A stretch of 64,000 bases of DNA. Origin: Microbacterium profundi (GTDB lineage Bacteria; Actinomycetota; Actinomycetes; Actinomycetales; Microbacteriaceae). Below are positions 1 through 64,000 of the stretch, piece after piece. Position numbers and translations under genes: made by a program. The stretch is from assembly GCF_000763375.1 (NCBI RefSeq), contig NZ_JPSY01000001.1:1550001-1614000 (forward strand), read 5' to 3'. A model generated the notes under the pieces. That model was not told the DNA's origin. It worked only from the letters and a program-made list of their open reading frames with translations, and did no database searches. Position 1 is the first letter of the stretch; the number at the start of each line of letters is the position of its first letter.

Positions 1-2
1 CC

Positions 3-1091
3 CCCGCGCGCACCCTGCTCTCGCTGTTCCCCAATGCGAGCATCACTGTCATCGGCGACGGACTGATGACGTATTCGCCGATGCGCGTGAAGCTGCCGCG
101 CACCGTCGTCGAACGGGTCGGCCGCGTCGTGTACGCCGACGTCGTACCCGGCGTCGAGCCGCTCGTGTTCGGTGCGGCGAGGCCGACTCCGCCGCGCGAG
201 ACCGAGCCGGGCATGCCACGTCTCGTGCCGCAGGCTCGGTCTCGTGGCGGCGCCGGTGGTGCAGAGCGGATGCCGGTGCCCCCGGCCGCGTTCCGCAAGG
301 TGCTGCTGGAGACCACTGCAGCAGACCCGCAGCTCGACGCGCTCGCCGACGGCACACCGACCGCGCTGGTGCTCGGACAGTACCTGTCCGCCCTCGGCCT
401 CGTATCGGCCGCGGAGGAGATCGCGATGCAGTGCGACATGATCGATCGGGCGGCGGCGTGGCATCCGCGGCGCATCGTGTTCAAGCCGCATCCGTCCGCA
501 CCGTCGCTGGTCACCGACGCCGTGCGGGAACGAGCCGAGAGCCACGGGGCCGAGTTCGTCGAGTACCGCGGCGTCGAGTCGGCCGAGCTCGTCGCAGAAC
601 GCCTGGATGTCGCCGGTGTCGTCGCGGGGTTCTCGACCGCGCTCCCGACGGTGCAGGCGCTGTTCGGCCGGCCCGTCGCGTCGTCCGGCACGCAGACGGT
701 GCTGCGCAGGCTCACCCCGTATGAGAACAGCAACCGCGTGCCGGCCACGATCGTCGACGCGCTCACACGTACGGACGACCGCTACCGTGACCCGGCGCAA
801 CTGCAGCTGCTGATCGACGCCGTCGGGTATGCGATGCAGCCGAAGATCGCCGCGCACCTGCGGCCTCGGGCCGAAGAGCTGCTCAGCCGGCTCGATCAGC
901 CAGAGCGAGACCGCTACTTCGCTCGGAAACGGCTCATCGAGCTCCGGCTGCCCGGCGCGCCCGCCGAGCCGATCGTGCGTCGTGCACTGCGCTCGGTCGG
1001 GGGGGTGGGCAGGGCCGAGGAGATCCGGTTGACGATCAAGGGTGCGCGCCGCCGCGCCGCACGGGTATGGAAGGTGGCGCGCGGGCTATGA
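3..1091 (+). CDS. Polysialyltransferase-family glycosyltransferase, 5' end cut by the window
   Basis: The reading frame is open to the left edge, so the N-terminus is missing; 362 residues are visible. The visible part begins near the family motif GDGLMTYSPMR and has an IVFKPHPS segment about residue 160, like the HP motif of bacterial alpha-2,8-polysialyltransferases. The family transfers sialic acid or related nonulosonic acids from the CMP-sugar to a surface glycan at the cytoplasmic face of the membrane. The next genes make the CMP-nonulosonate donor, which supports this. The stop overlaps the start of the following gene as ATGA, so they are translationally coupled. The family call is from recognition of motifs; the acceptor cannot be told. 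Confidence 0.8.
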   Translation, partial: PARTLLSLFPNASITVIGDGLMTYSPMRVKLPRTVVERVGRVVYADVVPGVEPLVFGAARPTPPRETEPGMPRLVPQARSRGGAGGAERMPVPPAAFRKVLLETTAADPQLDALADGTPTALVLGQYLSALGLVSAAEEIAMQCDMIDRAAAWHPRRIVFKPHPSAPSLVTDAVRERAESHGAEFVEYRGVESAELVAERLDVAGVVAGFSTALPTVQALFGRPVASSGTQTVLRRLTPYENSNRVPATIVDALTRTDDRYRDPAQLQLLIDAVGYAMQPKIAAHLRPRAEELLSRLDQPERDRYFARKRLIELRLPGAPAEPIVRRALRSVGGVGRAEEIRLTIKGARRRAARVWKVARGL

Positions 1092-2536
1092 CCTCATCAC
1101 AAGAAGTGCCGACCCTTCGACAAGCTCAGGGACCGTCTCCGGCTGAGGGATCGTCTCCAGCTCAGGGATCGTCTCCGGCTGAGGGACCGTCTCCGGCTCA
1201 GGGATCGTCTCCGGCTCAGGGATCGTCTCCGGCTCAGGGTTCGTCTCCGGCTGAGGGATCGTCTCCGGCTGAGGGACCGATTCGCCACGAGGCCCGATCG
1301 CTGAGCCTGTCGAAGCGGGAGGAACCCTTCGGCGGCCTCACCGTCGCGGTCATCCCGGCGCGCGGCGGATCGAAGGGAGTTCCGCGCAAGAACCTCCGCC
1401 GCGTCGGCGGCATCCCGCTCATCCAGCGCGCAGCGCGGGCGGCTGCAGCCGCCGAGCTGGTCGACCTGGTCGTGGTCTCGACCGACGACGACGAGATCGC
1501 CGAACTCAGCATCGCGGCAGGGGCGCGCGTCATCCGCCGTCCTGCCGAGATCTCGGGCGACACCGCGTCATCCGAGAGTGCCGTGCTGCACGTGCTCGAC
1601 GCGCTGGAAGACGCGGGCGAGCTGGTGGATGTCGTCGTCTTCATCCAGGCGACGTCGCCGTTCATCCCCAGTGACCGCATCGACGTCGCAGTCGACGGGG
1701 TGCGCTCGGGCCGATACGACAGCATGTTCTCGGCGTACGAGACGTACGGCTTCCTCTGGCGGCGTGCCGACTCCGGCGGCGGCGCCGGCTCCGGCTCCGG
1801 CGGCGACGGCGACGGCGACGCTGCCGCTGAGGCGATCAACCACGACGCCGCCCACCGCCCCCGCCGCCAGGACCGCGAACCGCACTACCTCGAGACCGGC
1901 GCCTTCTACGTGTTCCAGGCGGGCGGCTTCCGCCGGGCCAGGCATCGCTTCTTCGGCCGGATCGGGATCGTCGAGGTCCCTGAGCTGACGGCGATCGAGA
2001 TCGACGACGAGCAGCAGCTCGCCGCGGCATCCGCTCTCGCCCCACTCGTGGACCAGTGCGAGAGCATCGCGGTCACGGCCGTCGTCACCGACTTCGACGG
2101 CGTGCACACCGACGACACCGCCATGGTCGACGCTGAAGGCCGCGAGCAGGTGCGTGTCAGCAGAGAGGACGGGATGGGAGTCGCGCGGCTCAGGCGTGCC
2201 GGCATCCCGATGCTCATCCTCTCCACCGAGGTCAATCCGGTCGTCAGGGCCAGAGCCGACAAGCTCCGCGTTCCGGTGCTGCACGGCGTCGACGACAAAG
2301 AAGAGGCGCTCGCCGCATGGGCCGCCGAGAACGACATCGCCCTCGCCGACATCGCGTATCTCGGCAACGACGTCAACGACCTGCCGGCCATGCGCATCGT
2401 GGGCTGGCCCGTTGCGGTCGCGAACGCGCATCCCGAGGTACGCGCTGCGGCGAGGGTCGTGCTGTCGAAGTCGGGCGGGCAAGGCGCGGTGCGCGAGCTC
2501 ATCGAGCGCGTTCTGACAGCCGACCGGCCCCGGTAA
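1088..2536 (+). CDS. neuA: N-acylneuraminate cytidylyltransferase fused to a HAD (KdsC-like) phosphatase
   Basis: This is a 482-residue bifunctional protein. Residues about 84-330 form the cytidylyltransferase, starting with VAVIPARGGSKGVPRKN, the CTP-binding loop of NeuA/KdsB enzymes. Residues about 333-480 form a HAD phosphatase (DFDGVHTDD at 335, later GNDVNDLPA) like KdsC or sialate-9-phosphate phosphatase. It would dephosphorylate or activate the nonulosonate made by NeuB to the CMP-sugar. I chose the ATG at 1088, which overlaps the previous stop as ATGA; an in-frame ATG at 1067 is the alternative. The first 83 residues are unusual: eight SSPAQG-type hexapeptides and pieces of a dispersed repeat (see repeats). 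A Gly/Asp-rich insert lies at about 1780-1835. Confidence 0.88.
   Translation: MTSSQEVPTLRQAQGPSPAEGSSPAQGSSPAEGPSPAQGSSPAQGSSPAQGSSPAEGSSPAEGPIRHEARSLSLSKREEPFGGLTVAVIPARGGSKGVPRKNLRRVGGIPLIQRAARAAAAAELVDLVVVSTDDDEIAELSIAAGARVIRRPAEISGDTASSESAVLHVLDALEDAGELVDVVVFIQATSPFIPSDRIDVAVDGVRSGRYDSMFSAYETYGFLWRRADSGGGAGSGSGGDGDGDAAAEAINHDAAHRPRRQDREPHYLETGAFYVFQAGGFRRARHRFFGRIGIVEVPELTAIEIDDEQQLAAASALAPLVDQCESIAVTAVVTDFDGVHTDDTAMVDAEGREQVRVSREDGMGVARLRRAGIPMLILSTEVNPVVRARADKLRVPVLHGVDDKEEALAAWAAENDIALADIAYLGNDVNDLPAMRIVGWPVAVANAHPEVRAAARVVLSKSGGQGAVRELIERVLTADRPR
1113..1317. repeat. 18-bp tandem repeat flanked by inverted copies of a dispersed element, inside neuA
   Basis: Eight 18-bp units (1133-1276) encode the hexapeptide (S/P)SPA(Q/E)G. 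They are bordered on the left by a copy of the element CTTCGACAAGCTCAGGGAC (1113-1134) and on the right by its inverted copy CGCTGAGCCTGTCGAAGCG (1299-1317). The same element lies between genes at 6297-6321 and 45796-45879. Unit length is a multiple of three, so the frame stays open. It adds a low-complexity N-terminal tail in front of the cytidylyltransferase fold. Confidence 0.85.
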
Positions 2537-2607
2537 CCGCGGGTTCGCGTGATGTTCACAGTCGCGGCGTACTCAGGAATGAGGGGTACGACGACCGGAG
2601 GAGCACC

Positions 2608-3480
2608 ATGACTGTCAGCATCGGATCACGTGTCATCGGAGGCGGTCGACCCGCCTACGTCATCGCTGAGATCGGCCTGAACCACAACGGCGATGTAGAC
2701 ATCGCCAAGCGACTCATCGACGTCGCGGCGGAGGCCGGCGCTGACGCGGTGAAGTTCCAGAAGCGCACCCCCGAGATCGCCACTCCCGAGCACATGCGCG
2801 ACGTGCCGCGAGAGACGCCGTGGGGCACCATGACCTACCTCGACTACCGCCGCCGCGTCGAGTTCGGCCGCGATGAGTACGTGGAGGTCGGCGACCACGC
2901 CACGCTGCGCGGGCTCGACTGGTTCGCATCGCCGTGGGACGTGCCCAGCGTCGCATTCCTGGAAGACCTGAACGTCGTCGCGCACAAGGTCGCCTCGGCC
3001 AGCGTCACCGACCTCGAACTGCTCACCGCACTGCGCGAGACGGGCAAGCCCATCATCCTCTCGTCCGGCATGTCGACGATCGAGCAGATCGATCGCGCGC
3101 TCGAGACCCTCGGCACCGACCGGGTCGTGCTCATGCACGCGACGTCGACGTATCCGATGGAGCCGGAGGAGGCCAACCTCCGCGTCATCACGACGCTCCG
3201 CGACCGCTACCCCGGTGTGCCGATCGGATACTCCGGACACGAGCGCGGACTGCAGATCTCGCTCGCGGCCATAGCGCTCGGCGCAGTGGCCGTCGAACGG
3301 CACATCACGCTCGATCGCACCATGTGGGGATCCGACCACGCCGCATCGCTCGAGCCGACAGGACTCTCGCACCTCGTGCGTGACATCCGCGTGATCGAGA
3401 CGGCACTCGGCGACGGCGTCAAGCGCGTCTTCCCCGGCGAGCAGGCCCCCATGGCGAAGCTGCGTCGCGTTCCGGCATGA
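2608..3480 (+). CDS. neuB: N-acetylneuraminate (nonulosonate) synthase
   Basis: The 290-residue protein carries the NeuB TIM-barrel signature: YVIAEIGLNHNGD near residue 18, DAVKFQKRTPE, ILSSGMSTIEQID, HATSTYP and IGYSGHERG. NeuB condenses phosphoenolpyruvate with an N-acyl hexosamine to give a nonulosonic acid in the cytoplasm. The ATG at 2608 has a GGAGGAGC ribosome site and fits the family start. The protein ends after the barrel at PMAKLRRVPA, so the C-terminal SAF (antifreeze-like) domain of classical NeuB, of about 60 residues, is absent. The next gene overlaps by ATGA. The exact product (Neu5Ac or another nonulosonate) cannot be decided. Confidence 0.9.
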   Translation: MTVSIGSRVIGGGRPAYVIAEIGLNHNGDVDIAKRLIDVAAEAGADAVKFQKRTPEIATPEHMRDVPRETPWGTMTYLDYRRRVEFGRDEYVEVGDHATLRGLDWFASPWDVPSVAFLEDLNVVAHKVASASVTDLELLTALRETGKPIILSSGMSTIEQIDRALETLGTDRVVLMHATSTYPMEPEEANLRVITTLRDRYPGVPIGYSGHERGLQISLAAIALGAVAVERHITLDRTMWGSDHAASLEPTGLSHLVRDIRVIETALGDGVKRVFPGEQAPMAKLRRVPA

Positions 3481-4898
3481 GCATGAGCACGGTTGTGAGC
3501 ACGGCCGAGTTGCGCGTCGTCGCGATCGCCGACGCCGATTCCTTCGTGAAGTGGTCGGCGTCGCTGCTGTCGGGTGTCGGGGGCATCCGCCGACACATGC
3601 TGCTGGTGCGCACCCCGCTCACGGTGAGCGCCGCCCAGGAACAGACGGCCCTCACGGGTACGAGCTTCACGGCTGCGGACACCACGCGGCTCGGCTTCGA
3701 CGAGGTGCACGGATGGCTGAGGGGACACCAGCCGGACGTGGTCGTGCTCTCCGGACGTGGACCGTTCGTGCGGCTGATCGCACGCCAGATCGACCGGCTG
3801 GAGAACCGGCCGGTCGTGGTGAGCGGGCTTCCGGGCATGTCGATCCCGGCGCAGCGCGGTGCGCTCGAGTACCGGCGCGAGAGCGATCTGATGGTCGTGC
3901 ACTCGCACCGTGAGGAGCGCGCCTTCGCTGAGCTCGGCCGCCGCATCGGCATCCAGGTGCCGACCGCGCTCGCTGTCCTTCCCTTCGCGCAGATGGCGCC
4001 GGATGCTGTCACAGCAGGGTCGGTTCGCGTCTCGCAGCGCGAACTGGTCGGTGCGTCGACGGGTGGCGCCTCACGGGCCGCGCGCGCGGTCGCCGCGCAG
4101 GCCGCCGCGCCGATCGCAGGACAGGGTGGCACGGATCTCGTGTTCGCCGCCCAGGCACTGGTTCCGGCGGCGCGGCATGAGCGCGAGCAGATCGCCGAGA
4201 TGCTGCGCCTTGCGGCTGTCGCGGATCCGGCCAAGCGCGTCGTCGTCAAGCTGCGCTCGCGCCCTGGCGAGGCCGAGGCTCATCTGGAGCGTGATGCCTA
4301 CGCCGATCTGCTCTCCGACCGACCGGGCAACCTCGTCATCTCGCACGAACCGATGTCGACGGCGCTCGCACGTGCCGAGGGACTGGTGACCGTCAGCTCG
4401 ACCGCGGCGATCGAGGCGCTCGCGCAGAAGGTCCCCGTCATCGCGCTCGACACATTCGGCGTGCACAAGGCCCTGCTCAACACGGTGTTCACCGGCAGCG
4501 GGCTGCTGGGCGGGGCCGAGGAGGTCGTCGGACGCAGGTTCCGGCATCCGCTCGCCGGCTGGCAGCGCGACAACTACTTCCATCCGGAATCGCACACGAA
4601 CTGGTGGCGCTGCGTCGAGGAACTCGTCGCGCTGCGCCGCGAAGGGCGCCTGCGCGCGAAGGTCGTGCCGACCGGTCGCGGCGGTGCCCTCCACGCCGCG
4701 TGGCACCGCAAGAGCGTGCTCGCGGGCGAGGATCGTTCGCTGCTCGGAGGTGTCGCGCTGGGCATCGGTGCACCGCTCGTGAACGGCATCCTGTCGATGC
4801 GCCGGGCGCGCGGCAAGGCCGGGGAGGACACGTGGTCGGACGCCACGACCGACTACACGCTCGAGCCGACGCCGCATCACGACCCGATCCGCCGCTGA
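3477..4898 (+). CDS. DUF6716-type putative glycosyltransferase
   Basis: The 473-residue protein starts by ATGA overlap with neuB. It has a nucleotide-sugar-transferase-like layout. The N-terminal half includes VVVLSGRGPFVRLI, VVVSGLPGMSIP and ESDLMVVHSHREE. The C-terminal half has RVVVKLRSRPGE and VTVSSTAAIEALAQKVPVIAL, the pattern of a donor-binding Rossmann lobe. I recall this family as DUF6716, found next to neuB/neuA in Actinobacteria. No signal peptide or membrane span is visible. Operon position suggests it adds to, or exports, the nonulosonate glycan. Activity is inferred, not shown. Confidence 0.7.
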   Translation: MSMSTVVSTAELRVVAIADADSFVKWSASLLSGVGGIRRHMLLVRTPLTVSAAQEQTALTGTSFTAADTTRLGFDEVHGWLRGHQPDVVVLSGRGPFVRLIARQIDRLENRPVVVSGLPGMSIPAQRGALEYRRESDLMVVHSHREERAFAELGRRIGIQVPTALAVLPFAQMAPDAVTAGSVRVSQRELVGASTGGASRAARAVAAQAAAPIAGQGGTDLVFAAQALVPAARHEREQIAEMLRLAAVADPAKRVVVKLRSRPGEAEAHLERDAYADLLSDRPGNLVISHEPMSTALARAEGLVTVSSTAAIEALAQKVPVIALDTFGVHKALLNTVFTGSGLLGGAEEVVGRRFRHPLAGWQRDNYFHPESHTNWWRCVEELVALRREGRLRAKVVPTGRGGALHAAWHRKSVLAGEDRSLLGGVALGIGAPLVNGILSMRRARGKAGEDTWSDATTDYTLEPTPHHDPIRR

Positions 4899-4960
4899 GG
4901 CCGGACCGTTCGCCGGCGGTTGTCTGAACGTTTTCGTGGGGTCCTGGCCGGGGAGCTGTT

Positions 4961-5014
4961 GCCGGAAGAGTTTCGCGGGTCGAGGTGCATCTGAAGCCGG
5001 GAAACTCTTCTGGC
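4961..5014. repeat. Dispersed hairpin repeat, copy 1
   Basis: The left arm GCCGGAAGAGTTTCGCGGGT pairs with the right arm ending GGGAAACTCTTCTGGC, with four mismatches in twenty. It is the most degenerate of five related inverted repeats in this window (others at 30866, 31015, 42704 and 43848). It lies downstream of the nonulosonate operon and could act as a transcription terminator in the RNA, but no T-run follows. Confidence 0.6.
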
Positions 5015-5049
5015 ACGTGCGCGAGGGGTGGGGCTTCGCGGATGCGAGC

Positions 5050-5253
5050 ATGAAGGCGAAGATCTTCCTCGAGCCGGATGCTGAGGTGGCGCGCCTTGCC
5101 GTCGATCTGCAGATCGCCGCCACCGCGCTTCGGTACAGCACGGACGGCCGGCGCGTGAGCGTGGTGCACTACGACGCCGACTTCGAAAGCATCGCCGCCA
5201 TCGAGCCGGCATTCGTGCATCGCTGGGTGGTCTCGCGGGGGTCGGTCGATTGA
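5050..5253 (+). pseudogene. C-terminal fragment of a VapC-like PIN-domain toxin
   Basis: An open frame of 67 codons begins MKAKIFLEPDAEVARL and continues with DLQIAATALR, VVHYDADFESIAA and HRWVVSRGSVD. The last part matches the usual end of actinobacterial PIN-domain VapC toxins: a conserved Asp, then the H-x-D-x-DF-x-x-IA stretch, then W-V-V-x-R-G-S. A full PIN domain is about 130 residues, so the first half, with the first catalytic Asp, is gone. No antitoxin gene is beside it. It is either a decayed remnant or a short derivative. Family assignment rests on motif recognition only. Confidence 0.5.
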
Positions 5254-5258
5254 TGCTG

Positions 5259-5376
5259 TTCGCGACACGCCCGCGCCTCCGCTAGACTGTCCAGGTTGTC
5301 TGTCTTCTGCGTGCATCCTGCGCGCACGGCCGGGCACGTGCACACACCCTCCTGCTTTCGGGAAATGCCCGGAAGC
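5259..5376 (+). promoter_or_regulatory. rpsF operon promoter and leader hairpin (tentative)
   Basis: A TAGACT -10-like box lies at 5283-5288, with a weak TTCGCG 18 bp upstream. The predicted leader to the rpsF start is about 105 nt and contains a hairpin at 5354-5376 (GCTTTCGGG/CCCGGAAGC). rpsF leaders are autoregulated by S6:S18 in several phyla, but I cannot match the known motif here. Confidence 0.35.
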
Positions 5377-5402
5377 CGTTCTAGTCCGAAGGAGGTGGGT
5401 AA

Positions 5403-5771
5403 GTGACGCACCAGTACGAACTCATGGTCATTCTGACCCCCGAGATCGACGAGCGCCAGGTAGCCCCTACGCTCGACAAGTTCCTGAAGGTCATCACCAA
5501 CGATGGTGGCTCGATTGACAAGGTCGACATCTGGGGCAAGCGCCGTCTTGCATACGAGATCCAGAAGAAGAACGAGGGCATCTACGCCGTCGTCAACTTC
5601 ACCGCGACGAGCGCTGCCACGCAGGAACTCGACCGCCAGCTGGGCCTGAACGAGCAGATCATGCGCACCAAGGTTCTTCGCTCAGAAGAAGCTCAGGCGA
5701 TGGTCGCTTTCGAAGCCAAGCGCTCCGAGGAGAAGGCAGCCCGCAAGGCTGCCAAGGCAGCGAAGGCCTAA
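5403..5771 (+). CDS. rpsF: 30S ribosomal protein S6
   Basis: The 122-residue protein begins at a GTG with a strong GAAGGAGGTGGG ribosome site. [17 protein letters not shown] and [21 protein letters not shown] are typical of S6. S6 binds the central domain of 16S rRNA together with S18. The C-terminus is extended by about 25 residues rich in Ala, Lys and Glu ([17 protein letters not shown]), common in actinobacterial S6. It opens the conserved order rpsF-ssb-rpsR-rplI. Confidence 0.97.
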
Positions 5772-5776
5772 GGCTC

Positions 5777-6286
5777 ATGGCCGGCGAAACCGTCATCACC
5801 GTGGTGGGAAACCTCACGGCCGACCCCGAGCTGCGTTACACGCAGAACGGGCTGCCGGTGGCGAACTTCACCATCGCATCGACGCCGCGAACCTTCGACC
5901 GTCAGGCGAACGAGTGGAAGGACGGCGATGCGCTGTTCCTCCGTGCGTCCGTGTGGCGCGAGTTCGCCGAGCACGTGGCGGGTTCACTGACGAAGGGCAT
6001 GCGTGTTGTCGCGCAGGGTCGTCTTCGCCAGCGCTCCTACCAGGACCGTGAGGGCAACAACCGCACGGCCATCGAGCTCGAGGTCGACGAGATCGGCCCG
6101 TCCCTGCGATACGCGACGGCACAGGTCACCCGTGCCGCTTCCGGCGGTGCCGGTGGCGGCGGTGGAGGACAGCGCCCCGCGCAGCAGCAGCAGGTGTCGG
6201 AGGAGCCGTGGTCAACGCCCGGTTCCTCGACCAGCGCAGATGCCTGGAGCACTCCTGGCAGCTTCGGCGACGACACCCCCTTCTAA
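5777..6286 (+). CDS. ssb: Single-stranded DNA-binding protein
   Basis: This 169-residue protein starts with [24 protein letters not shown], the OB fold of bacterial SSB (residues 1-110). A glycine/glutamine-rich flexible linker follows, and the acidic tip DDTPF recruits replication and repair partners. It coats single-stranded DNA during replication. It lies 5 bp after rpsF, in the canonical position between S6 and S18. Confidence 0.97.
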
Positions 6287-6296
6287 ACTCCGTTTC

Positions 6297-6321
6297 GATC
6301 CCTGAGCCTGTCGAAGGGTCG
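6297..6321. repeat. Dispersed element (CTTCGACAGGCTCAGGGA family), single copy
   Basis: The sequence CCTGAGCCTGTCGAAGGGTC lies between ssb and rpsR. It is an inverted copy of the element seen inside neuA and, as a multi-copy cluster, upstream of gcl. It does not break the operon. Confidence 0.75.
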
Positions 6322-6345
6322 AAGCACACATCTTAAGGAATAACC

Positions 6346-6600
6346 ATGGCTGGAAAGTCGAGCGGCGACCGCCGCAAGCCGCGGAAGGGTGGCAAGCCCA
6401 CCGCTCCCGCGAAGTCGATCCGGGTCGGCGTCATTGACTACAAGGACGTCGCAACCCTTCGCAAGTTCGTCTCGGAGCGCGGCAAGATCCGCGCCCGTCG
6501 TATCACCGGTGTTTCGGTGCAGGAGCAGCGTCTGATCGCCACGGCGATCAAGAACGCACGCGAGATGGCACTCCTGCCTTACGCCGGCGCTGGCCGCTAA
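6346..6600 (+). CDS. rpsR: 30S ribosomal protein S18
   Basis: The 84-residue protein contains the S18 core [34 protein letters not shown] and ends in [11 protein letters not shown]18 forms a dimer with S6 on the platform of the small subunit. No zinc-binding cysteines are present, so it is the Cys-free form. A ribosome site (TTAAGGAATAACC) precedes the ATG. rplI follows after 11 bp. Confidence 0.97.
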
Positions 6601-6611
6601 GGGGTATCGAC

Positions 6612-7064
6612 ATGGCAAAGCTGATTCTCACGAATGAGGTCGCCGGGCTCGGAAGCGCCGGCGACGTGGTCGAGGTCAAGAACGGGTACGCCCGTAACTA
6701 CCTCATCCCCCAGGGCTTCGCTACGGCGTGGACCCGTGGTGGCGCAAAGCAGGTCGAGTCGATCCAGGCCGCACGCAAGTCGCGTGCGATCCACGATCGC
6801 GACGAGGCCGTTGCTCTCAAGGACAAGATCGAGGACACGAAGGTCCGCCTGGCCGTCAAGGCCGGCGGCGCCGGACGCCTGTTCGGTTCGGTCAAGACCG
6901 AGCACGTGGCGAACGCTGTCGAGGCTGCCGGTCTCGGCACGATCGACAAGCGCAAGGTGACCATCACCTCGCCGATCAAGTCGACCGGTGACCACGAGGC
7001 GACCGTGCGTCTGCACGAAGACGTCGTGGCCGTCATCACCCTCCAGGTCGTCGCGGCCAAGTAG
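6612..7064 (+). CDS. rplI: 50S ribosomal protein L9
   Basis: The 150-residue protein begins [31 protein letters not shown], the rRNA-binding N-terminal domain of L9. A long connecting helix and the C-terminal domain (about residues 75-150) follow. It is the last gene before a strong terminator-like hairpin, so the rpsF operon ends here and dnaB is read from its own promoter. Confidence 0.97.
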
Positions 7065-7080
7065 TCCGCAACACCTTTCG

Positions 7081-7114
7081 GAACGCCCTCTGTCCTTCGG
7101 GACAGGGGGCGTTC
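7081..7114 (+). terminator. Hairpin terminator after rplI
   Basis: GAACGCCCTCTGTCC and GGACAGGGGGCGTTC form a 15-bp stem with one G-T pair around a TTCG tetraloop, 17 bases after the rplI stop. There is no long T-run, as is usual for high-GC Actinobacteria. Confidence 0.85.
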
Positions 7115-7253
7115 TGCGTTCCTGCGACGATGATCCGGATGCCGTGTGCGTGCGGCGCCGGCATGATGGCAGCGCGATCCGGCAGGTCGACGGCTCCTGT
7201 TGAGGACGTCGACCCGCCGGGCCACTCGTGCCGTGCCTTATGGCGCGCGGCGA

Positions 7254-8477
7254 TCAGGCCATGCGGCGCCGGAGCAGCAGACCTCCTCCGAACACCATCA
7301 GCAGGATCGCCAGGGCGGCGGGTATGAACCCGTCTCCGCCGCCGGTGGTGGCGAGGCGCTCACCCGAGGCGACGATCGTCGAGCCCTGACCGCTCCCCGT
7401 CGGCGTGACGCCGGGGTTCGTTCCCGGGTCGGTGCCAGGGTTCGTCCCAGGGTCGGTTCCCGGGTCAGTTCCGGGATCGGTTCCCGGATCCGTTCCCGGG
7501 TCAGTTCCGGGATCGGTTCCCGGGTCGGTCCCAGGGTCAGTTCCGGGATCGGTCGGCGTCGTGCCCGGCCCAGGGTCGGTCACGGTGCTCGTCCCGATCA
7601 CGGAGATGGCGTTGCCGCCGATCGTGATGGGGATGCTGATCGGCGCCGCGATCTGCGTGCCTCCGAGCACCGAGTCGAGACCCGAGGTCACGATGTCGCC
7701 ACCCGAGGCCGGCACGTCACCAGGGGCGCTGGTGCCGCCCCCGGTGACGGTGCTGGTGCCGAGTACGCTGATCGCATTCCCGGTGACCGTGATCGGTGCG
7801 GCGATCGGGGCGATCACCTGAGTGCCGCCGGCGATCGAATCGGATCCGTCGGTGACAGCATCCGGTACGGAAGCCGTCGACGAGCCGTCCGCAGAGGAGG
7901 CGGGCGTCGCCGCGTCCTCCGCAGTCGCGACGTCGCTGGTGCCGAGCACCGCGACGCTGTTTCCGGTGACCGTGATGGGCACGTTCACCTGGAGCAGCGC
8001 CTGAGTGCCGCCGAGCAGCGAATCCGCACCCGATGTGGTGATGGATGCCGCCTCTGCCGCCGGAGCATCGCTCTGGGATGCGGCGGCAGGGGTTTCCGCT
8101 GAGGACGAGCCGAGGACGCTCACCGCGTTGTCCTGGACGTTCACCGGGACGTCGACCGTGACGACGGCCTGCGTACCGGATGCGACGCCCTCAGCGCCGC
8201 TCGTCGTGAGTGCGGGCGCTGGTGCTGGTGCCGGTGCTGGCGCCGGTTCTGCTGGCGCAGGTGCCGGCGCTGGCGCCTCCACGGTGGAAATGCCGAGCAC
8301 GGATACCGCGTTGCCGACGATGTCGACGGGAACCGAGACGGGAATGATCGCCTGGGTTCCGGAGAGGATGCCGTCCTCTCCGTCGGTTTCCGCCGCGTTG
8401 GCGGATGTTGCGCCGAGCAGGGTGATCCCGCCGGCTACCACGACGCCCCAGAGGGCGTGCTTGATGACTTTATGCAT
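7254..8477 (-). CDS. Chaplin-like repeat surface protein with LATTG cell-wall sorting signal
   Basis: The 407-residue protein begins with a signal peptide (MHKVIKHALWGVVVAGGITL...ANAA) after an AGGAG site. Five repeats follow at roughly residues 36-270, each of the form SGTQ-x4-VxVPVxVxGNAVSVLGxS. This resembles the beta-rich core of streptomycete chaplins but without their cysteines. A (D/N)PGT tetrapeptide stalk comes next. The C-terminus is LATTGGGDG, a hydrophobic span (AALAILLMVFGGGLLL) and RRRMA, a class E (LAxTG) sortase substrate. It is probably a wall-anchored, possibly amyloid-forming coat protein. The chaplin link is by pattern and needs a profile search. Another secreted protein follows upstream on the same strand. 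Confidence 0.75.
   Translation of the reverse strand: MHKVIKHALWGVVVAGGITLLGATSANAAETDGEDGILSGTQAIIPVSVPVDIVGNAVSVLGISTVEAPAPAPAPAEPAPAPAPAPAPALTTSGAEGVASGTQAVVTVDVPVNVQDNAVSVLGSSSAETPAAASQSDAPAAEAASITTSGADSLLGGTQALLQVNVPITVTGNSVAVLGTSDVATAEDAATPASSADGSSTASVPDAVTDGSDSIAGGTQVIAPIAAPITVTGNAISVLGTSTVTGGGTSAPGDVPASGGDIVTSGLDSVLGGTQIAAPISIPITIGGNAISVIGTSTVTDPGPGTTPTDPGTDPGTDPGTDPGTDPGTDPGTDPGTDPGTDPGTNPGTDPGTNPGVTPTGSGQGSTIVASGERLATTGGGDGFIPAALAILLMVFGGGLLLRRRMA
7411..7554. repeat. 12 tandem 12-bp units encoding the (D/N)PGT stalk
   Basis: Twelve imperfect 12-bp units (such as CCGGGATCGGTT and CCCGGGTCAGTT), read on the minus strand, encode the Asp/Asn-Pro-Gly-Thr spacer between the chaplin-like repeats and the LATTG anchor of the surface protein. 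Such stalks are prone to change length by slippage. Confidence 0.9.
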
Positions 8478-8579
8478 GATGATTCAGCTCCTGACTGAAA
8501 TGGGGTCGGTTGGATGCGCGCGATCGGATGTGCGCGCGCAGCACACGTCGGTCATCCACGAGGGATGACGAGACCCCGG

Positions 8580-9608
8580 TCAGTCAGGAGAGACGTCGGT
8601 GCCGGCGACCGGTGATGACGGCAGTGCGTCATCGGGTGCGCCGAGAGTTCGCTTCCAGGTATGAAGCGGGTCGAATGCGGAGTCGCCGAGGCGCGCAGCG
8701 TCACTGTGGGAGCCGCCGCCCGATCCGGTTGAGGGCAGGGGCGTGGACAGACTGGCGGGTGGCGCCTGATGGTTCTCGTGCGGTCGCGTGGATGCCACGG
8801 CATCCGGTTCCGCAACGGCAGCATCGGATGCCGCGGCACTGAGCTGTTCGAAGACGTGAGCCGACATCCGACCGGTGGCATGTTCGGAAGCAGCGCGGAC
8901 GACCGCATCGTCGTCGCGCGAGGACGAGGGAGTCTCCGACTCGTCCTCGCGAACGGGCGCTTCCGCCACGGGCTCGGTGTCGGGCACTTCGGATGCTGCC
9001 GGCGGGGTCAGAGCGCCGAGCACGGGAGGCACTGTGCTGGCCGCCGTGCCTCCGATCAGATCGGCGGTCGCATCCACGACTCCGACGACCTCCCGCAGGG
9101 CGTCTGTGATCCCGAGGTCGGTCAGGACTTCACCGACTGTCCCGTCCGCGATGCCGGAGAGTGTGTGCAGCACCGGCTCGGTGAGTGTCGAGACCGGGGC
9201 GTTCTGCAGCGCGCCGGTCAGCGGAGAGGCGACGGTTTCGACGGCCCCCGTCGTGATCGGGGCGACGGAGTCGAGAACAGGCCGGACGGAATCACCGACG
9301 ATCGGCGTCGACACGACGGCCCCGACGGTGCTTTCGACGATCTGCGGTGCAGTCTGCTGCGCCACGGGTGCGACCACCGTCTCCACCACTGTCTCCACCA
9401 CCGGCGCGACGATCGGAGTCGCGAGAGAAGAGACGTCGTCCACGGTCGAGCCGACGAGCGAGGTCAGGGGGCTCAGCGGAGCCTGCAGCTCTTCCTCGGC
9501 GTGCGCGGCGCCACCGCCGATCAGAACAGTGAGCGTGGCCCAGGCGAGCACGCCGAAGGTGCCCCAGGCGACGCCGCTCAGAATCCGACGGGGTGCAGTC
9601 GCGGTCAC
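8580..9608 (-). CDS. Secreted protein of unknown function
   Basis: I place the start at the GTG (9608) that follows GGGGGAGGTGAAC, giving 342 residues. The N-terminus VTATAPRRILSGVAWGTFGVLAWATL...AHAEEE is a clear signal peptide. The mature part is Val/Thr/Ala/Pro-rich with recurring PVxxTVxxxV and STPIVGDSVRPV segments and no recognised domain. LPSTG occurs about 40 residues before the end, but no hydrophobic span or basic tail follows, so it is not a working sorting signal. It sits upstream of the chaplin-like gene in the same direction, 102 bp apart, and may be co-expressed. Function is unknown. Confidence 0.6.
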   Translation of the reverse strand: MTATAPRRILSGVAWGTFGVLAWATLTVLIGGGAAHAEEELQAPLSPLTSLVGSTVDDVSSLATPIVAPVVETVVETVVAPVAQQTAPQIVESTVGAVVSTPIVGDSVRPVLDSVAPITTGAVETVASPLTGALQNAPVSTLTEPVLHTLSGIADGTVGEVLTDLGITDALREVVGVVDATADLIGGTAASTVPPVLGALTPPAASEVPDTEPVAEAPVREDESETPSSSRDDDAVVRAASEHATGRMSAHVFEQLSAAASDAAVAEPDAVASTRPHENHQAPPASLSTPLPSTGSGGGSHSDAARLGDSAFDPLHTWKRTLGAPDDALPSSPVAGTDVSPD

Positions 9609-9772
9609 GTTCACCTCCCCCTCGAAGGAACGTTCTCGACGCGGATGCGTCTTGCCCGAAGATACTCGTGTCGATGATCCGTGTCCAGAGCTTATTGAGG
9701 TTTGACCTGCCCCTTCTGGAGGGGCGCCCACCTGACGCGCCCGGGAAAAATCGGGCTTGACTTCTCCCCAGG

Positions 9773-9971
9773 TTGTACACACCCCGTCGTTGTGGGGCAA
9801 ACCTTCAATCGGGAGTTTAAACAGATTGTCATCCACAGCCTGGGGAGTGAGAAAAGCCCAGTTCATACGGGTTTAAAAACCTTGACACCGGGATGCAGCA
9901 CAGGGTTATCCACATCCGTTGTGCACAGACACTCCGAGGTTCTCCGCACGTTCTCCACATAGTTATCCACA
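9773..9971. promoter_or_regulatory. Cluster of DnaA-box-like sites upstream of dnaB
   Basis: Six nine-mers resembling the DnaA box TTATNCACA lie in the same orientation: TTGTACACA 9773-9781, TCATCCACA 9829-9837, TTATCCACA 9906-9914, TTGTGCACA 9919-9927, TTCTCCACA 9951-9959 and TTATCCACA 9963-9971. Short AT-rich stretches (TTTAAAC, GTTTAAAAAC) lie between them. A TTGACA at 9882-9887 sits 17 bp before GTTATC, which overlaps the third box and may be the dnaB promoter. This may be a DnaA-controlled promoter, a DnaA titration site, or part of an origin. dnaA and dnaN are not in the window. Confidence 0.65.
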
Positions 9972-10136
9972 GGCTGTGTTGCGGGTGCTGTAGCGCCCTT
10001 CTAGCGTGGACGAGCGACGAGATGTCGGAGGTACGTGGTTCGCTCTGTGCAACCGCGGATACACCCGCCGTCGTACGGCAACCGGAGATCACACATCCCG
10101 CGCCGCACCAGCAGCAAGCGCATCGAAGGGAGCACA

Positions 10137-11510
10137 GTGTCGATTGCCGACATCTCGGAGGAGCGCCTCGGGGGCCAGCGCAAGCCGGAGCGCACGCCGC
10201 CGCACGACCTCCTCGCCGAGCAGAGTGCCCTGGGCGGAATGCTCCTTTCGAAGGATGCTGTCGCCGATGTGATCGAGACCCTCAAGGGCGCCGACTTCTA
10301 CATCCCCAAGCACGAGCTCATCTTCGAGGCGATCCTCTCGCTGTATTCGCACGGTGAGCCCACCGATGTGGTCGCCGTCACCGATGAACTGATCAAGACC
10401 GGTGAGCTGGGCCGCGCCGGCGGCGCCGACTACCTGCACACGTTGACCTCGATCGTCCCGACCGCCGCGAATGCGGGGTACTACGCGGGCATCGTCGCCG
10501 AGCGTTCCATCCTGCGCCGCCTGGTCGACGCGGGCACGCGCATCGTGCAGATCGGGTACGACGGCCAGGGCGACGCGACCGACCTCGTCAACAACGCGCA
10601 GGCCGAGATCTACGCCGTGACCGGCACCCAGACCACTGAGGACTACGTGCCCCTGACGGTCGCGGTGGATGCCGCGATGGAGGAGATCGAGGCGGCCAGC
10701 GGCCGCGACGGTTCGATGACGGGTGTGCCGACCGGCTTCAAAGAGCTCGACGAACTCACGAACGGTCTGCACGGCGGACAGATGATCGTCGTGGCGGCGA
10801 GGCCCGCCGTCGGCAAGTCGACGCTCGCGCTCGACATCGCGCGTGCAGCTGCGATCGGGCACAAGCAGCCGACCGTCTTCTTCTCCCTCGAGATGGGCAG
10901 GAGCGAGATCGCGATGCGTCTTCTCAGTGCAGAGGGCGCGATTCCGCTGCAGCACATGCGTAAGGGAACACTCGACCCGCGCGACTGGACCACGGTCGCC
11001 GCGACCCGCGGGCGCATCAACGACGCCCCCCTCTTCATCGACGACAGCCCCAACATGACGCTGGTCGAGATCCGCGCGAAGTGTCGCCGACTGAAGCAGC
11101 GCGAGGGCCTGCGCATGGTCGTGATCGACTATCTGCAGCTGATGACGAGCGGCAAGCGCGTCGAGTCGCGCCAGCAGGAGGTCTCGGAGTTCTCCCGTGC
11201 CCTCAAGCTGCTCGCGAAGGAGCTGCAGGTTCCGGTCATCGCGCTGTCGCAGTTGAACCGTGGTTCAGAGGCGCGTCAGGACAAGAAGCCGCAGATCAGC
11301 GACCTGCGCGAGTCGGGCTCGATCGAGCAGGACGCCGACATGGTGATCCTGCTGCACCGCGACTCCGTCTACGACAAGGACGTGCGTCCGGGCGAGGCCG
11401 ACCTCATCGTCGCCAAGCATCGCAACGGCCCGACCGCGACGATCAACCTCGCGTTCCAGGGTCACTACTCGCGGTTCGCGGATATGGCGACCGGCGGGGA
11501 CTTCAACTGA
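10137..11510 (+). CDS. dnaB: Replicative DNA helicase DnaB
   Basis: The 457-residue protein starts at a GTG preceded by GAAGGGAG. An N-terminal DnaB domain (DLLAEQSALGGMLLSKDAV, about residues 20-120) is followed by the RecA-like helicase with Walker A ARPAVGKSTLALD near residue 222 and Walker B MVVIDYLQLM near 328. It unwinds DNA at the replication fork as a hexamer. No intein is present and the length is normal. An upstream in-frame ATG at 10035 would add 34 residues unlike the family. Confidence 0.96.
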   Translation: MSIADISEERLGGQRKPERTPPHDLLAEQSALGGMLLSKDAVADVIETLKGADFYIPKHELIFEAILSLYSHGEPTDVVAVTDELIKTGELGRAGGADYLHTLTSIVPTAANAGYYAGIVAERSILRRLVDAGTRIVQIGYDGQGDATDLVNNAQAEIYAVTGTQTTEDYVPLTVAVDAAMEEIEAASGRDGSMTGVPTGFKELDELTNGLHGGQMIVVAARPAVGKSTLALDIARAAAIGHKQPTVFFSLEMGRSEIAMRLLSAEGAIPLQHMRKGTLDPRDWTTVAATRGRINDAPLFIDDSPNMTLVEIRAKCRRLKQREGLRMVVIDYLQLMTSGKRVESRQQEVSEFSRALKLLAKELQVPVIALSQLNRGSEARQDKKPQISDLRESGSIEQDADMVILLHRDSVYDKDVRPGEADLIVAKHRNGPTATINLAFQGHYSRFADMATGGDFN

Positions 11511-11602
11511 TGTAGGTTCCGCGTGGTCCGCGGGCAGCCGGAGGTGCGATATCTATCTATCACGGAGTGGATAGACGACTTCGCCGAAGCTGAGGAGATG
11601 AT

Positions 11603-12103
11603 TCACTCCGCGAATTGACGGAGGGCCTTCATCGGGATCATGAGGTGCAGATCTTCGACCGGCGACTGGAGAAAGTCCCCGTGGTGGAGGTAGAAGTTCT
11701 TAGCGCTCTCGTCACGACAGTGGATCAACACAGCGGCTGCCCCGATGCTCCCACTGATGTGGAATGAGCGGCGCAAGGCGTCGCGGAGCAATCCCGAACC
11801 GAGGCCTTTGCCGTTGAAATCCTCGTCTACGGCGAGTCGTGCGAGGAGGATGCATGGAATCTGGGTGGGCCGTCGCTCCGCAACGCGAGAAGGGGCCTCA
11901 TGGCGAGCTACGGCGGCCATGGTGATCGAGTAGAACCCAACCACTCGATCACCGTGACATGCCACATAGGTGGTTGCATTGTTTGCCGCCTGATTTTCCC
12001 AGGCAAAGCGGGCGAACCACTCGTCAAGCTCGGGTGCTCCACTGTGGAATGTACCTCTGGGATCGCTCTTCTCAAGCTTTCGCGGGGTGCTGAAGTTTGT
12101 CAC
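11603..12103 (-). CDS. GNAT acetyltransferase, probable toxin of a DUF1778-GNAT pair
   Basis: The 166-residue protein has the GNAT core ILLARLAVDEDFNGKGLGSGLLRDAL, where the Q/R-x-x-G-x-G/A acetyl-CoA loop is represented by NGKGLG, and ends YLHHGDFLQSPVEDLHLMIPM. This is the layout of TacT/AtaT toxins, which acetylate aminoacyl-tRNA and stop translation. It overlaps the end of the upstream antitoxin-like gene by 4 bp, the usual order for these pairs. The segment has somewhat lower GC and mixed codon use compared with its neighbours, consistent with acquisition. The tRNA target cannot be predicted. Confidence 0.82.
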   Translation of the reverse strand: MTNFSTPRKLEKSDPRGTFHSGAPELDEWFARFAWENQAANNATTYVACHGDRVVGFYSITMAAVARHEAPSRVAERRPTQIPCILLARLAVDEDFNGKGLGSGLLRDALRRSFHISGSIGAAAVLIHCRDESAKNFYLHHGDFLQSPVEDLHLMIPMKALRQFAE

Positions 12104-12399
12104 ACCTCATCCGAAAAAACGGATGGTCGAGCGAACAACTTCTCAAACTTCGTCGTCGACGGCAGAGGCGCGTCGAGGAGTCGAGTGAACTCCTCAAACT
12201 GCTCCTCGGTGGCGACGAACCAGCGACGATCAGCCAAGACACGCTCGGCGTGGTCCACGGCGCTCCCAAGTATGAACTCGGTGAGGGTGTGATCGGTGGC
12301 CTCGGCAGCGCGACGGAGCAGTGATTCTTGCCGATCCGTTGCGCGCAGGTTGATCCGTTGATTCTTGGCGAGTCGATTGCCGACTACAGACTCAGACAT
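12100..12399 (-). CDS. DUF1778 ribbon-helix-helix antitoxin
   Basis: The 99-residue protein begins MSESVVGNRLAKNQRINLRATDRQESLLRRAAE, the DUF1778 ribbon-helix-helix DNA-binding head. The C-terminal tail (EEFTRLLDAPLPSTTKFEKLFARPSVF) is of the kind that blocks the GNAT toxin's acetyl-CoA site. I chose the ATG at 12399, after an ACTCCGA site; the frame is open further upstream but that part lacks family character. It is coupled to the toxin gene by overlap. A near-perfect palindrome lies 10 bp upstream of the start. Confidence 0.82.
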   Translation of the reverse strand: MSESVVGNRLAKNQRINLRATDRQESLLRRAAEATDHTLTEFILGSAVDHAERVLADRRWFVATEEQFEEFTRLLDAPLPSTTKFEKLFARPSVFSDEV

Positions 12400-12408
12400 C
12401 GGAGTCTC

Positions 12409-12439
12409 CTTCGTGTACGTACATCGTATGTACACGAAG
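12409..12439. promoter_or_regulatory. Palindromic operator of the DUF1778-GNAT operon
   Basis: CTTCGTGTACGTA and TATGTACACGAAG form a 31-bp inverted repeat centred on 12424, with one mismatched pair outside the 3-bp centre. It lies just before the antitoxin start. Ribbon-helix-helix antitoxins bind such palindromes to repress their own operon. Confidence 0.7.
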
Positions 12440-12587
12440 TTCTTGATGTCAACTCCTCCTTCCCCGCCAGCCCGCGCGTACCAAAAGTCTTCATCAGCGT
12501 CTGACGGTGCTTTGACTGTTACGTCATTGCGGACGGACTTCGCAGAGTCGCTGGCTGGATGCGCTCGGGTCTCAACGGGAGACATAC

Positions 12588-13457
12588 TTAGGGCACTGTG
12601 GAGAGGACTTCGGCCAGCACGCGCTGCTGAGCTCTCCCGGCGTCTGGGCCGGACTGGCCCGACATGGTTGCAAGTGCTTTCCAGAGGGCCCATCCTCGTG
12701 CGCGTTGCCATGTTGCATCATCGAGGGCGACCGACTCGCGAAACGCCGCACGCGCCTCGCCATCGAAGTAGGTCCACGCGATGACGAGATCACATGCGGG
12801 GTCGCCGATCCCGCATGTGCCGAGATCGATGACTGCCGAGAGTCTTCCTTCCTCTGTGAGGAGGTTGCCGGTGGCAATGTCTCCGTGAAACCAGACGGGC
12901 TCGGACTCCCACGCAGACGTCGTCGCGGCGAGCCAGATCTCTCGGCACCGCTCCGCATCGACGTCGTCTCCCAGACGTTCGAGGGCAAGCTGCACTTGAT
13001 CGCTGTACACGCTCGGGTGACAGCCGCGGTAGAAGGAATGTCGTCCCGCTGAGGCGCCCGCACCTGTCGGGAGGGATCTCAGTGCGCGCAACACGGAGCC
13101 CAGATCGACGGCCAAGGAGACCGGGTCGACCAGCGAACTCTCGTCGATCGTGTTGCCGGGCAACCACCGACGTACGGACCAGGGAAGCGGGTAGTCCTGG
13201 CTTGGCGCTCCGACTGCCATGACACCGGGGACAAGAACCGGAAGCTTCCCGTCGAGGAAGTCGAGCGCGCGCTTCTCTTTCTCGACAGCCGCGGCATAGG
13301 CCTCGCCACTGGGCAACCGTACGGACAGGTCATCTCCCAGGCGAAACGTCCGGTTGTCCCACCCCTGTTGCGGAACCGCGCGAATTCGCAGTGTGCTCCA
13401 GTGTGGAAACTGCTCCGATATGAGTTCGGCCACCAGGGGCTCGTCGATATCGATCAT
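12588..13457 (-). CDS. Aminoglycoside/choline kinase-family phosphotransferase
   Basis: The 289-residue protein starts at the ATG (13457) after a GGGGAGGAAAG ribosome site. It has the APH fold: WDNRTFRLGDDLSVRLPSGEAY in the N-lobe, VWFHGDIATGNLL (catalytic loop, Asp in HGD) and SAVIDLGTCGIGDPACDL (metal-binding segment). Members phosphorylate aminoglycosides, choline or other small hydroxyl compounds. Many chromosomal members in soil Actinobacteria have no known substrate, so resistance should not be assumed. It is followed downstream on the same strand by the toxin-antitoxin pair after a 188-bp gap. Confidence 0.82.
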   Translation of the reverse strand: MIDIDEPLVAELISEQFPHWSTLRIRAVPQQGWDNRTFRLGDDLSVRLPSGEAYAAAVEKEKRALDFLDGKLPVLVPGVMAVGAPSQDYPLPWSVRRWLPGNTIDESSLVDPVSLAVDLGSVLRALRSLPTGAGASAGRHSFYRGCHPSVYSDQVQLALERLGDDVDAERCREIWLAATTSAWESEPVWFHGDIATGNLLTEEGRLSAVIDLGTCGIGDPACDLVIAWTYFDGEARAAFRESVALDDATWQRARGWALWKALATMSGQSGPDAGRAQQRVLAEVLSTVP

Positions 13458-13499
13458 CTTTCCTCCCCACCGCTTCGTCGCGACCGAAACGAATACTCC

Positions 13500-13694
13500 T
13501 CGGAGCCAAGGACTCGCGACCAAGCGTATCTCGCCGTGCCGTTCGTTGAACTTGTCGTCTATGGCTACGACTCGATCACCGACAACGTGCTCACGCACCA
13601 ACGTGTCCTCCGGGTGGATGATCACGGAAACGTGACGGCCAGCCCCCGTGACTCCGACGCGGTGCGCGCATTGTCGGCGACCAGCGCGATGATC
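13500..13694 (+). pseudogene. Coding-like orphan fragment before the DinB gene
   Basis: One plus-strand frame has clear high-GC third-position bias and protein-like sequence (YLAVPFVELVVYGYDSITDN, VLRVDDHGNVTASP, RALSATSAMIEPW). It has no convincing start and runs into the frame used by the next gene. It reads like the middle of a lost gene. I do not recognise the family. Confidence 0.3.
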
Positions 13695-13699
13695 GAACC

Positions 13700-14200
13700 A
13701 TGGACAAGGACGACATCGACTCCGGTTTCACCACGCGGCAGGACTTCGATAGGCGGATCGAGCAGTACCGTCTGCTCATCCTGAGCAGTCTCGACGGCCT
13801 TTCAGAACAACAGGCTCGCGCGGTGCACGTGCCGGGTCGACCTTCGCTCCTCGGCGTCGTGCGACACACCGCCTACGTCGAGGGAGTATGGTTCGGCGAA
13901 GCCATCACCGGGCGGCCCCGCACCGAACTCGGCCTTCCGTTCGCGACAGCGAACTCGTGGAAGGCTCGCAAGTCCGACAGCATCGCATCCGTCACCGAGC
14001 ACTGCCAAGAGGTCCATCAGCACTCGCGATCCAATCTCGCAGCTCTCAATCTTGCCGACGTCGTCACGGGGCGCAGCCCGCGCACGGTGCTGAGCCTCTA
14101 CACGCACGTCCTCAGCGAACTCGCCTGGAACACAGGGCAGCTCGACGTACTCCGTGCTCTCGCCGAGAACCCCGACGATTCCGGCGTCGATCGCAGCTGA
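13700..14200 (+). CDS. DinB/DUF664 family protein
   Basis: The 166-residue protein is all-helical in character, with RRIEQYRLLILSSLDGLSEQQ near the N-terminus, LLGVVRHTAYVEGVWFGEAITG and LYTHVLSELAWNTGQLDVLR. These segments place the three metal-ligand histidines in DinB-like order (HTAYVE and TH..SE...NTGQ). Family members include thiol-dependent (bacillithiol or mycothiol) S-transferases. The substrate is unknown. It is a single gene, with the next gene convergent. Confidence 0.75.
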   Translation: MDKDDIDSGFTTRQDFDRRIEQYRLLILSSLDGLSEQQARAVHVPGRPSLLGVVRHTAYVEGVWFGEAITGRPRTELGLPFATANSWKARKSDSIASVTEHCQEVHQHSRSNLAALNLADVVTGRSPRTVLSLYTHVLSELAWNTGQLDVLRALAENPDDSGVDRS

Positions 14201-14268
14201 AGAGGTCGCGCGCAACTGACGAGGCGGGGCCCAGCCGAAGAGAAGGTGCCCAGCCGAAGAGCCGGACC

Positions 14269-14952
14269 TCAGACGTTCGTGGCCCTGGCGGGGGACGACT
14301 CGGCGGCGACTTCGATGAGCGTGCGCAGTTCCTCGATCGGAAGATCGGCGCCGAACGTCGGCATCCCCGGCTCCAAGAGTGCGCCAGCGGCGAGGTTCCC
14401 GGCGATGAGGGGATCGAATCCCAACGCATCGATGAAGCCGCCGACCTGCGCGACGTCGCTTTCGCGATCACCCGCGATCGCGATCGCCTTGCGCCCGTCT
14501 TCGCCGGCCGGCCGGGCTTCTTCCTCGAGGTCGTGATAGCCCATGTGGTTCAGCGCCTTCACGACGCGCGATCCGGGAAGGAACTCCTGCACGATCTCGC
14601 TCGTCGAGGTGCGCGGGTCGTTCAGGTCGTCGCGGATCCCGTCCGTCTCCCACCAGTAGTTCATGGCATCGACCACGAGCTTGTCTTCGAGTTCCGCCAC
14701 GGGAATACGACGGTACTTCCCGAGCGGCAGCGCCAGCACGACGATGTCCGCATTCCGGGCTGCTTCCTCTGGGCCGACGGCGGTCGCGCCCGGCGCGAGT
14801 ACGTCGATCGTCAGCGCGATCCGCTCCGGGTCGCCGGAGCCCGAGATCAGCACCCGGTACCCGGCGGCGACCGCGAGACGGGCGAGCACCGTGCCGACCT
14901 TGCCGGCCCCGAGAATGCCTACGGTCGGCCTGCTCTCATCCGCCGCGTTCAT
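14269..14952 (-). CDS. NADPH-dependent F420 reductase-like oxidoreductase
   Basis: The 227-residue protein starts with a Rossmann motif ([21 protein letters not shown]), followed by [11 protein letters not shown] and [13 protein letters not shown]. These are features of the coenzyme-F420 NADP oxidoreductase family (PF03807 type), which moves hydride between NADPH and F420. Its start overlaps the stop of the upstream luciferase-like gene by ATGA. That gene belongs to a family that often uses F420 or FMN, so it may supply reduced cofactor. F420 use is inferred from context. Confidence 0.72.
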
Positions 14953-16034
14953 GACCGGAATGCCGTGCCGGCCGTCACTGGCGGTGCGGGCGTCTCCGCC
15001 AGCAGGTCCCGCACCATCGGGATCACCTTCGTGCCGTACAGCTCGACGGCGCGAAGCCGTGCGCTTGCCGCCATGGCGCCGCCGGCCGTGTAGATGAGGT
15101 CGAACCGACCGACATCCAGCGTGCGGATGGCGGCCGCCATCTTCCTGGCGACCGTCTCCGGCGAGCCGACGTACAGCGATCCGCTCTCGACGTCGGCCTC
15201 GAACTCGGAGCGACGCAGCGGCGGCCAACCGCGCAGTGCTCCGATGCGGTCGCGGATCACCTTGTACCCGGGGTAGAACGCTTCCATCGCCTCCTCATCC
15301 GTCTCGGCGATGAAGCCGGGGGAGTGCATGCCCACCGGGTGGGCGGTGGTGCCCAACTGCTCGGTCGCCCGCCGGTACAGGTCGACGTACGGGGCGAAAC
15401 GGGCCGGCGCCCCGCCGATGATCGCGAGCATGAGCCGGAACCCGTAGTGCGCCGTGCGGATCACCGACTGCGGCGAGCCGCCGACACCCACCCACGTGCG
15501 CAGCCGGCCCGAGTCGGTCTTCGGGAAGACATCCGCCTCGTGCAGCGCAGCGCGCGTCGTCCCCTCCCAGGTGACCGGCTTCTCATCCAGCAGGGCGTGG
15601 AACAGGTCGATCTTCTCGTCGAAGAGCAGCTCGTAGTCCGAGAGGTCGTAGCCGAACAGCGGGAACGACTCGGTGAAGGATCCGCGGCCGAGGATGATCT
15701 CCGCACGCCCGTTAGAGAGCGCGTCGAGAGTGGCGAACCGCTGGAACACCCGCACCGGGTCGTCCGACGACAGGACAGTGACGCCCGAGCCGAGCCGGAT
15801 GCGCTCGGTCGCTGTCGCGATGCCTGCCAGGACGGTCTCCGGTGAGGAGATCGCGAACTCGGGGCGGTGATGCTCTCCGATCGCCACCGCCTCGATGCCC
15901 AGGTCATCGGCCAGTACGGCTTCCGCGACAGTGGCGCGGATGGCCGCAGCATACGAGACGACTGTCCCCTGGTCGTCGCGGGGCAGGTCTCCGAACGTAT
16001 CGATGCCGAACTCGAGGTCGGTGAAGTCGCTCAT
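14949..16034 (-). CDS. Luciferase-like (LLM class) flavin-dependent oxidoreductase
   Basis: The 361-residue protein has the bacterial-luciferase TIM barrel: [69 protein letters not shown] (shown in parts in the sequence) and [12 protein letters not shown]. The family uses FMN or F420 for monooxygenation or dehydrogenation of varied substrates. The ATG at 16034 follows GGAAGAGACC. It is the middle gene of a three-gene unit and a close relative of the upstream LLM gene. The substrate is unknown. Confidence 0.85.
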
Positions 16035-16071
16035 GGTCTCTTCCTTCGTGTGGATCTCAGGTCTGGTGGGC

Positions 16072-17184
16072 TCAGGCGTGGGCGGCCTTGCCGCCGTTGA
16101 CGATCTCTGCGGGTGTGCGCCCGGTGAGGTGCCATTCGCCGGGGTCGTCTTCGAGCAGCTCGCGCACTCGAGGCGCGACGCGTTCACCGAACAGGCGGAT
16201 GCTGTGCTCACGCGCATCCCGCGGCAGGTGCAGCACGTCGTACTTCAGATCGAAGCGCGACAGGTGGTTGGCGCGGACGATGCGCGCGATCTTCTGGGCG
16301 ACCGTCTCCGGCGACCCGACGTACAGTGCGCCGGTGTCGACCTCGGTCTCGTACCGTTCGTGGGTGGGGGCGTAGAAGCCGCGCTCCTTGCTCATCGCGG
16401 TGACGACCGGCTGCCAGTGCTTCCAGTGCGTGTTCTTGGCCTCGTCGTCGGTGTCGGCGATGAATCCGAGGGAGTGCTGACCAATCGGAAGCTCCGGCTG
16501 GCCGAACTGCGAAAGTGCACGAAGGTACAGCTCGGCGTGCCCGGCGAACCGTTCGGGGCGTCCGCCGATGATCGCCATCATGAGGGGCAGGCCATTGCTG
16601 GCCGCGCGCACGACCGAGTCGGGGCTTCCGCCGATGCCGATCCAGGCCGGGATGCCACCATCGGGCATCCGCGGGTGCAGACGCACGTTCTCCAGCGGCG
16701 CGCGATACTGCCCGCTCCAGGTCACGCGGTCCTCACGCATCAGGCGCAGGAACAGCTCGAGCTTCTCGTCGAAGATCTGCTCGTACTCGGCGATGTCGTA
16801 GCCGAACAGCGAGAACGACTCGATCGCCGATGCGCGCCCGAGCACGAGGTGCGCACGCCCACCCGACAGACCGTCGACCGTGGCGAACTGCTGATAGAGC
16901 CGCACCGGATCCTGCGTCGACAGGACGGTGACCGATGTTCCAAGGCGGATGGTCGAGGTGGCCTGGGCGGCCGCGGCGAGGATCACCGGAGTGGCGGCAT
17001 CGACCATGCCCTCCCGGTAGTGCTCGCCGATGCTGAACACATCGAGGCCGACGGACTCCGCCAGCTGCGCCTCATCCACGAGCAGCCGCAGCGATTCAGC
17101 ATCCGACATCACTCGTCCGCCCTCGGTGGCGACATCGCCGAAGGAGTTCAGTCCGAACTCGATGTCACCGATTCGAATCGCCAT
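16072..17184 (-). CDS. Luciferase-like (LLM class) flavin-dependent oxidoreductase
   Basis: The 370-residue protein resembles its neighbour in sequence and length: EFGLNSFGDVATEGG, LDVFSIGEHYREGM, IRLGTSVTVLSTQDPVRLYQQFATVDG, and PAWIGIGGSPDSVVRAA. The two genes are probably tandem paralogues. I use the ATG at 17184; an ATG three codons upstream is possible. A MarR gene is divergent, with 88 bp between starts that carry two copies of a 14-bp site, so expression is likely controlled by that regulator. Confidence 0.85.
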   Translation of the reverse strand: MAIRIGDIEFGLNSFGDVATEGGRVMSDAESLRLLVDEAQLAESVGLDVFSIGEHYREGMVDAATPVILAAAAQATSTIRLGTSVTVLSTQDPVRLYQQFATVDGLSGGRAHLVLGRASAIESFSLFGYDIAEYEQIFDEKLELFLRLMREDRVTWSGQYRAPLENVRLHPRMPDGGIPAWIGIGGSPDSVVRAASNGLPLMMAIIGGRPERFAGHAELYLRALSQFGQPELPIGQHSLGFIADTDDEAKNTHWKHWQPVVTAMSKERGFYAPTHERYETEVDTGALYVGSPETVAQKIARIVRANHLSRFDLKYDVLHLPRDAREHSIRLFGERVAPRVRELLEDDPGEWHLTGRTPAEIVNGGKAAHA

Positions 17185-17216
17185 GATCAGCATCCTTCTC
17201 GTCCCGGCGGATCCGG

Positions 17217-17258
17217 ATTGACGTGTCAATGCTGCAACATGGGTATTGACGTGTCTAT
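17217..17258. promoter_or_regulatory. Two direct copies of a MarR-type operator
   Basis: ATTGACGTGTCAAT (17217-17230) and ATTGACGTGTCTAT (17245-17258) lie 28 bp apart between the divergent LLM and MarR genes. Each is a near-palindrome with TTGAC/GTCAA arms. Position and symmetry fit binding by the adjacent MarR-family regulator. Confidence 0.65.
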
Positions 17259-17272
17259 TCCGAGGAGTCCAG

Positions 17273-17758
17273 ATGGCCCAGAACCACCGCACGATGCCCA
17301 CGAGGGAACAGCTGCGCATATGGCGCGACTACATCGAGACGGCGCAGGTGCTTCGCACGCGTCTCGATAGTCGCCTGCAGAGCGAATCGTCGCTGTCGAG
17401 CGGCGACTATCAGGTGCTGCTCGCGCTGACGGAGGCGCCGCAGTACACGCTGCGATCAGCTGAGCTGGCGGCGCTCATCGGATGGGAACGCAGCCGGCTT
17501 TCGCATCATCTGGGGCGGATGGAGAAGCGCCACCTGATCCGGCGCGTCCCGTGCACCGACGATGTGCACGGAGTGGATGTCACAGCGACCGATACCGGTC
17601 GTGAGTCCTTTCGCGCCGGATCCGTGCCGCACCTGCGTGCGGTGCGCGAGCTCTTCATCGAGGCTCTCAGCCCGCAGCAGCTCGCGAACCTCGACGACAT
17701 CTCCGCCGCGCTCCAGCGGCACCTCGGCGTGGACGGCCCGCCCGCACCTGCGGCGTGA
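17273..17758 (+). CDS. MarR-family transcriptional regulator
   Basis: The 161-residue protein has the winged-helix core: YQVLLALTEAPQYTLRSAELAALIGWERSRLSHHLGRMEKRHLIRRVPC. The dimer-forming helices lie at both ends. MarR proteins are usually repressors released by small phenolic or oxidant ligands. It is divergent from the two luciferase-like genes and is the likely regulator of both directions. I start at 17273 after GAGGAGT; an in-frame ATG follows seven codons later. Confidence 0.88.
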   Translation: MAQNHRTMPTREQLRIWRDYIETAQVLRTRLDSRLQSESSLSSGDYQVLLALTEAPQYTLRSAELAALIGWERSRLSHHLGRMEKRHLIRRVPCTDDVHGVDVTATDTGRESFRAGSVPHLRAVRELFIEALSPQQLANLDDISAALQRHLGVDGPPAPAA

Positions 17759-17770
17759 TCCGACGCCCGG

Positions 17771-18622
17771 TCACTCGGGCGGTGACTCGTGACGTGCGGA
17801 TGCTGCGATCATCGCGGAGTACCCCTCGACATACGTCGGATACTCCAGGCGGCCGAGCAGCGATCGCAGCAGCGATCCGTCGTGCACGAACCCGGTCGGT
17901 CCGGCCGACGCGTCGTCGGGCGGTGCGTCGACGCCGAGCGTGCCCGCGATGTACCCGACGACCTCACCCAGCGGGGCGGATGCCGCATCCACGGCGTGCA
18001 CGAGGGGCGGCGGTTCCGGCATCCGCAGCAGCAGGTCGAGCGTGCGCACGAGATCGTCCTCGTGGATGCGGTTCGTGCGTCGCCGGTGGTTCAGGACCGT
18101 ATGCTGCTTCACCTGCCGAAGAAGGAAGCCCCGGCCAGGGCCATAGATTCCGGCCGGTCGCACGATCACCGCACCGAACAGCTCGATCGCCGCGCGCTCG
18201 CCGTCGCGCAGACCGCGCGCACGTTCGCCTACCGGCGCTGGTTCGTCGCGCTCGGTGATGGGGTGCGCGGATGCCGCGCCGTCGAAGACGCCGGTGGATG
18301 AGACGAACACCGTGCGTGCGGGAGCGTGGGGGAGAGCATCCGCGAGGTGGGCCAGCGCCGTGCGATAACCGTCGACGCCGCCGGGTGGTGGCAGCGTGAC
18401 GACCATCGCGTCGACCGCGGGCAGACCCGCTTGCAGGGGAGACGCAAGATCTGCGCGGATGCCGTCGACGCCCTCGGGCAGCGCATCGTCGCTGCGTCGC
18501 AGCGCGATGACCTCTCCGCCGTCGGCGAGCAGCCGCGGCGCAAGACTCTGCCCGAGCTTCCCGAAGCCCACGAGGAGCGTGCGGCCGGGCGGTGCGACGA
18601 GCGGATCGGGGAGCGAGTTCAT
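17771..18622 (-). CDS. NAD(P)-binding epimerase/SDR-like protein
   Basis: The 283-residue protein opens with TLLVGFGKLGQSLAPRLLADG, a Rossmann GxGxxG-type loop, and has VFVSSTGVFDG and VIVRPAGIYGPGRGFLLRQVK, with the Y-G-P-G segment found in extended SDR/epimerase relatives such as YeeZ. The usual Y-x-x-x-K catalytic pair is not evident. It may bind a nucleotide-sugar or act in a side reaction. I start at 18622 because upstream codons lack family character. It is monocistronic as far as visible. Confidence 0.75.
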   Translation of the reverse strand: MNSLPDPLVAPPGRTLLVGFGKLGQSLAPRLLADGGEVIALRRSDDALPEGVDGIRADLASPLQAGLPAVDAMVVTLPPPGGVDGYRTALAHLADALPHAPARTVFVSSTGVFDGAASAHPITERDEPAPVGERARGLRDGERAAIELFGAVIVRPAGIYGPGRGFLLRQVKQHTVLNHRRRTNRIHEDDLVRTLDLLLRMPEPPPLVHAVDAASAPLGEVVGYIAGTLGVDAPPDDASAGPTGFVHDGSLLRSLLGRLEYPTYVEGYSAMIAASARHESPPE

Positions 18623-18776
18623 CGACTCCAATCTGTCACATGACGGGCGCCCGCCGGTCGGCCACGGTGACGCACACCGCTGCACTCGCACGGCTCGGCC
18701 ATGCCCTGTCCGACGCTTGGAAGGGTCTGGCTGAGCGCTTCGGTGGGCCGCCGCACGCACGGCGGGTGTCACGGCC

Positions 18777-19004
18777 TCACGGGCGAACGCGGACCGTGCG
18801 TCCCTCGAACGTGACGAGGTCGCCGTCGTGCAGCTGTCGGCCGCGGCGGCGTTCCTCCTCGCCGTTGACGCTCACGTAGCCGTCGATGATGACCTCCTTG
18901 GCGTTGCCGCCGGAGTCGAGCAGGCCGGAGAACTTGAGGAACTGTCCGAGGCGGATGACCTCGCCCCCGATGGGCACGTCGTCGATCTGATCAGCGTTCG
19001 TCAT
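18777..19004 (-). CDS. S4-domain RNA-binding protein (YbcJ/RlbA type)
   Basis: The 75-residue protein is a free-standing S4 domain: IRLGQFLKFSGLLDSGGNAKEVIIDGYVSVNGEEE with R-R-x-R-G-x-x-L and DGDLVTFEGR. These small proteins bind structured RNA and are thought to take part in ribosome-related functions. It stands alone. A gap of about 220 bp to the next gene holds nothing I can assign. Confidence 0.85.
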   Translation of the reverse strand: MTNADQIDDVPIGGEVIRLGQFLKFSGLLDSGGNAKEVIIDGYVSVNGEEERRRGRQLHDGDLVTFEGRTVRVRP

Positions 19005-19222
19005 TCCTGAATGCTAACCGGCCGGCTGGTGGCGGATGCTGCAGGCGCCGTCCGGATGTCGGTGTTCCTTGCTATCGTGGCGCCGTGCGTTGGCTTGCGG
19101 ACGAGGCGAGTGGTTCACGATGTGTTCCGCTCTCTCCGGGGTCACCCCGGGGTACGCAGTGCTCGCGCGCACGCCGCGACCGGCTGCCGTCGTCATGGGA
19201 GCCGGTACTTCCGCCCCATGAC

Positions 19223-19819
19223 TCATCCGATCCGGTACGTGATGTGCGTGACGAGCCGGGATGCGCGCGCCGAGACGATGCTCATGGGTTGCGCTGGCAC
19301 ATCGAGGAAGAGACGCTCGCCCTCTCCGAAGATCACCGGCGAGATATGGGTGCGCAGTTCGTCGATCAGTCCGGCCCTGAGATATTGGTTGACGGTGGTC
19401 GCTCCTCCCGCGATCGACACACGCCCGTCGGTGCCCGCGACTGCTTTCGCCTGCTCGAGGGCGGCTTCGATGCCGTCGGTCACGAAAGTGAACGTCGTGC
19501 CGCCTTCCATCTCGAGCGGCTCGCGGGTGTGGTGACTGAGCACGAAGACGGGGCCGTGATACGGCGGATTGGGACCCCACCACCCGGTCCAGTCCTGGTC
19601 GAACTCACCCCGGTCGGGACCGAACATGTTGCGTCCCATCACGAACGCTCCGGCATTCACGATGTCGTCGATCTCGGCCGCGTTCTCCTCGGCGCCCTCG
19701 AACCGCCAGCGGAGCAGATCGTCCATCAGGCAGTCGCCGAACGGCTTCTGCGCCGTCTGGCCCAATCCGGATGCGAACCCGTCGGCGGAGATCGCCATGT
19801 CACTGAATACGAAAGTCAT
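19223..19819 (-). CDS. Dihydrofolate reductase-family protein (RibD C-terminal domain)
   Basis: The 198-residue protein begins MTFVFSDMAISADGFASGLGQT and contains AFVMGRNMFGP, VFVLSHHTREPLEMEGGTTFTFV, VSIAGGATTVNQYLRAGLIDELRTHISPVIFGEGERLF. This is the YyaP/RibD_C pattern of a stand-alone NADPH-dependent reductase. True substrate is unknown; these are common in Actinobacteria and are not essential folate enzymes. I start at 19819, after an AGCT-GGAGCTGA site. Confidence 0.85.
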   Translation of the reverse strand: MTFVFSDMAISADGFASGLGQTAQKPFGDCLMDDLLRWRFEGAEENAAEIDDIVNAGAFVMGRNMFGPDRGEFDQDWTGWWGPNPPYHGPVFVLSHHTREPLEMEGGTTFTFVTDGIEAALEQAKAVAGTDGRVSIAGGATTVNQYLRAGLIDELRTHISPVIFGEGERLFLDVPAQPMSIVSARASRLVTHITYRIG

Positions 19820-19936
19820 GTCAGCTCCCAAACTCTTGTGCTCTGCGCTTGGATCGAGCGTAACCACAAGACATCGCCAGCAACATCCTCGCGAACTGCC
19901 TGAGACGAACAACCCCGAGTCGGTCGCGCAGGGCGT

Positions 19937-20416
19937 TCAGTGCCCCGAGTGGTCCCCACCGGAGATCTGGTCGAGCACATGATCGAGAACGTCGCCGAGA
20001 ACGGCGAGCCCGTCGCGCACGCCGCCGCTGGATCCGGGCAGGTTCATCACGAGCGTGCGCCCGGCGACGCCCGCGACCGCGCGGCTGAGGATCGCGGTCG
20101 GCGCGACCGCAGCCCCGCGCCGGCGCACCTCCTCGGCGATGCCGGGCAGCTCCATGTCCAGCAACGCCGTCGTCGCCTCCGGCGTGCGGTCATCGGGTGA
20201 GACGCCGGTTCCGCCGGTGGTGAGAAGCACATCCGGATGCTGCGCGAGCAGTTCCGCGAGCGACTCGGCGATCGCAGCATCCGCCACGACGACCGGCCCT
20301 GCCACCTCGAATCCGCGGGCACGCAGCCAATCGGTGATCACCGGACCGGTGCGGTCCTCGTAGACGCCCGACGACGCGCGGGTCGAGGCGACGAGAACCG
20401 CTGCCGTCCGGCTCAT
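19937..20416 (-). CDS. moaB: Molybdopterin adenylyltransferase/MoaB-type protein
   Basis: The 159-residue protein has the MoaB/MogA fold: DVLLTTGGTGVSPDDRTPEAT, the molybdopterin-binding GGTG loop, and LVMNLPGSSGGVRDGL. It adenylylates molybdopterin before metal insertion by MoeA. It is the last gene of a four-gene minus-strand unit (moaD-moeA-moaC-moaB), with a 4-bp overlap with moaC. It could equally be named mog; the two cannot be separated from sequence alone. Confidence 0.9.
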   Translation of the reverse strand: MSRTAAVLVASTRASSGVYEDRTGPVITDWLRARGFEVAGPVVVADAAIAESLAELLAQHPDVLLTTGGTGVSPDDRTPEATTALLDMELPGIAEEVRRRGAAVAPTAILSRAVAGVAGRTLVMNLPGSSGGVRDGLAVLGDVLDHVLDQISGGDHSGH

Positions 20417-20883
20417 TCGCGAGACCAGTCGCCGCTTTTGCCGCCCGACTTCGCGAGCACGAGCACGTCGGTGATCACGGCGCGATTGTCGACGGCCTTG
20501 ATCATGTCGTAGAGGGTCAGTGCCGCGATGTTCGCGGCGGTCAGCGCCTCCATCTCGACGCCGGTGACGCCGTTGGTCACCGCCGTCGCGACGATCCGCA
20601 CCCGGTCGCCCAGCGGCTCGAGGTCGACCGACAGCTTGGTCAGCGGCAGAGGGTGGCAGAGCGGAATCAGGTTCGACGTCTGCTTGGCGCCCATGATGCC
20701 GGCCAGACGCGCCGTTCCCAGCGCCTCGCCTTTGGGAAGCGAGCCGTCCGCGATCTTCGCCACGACCTCTTCCGTCGTCACGAGCACCGCCTGCGCGCGC
20801 GCCTCGCGTCGCGTGACCGCCTTGTCGGTGACGTCGACCATGTGGGCCGAGCCGTCGGAACGCAGGTGCGTCAGGTCACTCAT
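20413..20883 (-). CDS. moaC: Cyclic pyranopterin monophosphate synthase
   Basis: The 156-residue protein carries all MoaC signatures: MVDVTDKAVTRREARA, AGIMGAKQTSNLIPLCHPLPL and GVTGVEMEALTAANIAALTLYDM. It converts the MoaA product to cyclic pyranopterin monophosphate. The ATG at 20883 lies inside the end of moeA (8-bp overlap), showing translational coupling. Its partner MoaA is encoded separately at 24.1-25.2 kb. Confidence 0.95.
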   Translation of the reverse strand: MSDLTHLRSDGSAHMVDVTDKAVTRREARAQAVLVTTEEVVAKIADGSLPKGEALGTARLAGIMGAKQTSNLIPLCHPLPLTKLSVDLEPLGDRVRIVATAVTNGVTGVEMEALTAANIAALTLYDMIKAVDNRAVITDVLVLAKSGGKSGDWSRE

Positions 20884-22165
20884 CGATTCTCCATACCTCG
20901 ACCTCGGCGCCCGCAGGGAGCGCGTCGACGCCGATCGGAACGTGCACCAGGACCGTCGCCCGCGCGTAGTCGTGCAGCAGGTGCGATCCTGGGGCTCCCA
21001 CCTCGACGCTACCGTCTGCGCGGAATCCGCCGCGGCGGATCTGGTGCTTCTCGCGCGAAGAGCTGAGCGCCTCGGCCAGGGGCGCTCGCTGCACCCGACG
21101 GGAGGGATCGAGCCCGGCGGCCCTGCGCAGGATCGGGCGGAGGAACATCTCGAACGACAGCAGGGCGGAGACCGGATTGCCGGGGAAGGCGATGACCGGC
21201 ACCGTGCGCTCGCCCTCGGCGGCCGCCACCGTTGCATTGCCCAGCCCCTGCGGACCACCCGGCTGCATCGCGACCTTCCCGAACCGCACGCCGGCCGGTT
21301 CGAGAGCATCGCGCACCACCTCGAAGGCACCGGCGCTGACTCCGCCTGTCGTCACGATGAGGTCGGCATCCGGATGCTGCGCGATCGCGCGGAGCACGGC
21401 GGAGGCGTCGTCCGGAGCGAACGCGACCTGCACGATCGCGCCGGATTCCTCCATCGCCGCGGTGAGCGACGCGGTGTTCGCGTCGTAGATCTGCCCGGGC
21501 TCGAGTTCGTCGCCAGGTGCACGCAACTCATGGCCGGTGGAGAGCAGCAGCGCGACCGGACGCGCACGCACCTGCACCTCCGTGACACCGGCGGAGGCCA
21601 GCGACCCCAACTGCGCAGGGCCGAGCCGCGTGCCGGCGGGCAGGATCGTCGAACCTGCTGCGAGGTCTGCACCGGCCTCGCGCACGAACGAACCGGCCTG
21701 CACCGGGGCGTGGAAGCGGACGGTCGTGTCCGCAGGAGTCTCGACGGCCCCGCTGCCGATCCCGATGAAGCGCGGCGGATCGGCGATCTCGATCGGCACG
21801 ACGGCATCCGCTCCCGACGGGATCGGCGCACCCGTCATCACCGGCGCCGCGGTTCCGGAGAGATGTTCGTGCACCGCATCGCCGGCGGCGCTGGTCGCGC
21901 CGATGCCAAGAGCCACCGGAGCATCGGCGGAGGCTGACGCCAGGTCGGCGGCGCGGACGGCATATCCGTCCATCTGCGAGTTCCGGAACGGCGGCACGGT
22001 GATCGGGCTCCGAACATCCGCCGACAGGACACGGCCGGATGCTGTGCCGGGGCTCAGCGCGATCAACTCGGATCGCGCGTCATCGGCAAGGCTGTCGATG
22101 ACGGGGGCGAGCAGCTGTGCCACGGTGTCGGCGTGCTCCGCCGGAGTGGCTGGGTTCGAGGTCAT
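20876..22165 (-). CDS. moeA: Molybdopterin molybdotransferase MoeA
   Basis: The 429-residue protein shows the MoeA layout: VPPFRNSQMDGYAVRAADL near residue 55, VMTGAPIPSGADAVVPIE, LGSLASAGVTEVQV, LSTGHELRAPGDELEPGQIYDANT, IVTTGGVSAGAFEVVRDAL and PVIAFPGNPVSALLSFEMFLRP. It inserts molybdate into adenylylated molybdopterin. The ATG at 22165 follows GGGAGGATGATC. It lies between moaD (7 bp upstream) and moaC. Confidence 0.95.
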   Translation of the reverse strand: MTSNPATPAEHADTVAQLLAPVIDSLADDARSELIALSPGTASGRVLSADVRSPITVPPFRNSQMDGYAVRAADLASASADAPVALGIGATSAAGDAVHEHLSGTAAPVMTGAPIPSGADAVVPIEIADPPRFIGIGSGAVETPADTTVRFHAPVQAGSFVREAGADLAAGSTILPAGTRLGPAQLGSLASAGVTEVQVRARPVALLLSTGHELRAPGDELEPGQIYDANTASLTAAMEESGAIVQVAFAPDDASAVLRAIAQHPDADLIVTTGGVSAGAFEVVRDALEPAGVRFGKVAMQPGGPQGLGNATVAAAEGERTVPVIAFPGNPVSALLSFEMFLRPILRRAAGLDPSRRVQRAPLAEALSSSREKHQIRRGGFRADGSVEVGAPGSHLLHDYARATVLVHVPIGVDALPAGAEVEVWRIDE

Positions 22166-22172
22166 GGGTCGA

Positions 22173-22421
22173 TCATCCTCCCGCGAACGGCGGAAGGATA
22201 TCGACCTGTGCGCCGGTGGGGTGGTCGGGTTCGCGACGGACGACGCCATCGAGAAGGAACGAGCCGGATCGGAGCACTCGCGCCATCGGCTCGCCGTAGT
22301 TGCGCACCAGAACCTCGCGCAGCCCGCCGAGAGTGGGATCGGGGCCGAGATCGAGCTGTTCCTGCTCGCGACCCGCTGCCTCAGAGGCGGCAGCGAAGTA
22401 TCGCACCGTCACGATTGCCAT
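22173..22421 (-). CDS. moaD: Molybdopterin synthase sulfur-carrier subunit
   Basis: The 82-residue beta-grasp protein ends in the required Gly-Gly (LPPFAGG). FDA-type features include VTVRYFAAASEAAGREQEQL and FLLDGVVRREPDHPTGAQVDILPP. The terminal glycine is adenylylated by MoeB and then thiocarboxylated. I choose the ATG at 22421 because a TAGAAT -10 box ends exactly 7 bases upstream (22434-22429), the spacing of a leaderless actinobacterial transcript; an ATG three codons upstream has no ribosome site either. Confidence 0.88.
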   Translation of the reverse strand: MAIVTVRYFAAASEAAGREQEQLDLGPDPTLGGLREVLVRNYGEPMARVLRSGSFLLDGVVRREPDHPTGAQVDILPPFAGG

Positions 22422-22428
22422 ACTGTCC

Positions 22429-22506
22429 ATTCTAGTTCAGAGTGTGGAATTCGATCTTCGTATCGTGGAAACTCATCGTCAGCAGGCGGAGATCGACGCG
22501 TACTAT
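22429..22506. promoter_or_regulatory. Divergent leaderless promoters of moaD and moeB with a central operator-like site
   Basis: On the minus strand a -10 box TAGAAT (22434-22429) is 7 bases before the moaD ATG. On the plus strand TACTAT (22501-22506) is 7 bases before the moeB ATG. Between them CTTCGTATCGTGGAA (22456-22470) matches 12 of 15 positions of the purine-island site TTCCGTATTGTGGAA, and a second GTGTGGAAT half lies at 22443-22450. -35 boxes are weak. Confidence 0.55.
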
Positions 22507-22513
22507 TGCAACC

Positions 22514-23707
22514 ATGATCCCGCTCGTCGAGCCGGGCCCCGCGCTGGAGCCCGAGCGCATCACACGTTACAGCCGCCAGCTGATGCTGCCCGGGTTCGGT
22601 GAGGATGCGCAGCGGCGGCTCGCCGCAGCCCGCGTGCTCGTGATCGGCGCCGGCGGGCTCGGCAGTGCGATCGTTCCCGTTCTCGCCGGCTCCGGCATCG
22701 GCACCATCGGGGTCGTCGACGATGACGTCGTCGAGCTCTCGAACCTTCACCGTCAGCTCAGCCATGGCACCGGCGACATCGGGCGTTCCAAGGTCGACTC
22801 GCTCGCCGACACAGTGCGGGCGATCGACCCGGAGCGCGAGCTGATCATCCACCGCGAACGACTCACTTCGCAGAACCTCCCCGCGATCCTCGACGATTAC
22901 GACCTCATCGTCGACGGCAGCGACAACTTCCCGACGCGCTATCTTGCCAACGACGCCGCGGAGCTTGCGGGCAAGCCCCTCGTCTGGGGCAGCATCCTGC
23001 GCTTCCACGGGCAGGTCGGAGTTGCGTGGCGTGACCAAGGGCCGACCTTCCGCGACCTGTTCCCCTCGCCGCCCCCCGCGGACGAGACGCTTTCGTGCGA
23101 GCTGGGCGGGGTGCTGCCGAGCCTGTGCACGGCGATCGGATCGCTCATGGCGACCGAGGTCATCAAGCTCGTCGTCGGGATCGGCGAGCCGCTGCTGGGC
23201 CGGGTGCTCTTCTACGACGCGCTCACGGCCCGCACGCGTGAGATCGCATATGCCGCTGACGACATGCGTGCGCCGGTGACCGACCTCATCGACTACGAGC
23301 AGTTCTGCGGAGTTCGCAGCGAACCGGCAGCCGATGACGCGGCCACCACGTCGGCAGCCGAGCTGCTGCAGTGGATGAGAGAGCGCCGACCGGTGCGGCT
23401 GCTCGACGTGCGCGAGCCGCACGAAGCACGAGCGCGTCGCATCGCCGGTGGGCAGCTGCTGCCGCTGGGCCGCCTCGACGCAGGTGAGGACCCGGAAGGC
23501 CCGAGCGATGAGCCGGTCGTCATCTACTGCGAGCGCGACCCGCGTTCCCGCCGCGCCGCGCGCACGCTGATCGAGCGCGGATTCCGCGTGACGTATCTCG
23601 CCGGCGGGATCCAGGCCTACGTCGCCGTCGGTGGAGACGTGATCGGGGATGCCGTTCCGGATGCGGAGAGCCTCGATGCCGCACAGATGGAGACAGTGAC
23701 CTCATGA
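22514..23707 (+). CDS. moeB: MoeB/ThiF adenylyltransferase with C-terminal rhodanese domain
   Basis: The 397-residue protein starts MIPLVEPGPALEPERITRYSRQLMLPGFGEDAQ, typical of MoeB. VLVIGAGGLGSAIVPVLAGSG binds ATP, followed by DDDVVELSNLHRQ and DGSDNFPTRYLANDA. From about residue 285 a rhodanese domain follows with the loop VIYCERDPRSRRAA (Cys likely carries the persulfide). It adenylylates the MoaD tail and delivers sulfur, like MoeZ of mycobacteria. The zinc-binding CxxC pairs of classical MoeB are not apparent. Transcription is probably leaderless. moaE overlaps its end by 4 bp. Confidence 0.9.
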   Translation: MIPLVEPGPALEPERITRYSRQLMLPGFGEDAQRRLAAARVLVIGAGGLGSAIVPVLAGSGIGTIGVVDDDVVELSNLHRQLSHGTGDIGRSKVDSLADTVRAIDPERELIIHRERLTSQNLPAILDDYDLIVDGSDNFPTRYLANDAAELAGKPLVWGSILRFHGQVGVAWRDQGPTFRDLFPSPPPADETLSCELGGVLPSLCTAIGSLMATEVIKLVVGIGEPLLGRVLFYDALTARTREIAYAADDMRAPVTDLIDYEQFCGVRSEPAADDAATTSAAELLQWMRERRPVRLLDVREPHEARARRIAGGQLLPLGRLDAGEDPEGPSDEPVVIYCERDPRSRRAARTLIERGFRVTYLAGGIQAYVAVGGDVIGDAVPDAESLDAAQMETVTS

Positions 23708-24117
23708 CGACCACCTTCGCGCTGATCTCAGAGGACCCGATCGACGAGGCGGCCGTCCGGGCCGCGGTGGGCTCCGACGAGCACGGTGCCATCGTGACAT
23801 TCTGCGGCGTCGTACGCGATCACGACGGCGGGCGCTCGGTGCGCTCGCTCGACTATCGCGCGCATCCGGATGCTGCGCGGTTCCTCGCCGACATCGTCGA
23901 ACGCGTACGTGCCGAGACCGGGCTCCTGGTGGCGGCAGCGCATCGGGTAGGCGATCTGCGCATCGGCGACATCGCGCTGTATGCCGCAGCATCCGGTGGT
24001 CATCGTGCCGAGTCGTTCCGCGCCTGCGAGCTCGTGGTCGAGGAGATCAAGCGCGGCGTTCCGATCTGGAAGCGGCAGCACTACGAAGACGGCGTCTCGG
24101 AGTGGGTCGGTCTCTGA
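23704..24117 (+). CDS. moaE: Molybdopterin synthase catalytic subunit
   Basis: The 137-residue protein has MoaE motifs: HGAIVTFCGVVRDHDGGRSVRSLDYRAHP, HRVGDLRIGDIALYAAASGGHRAESFRAC and EEIKRGVPIWKRQHYEDG, with the active-site Lys in VPIWKRQ. It forms the heterotetramer with MoaD that turns precursor Z into molybdopterin. Its ATG overlaps the moeB stop, so sulfur activation and the synthase are co-translated. Confidence 0.95.
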   Translation: MTTTFALISEDPIDEAAVRAAVGSDEHGAIVTFCGVVRDHDGGRSVRSLDYRAHPDAARFLADIVERVRAETGLLVAAAHRVGDLRIGDIALYAAASGGHRAESFRACELVVEEIKRGVPIWKRQHYEDGVSEWVGL

Positions 24118-24126
24118 CCTGCCGGC

Positions 24127-25221
24127 TCAGCCGCCTATGTAGCTCATCTCGACCCGCTGGCGCGAGGCGCGCAGCTCTGGCGTGAGGCTCGAGCGGATCT
24201 CGGAGTACCGGTCATCCCGCGCCCCCCAGATCGACGCCATGGCCGCTGCGAGCTGCTCGTCGTCGGCGCCGTCGCGCAGCAGTGCGCGCAGGTCGTGCCC
24301 TTCTGTGGCGAACAGGCAGGTGAACAGCTTGCCCTCGGTGGAGATGCGCGCGCGGTTGCAGGTGCCGCAGAACGTGTTGGTCACCGACGAGATCACGCCG
24401 ATCTCGCCAGAACCGTCGGTGTAGCGCCAGCGCTGCGCCGTCTCGCCCGTCACCGTGGCACCCACCGGCTCGAGCGGATGCTGCGCGCTGATCCGCTCGA
24501 CGATCTCCGCCGACGGCACCACCTCGTCGAGCGACCAGCCGTTGGACGTGCCGACGTCCATGTACTCGATGAAGCGCAGCGTGTAGGGCGTGCCCTTGAA
24601 GTGGGCTGCCATCGCCTCGATCTCGCCGTCGTTCAGGCCGCGCTTGACGACCATGTTCAGCTTGATGGGTCCGAGCCCGACCGCGTGGGCTGCGTCGAGA
24701 CCGTCGAGGACGCGCGATACGGGGAAGCGCACGTCGTTCATCCGCTGGAAGAGCTCGTCGTCGAGCGAGTCGATGGAGACGGTGAGCCGGCCGAGTCCGG
24801 CATCCTTCAGCGCCTGCGCCTTCACGGTCAGCGCAGACCCGTTCGTGGTGAGGGCGATCTCGAGCTTCTCGCCGTCCGGTGTGCGTAGCGCGGCGAGACG
24901 TGAGATGAGCTCTTCGATGCCGCGGCGCAGCAGCGGTTCACCGCCGGTCAGACGGAGTTTTCGCACGCCGTGGGCCGCTGCGACCCGAGCGATCCGCTCG
25001 ATCTCCTCGAAGCTGAGCAGTTCATCACGATCGAGGAATGCGTAATCGCGACCGAATACCGCTCTCGGCATGCAGTAGACGCAGCGGAAGTTGCAGCGGT
25101 CGGTCACCGAGATCCGCAGGTCGCGCATCGGACGGTCGAACCGGTCGACCAGCCCGCCGGTCGAGGGCAGGCGCGACGCCCCTGTCGCCCGCTCTGGTGC
25201 GGGAATCGGAATGATCGCCAT
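24127..25221 (-). CDS. moaA: GTP 3',8-cyclase
   Basis: The 364-residue radical-SAM enzyme has the cluster motif [12 protein letters not shown] near residue 40, [14 protein letters not shown], and the C-terminal cluster cysteines in [21 protein letters not shown]. The C-terminus is the conserved SYIGG, needed for activity. It makes the 3',8-cyclo-GTP substrate of MoaC. It lies on the minus strand downstream of modC with a 36-bp gap, so it may be read through from the mod operon or from its own promoter. Confidence 0.96.
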
Positions 25222-25257
25222 CGCCGTCCCTCTCGTGTGGGCAACGGTAGCACCCGC

Positions 25258-26388
25258 TCAGAGCGAGCGGCGCACCGAGACATCCTGCTCGTGGATCGAG
25301 AACGTCAGCACGGCATCGGGACGCACCCCGGTATCGACGGCGACCATGGATGAGCAGTCGACGGCGATGTCCGGATGCTCGGCAGTGAACAGGCGCACTC
25401 CGCCGGGGATCGCCTCGAAGTGGGAAACGGTTCCGGTCCAGGTGTTGGGAGGGCCGTCGGTCGGTGTCGAGCTGCTCCTGCGACCGGTCGATGGCGACGC
25501 CGCATCCGGGTGGATCCGGACGGCACCGGGGGAGAACACCGCCGTGCCGGCCTCGCCGGGAACGAGTGCTTCGCCGCGTCCGATCCAGCGCGTGCTCGCG
25601 TCCGTCCCGGATGCGTGCCGGCCGTCCGTCTGCAGCACCCCGTCGCGATCCGCCACCCCCGAGACGAGATTCACACCGGCGATGGCCGCGACGAACGGCG
25701 AGTTCGGGTGGCCGAGGACGTCCCTGGTCGAACCCTCCTGCACCACGCGTCCCTCCTGCAGCACGACCGTGCACGACGCGAGCATGACCGCATCCATCGG
25801 GTCGTGGGTCACCAGCACCATCGGCACGCTGACGCGATCGCGGAGCTCAGACACCAGGCGCCGCGCCTGCGCCGACGTCTGCACATCGAGTGCCGCGAAG
25901 GGCTCGTCCAGCAGCAGGGCGTCCGGTGACGCCGCCAAGGCGCGGGCGAGCGCGACGCGCTGACGCTGCCCACCCGACAGCTGCGCAGGCCGTCGGTCTG
26001 CGAGGTCGGCGAGGCCGACGTCCGCCAGATGCCCGCGGGCGACGTCGGCGGCCTCGGCGCGCGGCATCCGCTGGGCACGTGGTCCGAACGCGACGTTCTC
26101 CAGCGCGCTCAGATGCGGGAAGAGCGTGGTGTGCTGCCCGAGCAGACCGATCCGCCTGCGCTCCGGTGGCACCGAACGGTCGAGCACGCGACCGTCCAGA
26201 GCGATCCGACCCGATACCTCGGCGTGACGGCCGAGATTGTCGAGGTGCCCGGCGATCGCGCCGAGCAGCGTCGACTTCCCCGAGCCGTTCGGTCCGAGAA
26301 CGGCGAGCACCTCGCCTTCTGCGGCGGTGATGGTCGCGTCGAGTGTGAAGCTCCCGACGCGGGCGCGGATGTCGACCTCGAGCGTCAT
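25258..26388 (-). CDS. modC: Molybdate ABC transporter ATP-binding protein
   Basis: The 376-residue protein has Walker A GPNGSGKSTLL, signature LSGGQRQRVALARALA, Walker B DALLLDEPFAALD and the H-loop VLVTHDP. A C-terminal TOBE-like region (TWTGTVSHFEAIPGGVRLFTAEHPDI, about residues 300-376) can sense molybdate. It powers the ModB channel. Start at 26388 overlaps modB by ATGA. The ABC order modA-modB-modC and adjoining Moco genes support molybdate as substrate; tungstate cannot be excluded. Confidence 0.93.
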   Translation of the reverse strand: MTLEVDIRARVGSFTLDATITAAEGEVLAVLGPNGSGKSTLLGAIAGHLDNLGRHAEVSGRIALDGRVLDRSVPPERRRIGLLGQHTTLFPHLSALENVAFGPRAQRMPRAEAADVARGHLADVGLADLADRRPAQLSGGQRQRVALARALAASPDALLLDEPFAALDVQTSAQARRLVSELRDRVSVPMVLVTHDPMDAVMLASCTVVLQEGRVVQEGSTRDVLGHPNSPFVAAIAGVNLVSGVADRDGVLQTDGRHASGTDASTRWIGRGEALVPGEAGTAVFSPGAVRIHPDAASPSTGRRSSSTPTDGPPNTWTGTVSHFEAIPGGVRLFTAEHPDIAVDCSSMVAVDTGVRPDAVLTFSIHEQDVSVRRSL

Positions 26389-27236
26389 CGGACGGCATCC
26401 GCACGCCAGCCGCGCATGAGCAGGAGCACCGCGACCGCGACGATGATGAGCAGCAGCGACAGCGCGATCGCGGTGTCCTCCTGCACGCCTGCGCCGTTGA
26501 AGGCGGTGTAGATCGCGAGCGGCATCGTGCGGGTGACGCCGGGAGCGTTTCCGGCGAAGAGCGCCGTCGCGCCGAACTCGCCGAGAGCCCTGGCGAAGCA
26601 GAGCACGGTGCCGGCGACGAGTCCCGGTGCGACCAGCGGCAGCGTGACCCGGCGGAACACGGTGAACCGGCCCGCACCCAGTGAGGCCGCGACCAGCTCG
26701 TGGCCGGTGCCCGCGGTGCGAAGCGCTCCTTCGGCCGAGATGACCAGGAACGGGAGGGCGACGAACACCTGCGCGATGACGACCGCCGCGGTCGTGAACG
26801 GAATCTGCAGTCCGGCGGCAGCCAATGCCCCGCCGAACATGCCGCTGCGCCCCAGAAGCGAAAGCAGCGCGATGCCGCCGACGAGCGGCGGAAGCACGAG
26901 CGGCAGGGTCGTCAACGTGCGCAGGATCGCTGCGAGCCATTGCGGGCTCCGCGCGATCACGAGGGCGAGCGGAACACCGAGGATCACGCAGATGACGGTC
27001 GCGATCGACGCGGTGGAGAGCGAGAGCGTGAGCGCCTGCATCGCCGCCGGGGAGGTGATCGCGGCAGGAACGCCTGCCCAGTCCAGCCGTGTCAGGAGGG
27101 CGACGAACGGCAGCACGAGCACAAGGGCGCCGAGCGCCGCGGGGACGGCAAGCCACGGCGGGATGCGCCGGAGGGCCGATCCCGACCGCGATGGACCGGA
27201 TGCCGACCGTGTCACGGCTTCTGCCGTAACGCTCAT
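26385..27236 (-). CDS. modB: Molybdate ABC transporter permease
   Basis: The 283-residue membrane protein has about six spans and the EAA loop GHELVAASLGAGRFTVFRRVTLPLVAPGLVAGTVLCFARALGEFGAT (in parts), typical of ModB/CysT-type permeases. LPLVLPPLVGGIALL is the ModB hallmark. The ATG at 27236 overlaps the modA stop by 4 bp. It imports molybdate delivered by ModA. Confidence 0.94.
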   Translation of the reverse strand: MSVTAEAVTRSASGPSRSGSALRRIPPWLAVPAALGALVLVLPFVALLTRLDWAGVPAAITSPAAMQALTLSLSTASIATVICVILGVPLALVIARSPQWLAAILRTLTTLPLVLPPLVGGIALLSLLGRSGMFGGALAAAGLQIPFTTAAVVIAQVFVALPFLVISAEGALRTAGTGHELVAASLGAGRFTVFRRVTLPLVAPGLVAGTVLCFARALGEFGATALFAGNAPGVTRTMPLAIYTAFNGAGVQEDTAIALSLLLIIVAVAVLLLMRGWRADAVR

Positions 27237-28042
27237 GGCGCACCGAATCCGAAGTCGCGGAGCACGCTCTGCCCGGCATCCGACAGCACGAAGGCGATGA
27301 AGGCCGCCGCCGCGCCCGGGTTCGCGGCATCCGTCAACGCCGTCAGCGGATAGACGTTCGTCGCGGCTTCAGCGCCCTCGATGTCGACGGCATCCACCGC
27401 GTCTCCCGCGGCCGCGACGTCCGTGCGGTAGACCAGGCCGGCATCCGCCTCGCCGGACTTCACCTTCGCCAGCACCGCTGTCACGTTCTGCTCTTCGCTC
27501 GCGGGCGTCACGGTGACGCTCGCGGCATCGAGCAGCGTGTGCGCGGTGGCACCGCATGGCACCTCGGCAGCGCACATCACGACGATGAGTTCGTCGTCGG
27601 TGAGAGCACCGAGGCCGTCGATGTCGTCCGGATTGCCAGGCGCCACGGCGATCTGCATCGTGTTCGTCGCGAAGTCCTCTGCCTCGGCGGCCAGCCCTGC
27701 ATCGGCGACCTTGGTCATGTTCCGCGCGTCAGCCGAGGCGAAGACGTCCGCAGATGCGCCTTCGATCAGCTGCGTCGCCAGCACGGACGATCCGTCGTAG
27801 CTGATCGGGAGGACGTCGACTTCCGGATGCTGCGCCTCGAACTGCGCCGCGAGCTCGTCGAAGGCTCCGGAGAGCGACGCGGCGGCGAAGATCGTGAGCT
27901 CGCCGGTGGGCTCGTCGGAGCCCGATGCGTCCGTGCCGGCTGAGGGTCCGGCATCCGTCGTGCTGCCTGTGCAACCTGCGAGTCCTAGGGCGCCGACGAG
28001 CATGGCGATCGCGGCCGCGCGTCGGAGGGGGGCAGTGATCAC
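27233..28042 (-). CDS. modA: Molybdate-binding lipoprotein
   Basis: The 269-residue protein starts at a GTG that overlaps the preceding stop (GTGA). It has a lipoprotein signal peptide with lipobox LAGC. The mature part ELTIFAAASLSGAFDELAAQFEAQHPEVDV and YDGSSVLATQLIEGASADVFASAD is the ModA fold, with binding-site Ser residues in AASL and YDGSS. It captures molybdate outside the membrane for ModBC. Confidence 0.94.
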   Translation of the reverse strand: MITAPLRRAAAIAMLVGALGLAGCTGSTTDAGPSAGTDASGSDEPTGELTIFAAASLSGAFDELAAQFEAQHPEVDVLPISYDGSSVLATQLIEGASADVFASADARNMTKVADAGLAAEAEDFATNTMQIAVAPGNPDDIDGLGALTDDELIVVMCAAEVPCGATAHTLLDAASVTVTPASEEQNVTAVLAKVKSGEADAGLVYRTDVAAAGDAVDAVDIEGAEAATNVYPLTALTDAANPGAAAAFIAFVLSDAGQSVLRDFGFGAP

Positions 28043-28446
28043 GGGCGCGATTCCTTGTCGGTCTCGAGGATGACCATGGTGGCCTTGATGACCGCTACGG
28101 CCTTGGAGCCGACGTCGAGCCGCATCTCGCGGGCCGCCTCGGACGACATCAGCGACACGACGCGATTGGGGCCGCACTGGAGTTCGACCTGCGCCATGAG
28201 CCCGTCGATCTCGACCTTCGTCACCAGTCCCGTGAAGCGGTTGCGGGCGCTGCGGCGCACATCGCCGACGTCTGAGACCTCGGTGGCCATGACCTTCGCA
28301 TGGGCAGCGAGCTCGGCGCCGTCGACGACCTGGCGTCCCGACTCGTCACGCGAGACGGAGAGGATGCCGTCGGCGCACCACCTGCGCACGGTGTCATCGC
28401 TCACGCCGAGAAGGCCGGCTGCCTCGCTGATCCGAAATTGCGTCAT
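28039..28446 (-). CDS. Helix-turn-helix protein with molybdate-binding (TOBE/Mop) domain
   Basis: The 135-residue protein combines a MerR-type helix-turn-helix (FRISEAAGLLGVSDDTVRRWCADGIL) with a single Mop domain (SARNRFTGLVTKVEIDGLMAQVELQCG ... VVSLMSSEAAREMRLDVGSKAVAVIKAT). It probably senses molybdate and controls the modABC genes it leads, in the role of ModE. A -35 TTGTGA (28482-28477), 17-bp spacer and -10 TATTCT (28459-28454) lie exactly 7 bases before the ATG, so the mRNA is leaderless. Confidence 0.88.
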   Translation of the reverse strand: MTQFRISEAAGLLGVSDDTVRRWCADGILSVSRDESGRQVVDGAELAAHAKVMATEVSDVGDVRRSARNRFTGLVTKVEIDGLMAQVELQCGPNRVVSLMSSEAAREMRLDVGSKAVAVIKATMVILETDKESRP

Positions 28447-28453
28447 GAGATGA

Positions 28454-28551
28454 AGAATAGCCCCGCATCTGCGGAATCACAACAGTGAATCTCGCATTGT
28501 GGAAATGCAATTCCAAAAAAGGTGGACGAGTGCCGGTTTCGCTGTTACTGT
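28454..28551. promoter_or_regulatory. Divergent mod/guaD promoters with operator-like site
   Basis: The minus-strand promoter is TTGTGA-17-TATTCT. The plus-strand promoter is probably TGGACG (28523-28528), 17 bp, TACTGT (28546-28551). Between them TCTCGCATTGTGGAA (28490-28504) matches the purine-island site at 12 of 15 positions. GCATT/AATGC arms (28494-28508) and TGGAA/TTCCA arms (28500-28515) give further local symmetry. The predicted guaD leader is about 120 nt. Confidence 0.55.
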
Positions 28552-28557
28552 CGTAAA

Positions 28558-28680
28558 GCCCCGCAACCCGTGATCAACGGGCAGGGAAGAAAACCAGAAG
28601 CCAGCGGATCGACGAGGATCACGCACACACACCCGGCAGGTCTCGTCGTATCAGCGTCCGACGCAAGGAAGCTCTCCCAC
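28558..28680 (+). promoter_or_regulatory. Long structured guaD leader of unknown class
   Basis: Between the proposed start of transcription and the guaD ATG there are about 120 nt without an open frame. Two hairpins can form: CCCGT/ACGGG (about 28568-28582) and CGACGAG/CTCGTCG (about 28609-28650). Purine genes are often under riboswitches, but I cannot match this to a known aptamer. Confidence 0.3.
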
Positions 28681-29211
28681 ATGGACACGATCGGTATCAC
28701 CCCGTCCACGGCATCGTCAGCTGCTGACACCGCCCCGACACCCGCCGAGTACCTGGCTCGCGCCGTGGATCTCGCGACTGAGAACGTCCGGAACGAAGGC
28801 GGCCCGTTCGGCGCCATCATCGTCTCGGCCGACGGACAGGTCTTCGAAGGCGTCAATCGCGTCACTGCCAACCTCGACCCTTCTGCGCACGCCGAGGTGA
28901 CGGCCATCCGCAACGCCTGCCAGGCGCTCGGCACATTCGACCTGACCGGCGCTGTGCTCTACACCAGCTGCGAGCCGTGCCCGATGTGCCTGGCGACGTC
29001 GCTGTGGGCGCGCGTCGAGAAGGTGTACTTCGCCGCTGACCGCAACGACGCCGCCGATGCCGGCTTCGACGACGCCGTCTTCTACAAGTACTTCGAGGGC
29101 ACGAGCGAAGACAGGGCCATCATGCCGGTCGCACAGGAACCCCTTCCTCCGGAGCAGCGGGTCGCCGCCTTCACCGAGTGGAACCAGACGACCACTCGTG
29201 TCGACTACTGA
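28681..29211 (+). CDS. guaD: Guanine deaminase (nucleoside deaminase family)
   Basis: The 176-residue zinc deaminase has the first ligand in DPSAHAEVTAIRNACQ (His, with the proton-shuttle Glu) and two cysteines in TSCEPCPMCLAT. FYKYFEGTSEDRA is typical of the GuaD branch. It converts guanine to xanthine plus ammonia. The ATG at 28681 follows CAAGGAAGCTC. It leads a two-gene unit with a purine permease, and it feeds the xanthine dehydrogenase encoded at 33.9-37.8 kb. Confidence 0.88.
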   Translation: MDTIGITPSTASSAADTAPTPAEYLARAVDLATENVRNEGGPFGAIIVSADGQVFEGVNRVTANLDPSAHAEVTAIRNACQALGTFDLTGAVLYTSCEPCPMCLATSLWARVEKVYFAADRNDAADAGFDDAVFYKYFEGTSEDRAIMPVAQEPLPPEQRVAAFTEWNQTTTRVDY

Positions 29212-29223
29212 TCGGATCCGACG

Positions 29224-30738
29224 ATGACTTCAACCACATCCGTCCGCGGCGAGTCCGAGGACGAATCCACGCAGACCGTCGTGCACCCACCGCTGCCCAC
29301 GGGCGCGACGACCACCGTCGACGCCGAACCCAGGAACCGGGTCGACCGGTTCTTCGAGATCAGCCGCCGAGGATCCACGTTCGGACGAGAGATCCGCGGA
29401 GGCATCGTCACGTTCGTGACGATGGCCTACATCGTCATCCTGAACCCGCTCATCCTGGGCGGGACCGAGGACGTCGCCGGAAATGCGCTGCAGGCCGCGC
29501 AGATCGGCGCGGCCACCGGCCTCACCGCCGGCGTCATGACGATCCTCTTCGGCGTCGTGGCCCGGCTGCCGTTCGCGCTCGCCGCAGGCCTCGGGATCAA
29601 CTCGTTCCTCGCGGTGGCGGTGGTCGGTCAGGTGACCTGGCCCGAGGCCATGGGTCTCGTCGTCATCAACGGCCTGCTCATCGTGCTGTTCGGCGCCACC
29701 GGCATCCGCACCGCGATCTTCAATGCAGTGCCCGCACCGCTGAAGGCCGCGATCACCGTGGGCATCGGCCTCTTCATCGCCTTCATCGGCTTCGTCGATG
29801 CGGGCTTCGTCACCCGCACTCCGGGCGGCCCGCCGGTGCAGCTCGGTGACAGCGGTTCGATCTCATCCGTGCCCACGCTCATCTTCCTGTTCGCACTGGT
29901 GACCATCGCGGTCCTCGTTGCTCGCAAGGTTCCCGGTGGCATCCTGATCGGCATCGTCGTCGCGACGATCGCGGCGATCATCTCGCAGGCGTTCCTCAAG
30001 CTCGGCCCGAGCGTCGAGGATCCGGGCGGATGGCACATGACGATCCCCGAACTCCCGAGCGCGCTCGTGACGATTCCGGACTTCGGCCTGGTCGGCCAGT
30101 TCGACCTGATCGGATCGTTCGGTCGCATCGGTGCACTCGCCGCGACCATGCTCGTCTTCACCCTGCTGTTCACGAACTTCTTCGACGCGATGGGCACGAT
30201 GACCGGTCTCGCCAAGAACGCCGGCCTCGCCTACAAGGACGGCACGTTCCCGCGTCTGCGTTCGGCCTTCGTGGTCGAGGGCCTCGGCGCCGTCGCGGGT
30301 GGTGCGACGTCGTCATCATCGAACACGGTCTTCGTCGACAGCGCCTCAGGCATCGGTGAGGGAGCCCGAACGGGGCTCGCCTCGGTCGTGGTGGGTGTGC
30401 TGTTCCTGCTCTCGATGTTCTTCACACCGCTGACGCTGACGGTTCCGATCGAGGTCGGCTCCGCTGCCCTCGTGGTCGTCGGCGCGATGATGATGGCGCA
30501 GATCAAGGAGATCAAGTTCAACAACTTCGCGGTCGTCCTCCCCGCGTTCCTGACGATCGTCACGATGCCGCTGACCTACTCGATCGCCAACGGCATCGGC
30601 GTCGGGTTCATCGCGTGGACGTTGATCAACGCGCTCTCGCGTCGTGCCCGCAAGGTGCACTGGCTGATGTGGATCGTCTCGGTCGGCTTCATGCTCTACT
30701 TCGTCCGAGGTCCGATCGAACAGCTGCTCGCCGGCTGA
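29224..30738 (+). CDS. NCS2 (AzgA-type) purine permease
   Basis: The 504-residue membrane protein has the AzgA pattern: REIRGGIVTFVTMAYIVILNPLILGG, LPFALAAGLGINSFLAV, TLLFTNFFDAMGTMTGLAKNAGL, and GATSSSSNTVFVDSASGIGEGARTGLASV. About 12-14 spans are visible. The AzgA branch imports guanine, hypoxanthine or adenine by proton symport. It starts 12 bp after guaD, so uptake and deamination are linked. Exact base preference is not determined. Confidence 0.9.
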   Translation: MTSTTSVRGESEDESTQTVVHPPLPTGATTTVDAEPRNRVDRFFEISRRGSTFGREIRGGIVTFVTMAYIVILNPLILGGTEDVAGNALQAAQIGAATGLTAGVMTILFGVVARLPFALAAGLGINSFLAVAVVGQVTWPEAMGLVVINGLLIVLFGATGIRTAIFNAVPAPLKAAITVGIGLFIAFIGFVDAGFVTRTPGGPPVQLGDSGSISSVPTLIFLFALVTIAVLVARKVPGGILIGIVVATIAAIISQAFLKLGPSVEDPGGWHMTIPELPSALVTIPDFGLVGQFDLIGSFGRIGALAATMLVFTLLFTNFFDAMGTMTGLAKNAGLAYKDGTFPRLRSAFVVEGLGAVAGGATSSSSNTVFVDSASGIGEGARTGLASVVVGVLFLLSMFFTPLTLTVPIEVGSAALVVVGAMMMAQIKEIKFNNFAVVLPAFLTIVTMPLTYSIANGIGVGFIAWTLINALSRRARKVHWLMWIVSVGFMLYFVRGPIEQLLAG

Positions 30739-30813
30739 GGTGCGATCCGCTCTGTGCCCGGTTCCGCGTCGCGCGGTGCCGGGCGCAGTTGCGTTCCCGG
30801 CTTCCCTTCGCCC

Positions 30814-31072
30814 CGGCATCCGGATCGGTCGCGGCATCCGGATCGGTCGTGGCATCCGGACGGTGCGGAGAAGACTTTCGTCGGTTCGAGCGTGCGGGAA
30901 CCCGCGAAAGCCTTCCGGCGTCGGGTGGGGGTCCGGGCCCGGGCCAGGGCGCGGAGCCGGGTGGCGGGTCGGTGGCGGCGTCGGGTGGCGGGTGGCGGGT
31001 CGGTGGAGGCGTGGGGAGAAGACTTTCGTCGGTTCGAGCGTGCGGGAACCCGCGAAAGTCTTCCGGCGTCGG
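30814..31072. repeat. Repeat-rich intergenic segment with hairpin copies 2 and 3
   Basis: The 406-bp gap 30739-31144 has no gene. It starts with short tandem units (GGCATCCGGATCGGTCG type, 30814-30862). Two copies of the dispersed hairpin follow, at 30866-30920 and 31015-31068: left arm GGAGAAGACTTTCGTCGGTTC, right arm GGAACCCGCGAAAG(T/C)CTTCCGG. They are separated by a G-rich stretch of GGTGGCGGGTCGG units. Confidence 0.8.
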
Positions 31073-31144
31073 GAGCGCCCGCGACGCCTGCGGTGGGCCA
31101 CCCGAGCCGGGGGGCCGGTGACGGGCGGATGAAAGGATGGGCGG

Positions 31145-32323
31145 ATGCAGCAGAACTCGGTGTGGCGCGCGCCAGGCATGCCCGCACTGCTGGGCATGGT
31201 CCTTGCGGGATTCTCCGGATACGCCCTGCTGATGCCGATCGCCCCGTTGTGGGCGGTGCGCGGAGGAGCGGACGAAGCAGGGGCCGGACTCGTGACCGGT
31301 GTCTTCATGCTCTTCACCGTCCTCTCGCAGCTGTTCGTCCCCGCCGCACTGCGCCGATTCGGCTGGACTCGGGTGCTCGTGGTGGGCATGCTGCTGCTTG
31401 GGCTGCCCGCGGCAGCGCATCTGCTCTCCGAAGACCTGCCGCTCATCCTGTTCCTCGCTGCCGTGCGAGGCGCCGGTTTCGCCGTGCTGACCGTGTGCGG
31501 AAGCGGCGCCGTCGCCGAGCTCGTCGAACCCGCGCGGCGCGGCAGGGCGATCGGCGCATTCGGACTCGGGATCGCTGGTCCCCAGGTGCTCCTGCTTCCG
31601 GCGGCGCCGTGGATCGCCGAGCAGCTCGGATTCTGGCTCGTCTTCCTGCTGGCGACCGCACCGGTGCTGGGTGTCTTCGCGGCGGTGCGGCTGGGACGAC
31701 GCGTCGACAGCCTGCCGCCGCATCCCGATCCGGCGGGCGTCGCGCACCGCGGAGTGCGCCGATACCTCGGGCTGCTTCCGCCGATGTTCCTGCTGCTCGG
31801 AGTCACCCTCGCAGGCGGAGCGCTCATCACCTTCGTGCCGCAGTTCGGCGTCTCGGCTGTGATCACGACGATCGGGCTGCTGCTACTGACGGGACTGGCG
31901 GCGCTCACCAGGTGGGGTGTCGGGCACCTCTCCGATCGTGTCGGTGCGCAGCGGTTGATGTGGCCGTTCGTGCTCGTGACCATCCTGGGGCTTGTCGCCA
32001 CAGCGTGGGCGGCCGCCGGCAGCGGGAGAGAAGGGATGCTGTTGACGGGAATGGCACTGATCGGCATCGCCTACGGCGCGCTGCAGAACCTCACCCTCGG
32101 AGCAGCGTTCGCCGCGGTGCCGCGGCGGGACCAGGTGGTCGCCAGCGCCGTGTGGAACATCGGCTTCGACGCCGGCACCGGTCTGGGTGCAGTGGTCGTC
32201 GGGTTGCTCGCGTCGGCGTTCTCGTTCCCTCCGGCGCTGCTCGCGGCTGCGGCGCTCGCGCTGCTGACCTTTCCGCTGGCGTTCGTGCGCGGCTCGACTC
32301 GATCGGTCAGCCGCGGCCGATGA
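31145..32323 (+). CDS. MFS transporter
   Basis: The 392-residue protein has about 12 membrane spans: [57 protein letters not shown] (MFS loop 2-3 region), and later halves [23 protein letters not shown]. It resembles sugar/drug exporters of the DHA1 type. It stands between repeats and a convergent SDR gene inside the purine island, without its own operator-like site. Substrate unknown; purine or allantoin transport would be speculation. Confidence 0.82.
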
Positions 32324-33071
32324 ACGGCATGCCGGCTGCGGTGACGGTCAGCTGAGGAACGCTGACCTCGAGCGGCATTCCCGCTAGTTGTACGACGAGG
32401 TCGGCGACGTGACCGGCATCCATCGTCGGCTCGGGTCGACGTGAGTCATCCGCCTGCAGTGCCCCGTCGGAGACCAGCCGGTCGATCAGCTCGGTGCGCG
32501 CGTTGCCGATGTCGAGCTGCGTGGCCGTGATCCGATGCGCACGCCCGTCGAGTTCGATGGATTTCGTGAGCCCAGCGATGGCGTGCTTGGTCGTCGTGTA
32601 CGCGACCGAGCGCGGGCGCGGAGTCTGCGCGGAGATCGATCCGTTGTTGATGATGCGTCCACCGGCCGGCGACTGCGTCTTCATCTGGCGGAACGCCGCT
32701 CCTGCGCAGAGCATCGCGCCGGTGAGATTGACGGCAAGCGTCGATTCCCACCCGGCAGGAGCAAGGTCGCCGATGTCGGCGTTCGGACCGAACACCCCCG
32801 CGTTGTTCACCAGCACATCCAGGCGGCCGAAGCGCTCGACATGGCGGGCGAAGAGCCGCTCCACCTGCGTCTGGTCAGTGACGTCGGTTTCGACGATGAG
32901 GGCGTCGGTGTGCGGGATGCCGTTGATCGCGGCCGCTTCGGCGAGAGGCCCGCTGCGCCGGCCGGCCAGGGTCACGCCGAAGCCGGCAACGAGGAGTGCT
33001 CGGGCGATCGCGCGTCCGATTCCGCTGCCGGCCCCGGTGACGATCGCCGAAGCATGCGGCGTCTCAGTCAT
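32307..33071 (-). CDS. SDR-family oxidoreductase
   Basis: The 254-residue protein is a classical short-chain dehydrogenase: [15 protein letters not shown] at residue 12, NNAGVF, a Ser in NNGSISAQ and the Tyr/Lys pair in [12 protein letters not shown]. It uses NAD(P) for a carbonyl/alcohol reaction. Its start overlaps the end of xdhC by 8 bp, so it is the fourth gene of the xdhA-xdhB-xdhC unit. Its role in purine breakdown is not known. Confidence 0.88.
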
Positions 33072-33909
33072 CTGATTCCGCCACGGCGACCGGCGCGGCC
33101 TCGTCGATGAGCTGCAGGATGCGGGCCGCGACGCTGACCGCGATGACCGCCGGCTGCTTGCCCGACACCTCCGGCACGCCGATCGGCGTGGTCACGCGGG
33201 CGAGTTCTGCGTCACCGTGCCCGAGCTCGGTGAGCTTCTTGCGGAAGCGCGCCCACTTCGACGACGAGCCGATCAAGCCGATCGAGCGGATGCCGTCGGT
33301 GCGCAGCGACTGGTCGACCACGGCGAGGTCCTCGACATGGTCGTGCGTCATCACCAGCACGTGGGCGCCGGCCGGCAACGTCGTGAGCGCCGCCTCGGGA
33401 ACAGGGGAGTGTGTGATGCGGACCCTGGCGACAGCATCCGCGAAGACGCCCTCTCGACCCGGCTCGCCCACGCGCGCGGGTGCGAGCATCTCGGTACGCG
33501 AATCGATCAGGTGCAGATCCATCTCGTGCCGCGCGAGGATGCGCGCGAGCTCGAGCCCGACGTGCCCCACCCCGAAGATCGCGACCACGGGCACGACCCG
33601 CATCGGCTCGAGCATCATGGTGACCTCTCCTCCACAGCACTGCACGCCGTACTCCGTCGTCGCCTTGTCGCTGAGCGTGAGCGTGAGCAGTTCGGGCTCG
33701 GCCGAACCGGACGCAAGCATCTCCCGCGCCCGATCGATCGCGGTCGCCTCGAGGTTTCCGCCCCCGATCGTGCCGAACACGCCGTCGGGGGAGACCACCA
33801 TCTTCGCGCCGCCGTTGCGTGGCGCGTGGCCCCGCACGAGCGCCAACGTCACGACGACGGCGGGAACGCGCCGCGTGCGCAGATCCTGAAGGGCGTCGAG
33901 CCAGTCCAT
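33064..33909 (-). CDS. xdhC: Xanthine dehydrogenase accessory protein XdhC
   Basis: The 281-residue protein has the two-part XdhC structure. The N-terminal part ([47 protein letters not shown]) is followed by a Rossmann part ([22 protein letters not shown]). XdhC binds the molybdenum cofactor, helps its sulfuration and inserts it into XdhB. It lies 11 bp after xdhB. Confidence 0.93.
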
Positions 33910-33920
33910 CCCGCGTCCGA

Positions 33921-36302
33921 TCAGCGAACGGCGGCGAGCTCGTGGGCGCCGGCGCGAGCGGGCGCCGCCTCTGCCGCGGCCTGTTGCACGGCGCGGACCG
34001 CCCAGAAGACGGCTTCCGGCGTCGCAGGGGAACCGAGTTCGACCATGTGGCCCTGCGGCCCGAACGCGCCGACGGCCTCGCGGATCGCCTCACGCGCGCT
34101 GAACGCGAGCATGAACGGCGGCTCTCCGACGGCCTTGGAGCCATACACCGCGCCGTCCTCGCGCGCGTTCTCGAACAGTCGGACGTTGAACTCCGAAGGC
34201 ATCTCCGAGAAGCTGGGAAGCTTGTACGTCGATGCGGACTGCGTCTGCAGGCGGCCGCGGTTCGGACCGTCGCTGGTGTCCCAGCGCAGCTCTTCGAGCG
34301 TCAGCCAGCCGACGCCCTGCACGTACGCGCCCTCGACCTGTCCGATGTCGAGCATCGGCGAGAGCGAGTCGCCCACGTCGTGCACGATGTCGACGCGGCG
34401 CACCGTGTACGCACCGGTGAACTCGTCGACCTCGACCTCGGTCGCCGCGCTCCCGTAGGCGAAGTACTTGAAAGGGGAGCCCTGCATGATCTCGGGGTTC
34501 CAGTGCAGACCCTCGGTGCGGTAGTAGCCGGCGGCGAACAGCTGCACGCGCTGCAGGTAGGCGGCTTCGGCCACCTCGGCGAAGGTGAGGGTCTGCGACG
34601 TGTTGCCGAGGCCGGTGATCAGGCCGCCGGAGAAGCGCACATCGCGTTCGTCGACGTTCAGCAGCCGCCCGGCGACCGCGGCCATCCGCTCCCTGATCTG
34701 CTCGCACGCGTTCTTGACGGCACCGCCGTTGAGGTCGGCTCCGGATGATGCCGCCGTGGCCGACGTGTTGGGCACCTTGTCGGTGCGGGTCGGAGCTAGG
34801 CGCACCTGATGCATCTCGAGGCCCAGTGCGGTCGCGGCGACCTGCAGCATCTTGGTGTGCAGACCCTGACCCATCTCGGTGCCGCCGTGGTTGATCAGCA
34901 CAGAGCCGTCCTTGTAGACGTGCACCAGGGCACCGGCCTGGTTGAAGGCGGCGAAGTTGAACGAGATGCCGAACTTGATCGGCGTCATCGCGAGTGCGCG
35001 CTTGGCGTGCGGGCTACCAGCGTTGAACCGAGCGATCTCGGCGCGGCGCTCGTCGACGTCTGCCTCGTCGTGCAGCTGATTCCAGATGGTGCCGAGGCGA
35101 TCAGCATCCTTCACGAGCTGACCGTACGGCGTGCTCTGACCAGGCTGGTAGAAGTTCTTCTCGCGCAGCGCGAGCGCGTCGATGCCGAGCGCGGGCGCGA
35201 CTCTGCCCAGGATGTCCTCGATGAGGAAGACGCCCTGCGGGCCGCCGAATCCGCGGAACGCCGTGTTCGACGCCTTGTGCGTCTTCACGATCCGGCCGAG
35301 CGCGTGCACGTTGGGGATCCAGTACGCGTTGTCGAGGTGGCAGAGCGCGCGGCCGAGCACCGGCTCGGACAGGTCGAGGCTCCATCCACCGTCGCAGGTG
35401 AGCACGGCATCCAGGCCCTGCAGCAGACCGTCGGAATCGAAGCCGACCTTCCACGAGATGTGGAAAGGATGCCGCTTGCCGGTCATCGTGATGTCCTGCG
35501 TGCGGTTCAGGCGCAGCCGCACCGGCCGCCCGGTGAGCTTGGCACCGAGCGCGGCGATCGCCGCGAAACCGTGCGACTGCATCTCCTTGCCGCCGAACCC
35601 GCCGCCCATGCGCAGCGACTGCACGGTGACCTGGTTCGAGGAGAGATCGAGCACGTGGGCGATGATCTCCTGCGTCTCGGACGGATGCTGCGTCGAGCAC
35701 TGCACGAAGTACTGGCCCTCCGAGTCGATCGTCGCGAACGACGCCTGCGTCTCGAGGTAGAAGTGCTCCTGACCGCCGAACTCCGTCTCGCCTTCGAAGA
35801 CGTGCGCAGACGAGGCCAGAGCGGATGCCGCGTCCCCGCGCTCGACCGTGCGGGCTGTGCCCTGGAAGGATCCGGCGTCGACGGCATCCTGAATCGTGAT
35901 CAGCGACGGAAGCGGCTCGTATTCGACCTTGACGGCGGCGGCGCCGAGGCGGGCGGCCTCCTGCGTCTCGCCGAGCACCCACACCAGGGCGTGGCCGTAG
36001 AACATCGCCTCATCGGGGAACAACGGCTCGTCGTGCTTGATGCCTGCGTCGTTGACGCCGGGGACGTCGGCGGCGGTGAGCACGCGGACGACACCCGGCA
36101 CCTCGTATGCGCCGGAGACGTCGATCGTGACCTTGGCGTGCGCGTTCGTGGACTGCACCGGCCACGCGGTGAGCACGCCGGCCGTGTGCGCGGCGAGATC
36201 GTCGGTGTACATGGCGGCGCCCGTCACATGCAGGGCGGCGCTCTCGTGCGGGGCGGGCTTTCCGACGACGGGGCCTTCCGGACGGTCGGCGAGAGCACTC
36301 AT
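33921..36302 (-). CDS. xdhB: Xanthine dehydrogenase molybdopterin-binding subunit
   Basis: The 793-residue subunit has the molybdenum-cofactor motifs in order: GGGFGGKEMQSHGF, ASNTAFRGFGGPQG, LINHGGTEMGQGLHTK and GSKAVGEPPFMLA, whose Glu is the catalytic base. It hydroxylates hypoxanthine to xanthine and xanthine to urate. Its ATG overlaps the xdhA stop by 4 bp. Length is normal for the separate XdhB subunit. Confidence 0.96.
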   Translation of the reverse strand: MSALADRPEGPVVGKPAPHESAALHVTGAAMYTDDLAAHTAGVLTAWPVQSTNAHAKVTIDVSGAYEVPGVVRVLTAADVPGVNDAGIKHDEPLFPDEAMFYGHALVWVLGETQEAARLGAAAVKVEYEPLPSLITIQDAVDAGSFQGTARTVERGDAASALASSAHVFEGETEFGGQEHFYLETQASFATIDSEGQYFVQCSTQHPSETQEIIAHVLDLSSNQVTVQSLRMGGGFGGKEMQSHGFAAIAALGAKLTGRPVRLRLNRTQDITMTGKRHPFHISWKVGFDSDGLLQGLDAVLTCDGGWSLDLSEPVLGRALCHLDNAYWIPNVHALGRIVKTHKASNTAFRGFGGPQGVFLIEDILGRVAPALGIDALALREKNFYQPGQSTPYGQLVKDADRLGTIWNQLHDEADVDERRAEIARFNAGSPHAKRALAMTPIKFGISFNFAAFNQAGALVHVYKDGSVLINHGGTEMGQGLHTKMLQVAATALGLEMHQVRLAPTRTDKVPNTSATAASSGADLNGGAVKNACEQIRERMAAVAGRLLNVDERDVRFSGGLITGLGNTSQTLTFAEVAEAAYLQRVQLFAAGYYRTEGLHWNPEIMQGSPFKYFAYGSAATEVEVDEFTGAYTVRRVDIVHDVGDSLSPMLDIGQVEGAYVQGVGWLTLEELRWDTSDGPNRGRLQTQSASTYKLPSFSEMPSEFNVRLFENAREDGAVYGSKAVGEPPFMLAFSAREAIREAVGAFGPQGHMVELGSPATPEAVFWAVRAVQQAAAEAAPARAGAHELAAVR

Positions 36303-37765
36303 GCCGGCACCTCCTTGTTGTTGATCACTGTCGTGCTGTAGAGCTTGAGCAGCGCGGTGTTGAGCATGAGCGCGCGGTACTCCGAACTCGCGCGGTGATC
36401 CGACATCGGCGTGCCCTCACTGCCGAGCACTGCGGATGCTGCGCGGACCGTGGCGACATTCCACGGCTGTCCGACGAGGGCCTCCTCGGTCGCGCGGGCG
36501 CGCAACGGTGTGGCGGCCACGCCGCCGAGCCCGATCTTCGCCGCCGTGACTGAGCCGCCTTCGATGTCGAGCGCGAACGCCACCGCGACGCTGGAGATGT
36601 CGTCGAAGCGGCGCTTGGCGATCTTCTGGAACGAGGTCACCTTTGCGAGCGGCCGGGGGATGCGGACGGCCCGGATGAGTTCGTCCTGACGTCTTACCGA
36701 CTGGCGATAGCCGGTGAAGTATTCGGCCAGGTCGACCTCGCGCTCGCCGTCTGCGGATGCCAGCACCACACGGGCTCCGAGGGCCAGCAGCGCGGGGGGA
36801 GTGTCGCCGATCGGCGATCCGGTGCCGAGGTTTCCGCCGATGGTGCCGCGGTTGCGGATCAGCCGGGAGGCGAACTGCGGGAACAGCTGTGCGAGCAGCG
36901 GCACCGTGCCGCCGAGGCGCGATTCGATCTCCGAGAGCGGCAGGGCGGCGCCGATCTCGATCTCGTCGTCGGTGACGGCGAGCGTGCGCAGTTCCTCGTG
37001 GTGCTCGATCGCGACGACGAGGGGCGCGCGCGAGCCACGGATGTTCACCTCGACGCCCCAATCCGTGGAACCTGCGACGAGCAGAGCATCCGGCTCATCG
37101 CGGATCAGACGCAGGGTCTCGTCGAAGGATGCCGGACGGATGAAGCGCGAGCCGTCGACTGTCGCGGCTGTGGCGACCGGGACGGGCGCGGGGTCGGCAA
37201 GGCGCTGCAGCAGCGGGTCGTCGCTCTCGGGCGAACCCAGCGCGTACGCGGCGTCGCGGATCGGGCGGTAGCCGGTGCACCGGCAGAGGTTTCCGCTGAG
37301 CGCGTGCAGGTCGAAGCCGTTCGGGCCGTGCTCGGCGTCGTGAACGGGGCAGTCCTCGTCGGTGCTCTCGTCCACAGCCTCGCGACCGTCGCGGTAGTAC
37401 TCGCCTGCCATGCTGCAGACGAAACCCGGCGTGCAGTAGCCGCACTGCGAGCCGCCGGCCTCGGCGAGCTTCTCCTGGACAGGATGCAGTGCATCGGGGC
37501 TGCCAAGACCCTCAGAGGTGACGACCTCCTGACCGTTCAGTGCGTATACCGGCACGAGGCAGGAGTTCACCGGCGTCCAGGCCGTGCCGCCTTCGGGCGT
37601 AGGAGTGGCGAGCATGACGGCGCAGGCACCGCACTCTCCCTCGGCGCAGCCTTCCTTGGCGCCGGAGAGTCCGGCTCCGCGAAGCCAGTCCAGGGCGGTG
37701 GTGTGCGACGGGGTGCCCGCGAGGGGGCGGCTCTTCCCGTTGACGTTGACGGCGATGTCATTCAT
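36299..37765 (-). CDS. xdhA: Xanthine dehydrogenase iron-sulfur/FAD subunit
   Basis: The 488-residue subunit has a plant-type [2Fe-2S] cluster (Cys 40, 45, 48, 69), a second cluster (Cys 108, 111, 161, 163 in QCGYC and CRC) and a CO-dehydrogenase-type FAD domain (LLVAGSTDWGVE, RNRGTIGGNLGTGSPIGD). It passes electrons from XdhB to NAD. The gene starts a minus-strand unit xdhA-xdhB-xdhC-SDR. A TTCC-N7-GGAA site lies about 110 bp upstream. Confidence 0.95.
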   Translation of the reverse strand: MNDIAVNVNGKSRPLAGTPSHTTALDWLRGAGLSGAKEGCAEGECGACAVMLATPTPEGGTAWTPVNSCLVPVYALNGQEVVTSEGLGSPDALHPVQEKLAEAGGSQCGYCTPGFVCSMAGEYYRDGREAVDESTDEDCPVHDAEHGPNGFDLHALSGNLCRCTGYRPIRDAAYALGSPESDDPLLQRLADPAPVPVATAATVDGSRFIRPASFDETLRLIRDEPDALLVAGSTDWGVEVNIRGSRAPLVVAIEHHEELRTLAVTDDEIEIGAALPLSEIESRLGGTVPLLAQLFPQFASRLIRNRGTIGGNLGTGSPIGDTPPALLALGARVVLASADGEREVDLAEYFTGYRQSVRRQDELIRAVRIPRPLAKVTSFQKIAKRRFDDISSVAVAFALDIEGGSVTAAKIGLGGVAATPLRARATEEALVGQPWNVATVRAASAVLGSEGTPMSDHRASSEYRALMLNTALLKLYSTTVINNKEVPA

Positions 37766-37875
37766 AGGTGGATCTCCTCAGATCCGGCGGTGTTGCGTGT
37801 ACGGGCGCCGAGAGCCGATGATGCGAGTCTAAGCGCCCGACGCTGCCGGGTGGGGGCCAAACAGATTGTCCTGTT

Positions 37876-37911
37876 TCCAGTATTCGGAAACACTATTCTG
37901 TTCCATGGAAA
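37876..37911. promoter_or_regulatory. Operator-like inverted repeats upstream of xdhA
   Basis: TTCCAGTATTCGGAA (37876-37890) has the TTCC-N7-GGAA form of the purine-island site, and a perfect palindrome TTCCATGGAA follows at 37902-37911. Together they lie between the xdhA start and the end of the IclR gene. I see no convincing -35/-10 pair beside them; a TAGACT at 37831-37826 on the minus strand is one candidate -10. Confidence 0.6.
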
Positions 37912-37976
37912 GGATAGGCCGCGCGTCCGGTGCGGTCAAGTGCATCAGAATCTCCGCCCGACGGGGCGAGATCGGC

Positions 37977-38732
37977 TCAGGACGTGCTGGAGAGCGCGGA
38001 GATCTCGGCGACGACCTCGCGCAGCACGGGGATGGCCCGCTCGGCGAACCCCTCGTCGACGCGGGCGACGGGGCCCGACACCGAGACCGCGGTGAGGGTG
38101 GGCATGTCCGGCACGGCCATGGCGTAGCAGCGCACGCCGATCTCCTGTTCTTCGTCATCGATCGCGTAGCCGCGCTCACGCGTCAGCGCGAGGTCTGCGA
38201 GCAGGGCATCGACGGTCCCGATGGAGCGTTCGGTGTCACGCGGCATCCCGGTGCGCGAGACGATTTCGCGTACGGCGTCGTCGCTCATCTGCGCGAGGAT
38301 CGCCTTGCCCACGCTGGTGGAATGCAGGTACGAGCGGCGGCCCACTTCGGTGAACATGCGCATCGCGTGCGGAGACGGCGCCTGCGACACGTAGATCACG
38401 CGGTCACCGTCGATCGTGGCGAGGTTGGACGTCTCGCCCAGGCGCTCGACGAGGTCCTTGAGCTGCGGCATCGCGATCCGACCGAACTTGCGGTTGGCGG
38501 CTTCGCCGAGTCGCACGAGCCGCGGTCCGAGCGCGTAGCGCCTGTTCGCGAGCTGACGGGCGTATCCGAGAGAGACGAGCGTGCGCAGCAGGCGGTGGAT
38601 CGTGGGCAGCGGCAGTTCGGCGGATGCGGAGAGCTCACTGAGGGTGACGTCGCCCCCGGCGTCGGCGATGAGTTCAAGCAGATCGAAGACGCGAGTGACG
38701 GACTTCACTCCGTCGGATGCTGCTGCGGGCAT
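37977..38732 (-). CDS. IclR-family transcriptional regulator, candidate repressor of the purine island
   Basis: The 251-residue protein has an N-terminal winged helix (VKSVTRVFDLLELIADAGGDVTLSELSASAELPLPTIHRLLRTLVSLGYARQL, in parts) and the IclR effector domain (LHSTSVGKAILAQMSDDAV, GYAIDDEEQEIGVRCYAMAVPD). IclR proteins in this context (AllR in enterobacteria and streptomycetes) repress allantoin/glyoxylate genes and answer to pathway intermediates. It sits between xdhA and aceB, both of which carry TTCC-N7-GGAA sites. Start at 38732. The link to the sites is inference. Confidence 0.88.
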   Translation of the reverse strand: MPAAASDGVKSVTRVFDLLELIADAGGDVTLSELSASAELPLPTIHRLLRTLVSLGYARQLANRRYALGPRLVRLGEAANRKFGRIAMPQLKDLVERLGETSNLATIDGDRVIYVSQAPSPHAMRMFTEVGRRSYLHSTSVGKAILAQMSDDAVREIVSRTGMPRDTERSIGTVDALLADLALTRERGYAIDDEEQEIGVRCYAMAVPDMPTLTAVSVSGPVARVDEGFAERAIPVLREVVAEISALSSTS

Positions 38733-38758
38733 TGAGAGACCTCTCGAATTCGACACAC

Positions 38759-38855
38759 TTATCCACATGGTGGAAACGACTTCCCGATCAGGCTATCCCA
38801 TCAACGAATCGCATGCGCTCTTGAAACTTCCGTATTGTGGAGGTTATTATCCACA
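38759..38855. promoter_or_regulatory. aceB promoter and operators, shared with the IclR gene
   Basis: TTGAAA (38821-38826), 18 bp and TATTAT (38845-38850) form a good promoter 22 bp before the aceB ATG. The site TTCCGTATTGTGGAG (38828-38842), 14 of 15 to consensus, fills the spacer, the place for repression. A second palindrome, TCCAC-ATG-GTGGA (38762-38774), lies next to the IclR start and could serve autoregulation. Confidence 0.72.
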
Positions 38856-38871
38856 TGACAGAAGGGGTCGC

Positions 38872-40490
<1,619 letters not shown>

Positions 40491-40494
<4 letters not shown>

Positions 40495-41759
40495 GAAGTG
40501 GACTCAGCGACGACGACCTGGCGAGGATCGATCAACACCTCGCCACGACCGACGACCTTCTCGACACCGTCTACCCGGGAGACAGCGGTGCGCGCCAGCC
40601 GGTGCACACGGTCTACGTTCCCGCGGATCAGTTCACGCCGGATTTCGCCGCGCAGTGGGGTGCGCAGGCGCTCGCCGCTGTCGAGGCAGCAGGTGGGATG
40701 GAGGCCCTCGCCGCGCAGGTAGGAATCGAGCCCGGTCTCATCGGCGAAGTGGCCGGTCGGGTGGCGCGCAAGCTCTCGACCGAACCGATCGAGGATCTGC
40801 GGCTGGATTTCGAAGACGGCTACGGTGATCGCGGCGACGTCGAAGACGCGGATGTCGCGATGGCCGCGTCGAAGGTGTCGGATGCCGTGGCATCCGGGTC
40901 GGCTCCGCCCTTCATCGGCATCCGCTTCAAATGCTTCGAGAAGCCGACGCGTGCCCGCGGCCTTCGCACTCTCGATCGGTTCATCGGCGGTCTGCTCGAG
41001 GCCGGCGGTCTGCCCGACGGACTGGTGCTCACCCTGCCGAAGGTGACGACGACCGCGCAGGTGGAGGCGATGGTCATCGCCGTGGCGGCTCTCGAGCGTG
41101 CACACGGACTGGATGCCGGACGTCTGCGCTTCGAAGTGCAGGTCGAGACGCCCCAGCTCGTGCTCGGGGCCGACGGGCGCTCGCCGCTGGCGCAGTTGCC
41201 CGTCGTCGCCCCGGGCCGCATCTCTGGTCTGCACTACGGCACCTACGACTACAGTGCCTCGCTCGGCATCGCCGCGGAGTATCAGTCGATGGAGCATCCG
41301 GCCGCCGATCTCGCGAAGCAGGTCATGCAGCTCGCGGTCGCAGGCACCGGCATCCGACTCTCTGACGGCTCGACCAACATCCTGCCGGTGGGCGAGCGCG
41401 CGGCGGAGGCATGGTCGCTGCACGCGCGACTCGTGCGGCGCTCGCTCGAACGCGGCTTCTACCAGGGCTGGGACCTGCACCCGCATCAGCTGCCGACGCG
41501 CTATCTCGCGACGTACGCCTTCTACCGACACGGCTACCCGGACTCGGCATCGCGGCTGCGCACGTACCTCGCGCAAGAGGAGGGTGCCGTCATGGACGAG
41601 CCGGCCACTGCGCGGGCGCTGGCGTGGTTCGTGCTCCGCGGCGTGCAGTGCGGAGCCATCGACGCCGACGAGGTGGCTGCGGACATCGGCATCCGGGTCG
41701 ACGCGCTCACCGCGCTCGCTCATCCCAGGCTCTCAGACCACGCGCTCGCGCGCGCCTGA
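40491..41759 (+). CDS. DUF6986 protein, CitE/aldolase-like
   Basis: The 422-residue protein has the outline of a CitE/HpcH aldolase barrel: LRLDFEDGYGDRGD (acidic metal-binding loop), FIGIRFKCFEKPTRARGL, LVLTLPKVTTTAQVEAM and FEVQVETPQLVLG. I recall this as DUF6986. Relatives cleave or form malyl-type carbon bonds. It is translationally coupled to malate synthase (ATGA) and followed by AllE, so a role in glyoxylate or ureidoglycolate metabolism is likely but unproven. No signal peptide or membrane span. Confidence 0.7.
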
Positions 41760-41786
41760 CGCGCCCCCAGAATTCGAAGGAGAATC

Positions 41787-42626
41787 ATGAGCTATTACAC
41801 ACCGGCCGGCGGCCTGCCGGACCAGACCACGCTGCTCACGGATCGCGCCATCGTCAAAGAGGCGTACACGGTCATCCCCAAGGGCGTCTTCCGCGACATC
41901 GTCACGAGCAACCTGCCGGGTTTCACGAAGACGCGCTCGTGGATCATCGCCCGCCCGATCGCCGGATTCGCCACGACGTTCTCGCAGCTCATCGTCGAGA
42001 TCCAGCCGGGCGGCGGCGCTTCCCACCCCGAACCCGAGGCGGGCGTCGAGGGCGTGGTGTTCGTGACCGCAGGCGAGCTGACGGTGACGATCGCGGGACA
42101 GCGACATGTGCTCGCCGAGGGCGGCTACGCGTTCCTCGCACCCGGGGAGACGTGGTCGCTGGCCAACGAGGGTGCGGAGCTGACGTCGTTCCACTGGATC
42201 CGCAAGGCCTACGAGCGCGCGGGAGGCATCGCCTTGCCGAAGTCGTTCGTGACGCGCGATCAGGACGTCACGCCGCGTGAGATGCCGGACACCGACGGGG
42301 CATGGGCGACGACGCGCTTCGCCGATCCGGATGATCTGTCGCACGACATGCACGTCAACATCGTGACCTTCCAGCCCGGAGGATCGATCCCCTTCGCCGA
42401 GACGCACGTCATGGAGCACGGCCTCTTCGTGCTCGAGGGCAAGGCCGTCTATCGCCTCAACGATGACTGGGTCGAGGTCGAGGCCGGCGACTTCATGTGG
42501 CTGCGCGCGTTCTGTCCGCAGGCCTGCTACGCGGGCGGACCAGGGCCGTTCCGCTATCTGCTGTACAAGGACGTCAACCGCCAGGTCATGCTGACCCGCG
42601 GCGGGGATCCGCGTCCCTGGGGGTGA
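41787..42626 (+). CDS. allE: (S)-ureidoglycine aminohydrolase
   Basis: The 279-residue bicupin has two cupin halves: GGGASHPEPEAGVEGVVFVTAGELTVTIAGQ (first) and SIPFAETHVMEHGLFVLEGKAVYRLNDDWVEVEAGDFMWLRAFCPQACYAGG (second, in parts), where metal ligands lie in ETHVMEHG. It converts ureidoglycine to ureidoglycolate and ammonia. It ends the aceB unit, 27 bp after the DUF6986 gene, with an AAGGAGAATC ribosome site. Confidence 0.93.
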   Translation: MSYYTPAGGLPDQTTLLTDRAIVKEAYTVIPKGVFRDIVTSNLPGFTKTRSWIIARPIAGFATTFSQLIVEIQPGGGASHPEPEAGVEGVVFVTAGELTVTIAGQRHVLAEGGYAFLAPGETWSLANEGAELTSFHWIRKAYERAGGIALPKSFVTRDQDVTPREMPDTDGAWATTRFADPDDLSHDMHVNIVTFQPGGSIPFAETHVMEHGLFVLEGKAVYRLNDDWVEVEAGDFMWLRAFCPQACYAGGPGPFRYLLYKDVNRQVMLTRGGDPRPWG

Positions 42627-42703
42627 GGGCGCGCCCGGCGCACCGCGCGCCCGGTGCGAGCCGGGCGAGCTCTCGACCGTCGCCAGGCCGCCGAATGGCA
42701 GAT

Positions 42704-42757
42704 GCGGGAAGAGTTTCCCGGGTTCGTTCGCGGCGGAACCCAGGAAACTCTTCCCGC
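42704..42757. repeat. Dispersed hairpin repeat, copy 4
   Basis: GCGGGAAGAGTTTCCCGGG pairs with CCAGGAAACTCTTCCCGC around a TTCG-rich loop. It follows allE by about 80 bp and may end the aceB transcript. With copy 5 it brackets the DUF559-like gene. Confidence 0.8.
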
Positions 42758-42805
42758 GTCCCGGCGGGCGGGCGGATCTGGGCGACGGCGGGCGGGCGGC
42801 GCGGG

Positions 42806-43729
42806 TCACTTGCTACGTGAGGCGATCGCGCTCCGGACGCGAGCGATCAGCAGTTCGGGCTCATCGAGGTCGGCCTGGGTGAGGCGGATGACGATCCAGC
42901 CCGCGCTTTCGAGACAGCGCTGCCGCTGGATGTCTTTGCGCCACTGGTCCTTGTCCGTACGATGGCCGTCTCCCTCGTACTCGAACGCGATCTTCCACTC
43001 CGGATATGCGAGGTCGGTGCGTCCGAGGAACTGCCCGTCGACCCACACCTCGTGCTGCACGACGGGCTCGGGCAGCCCGCTGTCGATGAGCAGCAGCCGG
43101 GTCTCGGTCTCCTTCGGAGATTCGACGAGTTCACGAGCCTGCGGCAGCGCAGCGCGAATCGTCGCGCGCCCGCGGAACCTCTCCCATTCCTCAAGCCGAC
43201 GGGTGATCTCGGAGCGCGTGCTGAGCGGCCTCCCCGGCCCGAGATCGGGATAGTTGGATGCCGTTGTCAGCAGTGCGTCGAGCACGATGACCGCCTGCGT
43301 CACGGTCAGGGTCGCAGCGCAGGTGAAGAGCGCGGCGACTGGATCGATGACAGGGTGTCCGCGGAGGGTGCGGGTCTCAGCGCGATCCTCGCGCATGCGC
43401 CGACCGCGGACTCCCGGTGTCTTCGGCGGAGCCCCTGACCACGGTACGAAGATGTCGAGCGGTTCCTTCGACGTCCATTTCGTCGGCATCGGCAGGCCCC
43501 AGTCGCGGGCTGCCGTCATGCCCCCGAATCGCTGGGCCGGCTTCAGTCGTGGCACGTAACAGTCGACGAAGTCATGGAACGTCGTCGGCACCTCGACCGA
43601 GCGGATGCCGCGGAACGGCCGGTGCAGATCGGGAGTGCTGTACCGGCCGGGGCGGAGGCCGACGGCTTCCGCAGTGCGCACGGAGAACCTGTCGCCCAGT
43701 CGGCGGGGAAGTCTGACACGGTGTCGCAT
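42806..43729 (-). CDS. DUF559-type (VSR-like) endonuclease-domain protein
   Basis: The protein is about 307 residues from the ATG at 43729; a TTG start at 43789 would add 20. The C-terminal 110 residues have ETETRLLLIDSGLPEPVVQHEVWV, IAFEYEGDGHR and QRQRCLESAGWIVIRLT, the DUF559/VSR-like nuclease pattern (acidic E and D before GDGHR). The N-terminal part resembles AbiEi-type proteins of Actinobacteria. Cellular role unknown; these are common accessory genes. It reads against the purine genes and splits allE from hyi, with hairpin repeats on each side. Confidence 0.75.
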   Translation of the reverse strand: MRHRVRLPRRLGDRFSVRTAEAVGLRPGRYSTPDLHRPFRGIRSVEVPTTFHDFVDCYVPRLKPAQRFGGMTAARDWGLPMPTKWTSKEPLDIFVPWSGAPPKTPGVRGRRMREDRAETRTLRGHPVIDPVAALFTCAATLTVTQAVIVLDALLTTASNYPDLGPGRPLSTRSEITRRLEEWERFRGRATIRAALPQARELVESPKETETRLLLIDSGLPEPVVQHEVWVDGQFLGRTDLAYPEWKIAFEYEGDGHRTDKDQWRKDIQRQRCLESAGWIVIRLTQADLDEPELLIARVRSAIASRSK

Positions 43730-43847
43730 CCGTCGATATTGACGGAGCTGCGCGACACGGCATCCCGAGTTCTCCGAGAATGTGAGCAACCCCCGCCTCT
43801 GCTCATCTCGTGCAGGAAGAGTCGTCTACATCCCGCCCGCGGTCGTA

Positions 43848-43899
43848 CCGGAACACTTTCGCGGGTTCGAGACGCGATGAACCCGCGAAAGCGTTCCGG
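43848..43899. repeat. Dispersed hairpin repeat, copy 5
   Basis: CCGGAACACTTTCGCGGGTTC and GAACCCGCGAAAGCGTTCCGG form a nearly perfect 21-bp stem around a 10-nt loop. It is the most symmetric of the five copies. It lies between the DUF559-like gene and the hyi promoter. Confidence 0.85.
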
Positions 43900-43957
43900 C
43901 AATGCAGGCGGCGCGCGCCACCCGCGCTCAGCCACCCGCGCCTGACGGATCCCATCG

Positions 43958-44021
43958 TTGACACCTCGCCCGGCGCGCCGTAGACTTTCGTGTAGCAGAA
44001 GTTTTCTTCCACAATACGGAA
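43958..44021 (+). promoter_or_regulatory. hyi promoter with downstream operator
   Basis: TTGACA (43958-43963), a 17-bp spacer and TAGACT (43981-43986) make a near-consensus housekeeping promoter. The best copy of the purine-island site, TTCCACAATACGGAA (44007-44021), lies about 15-30 bases after the expected transcription start, where a bound repressor would block elongation or clearance. Confidence 0.8.
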
Positions 44022-44048
44022 AGACACAAACAAGACGAAGGAGTCGAA

Positions 44049-44852
44049 ATGACGTACACGGTGAACTGCTCGATCCTTCTCACCGAGCTCCCGCTGCTCG
44101 AGCGCCCCGCCGCGGCGAAGGCCGCCGGATTCGACGCGGTCGAGTTCTGGTGGCCGTTCTCCACCTCTGTACCGCTCGACCACGAGGTCGACGCGTTCAT
44201 CGCCGCCATCCGCGACGCAGGCGTGCAGCTGACCGGCCTCAACTTCAACGCCGGCGACATGCCGAACGGCGACCGCGGACTGGTCTCGTGGCCCGCACGC
44301 GGCAAAGAGTTCCGCGACAACCTGGCCGTCGTGGTCGGCATCGCACGCGAACTCGGCACCAAGGGTTTCAACGCGCTGTATGGCAACCGCATCGACGGGG
44401 TCGATCCCGCCGCTCAGGATGCCGTGGCGATCGAGAACCTCGCGGCCGCGGCCGAAGCCGTCGGGACAGTCGGGGGCACCGTGCTCGTCGAGCCGGTCAG
44501 CGGCGCAGAGCGGTACCCGCTGCGCACTGCGGCGGACGCTCTGGACGTCATCGACCACGTCCGCACCTCGACCGGCGCGCGCAACCTCGCCCTGCTCGCC
44601 GATTTCTACCACCTCGCCGTGAACGGCGACGATGTGCCCCAGGTCATCGAAGAGCACGCCGCATCGTTCGGTCACATCCAGATCGCGGATGCGCCCGGCC
44701 GCGGCGCCCCCGGAACGGGCGCCCTACCCATCGACACCTGGATCGCACGCAGCCAAGAGCTCGGCTATTCCGGCTACATCGGCCTCGAGTACAAGGCGCC
44801 CATCGAGACCGCGTTCGCATGGGCGGCAGCAGCCGCCGGCAGAACGCGCTGA
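44049..44852 (+). CDS. hyi: Hydroxypyruvate isomerase
   Basis: The 267-residue protein is an AP-endonuclease-2-type TIM barrel: SILLTELPLLERPAAAKAAGFDAVEFWWPF, GLNFNAGDMPNGDRG, VGGTVLVEPVSG and HIQIADAPGRGAPGTGALP. It interconverts hydroxypyruvate and tartronate semialdehyde, next to Gcl and GlxR. First gene of the long unit hyi-glxR-gcl-glxK/allB-bcp. Confidence 0.93.
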   Translation: MTYTVNCSILLTELPLLERPAAAKAAGFDAVEFWWPFSTSVPLDHEVDAFIAAIRDAGVQLTGLNFNAGDMPNGDRGLVSWPARGKEFRDNLAVVVGIARELGTKGFNALYGNRIDGVDPAAQDAVAIENLAAAAEAVGTVGGTVLVEPVSGAERYPLRTAADALDVIDHVRTSTGARNLALLADFYHLAVNGDDVPQVIEEHAASFGHIQIADAPGRGAPGTGALPIDTWIARSQELGYSGYIGLEYKAPIETAFAWAAAAAGRTR

Positions 44853-44903
44853 GAACACATCCACTTCCGCGGCATCGTCGCCGCATCACACGAAGGAATC
44901 ATC

Positions 44904-45782
44904 ATGAGCAGCATCGCAGTCATCGGCCTCGGCATCATGGGCCTTCCCATGGCCAAGAACCTCATCGCCGCAGGACACTCGGTCACCGGCTACAACCTCA
45001 GCAAAGACCGCATCGACGAACTCGTCGCCGCGGGCGGCCAGGGCGCCGACGGCATCCCCGCGGCAGTCAAGGGCGCCGACGTCATCATCACCATGGTGCC
45101 GGACTCCCCTGATGTCGCAGCCGCCGTCCGCGGCGAAGAGGGCATCTTCGCGCACGCCGAGAAGGGAGCGCTGTGGATCGACGCATCCAGCATCCGCCCC
45201 GACGTCGCGAAGGAGCTCGCCGACGAGGCGATCGCCGCGGGCCTCCGCGCCGTCGACGCTCCCGTCTCGGGGGGTGAGCAGGGTGCGATCGACGCCGTGC
45301 TGTCGATCATGGTCGGCGGCACCGAACAGGACTTCGCCGACGCTCTGAAGGTGCTCGAGTCGGTCGGCAAGACCATCGTGCACGTCGGGCCTGCAGGCGC
45401 CGGGCAGACGGTGAAGGCGGCCAACCAGCTGATCGTCGCCGTGAACATCCAGGCGCTGGCCGAGGCCATCATCTTCCTCGAGGCATTCGGCGTCGACACG
45501 GATGCTGCGCTCAAGGTGCTCGGCGGCGGACTCGCCGGATCCAAGGTGCTCGACCAGAAGGGCCAGAAGATGCTCGATCGCGACTTCTCGCCCGGATTCC
45601 GCCTCGCCCTCCACAACAAGGACATGGGCATCATCACCGCCGCCGCACGACAGGCAGGCATCACCATCCCGCTCGGCGCCCACGTGGCCCAGCTCGTCGG
45701 CTCCGCCGTGCAGCAGGGCGACGCCGGCCTTGACCACTCCGGGCTGTTCAAGCTGACCGCGGCCTTCGCCGGTCGCGCCTGA
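44904..45782 (+). CDS. glxR: 2-hydroxy-3-oxopropionate (tartronate semialdehyde) reductase
   Basis: The 292-residue beta-hydroxyacid dehydrogenase has the Rossmann start [24 protein letters not shown], the substrate loop [13 protein letters not shown] and the catalytic Lys in [14 protein letters not shown]. It reduces tartronate semialdehyde to D-glycerate with NAD(P)H. AAGGAATCATC precedes the ATG. Confidence 0.94.
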
Positions 45783-45795
45783 CCCGCACCCCGAC

Positions 45796-45879
45796 CGCTG
45801 AGCCTGTCAAAGCGTCGGGCCCTTCGACAGGCTCAGGGACCTTCGACAGGCTCAGGGACCTTCGACAGGCTCAGGGACC
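45796..45879. repeat. Cluster of the CTTCGACAGGCTCAGGGAC element
   Basis: One inverted copy (CGCTGAGCCTGTCAAAGCG, 45796-45814) faces three direct copies 20 bp apart (45820-45879). The arms can pair as CTGAGCCTGTC/GACAGGCTCAG, giving a hairpin between glxR and gcl that might attenuate or stabilise the transcript. Confidence 0.85.
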
Positions 45880-45901
45880 GATCACTCTCAAGGAGAATCT
45901 C

Positions 45902-47698
<1,797 letters not shown>

Positions 47699-47699
47699 G

Positions 47700-50255
47700 A
47701 TGCGTCTGGTCATCGCCCCCGACAAGTTCAAAGGGTCGCTGACGGCTCCCGAGGTGGCTGAAAGGGTCGCCTCGGGAGCGCGGCGCGCCGACCCGACGAT
47801 CGAGGTCGTGACCGTTCCGGTCGCCGACGGCGGTGAGGGCACTCTGGATGCCGTGCTCGCCGCAGGATTCTCCTCCCGTACTGCTCTGGTCGCCGGACCG
47901 ACCGGTGCGCGGATCGAGGCGGAGTTCGCGGTGCGCGGTGAAGAAGCGGTCGTCGAGATGGCGCGCGCCTCTGGCCTCGACTTGCTACCCGGTGGCCGTA
48001 AGGATGCGCTCGGGGCGACGAGTCTCGGCACCGGCCAGCTCATCCGCGCGGCTCTGGATGCCGGATGCCGACGCATCGTGCTCGGAATCGGAGGCAGCGC
48101 TTCCACCGACGGTGGGGCCGGTCTGCTGCAGGGGCTCGGCGTGCGGTTCCTCGACGCGGACGGTTCAGAACTGCGGGCGGGTGGCGGGGCACTCGCGCGC
48201 CTCGACTCCGTGGACGTGAGTGGGTTGGATGCACGGCTGCGCGACGCCGAGATCATCCTGGCGAGCGACGTGGACAATCCGCTCACCGGGCCGACCGGCG
48301 CTGCAGAGGTGTTCGGGCCGCAGAAGGGCGCGAGTGCCGACGACGTCGCGACGCTCGAGGCGGGTCTTGCGCGGTTGGTCGAGGTGCTTTCTGCCGCGGG
48401 CGGGTTCCCTGTCGCTGCGGCCGACGCCGCTTCCCGAGAGGGGGCTGGTGCCGCCGGCGGCGTGGGATTCGCCGCCATAGCGCTCGGCGCGACCAGGCGC
48501 GCGGGAGTCGACGTCGTCCTCGAAATGACAGGCCTCGCCTCCCAGATGGAGGGGGCGGATGCCGTCATCACCGGCGAGGGCAGCCTCGACGAGCAGAGCC
48601 TGATGGGCAAGACCCCGGTCGGCGTCGCACGTGCGGCGGCCGCTGCCGGCCTGCCGGTGTACGCGGTCTGCGGGCGGACGACGCTGTCCGCCGATGCGAT
48701 TGCGGACGCCGGGTTCGCCGGAGCTCGCGCACTGTCCGAGCTCGAACCAGACGCCGAGCGCAGCATGGCTGAGGCCGGTCCGCTGCTTGAAGAGCTCGCC
48801 GAGGGCTTGGTGCGCACGATCATCGCAGAGCTCGATCTTGCAGAGCTCGATCTTGCAGGACCCGATACTGCAGGCGCGCACCGCTATGACCTCGTTCTTC
48901 GCGGTCGCGCCCTGATCGACGGTGCGATCACCTCCGCTGAGATCGGGGTGCGCGACGGCCGAATCGCCAAGGTCGCTCCTGCGGATGCCGGGCTCAGCGC
49001 CGCCCGGATCGTCGAACTCGCCGCGGACGAGGTGCTCCTGCCCGGCCTGGTAGACACGCACGTGCACGTCAACGAACCGGGTCGCACCGAGTGGGAGGGT
49101 TTCGAATCCGCCACGAGGGCGGCCGCGGCCGGTGGGGTCACGACGATCGTGGACATGCCGCTCAACAGCATCCCTCCCACCGTCTCGGTCGCTGCGCTCG
49201 ATGAGAAGCGCGCCGTGGCGGAGGGGCGCGTCTTCGTCGACGTCGGATTCTGGGGCGGGGTGATCCCCGGCAACATCGCCGAGCTCGCTCCACTGCACGA
49301 CGCGGGCGTCTACGGGTTCAAATGCTTCCTGCTTCCCTCCGGGGTCGATGAGTTCCCTGAGGTGTCTGTCGTCGAGATGCGCGACGCGATGGCGGTGCTC
49401 GCAGGGCTGGACTCGCTGCTGGTCGTGCACGCCGAAGATGCGCACATCATCGAGGAGTCGGTGCAGCCGGGGAGCCGCGAATACGCGCCGTTCCTCGCCT
49501 CGCGCCCGCGCTCGGCGGAGGATGCGGCGATCGCCGAGGTGATCCAGGGCGCGGCCGACACCGGCATACGCGCACACATCCTGCACCTCTCCAATGGCGA
49601 CTCGCTCGGACGGATCGCGGCGGCTCGAGCCGATGGCGTCGACCTCACGGTGGAGACCTGCCCGCACTATCTGACACTCACCGCCGAAGACATCCTCGAC
49701 GGGAGCACAGCATTCAAATGCTGTCCGCCGATTCGCGAGGGCGACAATCGCGACGAGCTGTGGCGCGGATTGTCGGAGGGGACGATCGACTACATCGTCT
49801 CCGATCATTCGCCGTCGACGCCTGAGATGAAGTTCGCCGGCGACGGTGACTTCTCGCTGGCGTGGGGCGGCATCGCGTCACTGCAGCTGGGGCTCCCGCT
49901 CGTGTGGACGCACGCGCGCGAGCGCGGGTACTCGCTCGAGCAGGTCGTGTCGCTCATGGCCGAGAAACCGGCGGCAAGAGTCGGTCTGGTCGACAAGGGC
50001 CGCATCATCGAGGGCGGCGCGGCCGATTTCGCCGTCTTCGCCCCGGAGGAGACGTTCACCGTCGATGCGAAGCGCCTTGCGCACCGGCATCCGATCACCC
50101 CCTACGACGGCCAGCAGCTCACGGGTATCGTGCGAACGACCTACCTCGCCGGAGCGCGGGTCGAGAGCGACGCCCCTCGCGGCCGGCTGCTGCGACGGGA
50201 AGACCCGGCCAGTCGGAGAACCGCCGAACCTATCGAGAATGGAGAAACCGCATGA
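47700..50255 (+). CDS. Glycerate kinase-allantoinase fusion protein
   Basis: One open frame of 851 residues holds two complete enzymes. Residues 1-375 are a glycerate kinase ([51 protein letters not shown]). Residues about 395-851 are an allantoinase: [13 protein letters not shown] (metal His pair, about 452), GVYGFKCFL (carboxylated Lys, about 540), VETCPHYLT and YIVSDHSPS (metal Asp). A 20-residue joint with a repeated AELDL unit replaces stop and start. Allantoin would be opened to allantoate by one half and glycerate phosphorylated by the other, the two ends of the same pathway. It starts 1 bp after gcl and overlaps the next gene by ATGA. Confidence 0.9.
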
Positions 50256-50728
50256 TCAACTCAACCGAAGAGCTCGAGGTCGGCCAGAAGGCTCCGGACT
50301 TCACGCTCACCGATGCATCCGGAACCCAGCGCACGCTGTCCGAGCTGCGCGGTGCACCAGTCATCGTCTACTTCTATCCGGCGGCGTTCACGCCTGGCTG
50401 CACAACCGAGGCGTGCGACTTCCGCGACAACCTCGGGTCGTTCCAGGGTGCTGGGTACACAGTGCTCGGGATCTCGCCCGATCCGGTCTCGAAGCTCGCG
50501 GAGTTCGCGGAGGCCGAACAGCTGAGCTTCCCGCTGCTGTCCGACGAGGATTCCGCTGTCGCGAAGGAATGGGGTGCGTGGGGTCAGAAGACCGTGAGCG
50601 GCCGCACGTTCGACGGCCTGATCCGCACGACGGTGGTGATCGACGCCGACGGGGTCATCTCGTCCGTGGAGTACAACGTGAACCCTGAGGGGCACGTCGC
50701 GCGGCTCAGGGACGAACTGCTGAAATGA
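50252..50728 (+). CDS. bcp: Peroxiredoxin, BCP/PrxQ type
   Basis: The 158-residue protein has the peroxidatic centre [21 protein letters not shown] (Cys in PGCTTEAC, with the resolving Cys five residues on) and [14 protein letters not shown]. It reduces hydrogen peroxide and organic peroxides using thioredoxin. Start at 50252 overlaps the fusion gene. Its place in the cluster makes sense because urate oxidase, encoded just downstream, makes hydrogen peroxide. Confidence 0.92.
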
Positions 50729-50750
50729 CCGCTGAACTGGGGTGCAGGGC

Positions 50751-50815
50751 TTGCCAGCTCCAGCATCCCGTTCTATGATTGTCGTATGCTGAAATAACAG
50801 TTCCACGATACGAGA
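50751..50815 (+). promoter_or_regulatory. uraD promoter with downstream operator-like site
   Basis: TTGCCA (50751-50756), 17 bp, TATGAT (50774-50779) make a good promoter. TTCCACGATACGAGA (50801-50815) follows the expected start by about 15 bases and matches the purine-island site at 12 of 15 positions. The same geometry is seen at hyi. Confidence 0.75.
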
Positions 50816-50875
50816 GACATTCGCTCGTATTCCTTACACCGTGGATGCCAGCACGCAAGAGAAAGAGATCAAGCG

Positions 50876-51373
50876 ATGTTGCTTGAGCAATTCAATCTGG
50901 CGGAGCGAGGCGACGCTGTCGCCGCGCTCAGGCCGTGCATCGATGTGACGCGATGGTGTGAAGACATCGTCGATCGCCGTCCGTACGAGTCGGTCGATTC
51001 TCTCGTGACGGAGGCGGCGCAGGCCGCCGATCCATTCACGGCCGAGGAGATCGATTCGGCTCTCGCGCACCATCCTCGGATCGGTGAACGTGCGGGGGGC
51101 GACAGCAGGGAGGCGACGCTGTCGCGCTCCGAGCAGGCCGGGGTCGACCCGTCCGATGCCGACGTGCAGCAGGCGCTTCGCGACGGCAACCTCGCGTACG
51201 AGGAGCGCTTCGGCCGGGTCTTCCTGATCCGCGCGGCCGGGCGATCGGCGGGCGAGATCCTGTCGAGTCTGCGGGAACGTCTGCAGCACGATCCAGCCTC
51301 GGAAGAGCGGATCATCGCCGGGCAACTGCGAGAGATCGCACTGCTCCGACTGAGAGGAACCATCACCGCATGA
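50876..51373 (+). CDS. uraD: 2-oxo-4-hydroxy-4-carboxy-5-ureidoimidazoline (OHCU) decarboxylase
   Basis: The 165-residue helical protein has the family active-site segment ALAHHPRIGERAGGDSREATLSRSEQAGV (His in HHPRIG). It decarboxylates OHCU to (S)-allantoin. First gene of uraD-uraH-pucL, with 4-bp overlap to uraH. Confidence 0.93.
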   Translation: MLLEQFNLAERGDAVAALRPCIDVTRWCEDIVDRRPYESVDSLVTEAAQAADPFTAEEIDSALAHHPRIGERAGGDSREATLSRSEQAGVDPSDADVQQALRDGNLAYEERFGRVFLIRAAGRSAGEILSSLRERLQHDPASEERIIAGQLREIALLRLRGTITA

Positions 51374-51714
51374 CTGCTGTGTCGCACATCACGACCCACG
51401 TGCTCGATGCCGTCCAGGGGCTTCCGGCACCGGGCGTCACGGTGGTGCTCTCCGCTCTCAGAGACGGTGAGTGGATGCTGCTCGCCGAGGGCGTCACGGA
51501 TTCCGACGGCCGCGCCAAGCAGCTCGGCCCCGAGGTCGTGCCCGCCGGCACCTACCGGCTCCATTTCGACACCGGCGGGTACTTCGCCCGCACCGACACC
51601 CCCACCTTCTATCCCGAAGTCGTGCTCACGTTCGTCGTCGATGACGAGCAGCGTCACTATCACGTGCCGCTGCTGCTGAGCCCCTTCGCATATTCGACCT
51701 ACCGAGGAAGTTAG
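51370..51714 (+). CDS. uraH: 5-hydroxyisourate hydrolase
   Basis: The 114-residue transthyretin-like protein starts HITTHVLDAVQGLPAPGVTV and ends with the diagnostic YRGS. Conserved His in TTHVLD and HYHVPLLLSP are the catalytic residues of the family. It hydrolyses urate oxidase's product 5-hydroxyisourate to OHCU. Also called pucM. Confidence 0.96.
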   Translation: MTAVSHITTHVLDAVQGLPAPGVTVVLSALRDGEWMLLAEGVTDSDGRAKQLGPEVVPAGTYRLHFDTGGYFARTDTPTFYPEVVLTFVVDDEQRHYHVPLLLSPFAYSTYRGS

Positions 51715-51718
51715 AACG

Positions 51719-52669
51719 ATGACCGACATCATGACCCGCACCGAGACCTCCACCGCGACGCCGGACGACGGCATCATTCTCGGCCCGAACCAGTACGGCA
51801 AGGCCGAGGTCCGCGTCGTCAAGGTCACCAGAGACGGTGACCGGCACTCGATCGAGGACCTCAATGTCACTTCGCAGTTGCGCGGCGACTTCCAGGCCGC
51901 GCACCTCGACGGCGACAACGGTCACGTCGTCGCTACCGACACCCAGAAGAACACCGTGTTCTGCTTCGCGCGGGAGGGGATCGGTTCGCCCGAGGCGTTC
52001 CTGCTGCGGCTCTCCGATCACTTCACGAGCTCGTTCGACTGGGTCAAGGGCGGTCGCTGGCTCGCGGAGAGCTACGCGTGGGACCGGATCCAGGTCGACG
52101 GCGAAGGGCACGACCACTCCTTCGTCCGCTCGGGGCAAGAGACGCGCACGGCCGTCGTCGTCGCCGGGGGGGCGGAGCGGCACATCATCGCCGGGCTGAA
52201 GGGACTGACGGTGCTCAAGACCACGCAGTCCGGATTCGTCGGGTTCCCGAAGGACCGATACACGTCGCTCAAGGAGACCACCGACCGCATCCTCGCCACC
52301 GACGTCTCGGCGCGCTGGCGGTACGCCCAGGATGCCGATGCTCGCGATCTGGACTTCAATGAGATCTACGCGGACGTGAAGCGCATCCTGCTGGAGGAGT
52401 TCACGCGGCAATACTCGGCTGCGCTGCAGGCGACGCTGTTCGATATGGGCCGTGCGGTGCTCGCAGCGCATCCTGAGATCGCGGAGATCCGCTTCTCGAT
52501 GCCCAACAAGCATCACTTCGTCGTCGATCTCGAACCGTACGGTCTCGACAACCCCAACGAGGTGTTCTTCGCCTCCGATCGCTCGTACGGCCTGATCGAA
52601 GCGGCCGTGACCCGTGAGGGTCAGGCCGAGGTGGCGTCGGCATGGGAGGCGGTCAGCTCGTTCTGCTGA
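51719..52669 (+). CDS. pucL: Urate oxidase (factor-independent urate hydroxylase)
   Basis: The 316-residue T-fold protein has YGKAEVRVVKV (Lys of the catalytic diad), GHVVATDTQKNTVFCFA (Thr of the diad), and MPNKHHFVVDLEPYGL (family signature). It oxidises urate with O2 to 5-hydroxyisourate and H2O2 without a cofactor. Unlike some homologues it is not fused to OHCU decarboxylase. Last gene of the unit; the next gene converges. Confidence 0.96.
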   Translation: MTDIMTRTETSTATPDDGIILGPNQYGKAEVRVVKVTRDGDRHSIEDLNVTSQLRGDFQAAHLDGDNGHVVATDTQKNTVFCFAREGIGSPEAFLLRLSDHFTSSFDWVKGGRWLAESYAWDRIQVDGEGHDHSFVRSGQETRTAVVVAGGAERHIIAGLKGLTVLKTTQSGFVGFPKDRYTSLKETTDRILATDVSARWRYAQDADARDLDFNEIYADVKRILLEEFTRQYSAALQATLFDMGRAVLAAHPEIAEIRFSMPNKHHFVVDLEPYGLDNPNEVFFASDRSYGLIEAAVTREGQAEVASAWEAVSSFC

Positions 52670-52700
52670 GCGCTCGGCTCGATCTGAGCCCGTCGCTCAG
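52666..52700. terminator. Possible bidirectional terminator hairpin
   Basis: CTGAGCG (52666-52672) and CGCTCAG (52694-52700) can pair across the 27-bp gap between convergent pucL and the J-domain gene; they overlap the ends of both genes. There is no T-run. Confidence 0.35.
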
Positions 52701-53614
52701 ACGAATCGCACGGCGTGCTGCAGGCGCGTGCGCACATCGAACAGCTCGTTGCCGCCGATGTCGCGCGCGCCCGGCACGCCCTGGCGCAGCACGGTGTGCA
52801 GCGCGCTGCGGCGCACGACGACCACAGGGACGCCGCGCACCTTCCCGAGGGGCGTGATTGCCTGGTCGAGGTCGTCGTCGGGCAGCACGACGATCGCTCC
52901 GCCGAAGCGGACACGGGCCGAACGTGCGACGACGCGCATGCGGGCGAGGAGAGCGGCGATGGGTGCGGCGCCGTCGACGGCCGGGCCGATGATCTCGCCG
53001 CGTCGGAAGCGGACGACCTCGCCGAAGTCCTCGGACAGCACGCCGTACAGGCCGGACGGGCTGAGTATGACGTGATCGAGCTTCGCGTCGGGCTCCGGGC
53101 CGGTCGCGACGTCGTGCCACACGGTGAAGCCCATGCCGAGGTCGGAAACGGTGCGCGCGGTCTCCTCTTCGGCGAGGGCGTCGGCGAGCATTCGGCGCAG
53201 TTCATGCGGTGCTGAGCGTACGAGCGCCGGGTCGTAAGGGTCGGGAACTTCGACGCCGTGGCCCGCCCATTCGCGGATCAATGACAGGTAGCGCTCGCGA
53301 CGCCAACCGCCCGGGTGTCCATAGGAGCGTGCCTTCGGACGGGTGTCGGTGCGGGCAGGAGGCGCCTGCCAACCGCTCCAGGTCACCTCGTCGGCCGAGA
53401 AGCCGTGGCCGCGATCGTAGGCGGCGCGGGCTTCGACCGTGCCGACCAGTTCCCACGCCCGCTGCACCTGGTTGAACGCGGCAGCATCGCCGCCCGCATC
53501 CGGATGCGTCTGGCGCAAGCGCAGGCGGAACGCGCGCTTGATCTCGTCAGCGGTGGCGGTGGGGTCGACGCCGAGCACCTCGTAGGCCGAGGCGGAGAGC
53601 GGGCTGTCGAACAT
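52697..53614 (-). CDS. J-domain protein with NERD-like C-terminal region
   Basis: The 305-residue protein starts with a J domain: AYEVLGVDPTATADEIKRAFRLRLRQTHPDAGGD, with the HPD triad intact (about residue 37). It could stimulate a DnaK-type chaperone. The C-terminal half has DHVILSPSGLYGVLSEDFGEVVRFR and GAIVVLPDDDLDQAI, similar in layout to NERD domains. Start (53614) and the upstream ribM stop share a base (TGATG). The client or partner is unknown. Confidence 0.78.
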   Translation of the reverse strand: MFDSPLSASAYEVLGVDPTATADEIKRAFRLRLRQTHPDAGGDAAAFNQVQRAWELVGTVEARAAYDRGHGFSADEVTWSGWQAPPARTDTRPKARSYGHPGGWRRERYLSLIREWAGHGVEVPDPYDPALVRSAPHELRRMLADALAEEETARTVSDLGMGFTVWHDVATGPEPDAKLDHVILSPSGLYGVLSEDFGEVVRFRRGEIIGPAVDGAAPIAALLARMRVVARSARVRFGGAIVVLPDDDLDQAITPLGKVRGVPVVVVRRSALHTVLRQGVPGARDIGGNELFDVRTRLQHAVRFV

Positions 53615-54330
53615 CACTCTCCATTCTGGTCGGTCCTCGCTATGCGCGGGTCGGGCATGATCGTGTCGATCTTCGGCTTGGCGTTCGCGTGCGCGCGCCA
53701 CCAGACGACGAATCCGACGGCGGTGAAGACGCCGTAGAACACGTACATGAAGCCGGTGGCGTAGTACCCGGAGCTGAAGAGCAGTGGCACGCCGACGACG
53801 TCGACGGCGATCCAGATCAGCCAGAACTCGGTCCAGCCCTTCGCCATGCCGTAGGTCGCGAGCAGCGATCCGACGAAGGTCCAGGCATCCGCCCAGACCG
53901 GTTCCCACGAGCCGAGCAGACGGAACAGGGGCGTCAGAGCGATCGTTCCGATGATCATGACGAGTACGAGTCCGACGCGTGCGCTGTTCGGTGCCCAGCG
54001 TGGAGTCACCTGCCCGCCGCCTGCGGATGCCTGGCGCCAGCGGATCCAGCCGTAGACCGCGACCGCGATGAACATGATCTGGCGGCCGGCCTGGCCGAGC
54101 AGGTTCGGCAGCGAATGGGCTGGGTTGAGGATGGAGCCGAGGAAGACCGTCAGCAGCAGCAGATTGCCGACGATGCCGACCGGCCAGGCCCAGATCTTGC
54201 GGCGCATGCCGCCGAGGGCACTGGCGAGGCCGAAGACGTTACCGACGACTTCGCGGATGAGCAGGCTCTGCCCGCCGGGCAGCACCCATTGCGAGTTGAA
54301 GGCGTCGACCAGCCAGCGCAGGATGTCCAT
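53614..54330 (-). CDS. ribM: Riboflavin transporter RibM (PnuC/PnuX family)
   Basis: The 238-residue membrane protein has about seven spans and PnuC-family signatures (REVVGNVFGLASALGGMRRKIWAWPVGIVGN, VAVYGWIRW, AYGMAKGWTEFWLIWIAVD). PnuC itself moves nicotinamide riboside, but this gene is directly preceded by an FMN riboswitch, as in corynebacterial and streptomycete RibM/PnuX, which import riboflavin. I therefore prefer the riboflavin assignment. Start at 54330 after a weak GGAGAACG site. Confidence 0.85.
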   Translation of the reverse strand: MDILRWLVDAFNSQWVLPGGQSLLIREVVGNVFGLASALGGMRRKIWAWPVGIVGNLLLLTVFLGSILNPAHSLPNLLGQAGRQIMFIAVAVYGWIRWRQASAGGGQVTPRWAPNSARVGLVLVMIIGTIALTPLFRLLGSWEPVWADAWTFVGSLLATYGMAKGWTEFWLIWIAVDVVGVPLLFSSGYYATGFMYVFYGVFTAVGFVVWWRAHANAKPKIDTIMPDPRIARTDQNGE

Positions 54331-54408
54331 CGTTCTCCGTTCGGCATGGATGCTGCCGAGGAGGATGCTGCGCTCTTCCATGCGCGTCGCCGCGCATAGC
54401 TCACGCTG

Positions 54409-54532
54409 TGCTTCTCCCATCCAGACTTTGACTGTCGGTACCGGAGTTCCACCGGTTCAACCGCCGCTCCGAGGAGCTGCGGGTCGCGGACTATGACCGC
54501 CGGTTCGGAATTTCACCGACCCCGGAGCACAT
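54409..54532 (-). promoter_or_regulatory. FMN riboswitch (RFN element)
   Basis: Read on the minus strand, the segment has the conserved blocks in order: GGTCGGTGAAATTCCG, ACCGGCGGTCATAGTCCGCG, ACCGGTGGAACTCCGGTACC, GACAGTCAAAGTCTGGATGG and GAGAAG. These are the RFN core. It is 78 bp before the ribM start. A short hairpin ATGCGCG/CGCGCAT (54380-54398) lies between and may be the expression platform. Confidence 0.93.
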
Positions 54533-54661
54533 GTGTGTTCAGGTGGAACATTACCCGAGGTCGGGGAGGAGGTCGTTCAGCCCGGGACGGTCAGGTCGAA
54601 GCGATCGGATGCCGTCGGCGGGTCGCCGACCGGGTCGATACGGAAATGCGTCGAGACGCTG

Positions 54662-56419
54662 TCACGGGGTGTTCCATGTGGATTCGGGTTCGGTGTGGCG
54701 TTCGTGGTCGAGGGCTTCGTCGACGGCTTGGTAGTCGAGGTGGGGGGATCGCCATTTGGCGTAGGGGTCCCACCAGCCGGGTCCGCGGATTTCGGGGAGG
54801 CCGTTTCGCATGCGGATCTTCCAGATGCCCTCATCGAGGGTGTGATGGTGGTGCCAACATAACGGAACCCCGTTAGAGGTGTGGGTGGGCCCTCCGCGGG
54901 CGTGTTCTTGCACGTGGTGGATCTCGCACCAGTCGGCGGGGACGTCGCAGCCGGGGATGAGGCATTCGCGGTCTCTGAGCACGATCGCCCGCCGTTGGGT
55001 CGCGGTGAACAACCGCGCGCTGGTGCTGATCGCGACGATCGCACCCTTGTCGTCGAACAGCACCCGCTGGATCCCGCCCGCACACCCGGCGTGATCGGCC
55101 GCCCCGAGGGGGACGTCGTAGCCGGTGCCTTCGACTCTGGCCCGCCCGGTGCGGTTCGTGTAGTCCTCTGCGGTGACGGAGACGACCAGCGTCGGTGCCG
55201 CACCACCCAAGGTGGGCATGCCTCCGGAGGCCGCGGCGACCATCAGGGCGGTCGCGAACGCGTCGTGACGTTTCTGCGCGTGCGTGCGCATGTCCGCCAA
55301 CTCCACCGGCGGCGATTTCGCCTTGTGCTCGGGGAGCCCGTCCACACGATCCGAGACGTCTTCGCCAGCACCGTACTCGGCGCTGCTGGAGTACTTCGCA
55401 TCGAACCAGTCATCGCCGCTGCCGCCGTCGCGATCGTCGCCGCTGCCCTCGCGGGCGCCGCCGGTCTCCCCGCCGCTGCCGCGACCGCCGTTGGGCTCGT
55501 CATCGCCGCTGCCGTCGCTATCGGCGCTGCTGCCGTCGCGATCGTCGCCGCTGCGGCTGCCGTCGCGATCGTCGGCGCTGCGGCTGCCGTCGCCGCTGTC
55601 GTCTGAGGGTCGGAAGCGCACCGTACTGCTGCTGCCTTTGTCTTCGGCTTTCGGGTTCAACAGCGAATCGATGAGTTTCTGCAACTGTGCTGCGACCTCC
55701 GGCAACACCTCGCCCCGCACCGGCACCGACCCGTCACGGAGTTTCCCGATCGTGAAGAACCTGCGCCGCTTGCCCGCACGATCCGACGGCTCCGCCCCAT
55801 CCGGATCCAACCTCGCGATGATATGCGCGGCCAGGGCGGCAAGCTCATCCACCGTCGGCAACGGCGCCCGCTCAGCGTTTACCGTCACCGTGCCATCCAG
55901 CGGCAGCCCGGCTGCGAACCTGGCCAGCACCGCATCCGCAGCCAACCGATCCGCGACCCCGATCCGCGCCGCTTTCCTCAACGGGACCGTGCATGCCAGG
56001 AACCCGCCCACCGACAGCACCCCGTCCGCCAACGCGACCGCGAGCTCGGGGAACTTCCCCGGCAGCAACGCACCAGAGGTGATGTCGACCTCACGGTGCA
56101 CCGCCCCCGCGGCGGCCACATACCGGCGCGAGGCAGGCCCATCCACGAGAAGGGTGCGCCGCAGCAGTTCGGCCGCATCACGGCATCCCGCCCGCGTCGA
56201 CAACCGCCCGCCACGCTCGCACTGATCCCGCCCCACCACCTGATCCGTGACCGCGACGACCGCCCCACCCAACCGCCGCTGCACACGCCCCAACACCCGA
56301 ACCACATCCAGAAGCTCGGCGTCGTCAGCGACGCGAAGATCACCACCCGCACCAGAGGAGCCCATCGCATCGGCCAACAACCGATCGATGCCCTCCAACT
56401 CCTCCGCCAGTGATCTCAT
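54662..56419 (-). CDS. DUF222-HNH endonuclease-domain protein
   Basis: The 585-residue protein has an N-terminal DUF222 region and a C-terminal HNH nuclease: CLIPGCDVPADWCEIHHVQEHARGG ... PLCWHHHHTLDEG, with HH/H residues and zinc-binding cysteines. A Gly/Ser/Asp-rich, acidic repetitive spacer (residues about 310-395) separates them. Such genes occur in many copies in Microbacteriaceae and mycobacteria; some are thought to belong to mobile 13E12-type repeats. Start at 56419. Function unknown. Confidence 0.85.
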   Translation of the reverse strand: MRSLAEELEGIDRLLADAMGSSGAGGDLRVADDAELLDVVRVLGRVQRRLGGAVVAVTDQVVGRDQCERGGRLSTRAGCRDAAELLRRTLLVDGPASRRYVAAAGAVHREVDITSGALLPGKFPELAVALADGVLSVGGFLACTVPLRKAARIGVADRLAADAVLARFAAGLPLDGTVTVNAERAPLPTVDELAALAAHIIARLDPDGAEPSDRAGKRRRFFTIGKLRDGSVPVRGEVLPEVAAQLQKLIDSLLNPKAEDKGSSSTVRFRPSDDSGDGSRSADDRDGSRSGDDRDGSSADSDGSGDDEPNGGRGSGGETGGAREGSGDDRDGGSGDDWFDAKYSSSAEYGAGEDVSDRVDGLPEHKAKSPPVELADMRTHAQKRHDAFATALMVAAASGGMPTLGGAAPTLVVSVTAEDYTNRTGRARVEGTGYDVPLGAADHAGCAGGIQRVLFDDKGAIVAISTSARLFTATQRRAIVLRDRECLIPGCDVPADWCEIHHVQEHARGGPTHTSNGVPLCWHHHHTLDEGIWKIRMRNGLPEIRGPGWWDPYAKWRSPHLDYQAVDEALDHERHTEPESTWNTP

Positions 56420-56666
56420 ACCCCCATTCAACAAGGGGCCACCGACATTCAAACCCCAGATCAGACCACCTTCACGAACTGTGCACAACCACCCGAAACC
56501 CCACACCCGTGGAGGAAGAGTGCGCACACGATCGGCGCTCGAAAACTGACAGTGCGAGCGGCGAGCGGCGAGCGGCGCGCCGCAAACGCGAGGCACCCGA
56601 GCCTTCGGGCGTCACTGACACCGACGTCACCTGGTGCCCCGCCGTCCTCCGGCGTACGTTCGGATC

Positions 56667-57254
56667 ATGGCCGGAATCAGGGTGGATCCCGCAACAGAAG
56701 CCCGCGTGCGCGCCGCCATGTCATCCACCCCGCGTGCAGAGTTCCTGCCTCCCGAAGTGCGCCACTTGGCAGACGCCGACCATCCGGTGATGATCGGCTG
56801 GAACGCGACGAACTCGCAGCCGTCGACGGTGGCCAGGATGCTCGAGTTGCTCGACGTGCAATCAGGTGACCGCGTGCTCGATGTGGGAAGCGGTTCGGGG
56901 TGGACCACCGCCATTCTCAGCGTTCTGGCCGGCGACGAGGGCGCCGTCATCGGCGTCGAGCTGGTCCCGCAGTTGGTCGAGTACGGAAATGAGCGGCTCG
57001 CGGAGACCGGAACACGCGCCGAGATCAGGGAAGCCGTCCCCGGTGTCCTCGGCCTTCCCGACGAAGCGCCGTTCGACCGGATCCTCGTCTCAGCGCAGGC
57101 GGCGACAGTTCCGACACAGCTGGAGGCTCAACTCGCCGAAGGCGGACGCCTCGTCGCGCCGATCGCAGGGCTGATGACAGTGGTCGACATGCGTGACGGC
57201 CTCCCGCACAGACGGGCGGATGCCGGGATCTACAGCTTCGTCCCTCTCGTCTGA
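56667..57254 (+). CDS. Protein-L-isoaspartate O-methyltransferase-like methyltransferase
   Basis: The 195-residue protein begins AGIRVDPATEARVRAAMSSTPRAEFLP, then has the PCMT-type QPSTVARMLELLDVQSGDRVLDVGSGSGWTTAILS, with the SAM motif VLDVGSGSG. It would methylate damaged isoaspartyl residues for repair. A TACGTT box ends 6 bases before the ATG, compatible with a leaderless mRNA. It is somewhat shorter than typical Pcm. Confidence 0.85.
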   Translation: MAGIRVDPATEARVRAAMSSTPRAEFLPPEVRHLADADHPVMIGWNATNSQPSTVARMLELLDVQSGDRVLDVGSGSGWTTAILSVLAGDEGAVIGVELVPQLVEYGNERLAETGTRAEIREAVPGVLGLPDEAPFDRILVSAQAATVPTQLEAQLAEGGRLVAPIAGLMTVVDMRDGLPHRRADAGIYSFVPLV

Positions 57255-57285
57255 GACGATGACCGGCACGAGAGACGCGAGCGCA

Positions 57286-57474
57286 TCACGCCTCCAGGTC
57301 CGCCCAGCCCGCGATGTCAACGCCGTGATTGTCCGGCGACGCGATCGTCCACGATTGGGGTGCGGGGTCGTCGGCAGCGATGCGCCCACCCGCAGCGACC
57401 GCGGCCCGCACACGCCGCTCCGCGAGGCTACGCCCGCACCCACCGCCGGAAAAGCCCTCCGCCGAGATCGCGAA
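57286..57474 (-). pseudogene. C-terminal fragment of a VOC/glyoxalase-like protein
   Basis: A minus-strand frame without a start reads LAERRVRAAVAAGGRIAADD, then PAPQSWTIASPDNHGVDIAG and ends WADLEA-stop. This is the usual end of an actinobacterial VOC-family domain (x-A-A-x-A-A-G-G-R ... W-T-I-A-x-P-x-x-x-x-V-D). A stop codon closes the frame upstream, and the DUF808 gene then begins, so the N-terminal part is missing. Family call by pattern only. Confidence 0.4.
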
Positions 57475-58392
57475 CTACGCGCCCACCGTCGCCGGCGATT
57501 CCTCGCCTTCATGGAAGCTCGGCTCCTTGCCCAGCATCCGTCCGATCAGAAGCACGATCCCGACGACCACGAGTCCCACGGCGAGCCCGGCCACCGCTGA
57601 GACGAAGGTCTCGCCGATCCACGCGATGACTGCTCCGGCGGGCGCGAGGAATTCCTGGATGCCGTGCAGCATGTCGCTGAAGAACACCAAGCCGACCTCG
57701 CCGAGGTTCGCAAGCAGCAGGTGGCCGCCGACCCACAACATGGCGACCGTTCCGACCACGCTGATGACGCGGAACACCGCCGGCATCGAACGCACGATCC
57801 GCGTCCCCGTGTGGCGCACGCGACGCGAGGGGTTCTTCGCCATCTTCAGACCGATGTCGTCGATCTTCACGAGCAGCGCGACCGCGCCGTAGACGATGAC
57901 CGTCATCAACAGGGCGATCACGGCGAGGATCGCGAGCGTCATCCAGATGTCGAGCCCGGCCTCGAGATTCGACAGCGAGATGAGCATGATCTCGGTCGAC
58001 AGGATGAGGTCGGTGCGGATCGCACCCCAGACGAGCTTGTTCTCGTTGCGCGCACCCTCATCGGCGCGGCCGTGGCTGAGCCCGAACCACTCCAGCACTT
58101 TCTCGGCGCCTTCGAAGCAGAGATACGTGCCGCCGAGGATGAGGAGGAACGGCAGCACCCACGGAGCGAACGCGGTCAGAAGCAGTGCGATCGGGATGAT
58201 GATCACGAACTTGTTCGCGAGCGATCCGAGCGTGATCTTCGCGACCACCGGCAGCTCGCGTGCCGGCGAGATGCCCTGCACGTACTGCGGAGTGACAGCG
58301 GCGTCGTCGATCACGACACCCGCGGCCTTGGCCGACGCCTTCATCGCAGCGCTCAGAATGTCGTCGACGACGGCGAGCAGACCAACCGACAT
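57475..58392 (-). CDS. DUF808 membrane protein
   Basis: The 305-residue protein begins SVGLLAVVDDILSAAMKASAKAAGVVIDDAAVTPQYVQG, the signature of DUF808 (YedI of E. coli). LANKFVIIIPIALLLTAFAPWVLPFLLILGGTYLCFEGAEKV is also typical. Six or so spans are visible. Function is not known. It seems monocistronic. Confidence 0.9.
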   Translation of the reverse strand: MSVGLLAVVDDILSAAMKASAKAAGVVIDDAAVTPQYVQGISPARELPVVAKITLGSLANKFVIIIPIALLLTAFAPWVLPFLLILGGTYLCFEGAEKVLEWFGLSHGRADEGARNENKLVWGAIRTDLILSTEIMLISLSNLEAGLDIWMTLAILAVIALLMTVIVYGAVALLVKIDDIGLKMAKNPSRRVRHTGTRIVRSMPAVFRVISVVGTVAMLWVGGHLLLANLGEVGLVFFSDMLHGIQEFLAPAGAVIAWIGETFVSAVAGLAVGLVVVGIVLLIGRMLGKEPSFHEGEESPATVGA

Positions 58393-58537
58393 GCGTCCCC
58401 CTAGATGTTCAGGAAAGCAACACTACTGGCCCGATGCCCTGGCCGCTGTCGCCCGGAACCTCGATGTGGTGCGGAATGCCCGAAGCGGTGAGACTGTTCT
58501 CAAGGGGTGACAGATCATCACCCGAGGAGGGTCCATC

Positions 58538-59083
58538 ATGACCGATACCGGAACCATCACCCGCACACCAGGCACCGAGACGGCGGTCCTCGCCGGCGGA
58601 TGCTTCTGGGGCATGGAAGACCTCGTCCGTCGCCAGCCCGGCGTGCTCGACACCAGAGTCGGCTACACCGGCGGCGAGAACGCCTACGCGACCTACCGCA
58701 ATCACCCCGGTCACGCCGAAGCCCTGGAGGTCGTGTTCGATCCCACGAAGACGACGTACCGCGACGTCCTCGCGTTCTTCTTCCAGATCCACGACCCCTC
58801 GACGCTGAACCGTCAGGGCAACGACATCGGCACGAGCTACCGTTCGGCGATCTTCCCGTTGAGCCCCGAGCAGGAGCAGATCGCCCGTGAGACGATCGCC
58901 GACGTCGATGCATCCGGGCTGTGGCCGGCCAAGGCGGTCACGACGATCGAGCCGGAAGGTCCGTTCTGGGAGGCCGAACCCGAGCACCAGGACTATCTGA
59001 TCACATACCCGAACGGGTACACCTGCCATTTCCCGCGCGCGGGATGGGTGCTGCCGAAGCGCGAACAGGCCGCGAGCGCCTGA
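58538..59083 (+). CDS. msrA: Peptide methionine (S)-S-oxide reductase
   Basis: The 181-residue protein has the catalytic GCFWGMEDL, followed by [31 protein letters not shown] and [23 protein letters not shown]. It repairs methionine-S-sulfoxide in proteins. The start follows GAGGAGGGTCC. Confidence 0.97.
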
Positions 59084-59108
59084 CCGGCCTCACCCCGCGC
59101 GACCGGCC

Positions 59109-60083
59109 TCACGCCGTGCGCAGCGCACGCCCCCACGGCTGAGCCGGGTCGTGGATCGCGACGGCCAGAGTCGTGTCGGACTGGCCGTAGTACGCGAACC
59201 ATCGATCCTTGAACTTCACCAGCCCCTCCACGAACGTCACGTTCGAGACGAGACCGTTGGTGTCCTCGAACGTCTGCGGACGCAGCCATGGTTCCTGAAG
59301 CCGGGCGATCACCTTCGTCGGCTCATCGGGGTCGATGGCGATCTGGCCGCATCGGTAGTCGACGTCGACCGAGCCGTCGTCATTGACCGTGCGCGTCGCA
59401 CCGTTGGTGAGGAAGACCAGCAGTCCGTTGTCGGCCAGCACGGGCGAGGTGCCGATCTCGACCAGGGCCTCGTCCCATGTGCCGGGAGTCGGGGAGTACA
59501 TCGGATCGGTGTCGGCGGTGCCTGGCGTCCAGTGGATCAGATCGTCGCTGGTCGCCCAGTAGATCGCGCCCTCGCCGAAGTACATCCACCACTTGCCGTG
59601 CATCTTCACCGGCACGATCACGCCGGCCTTCGACCAGTTGAACCCGCGTGGATCCATCGTCTTGAACGTGTCGAAGCCCTCGAACAGCGGACCGTGCTTG
59701 GTCCAGGTGCGCAGGTCCGTCGACGTCGCGAGGCACAACTGTGCGCTGTGGCGATCCCAGCCGGTGTAGGTGAGGTAGTAGGTCCCGTCGATCAGCGCGA
59801 TCCGCGGATCCTCGCACCCGAAGCGCTCGTAGTCCTCGGAGGGGGAGAGGATCGGCGCATCCTCGCGCGTGAAGTTCACGCCATCCCCGGATCGGGCCAT
59901 GCCGATGTGCGACACGATGTCGTCGGCATGCGCACGGTAGAGCAGCACGACCTCGCCGGCGTCGACGAGCGCGGCCGGGTTGTAGAGGTTGGACGATTCC
60001 CAGCTGTCGCCGCGCGGACGCAGGATGGGGTTTCCCTCGAACGGGGTGAACGGGCCGAGGGGGAAGGTGGCTCCGGTGAACAT
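59109..60083 (-). CDS. Glycoside hydrolase family 130 protein
   Basis: The 324-residue beta-propeller enzyme has the GH130 features FTPFEGNPILRP, SSNLYNPAALVD, GMARSGDGVNF, and GCEDPRI, where Asp in EDPR is the proposed general acid. Family members are phosphorylases or hydrolases of beta-mannosides and related glycosides. It is the last gene of the sugar ABC unit, 30 bp after the MalG-type permease. Substrate likely a mannoside; the cytoplasmic location (no signal peptide) suggests it acts on imported sugar. Confidence 0.88.
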   Translation of the reverse strand: MFTGATFPLGPFTPFEGNPILRPRGDSWESSNLYNPAALVDAGEVVLLYRAHADDIVSHIGMARSGDGVNFTREDAPILSPSEDYERFGCEDPRIALIDGTYYLTYTGWDRHSAQLCLATSTDLRTWTKHGPLFEGFDTFKTMDPRGFNWSKAGVIVPVKMHGKWWMYFGEGAIYWATSDDLIHWTPGTADTDPMYSPTPGTWDEALVEIGTSPVLADNGLLVFLTNGATRTVNDDGSVDVDYRCGQIAIDPDEPTKVIARLQEPWLRPQTFEDTNGLVSNVTFVEGLVKFKDRWFAYYGQSDTTLAVAIHDPAQPWGRALRTA

Positions 60084-60113
60084 GGATGCCCTTTCTGGCT
60101 AGACAGTGCTTGA

Positions 60114-60956
60114 TCAGCCCTTGACGGCTGCGCCGAGGTCGGTGGCTCTGAAGAACCTCTGGAAGACGATGAACAGGATCACGACGGGGAACGCGAGCGC
60201 CGTGGCGCCGGCGAGGATCGCCCCGTTCGGGTTGGCAGTGGACTGCGCGACGTTGCTGATGTAGTTCGCCAGCGACACCGCGAGCGGCTGAAGCGAGGCA
60301 TCCTTCGTGATGAGGAACGGCCAGAGGAACTCGTTCCACGGGCCGATGAACGTGACGAGGACGACGGTCACCAGCACGGGGCGGATGAGCGGGATCGCCA
60401 CTGACGTCAGCAGCCGGATCTCACCTGCACCGTCGATCCGCGCCGCTTCGAAGATCTCCACCGGCAGCGCCTTGAAGAACTGCACGAAGATGAACACCGC
60501 CGTCGTATTGATGAGGAACGGCAGGATCATGCCCATGTAGGAGTCGCCGAGGCCGTAGTTGCGGGTGATCTGCACGTAGAGCGGGATCATGAGCAACTGG
60601 AACGGCACCATCTGGACGAGCAGCATCAGCACCCAGATCACACCGCGGCCGCGGAAGTCGAGGCGTGCGATCGCGTATCCGGCCAGGAGGCCGAACACCA
60701 CGGTGCCCAGCAGTACGCCCGCCGTGAAGATCAGCGAGTTCAGCAACGATCCCGCCAGGTCGATCCGCGAGTCGATCGCGATGAAGTTGTCGACGGTCCA
60801 CCCGCTGGTCGGGAAGAGCTCGTCAGGGGCGTTCGTCGGGCTCTCCTGGAATGCGCCGACGATCATGAAGTAGAACGGGAAGGCGAACCCGATCGCTGCG
60901 ATCGTGAGCAGGATGATGCTCAGGATGCGAGGGATCTTACTTCTGCGTCTCATCAT
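60114..60956 (-). CDS. Sugar ABC transporter permease, MalG type
   Basis: The 280-residue permease has six spans and the EAA loop EIFEAARIDGAGEIRLLTSVAIPLIRPVLVT. IGPWNEFLWPFLITKD is typical of MalG-type CUT1 permeases. The ATG at 60956 overlaps the preceding permease stop by ATGA. Confidence 0.93.
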   Translation of the reverse strand: MMRRRSKIPRILSIILLTIAAIGFAFPFYFMIVGAFQESPTNAPDELFPTSGWTVDNFIAIDSRIDLAGSLLNSLIFTAGVLLGTVVFGLLAGYAIARLDFRGRGVIWVLMLLVQMVPFQLLMIPLYVQITRNYGLGDSYMGMILPFLINTTAVFIFVQFFKALPVEIFEAARIDGAGEIRLLTSVAIPLIRPVLVTVVLVTFIGPWNEFLWPFLITKDASLQPLAVSLANYISNVAQSTANPNGAILAGATALAFPVVILFIVFQRFFRATDLGAAVKG

Positions 60957-61849
60957 CTCTCCCTCGTCGCGCGGTTGGCGGCCAGTGACAGCATCCCGAC
61001 CAGGATCACCAGGATCATGCCGATCGCGGCCGCCGTGTCCGGGTTCTGCTGCTGGATACCCAGTTGGTAGATGAGCAGCACGGGCGTGGACGATGCCCCG
61101 TCCGGGCCGCCGCCGTTGGTCAGCAGGTACGGCTCTGTGAACAGGTTGGCGCCGGTGATGATCGACAGGATCAGCACGAGCGTGGTGGCGCTGCGCACGC
61201 CGGGCACTGTCACGTGCAGGAATCGCTTGAAGGCGCCGGCTCCGTCGGTCTCCGCCGATTCGTAGAGCTCCTTCGGCACGTTCTGGAGAGCGGCGAGGTA
61301 CAGCAGGATGTAGAAGCCCAGCTGCTTCCACGTCACGTAGAGCGCGATCATCGGCATCGCCAGCCCGCTGTTCACGAGCCAGGACGGTTCGGGGGCGAGC
61401 GGACCGAGGATGGTGTTGATCAGGCCGTTGCCCGAGAACAGCAGCATCCAGACGCCGACGAGCGAGACGCTCGCCGTCAGATACGGCACATAGAACGCGA
61501 CCCGGTAGGCGGCCACCCAGCGGATGCCGGTGTTCAGCGCCGCCGCGAGCACGAGTGAGAGCACGGCGGTCAGCGGCACGTTTATGACCAGGAAGACCAG
61601 GGTGTTGCGGAAGGACCCGAGCACCCGCGGATCGGTGAGCACGGTGACGAAGTTGTCGAACCCGACGAACGGCCGATCGACTTCGACGTTGGGTGCGGTG
61701 AAGAAGTAATCGTGGAACGCAATGTAGACCGCGAACGCGAGTGGATACGCGAAGATCGCGATCACGAAGACGAAGTACGGCAGCGAGAAGAGGCCACCGA
61801 TCGGCTGCGCACCCAGCAATCGGGTGCGCAGCCGCCGCTTGTCGGTCAT
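60953..61849 (-). CDS. Sugar ABC transporter permease, MalF type
   Basis: The 298-residue permease has LPYFVFVIAIFAYPLAFAVYIAFHDYFF at the N-terminus and the EAA loop ELYESAETDGAGAFKRFLHVTVPGVRSATTLV. It pairs with the following MalG-type permease. No ATPase is in the unit; CUT1 systems often share a distant MsmK/MalK-type ATPase. Confidence 0.93.
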   Translation of the reverse strand: MTDKRRLRTRLLGAQPIGGLFSLPYFVFVIAIFAYPLAFAVYIAFHDYFFTAPNVEVDRPFVGFDNFVTVLTDPRVLGSFRNTLVFLVINVPLTAVLSLVLAAALNTGIRWVAAYRVAFYVPYLTASVSLVGVWMLLFSGNGLINTILGPLAPEPSWLVNSGLAMPMIALYVTWKQLGFYILLYLAALQNVPKELYESAETDGAGAFKRFLHVTVPGVRSATTLVLILSIITGANLFTEPYLLTNGGGPDGASSTPVLLIYQLGIQQQNPDTAAAIGMILVILVGMLSLAANRATRER

Positions 61850-61853
61850 CAGG

Positions 61854-63122
61854 TCACTCGGCGACGAGTTCGTCGATCTTCGAGGTCGCGGTGCTGAGGA
61901 AGTCGTCGATCGACTCCTTGCCGAAGATCACCGCTGCGGAGTACTCGTCGCGGAAGGCCTGCCATGCCTCCACAGAGTTGGGGATGCTGGGCACGTCGGC
62001 CGTCGCCTCGGCCTGCTCAGCGAACGCGACATAGTTCGGGTTCGCCTCGAAGTAGTCGCCGTATGTGCCAGTGAGGTCGGTGCGCATCGGCATCTGCCCG
62101 GTGAGCTCGAGGAGCTGTCCGTCGCTGTCGACGCTCGTGGAGAACTTGAGGAACTCCCACGCCGTGGCCTGGTTCTCGCAGGCGGTGAACATCGACACGC
62201 TCTTGGAGTCGGCGAACGTCGTCGGGCTCTCACGGCCGTCGCTCGTCGGAACCGGCATGAAGCCCACGTCGACGGTCTCGGCATACGACGGGATCGCCCA
62301 TGGGCCTGCGAGCTGCATCGCCGTGGTCCCGGCCGACATCGCGTCGTCGGTGGATGCCTCGTTGGGCGAGAGCTTCTCGTCGTAGAACGTCTTCCAGAAC
62401 TCGGCGACGGCGCGTCCTTCGTCCGAATCGAAGGTGGACTTGCCGTCTTCGACGAGCATCGTGCCGTCGGTCTCGGCGAGGTACAGCGGGTAGAAGTCGA
62501 ACCACGGCTGGAAGAACTCGCTCGTCGGCGCCGGCCAGATGGCGCTCTGCACACCGGAATCCACGATCGCGCGCGAGCCCTCGAGGAAGGCATCGTACGT
62601 GTTCATCTGCGGATCCTCGGGGTCGATGCCCGCGGCTTCGAACAGCGCCTTGTTGTACATGACCATGACCGGGTTCGACTTCCACGGCAGCTGGTAGAAG
62701 CTGCCGTCGCTCGCGTAGGACTCGACGTCCCCACCCCGCTCGCTGATGTAGTCGCTGCCGCCCTCGATCGAACTGAGGTCGACGAGTCCGCCCTGCTTGA
62801 CCCAGCCTGAGACGGCCGCCGGCGCGACGTTGTAGACGAGGCAGGGGGCGGTGCCTGCGGTGATCGCGGCGGTGATGGCCTCCTCAGAGGAGGACCCTGC
62901 CGGGATCTCCTGCGCCGTCACCTTCTCGTCCGGATGCTCGGCGTTCCAGGCCTCGACGACGGCGGTGCCCCATGCGACCTCCTGCTCGTTGTTGGACAGC
63001 CAGACGTCGATGGGTCCGGTGCCTTCGGCTCCGCCCTCGCCGCCTCCTCCGCCTCCGGACGAACATCCGGTGGCGACGAGTGCGACGGCGGCGATGACTG
63101 CTGCTGCGCGTGTCTTCTTCAT
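61854..63122 (-). CDS. Sugar ABC transporter substrate-binding lipoprotein
   Basis: The 422-residue protein has a lipoprotein signal (MKKTRAAAVIAAVALVATGC) and a Gly-rich spacer. The mature part is a cluster B solute-binding protein: VMYNKALFEAAGIDPEDPQMNTYDAFLEG, LAGPWAIPSYAETVDVGFMPVP, SMFTACENQATAWEFLKF. It captures an oligosaccharide for the two permeases. It overlaps the upstream regulator stop by 4 bp. Confidence 0.93.
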   Translation of the reverse strand: MKKTRAAAVIAAVALVATGCSSGGGGGGEGGAEGTGPIDVWLSNNEQEVAWGTAVVEAWNAEHPDEKVTAQEIPAGSSSEEAITAAITAGTAPCLVYNVAPAAVSGWVKQGGLVDLSSIEGGSDYISERGGDVESYASDGSFYQLPWKSNPVMVMYNKALFEAAGIDPEDPQMNTYDAFLEGSRAIVDSGVQSAIWPAPTSEFFQPWFDFYPLYLAETDGTMLVEDGKSTFDSDEGRAVAEFWKTFYDEKLSPNEASTDDAMSAGTTAMQLAGPWAIPSYAETVDVGFMPVPTSDGRESPTTFADSKSVSMFTACENQATAWEFLKFSTSVDSDGQLLELTGQMPMRTDLTGTYGDYFEANPNYVAFAEQAEATADVPSIPNSVEAWQAFRDEYSAAVIFGKESIDDFLSTATSKIDELVAE

Positions 63123-64000
63123 GGTGTCCTCCTTGACACTTCGGGTGGTGCGGGTGTGGATGCTGTGGATTCGGTGCTCTCGCGGAAATGAACGACGTTG
63201 CAGTCGACGAGCTCCGTGCGCGGCTCCGCGCCGAGGATGCCTTCCCGCAGGAGGCGGGCCGCCGCGCGACCTCGCGCGGCGGGATCGGACGAGACGCTCG
63301 TCAGCGCCGGGGAGAGATGAGCAGACAGATGATCATCGTCGAATCCGGAGATAGCGAGATCGCGCGGAACGGAGAGACCCTGTGAGCGGGCGTAGGACAG
63401 ACCGGCGATCGCCATGGTGTCGTTCGAGTACAGGATGGCGGACGGACGGTCAGGCAGCGCCAGCAGCTCGGCGGTCAGAGCGCGGCCGCTCGAGGCGGTG
63501 AAGTCCCCTTCGCGGAGCAGCGAACCGCCGCCGATGGCATCGACGTATGCGTCCGCGCGCGCCTTCGAGTGCACGTAGTCGAGCGGCCCGGAGACGTGGG
63601 CGATGCGCTCGTGACCGTCGGTGCGGAGCTTTGCGACGATCTCACGCACGGGAGCGGCATCGTCGGTGCGGACGCATGAGAAGCCACTCGGCTGGTCGTA
63701 GGCGCCGACCAGCACGGTCGGCAGGTTCAGTTCGGCCAGAAGCGGGACCCGCCAGTCGTCCGTGCGGAGATCGAGCAGGAGCGCTCCGTCCGCCCGACCG
63801 CGACTGAGCGCCCGATAGGCGCGTTCCTCTGCCGCGCGGTCGGGGACGACCTGAAGGATGAGCGCGGTCTCAGTCGGCGCCAGTACGGATTCGACTCCGG
63901 CGATGAATGCGGGGAAGAACGAGTCGTTGGCGATGACCTCAGGGTCACGGGCGAGAACCACCGCGATCGCGTTGGCTCGACTGGTCGCCAGCGCTCTCGC
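63119..64000 (-). CDS. LacI-family regulator, N-terminus outside the window
   Basis: The frame is open to the right edge. The 293 residues visible are the periplasmic-binding-like effector domain: LATSRANAIAVVLARDPEVIANDSFFPAFIAGVESVL, HERIAHVSGPLDYVHSKARADAYVDAI, RPSAILYSNDTMAIAGLSYARSQGLSVPRDLAISGFDDDHLSAHLSPALTSV. The helix-turn-helix lies beyond 64000. It leads the sugar operon and probably represses it. Confidence 0.9.
   Translation of the reverse strand, partial: ARALATSRANAIAVVLARDPEVIANDSFFPAFIAGVESVLAPTETALILQVVPDRAAEERAYRALSRGRADGALLLDLRTDDWRVPLLAELNLPTVLVGAYDQPSGFSCVRTDDAAPVREIVAKLRTDGHERIAHVSGPLDYVHSKARADAYVDAIGGGSLLREGDFTASSGRALTAELLALPDRPSAILYSNDTMAIAGLSYARSQGLSVPRDLAISGFDDDHLSAHLSPALTSVSSDPAARGRAAARLLREGILGAEPRTELVDCNVVHFRESTESTASTPAPPEVSRRTP

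Follow-up and report, generated by a model that had tools for sequence, protein, structure and literature searches.

In-frame fusion of glycerate kinase and allantoinase genes in Microbacterium profundi, within a uric acid utilisation cluster, and in other actinobacteria

In E. coli, allantoinase (AllB) and the glycerate kinase GlxK are separate proteins that bind each other in the presence of glyoxylate, as reported by Rodionova et al. 2023 (PMC10163214) from native gel and co-immunoprecipitation. According to the same paper, the binding also occurs with allantoin in E. coli cells, and GlxK, with glyoxylate, lowers the Km of zinc-form AllB for allantoin from >15 to 2.8 ± 0.4 mM; for the manganese form the Km changed from 5.8 ± 1.2 to 3.8 ± 0.9 mM, values that nearly overlap. 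The authors found the docked GlxK-AllB surfaces to be poorly conserved and judged the contact not to be general and perhaps recent (PMC10163214). The words "fusion" and "fused" are absent from the text of that paper. Other enzymes of uric acid and allantoin catabolism have been reported as fusions: Cryptococcus DAL2,3,3 is an allantoicase-ureidoglycolate hydrolase fusion (PMC3646786), and in plants OHCU decarboxylase is fused with HIU hydrolase (PMC2834698). Those proteins join consecutive steps, whereas the fusion described here joins opposite ends of the pathway, so channelling is not an obvious gain. The same two enzymes that associate in E. coli are involved; however, the E. coli proteins are separate chains with ligand-dependent binding, and the M. 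profundi genes form one frame, kinase first.

The window analysed is a stretch of 64,000 nucleotides of the M. profundi genome, and its relevant features are collected in Table 1. Profile searches with Pfam and TIGRFAM-type models placed the fusion gene in a neighbourhood devoted to the use of uric acid and glyoxylate, in the order DUF6986, ureidoglycine aminohydrolase, hydroxypyruvate isomerase-like, glxR, gcl, fusion, peroxiredoxin, uraD, HIU hydrolase and uricase. Upstream are genes for malate synthase and xanthine dehydrogenase and for a regulator that is matched best by IclR-type models, below their cut-offs. One base separates the end of gcl from the fusion ATG, and the peroxiredoxin start overlaps the fusion stop as ATGA. 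The peroxiredoxin, encoded between allantoinase and the uricase genes, may serve to detoxify peroxide from the uricase reaction. The ureidoglycine aminohydrolase (41787-42626) also scored above the cut-off of NF040771 (476.8 vs 350 bits), a model named bifunctional allantoicase/ureidoglycine aminohydrolase. The DUF6986 protein (40491-41759) matched PF22484 with 581.9 bits and, weakly, the HpcH/HpaI aldolases; in 20 unique loci a relative sits immediately before the gene for ureidoglycine aminohydrolase.

Table 1. Features of the window in and around the fused gene
Feature	Position	Strand	Evidence
Hydroxypyruvate isomerase-like gene, upstream	44049-44852	+	TIGR03234, 244 bits, below cut-off 353.45
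Tartronate semialdehyde reductase gene, upstream	44904-45782	+	TIGR01505, 345.8 bits, above cut-off 340.75
Glyoxylate carboligase gene, gcl	45902-47698	+	TIGR01504, 1095.8 bits, above cut-off
GlxK-AllB fusion gene	47700-50255	+	One open frame, 851 aa, without internal stop
Glycerate kinase half, GlxK type, residues 1-374	47700-48821	+	PF02595, TIGR00045; model matches 3cwc and 1to6
Linker, residues 375-394	48822-48881	+	AlphaFold2 and pN/pS
Two exact 15-nt units GCAGAGCTCGATCTT (AELDL twice), degenerate further copy behind	48825-48854	+	Repeat search, TRF
Allantoinase half, AllB, residues 395-851, and stop	48882-50255	+	TIGR03178; model matches 3hm7, 8hfd and 3e74
Peroxiredoxin gene	50252-50728	+	PF00578; NF006960, 156.3 bits, cut-off 140
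uraD, HIU hydrolase and uricase genes (allantoin-forming steps)	50876-52669	+	TIGR03180, TIGR02962, TIGR03383, all above cut-offs

PF02595 spanned residues 4-374 (E 1.8e-124; 415.9 bits vs a cut-off of 23.3) and the glycerate kinase model TIGR00045 was passed with 369.5 bits (cut-off 168.45). The allantoinase model TIGR03178 spanned residues 397-831 and was passed with 553.1 bits (cut-off 357.85). Other models scored below their cut-offs on both halves, namely, on the kinase half, the two that would tell 2- from 3-phosphoglycerate as the product, glycerate 2-kinase NF007668 (279 vs 686 bits) and glycerate 3-kinase NF007401 (284.7 vs 625), and, on the other, the narrower allantoinase models NF004839 (425.4 vs 631) and NF005960 (322.1 vs 688). 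Sequence and structure comparison found the glycerate kinases 3cwc and 1to6 and the allantoinases 3hm7, 3e74 and 8hfd among the closest relatives of solved structure. The AllB half was aligned to 3e74 and 3hm7, and catalytic and metal-site positions were conserved in all 75 aligned sequences (the fusion and 74 of 78 full two-domain homologues, four being left out). H454, H456, K541, H577, H629 and D702, identical in 75/75, are taken to be the allantoinase metal site including the carboxylated lysine, with the ligand set assigned by E. coli AllB. K146 of the latter is named in PMC10163214. The initial annotation had proposed two complete enzymes in a single 851-residue frame, with intact allantoinase metal ligands and with partners acting at opposite ends of one pathway, and this description is borne out.

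Nine pairwise comparisons gave pN/pS values of 0.15-0.40 for the kinase half and 0.11-0.41 for the allantoinase half. The genome assembly (12 contigs, rated 100% complete) contains a single PF02595 match and a single allantoinase above the TIGR03178 cut-off, both located in the fusion gene; five other matches to allantoinase models were all below cut-off, the best with 265.8 bits. A 996-aa open frame on the minus strand (45833-48823), running opposite to both gcl and the kinase half, is probably a high-GC artefact.

The initial annotation had noted a repeated AELDL unit at the joint, and an exact direct repeat was indeed found there (48825-48839 and 48840-48854, 15 nt each; 2.3 copies of the unit and a degenerate further copy according to TRF). 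The possibility was considered that the fusion arose recently by slippage at this repeat, as that annotation had suggested, or that a sequencing error at this site masks a real stop codon. The repeat does sit at the joint, but the unit is a multiple of three nucleotides, so a miscount of copies neither makes nor deletes a stop and the reading frame is preserved. Moreover, the closest relative (P0001, 98% identical) has three AELDL units vs two in the fusion, none occurs in P0006 and P0007, with about 97% identity over the kinase half, and 77 full two-domain proteins beyond P0001 share the architecture. An exact tandem unit was detected by a simple search in the linkers of only three of the 78 homologues. 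Recent slippage or a hidden stop is accordingly regarded as extremely improbable, and the AELDL repeat, although real, did not bring about the fusion but is a late addition to an older linker. The two-domain protein P0060 has a linker duplication of its own, RIAAEHLDG twice, indicating that tandem repeats arise independently in such linkers.

AlphaFold2 predicted two confident domains with a pTM of 0.58 and a linker of low confidence, so that no fixed contact between the halves is predicted. In the model, the last kinase helix (359-384) runs through most of the AELDL stretch into the linker, and residues 385-393 have a pLDDT below 50, which is very low confidence. The linker pN/pS was 0.54-1.30, higher than that of both halves in 9/9 comparisons, with few sites in the linker. 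Among the 78 homologues linker length varies between 1 and 72 residues (median 10.5; three or fewer in 22), which does not suggest a precise geometry.

A database search for the two-domain architecture, the check proposed in the initial annotation, was carried out with the joint region as query. It matched 2724 proteins, and among the best 120 of these both domains were present in full in 78 and in part in six more, the incomplete entries P0048, P0069, P0073, P0077, P0079 and P0097 being set aside. The full two-domain proteins with named sources are all actinobacterial (Microbacterium, Agromyces, Georgenia, Nocardioides, Leucobacter and a Microbacteriaceae MAG), and Kocuria was added by named loci with the fusion. 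Those with names in the public databases are called allantoinase or hypothetical protein, and entries labelled just "allantoinase" can conceal a genome's glycerate kinase. The remark in the initial annotation that it knew of no described fusion of this kind stands for the literature matches listed, in whose titles and abstract openings no prior description of a GlxK-AllB fusion was met, although the proteins themselves are already in public databases. One candidate report, PMC12535856, was rejected; the "fusion" in it is a lacZ reporter.

Genome draws were employed to assess how common the fusion is. Within the genus, a kinase match at 1e-70 was found in 25 of 149 genomes; five of the 25 were fused, and four had a separate allB next to the kinase gene in the short flanks examined. 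In a draw of 299 genomes from the family at least three fusions were confirmed (the M. profundi gene, G280 and G069), and in a draw of 393 genomes from the class, 212 of them with a kinase match at 1e-60, at least two (the M. profundi gene and G280). These counts indicate a fusion that is common within one clade but rare overall. A threshold of 1e-190 was not specific for fusions, as it also takes in the unfused close allantoinases L111 and L112. Several long frames were considered as other fusions and rejected. Among the rows listed from the class draw, 15 kinase frames had at least 780 aa, the M. profundi gene, G280 and 13 others, and AllB was in the kinase frame in none of the 13. Candidate larger upstream fusions in L117, L041, L124, L039, L066, L043 and L115 had an extra part without a further Pfam domain, and the long frames L158, L160, L161 and L171 had no other domain on checking.

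The history of the joint was evaluated on a concatenated tree of 84 dereplicated pairs from 118 rows, of which 62 were fused, 20 adjacent and two separate. The fused state changes at least seven times on this tree, all changes being forced by branches starred in a quick method; gains and losses are counted alike on all of these trees, their direction being indistinguishable. An AU test on 44 rows, with the long branches L049, P0068 and L039 omitted and the fused rows thinned to 24, gave six changes and rejected a single clade of fusions (log-likelihood difference 427, p 4.3e-6). The kinase-only and allantoinase-only trees had nine changes each, of which five and six, respectively, were forced. 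The clade that holds the M. profundi fusion comprises 38 fused rows after dereplication, with Microbacterium and Agromyces represented where sources are named, and looks like one old fusion. In Georgenia, one fused and one unfused species stand side by side on the tree. Within the fused clade also falls a lone kinase from a MAG, L125; what appears by eye to be a decayed allantoinase start follows it, and it is probably the split of a former fusion. The lone allantoinases L015, L016, L018, L019 and L112 lie inside a 43-row allantoinase clade and may have arisen by splitting or by loss of the kinase, or may descend from older unfused lineages. By these topologies, the same gene pair is one that was fused repeatedly, or fused and then split, in this operon group, and the joint seems to be old and to have arisen more than once.

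The possibility was also considered that the fusion is neutral, that is, operon neighbours lost the intervening stop by small changes and the product works with no benefit or regulatory contact, bifunctionality being an accident of gene order. Many actinobacteria without the fusion have the two genes next to each other (Paeniglutamicibacter, Glutamicibacter, Arthrobacter, Lentzea, Umezawaea, Actinotalea, one Georgenia and some Microbacterium), separated by a short gap, overlapping as ATGA, or sharing a frame that a single stop interrupts. The lone kinase and lone allantoinases inside the fused clade make the joint seem dispensable. Furthermore, among the matches listed AllB is also joined to UraD (at least 11 clusters), to a hydroxypyruvate isomerase-like domain (at least two) and to peroxiredoxin (at least two), with examples confirmed by Pfam, so AllB may simply be fusion-prone. 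However, chance loss of stops does not readily match the other junctions of the same loci. In the fetched loci minus five duplicates, a biased sample mostly chosen with a fused query, glxK-allB neighbours were fused in 13 of 36 (11 from the clade of the M. profundi fusion, Kocuria and G069). The gcl-glxK junction, although tighter (a median of 20.5 vs 122 nt between homology ends), was fused in 0/42, uraD-hiuH in 0/19 and hiuH-uricase in 0/17; junctions other than glxK-allB, taken together, gave 1/243. The sampling inflates the 13 fusions, yet it leaves the zeros elsewhere unexplained. One pair was fixed repeatedly, and the same pair binds in E. coli according to PMC10163214. A neutral origin is therefore considered rather unlikely, though it deserves serious weight.

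It is also conceivable that the frame is open but that the allantoinase is also, or mainly, made apart, either because translation starts internally, in the last kinase helix, or because the linker is cleaved. The full-length product has an estimated mass of about 88 kDa from its 851 aa. In-frame TTG and GTG codons occur at 48807 and 48810, the GTG with a fair Shine-Dalgarno duplex (-6.4 kcal/mol), and in L110 a strong duplex (-9.5) accompanies a GTG at 21 codons. An ATG lies no more than 22 codons from the allantoinase in three of 12 fused loci (L006, L008 and L089), but none is found in frame within 20 codons in 11/12 or within 22 in 9/12, and the candidate starts of the fused genes are at varying positions. 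The unfused pairs contrast with this, as 18 of 25 have an ATG within 22 codons and in the other seven the best start is a GTG within 24. Separate production of the allantoinase is thus judged improbable.

The reading favoured here, with somewhat better than even confidence, is that the frame encodes a real bifunctional GlxK-AllB protein whose joint would enforce a 1:1 contact of the E. coli type; by analogy, the fusion is probably a covalent form of that complex. A short flexible linker would tie the GlxK-type kinase to AllB in one chain with both halves active, and the kinase half would act as a built-in, glyoxylate-responsive activator of the allantoin entry step. Substrate channelling is unlikely since several steps lie between the two reactions. 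Fusion of the pair in another phylum, apparently more than once, is what a useful contact would be expected to favour. A broader proposal is more doubtful: the GlxK-AllB contact might be an old and general control of allantoin breakdown, with the kinase half as a glyoxylate sensor that switches on allantoinase, which actinobacteria made permanent several times. Repeated fusion of the pair in another phylum would provide independent evidence for a working partnership, against the view of a poorly conserved contact. It also offers a ready 1:1 construct for testing whether the contact matters, along with linkers that vary naturally, sister species without the fusion and one case of a split.

The other fusions of AllB likewise combine it with a partner from its own pathway or operon, but they differ from GlxK-AllB in having other partners and fewer lineages seen. 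In the AllB-UraD proteins (P0074, P0088, P0095, P0104, P0111, P0119, P0123-P0126 and P0128), three of them checked with Pfam, the OHCU decarboxylase is at the AllB C-terminus and the named sources are Agromyces. The hydroxypyruvate isomerase-like domain is at the AllB N-terminus in P0092 and P0132, from Arthrobacter yangruifuii and another source, and Agromyces aureus is an example of the AllB-peroxiredoxin fusion. In Agromyces terreus, a single open frame (L009:7001-10156) extends through glycerate kinase and allantoinase into peroxiredoxin and so amounts, as a frame, to a triple fusion; its database entry, P0115, covers the last two domains only.
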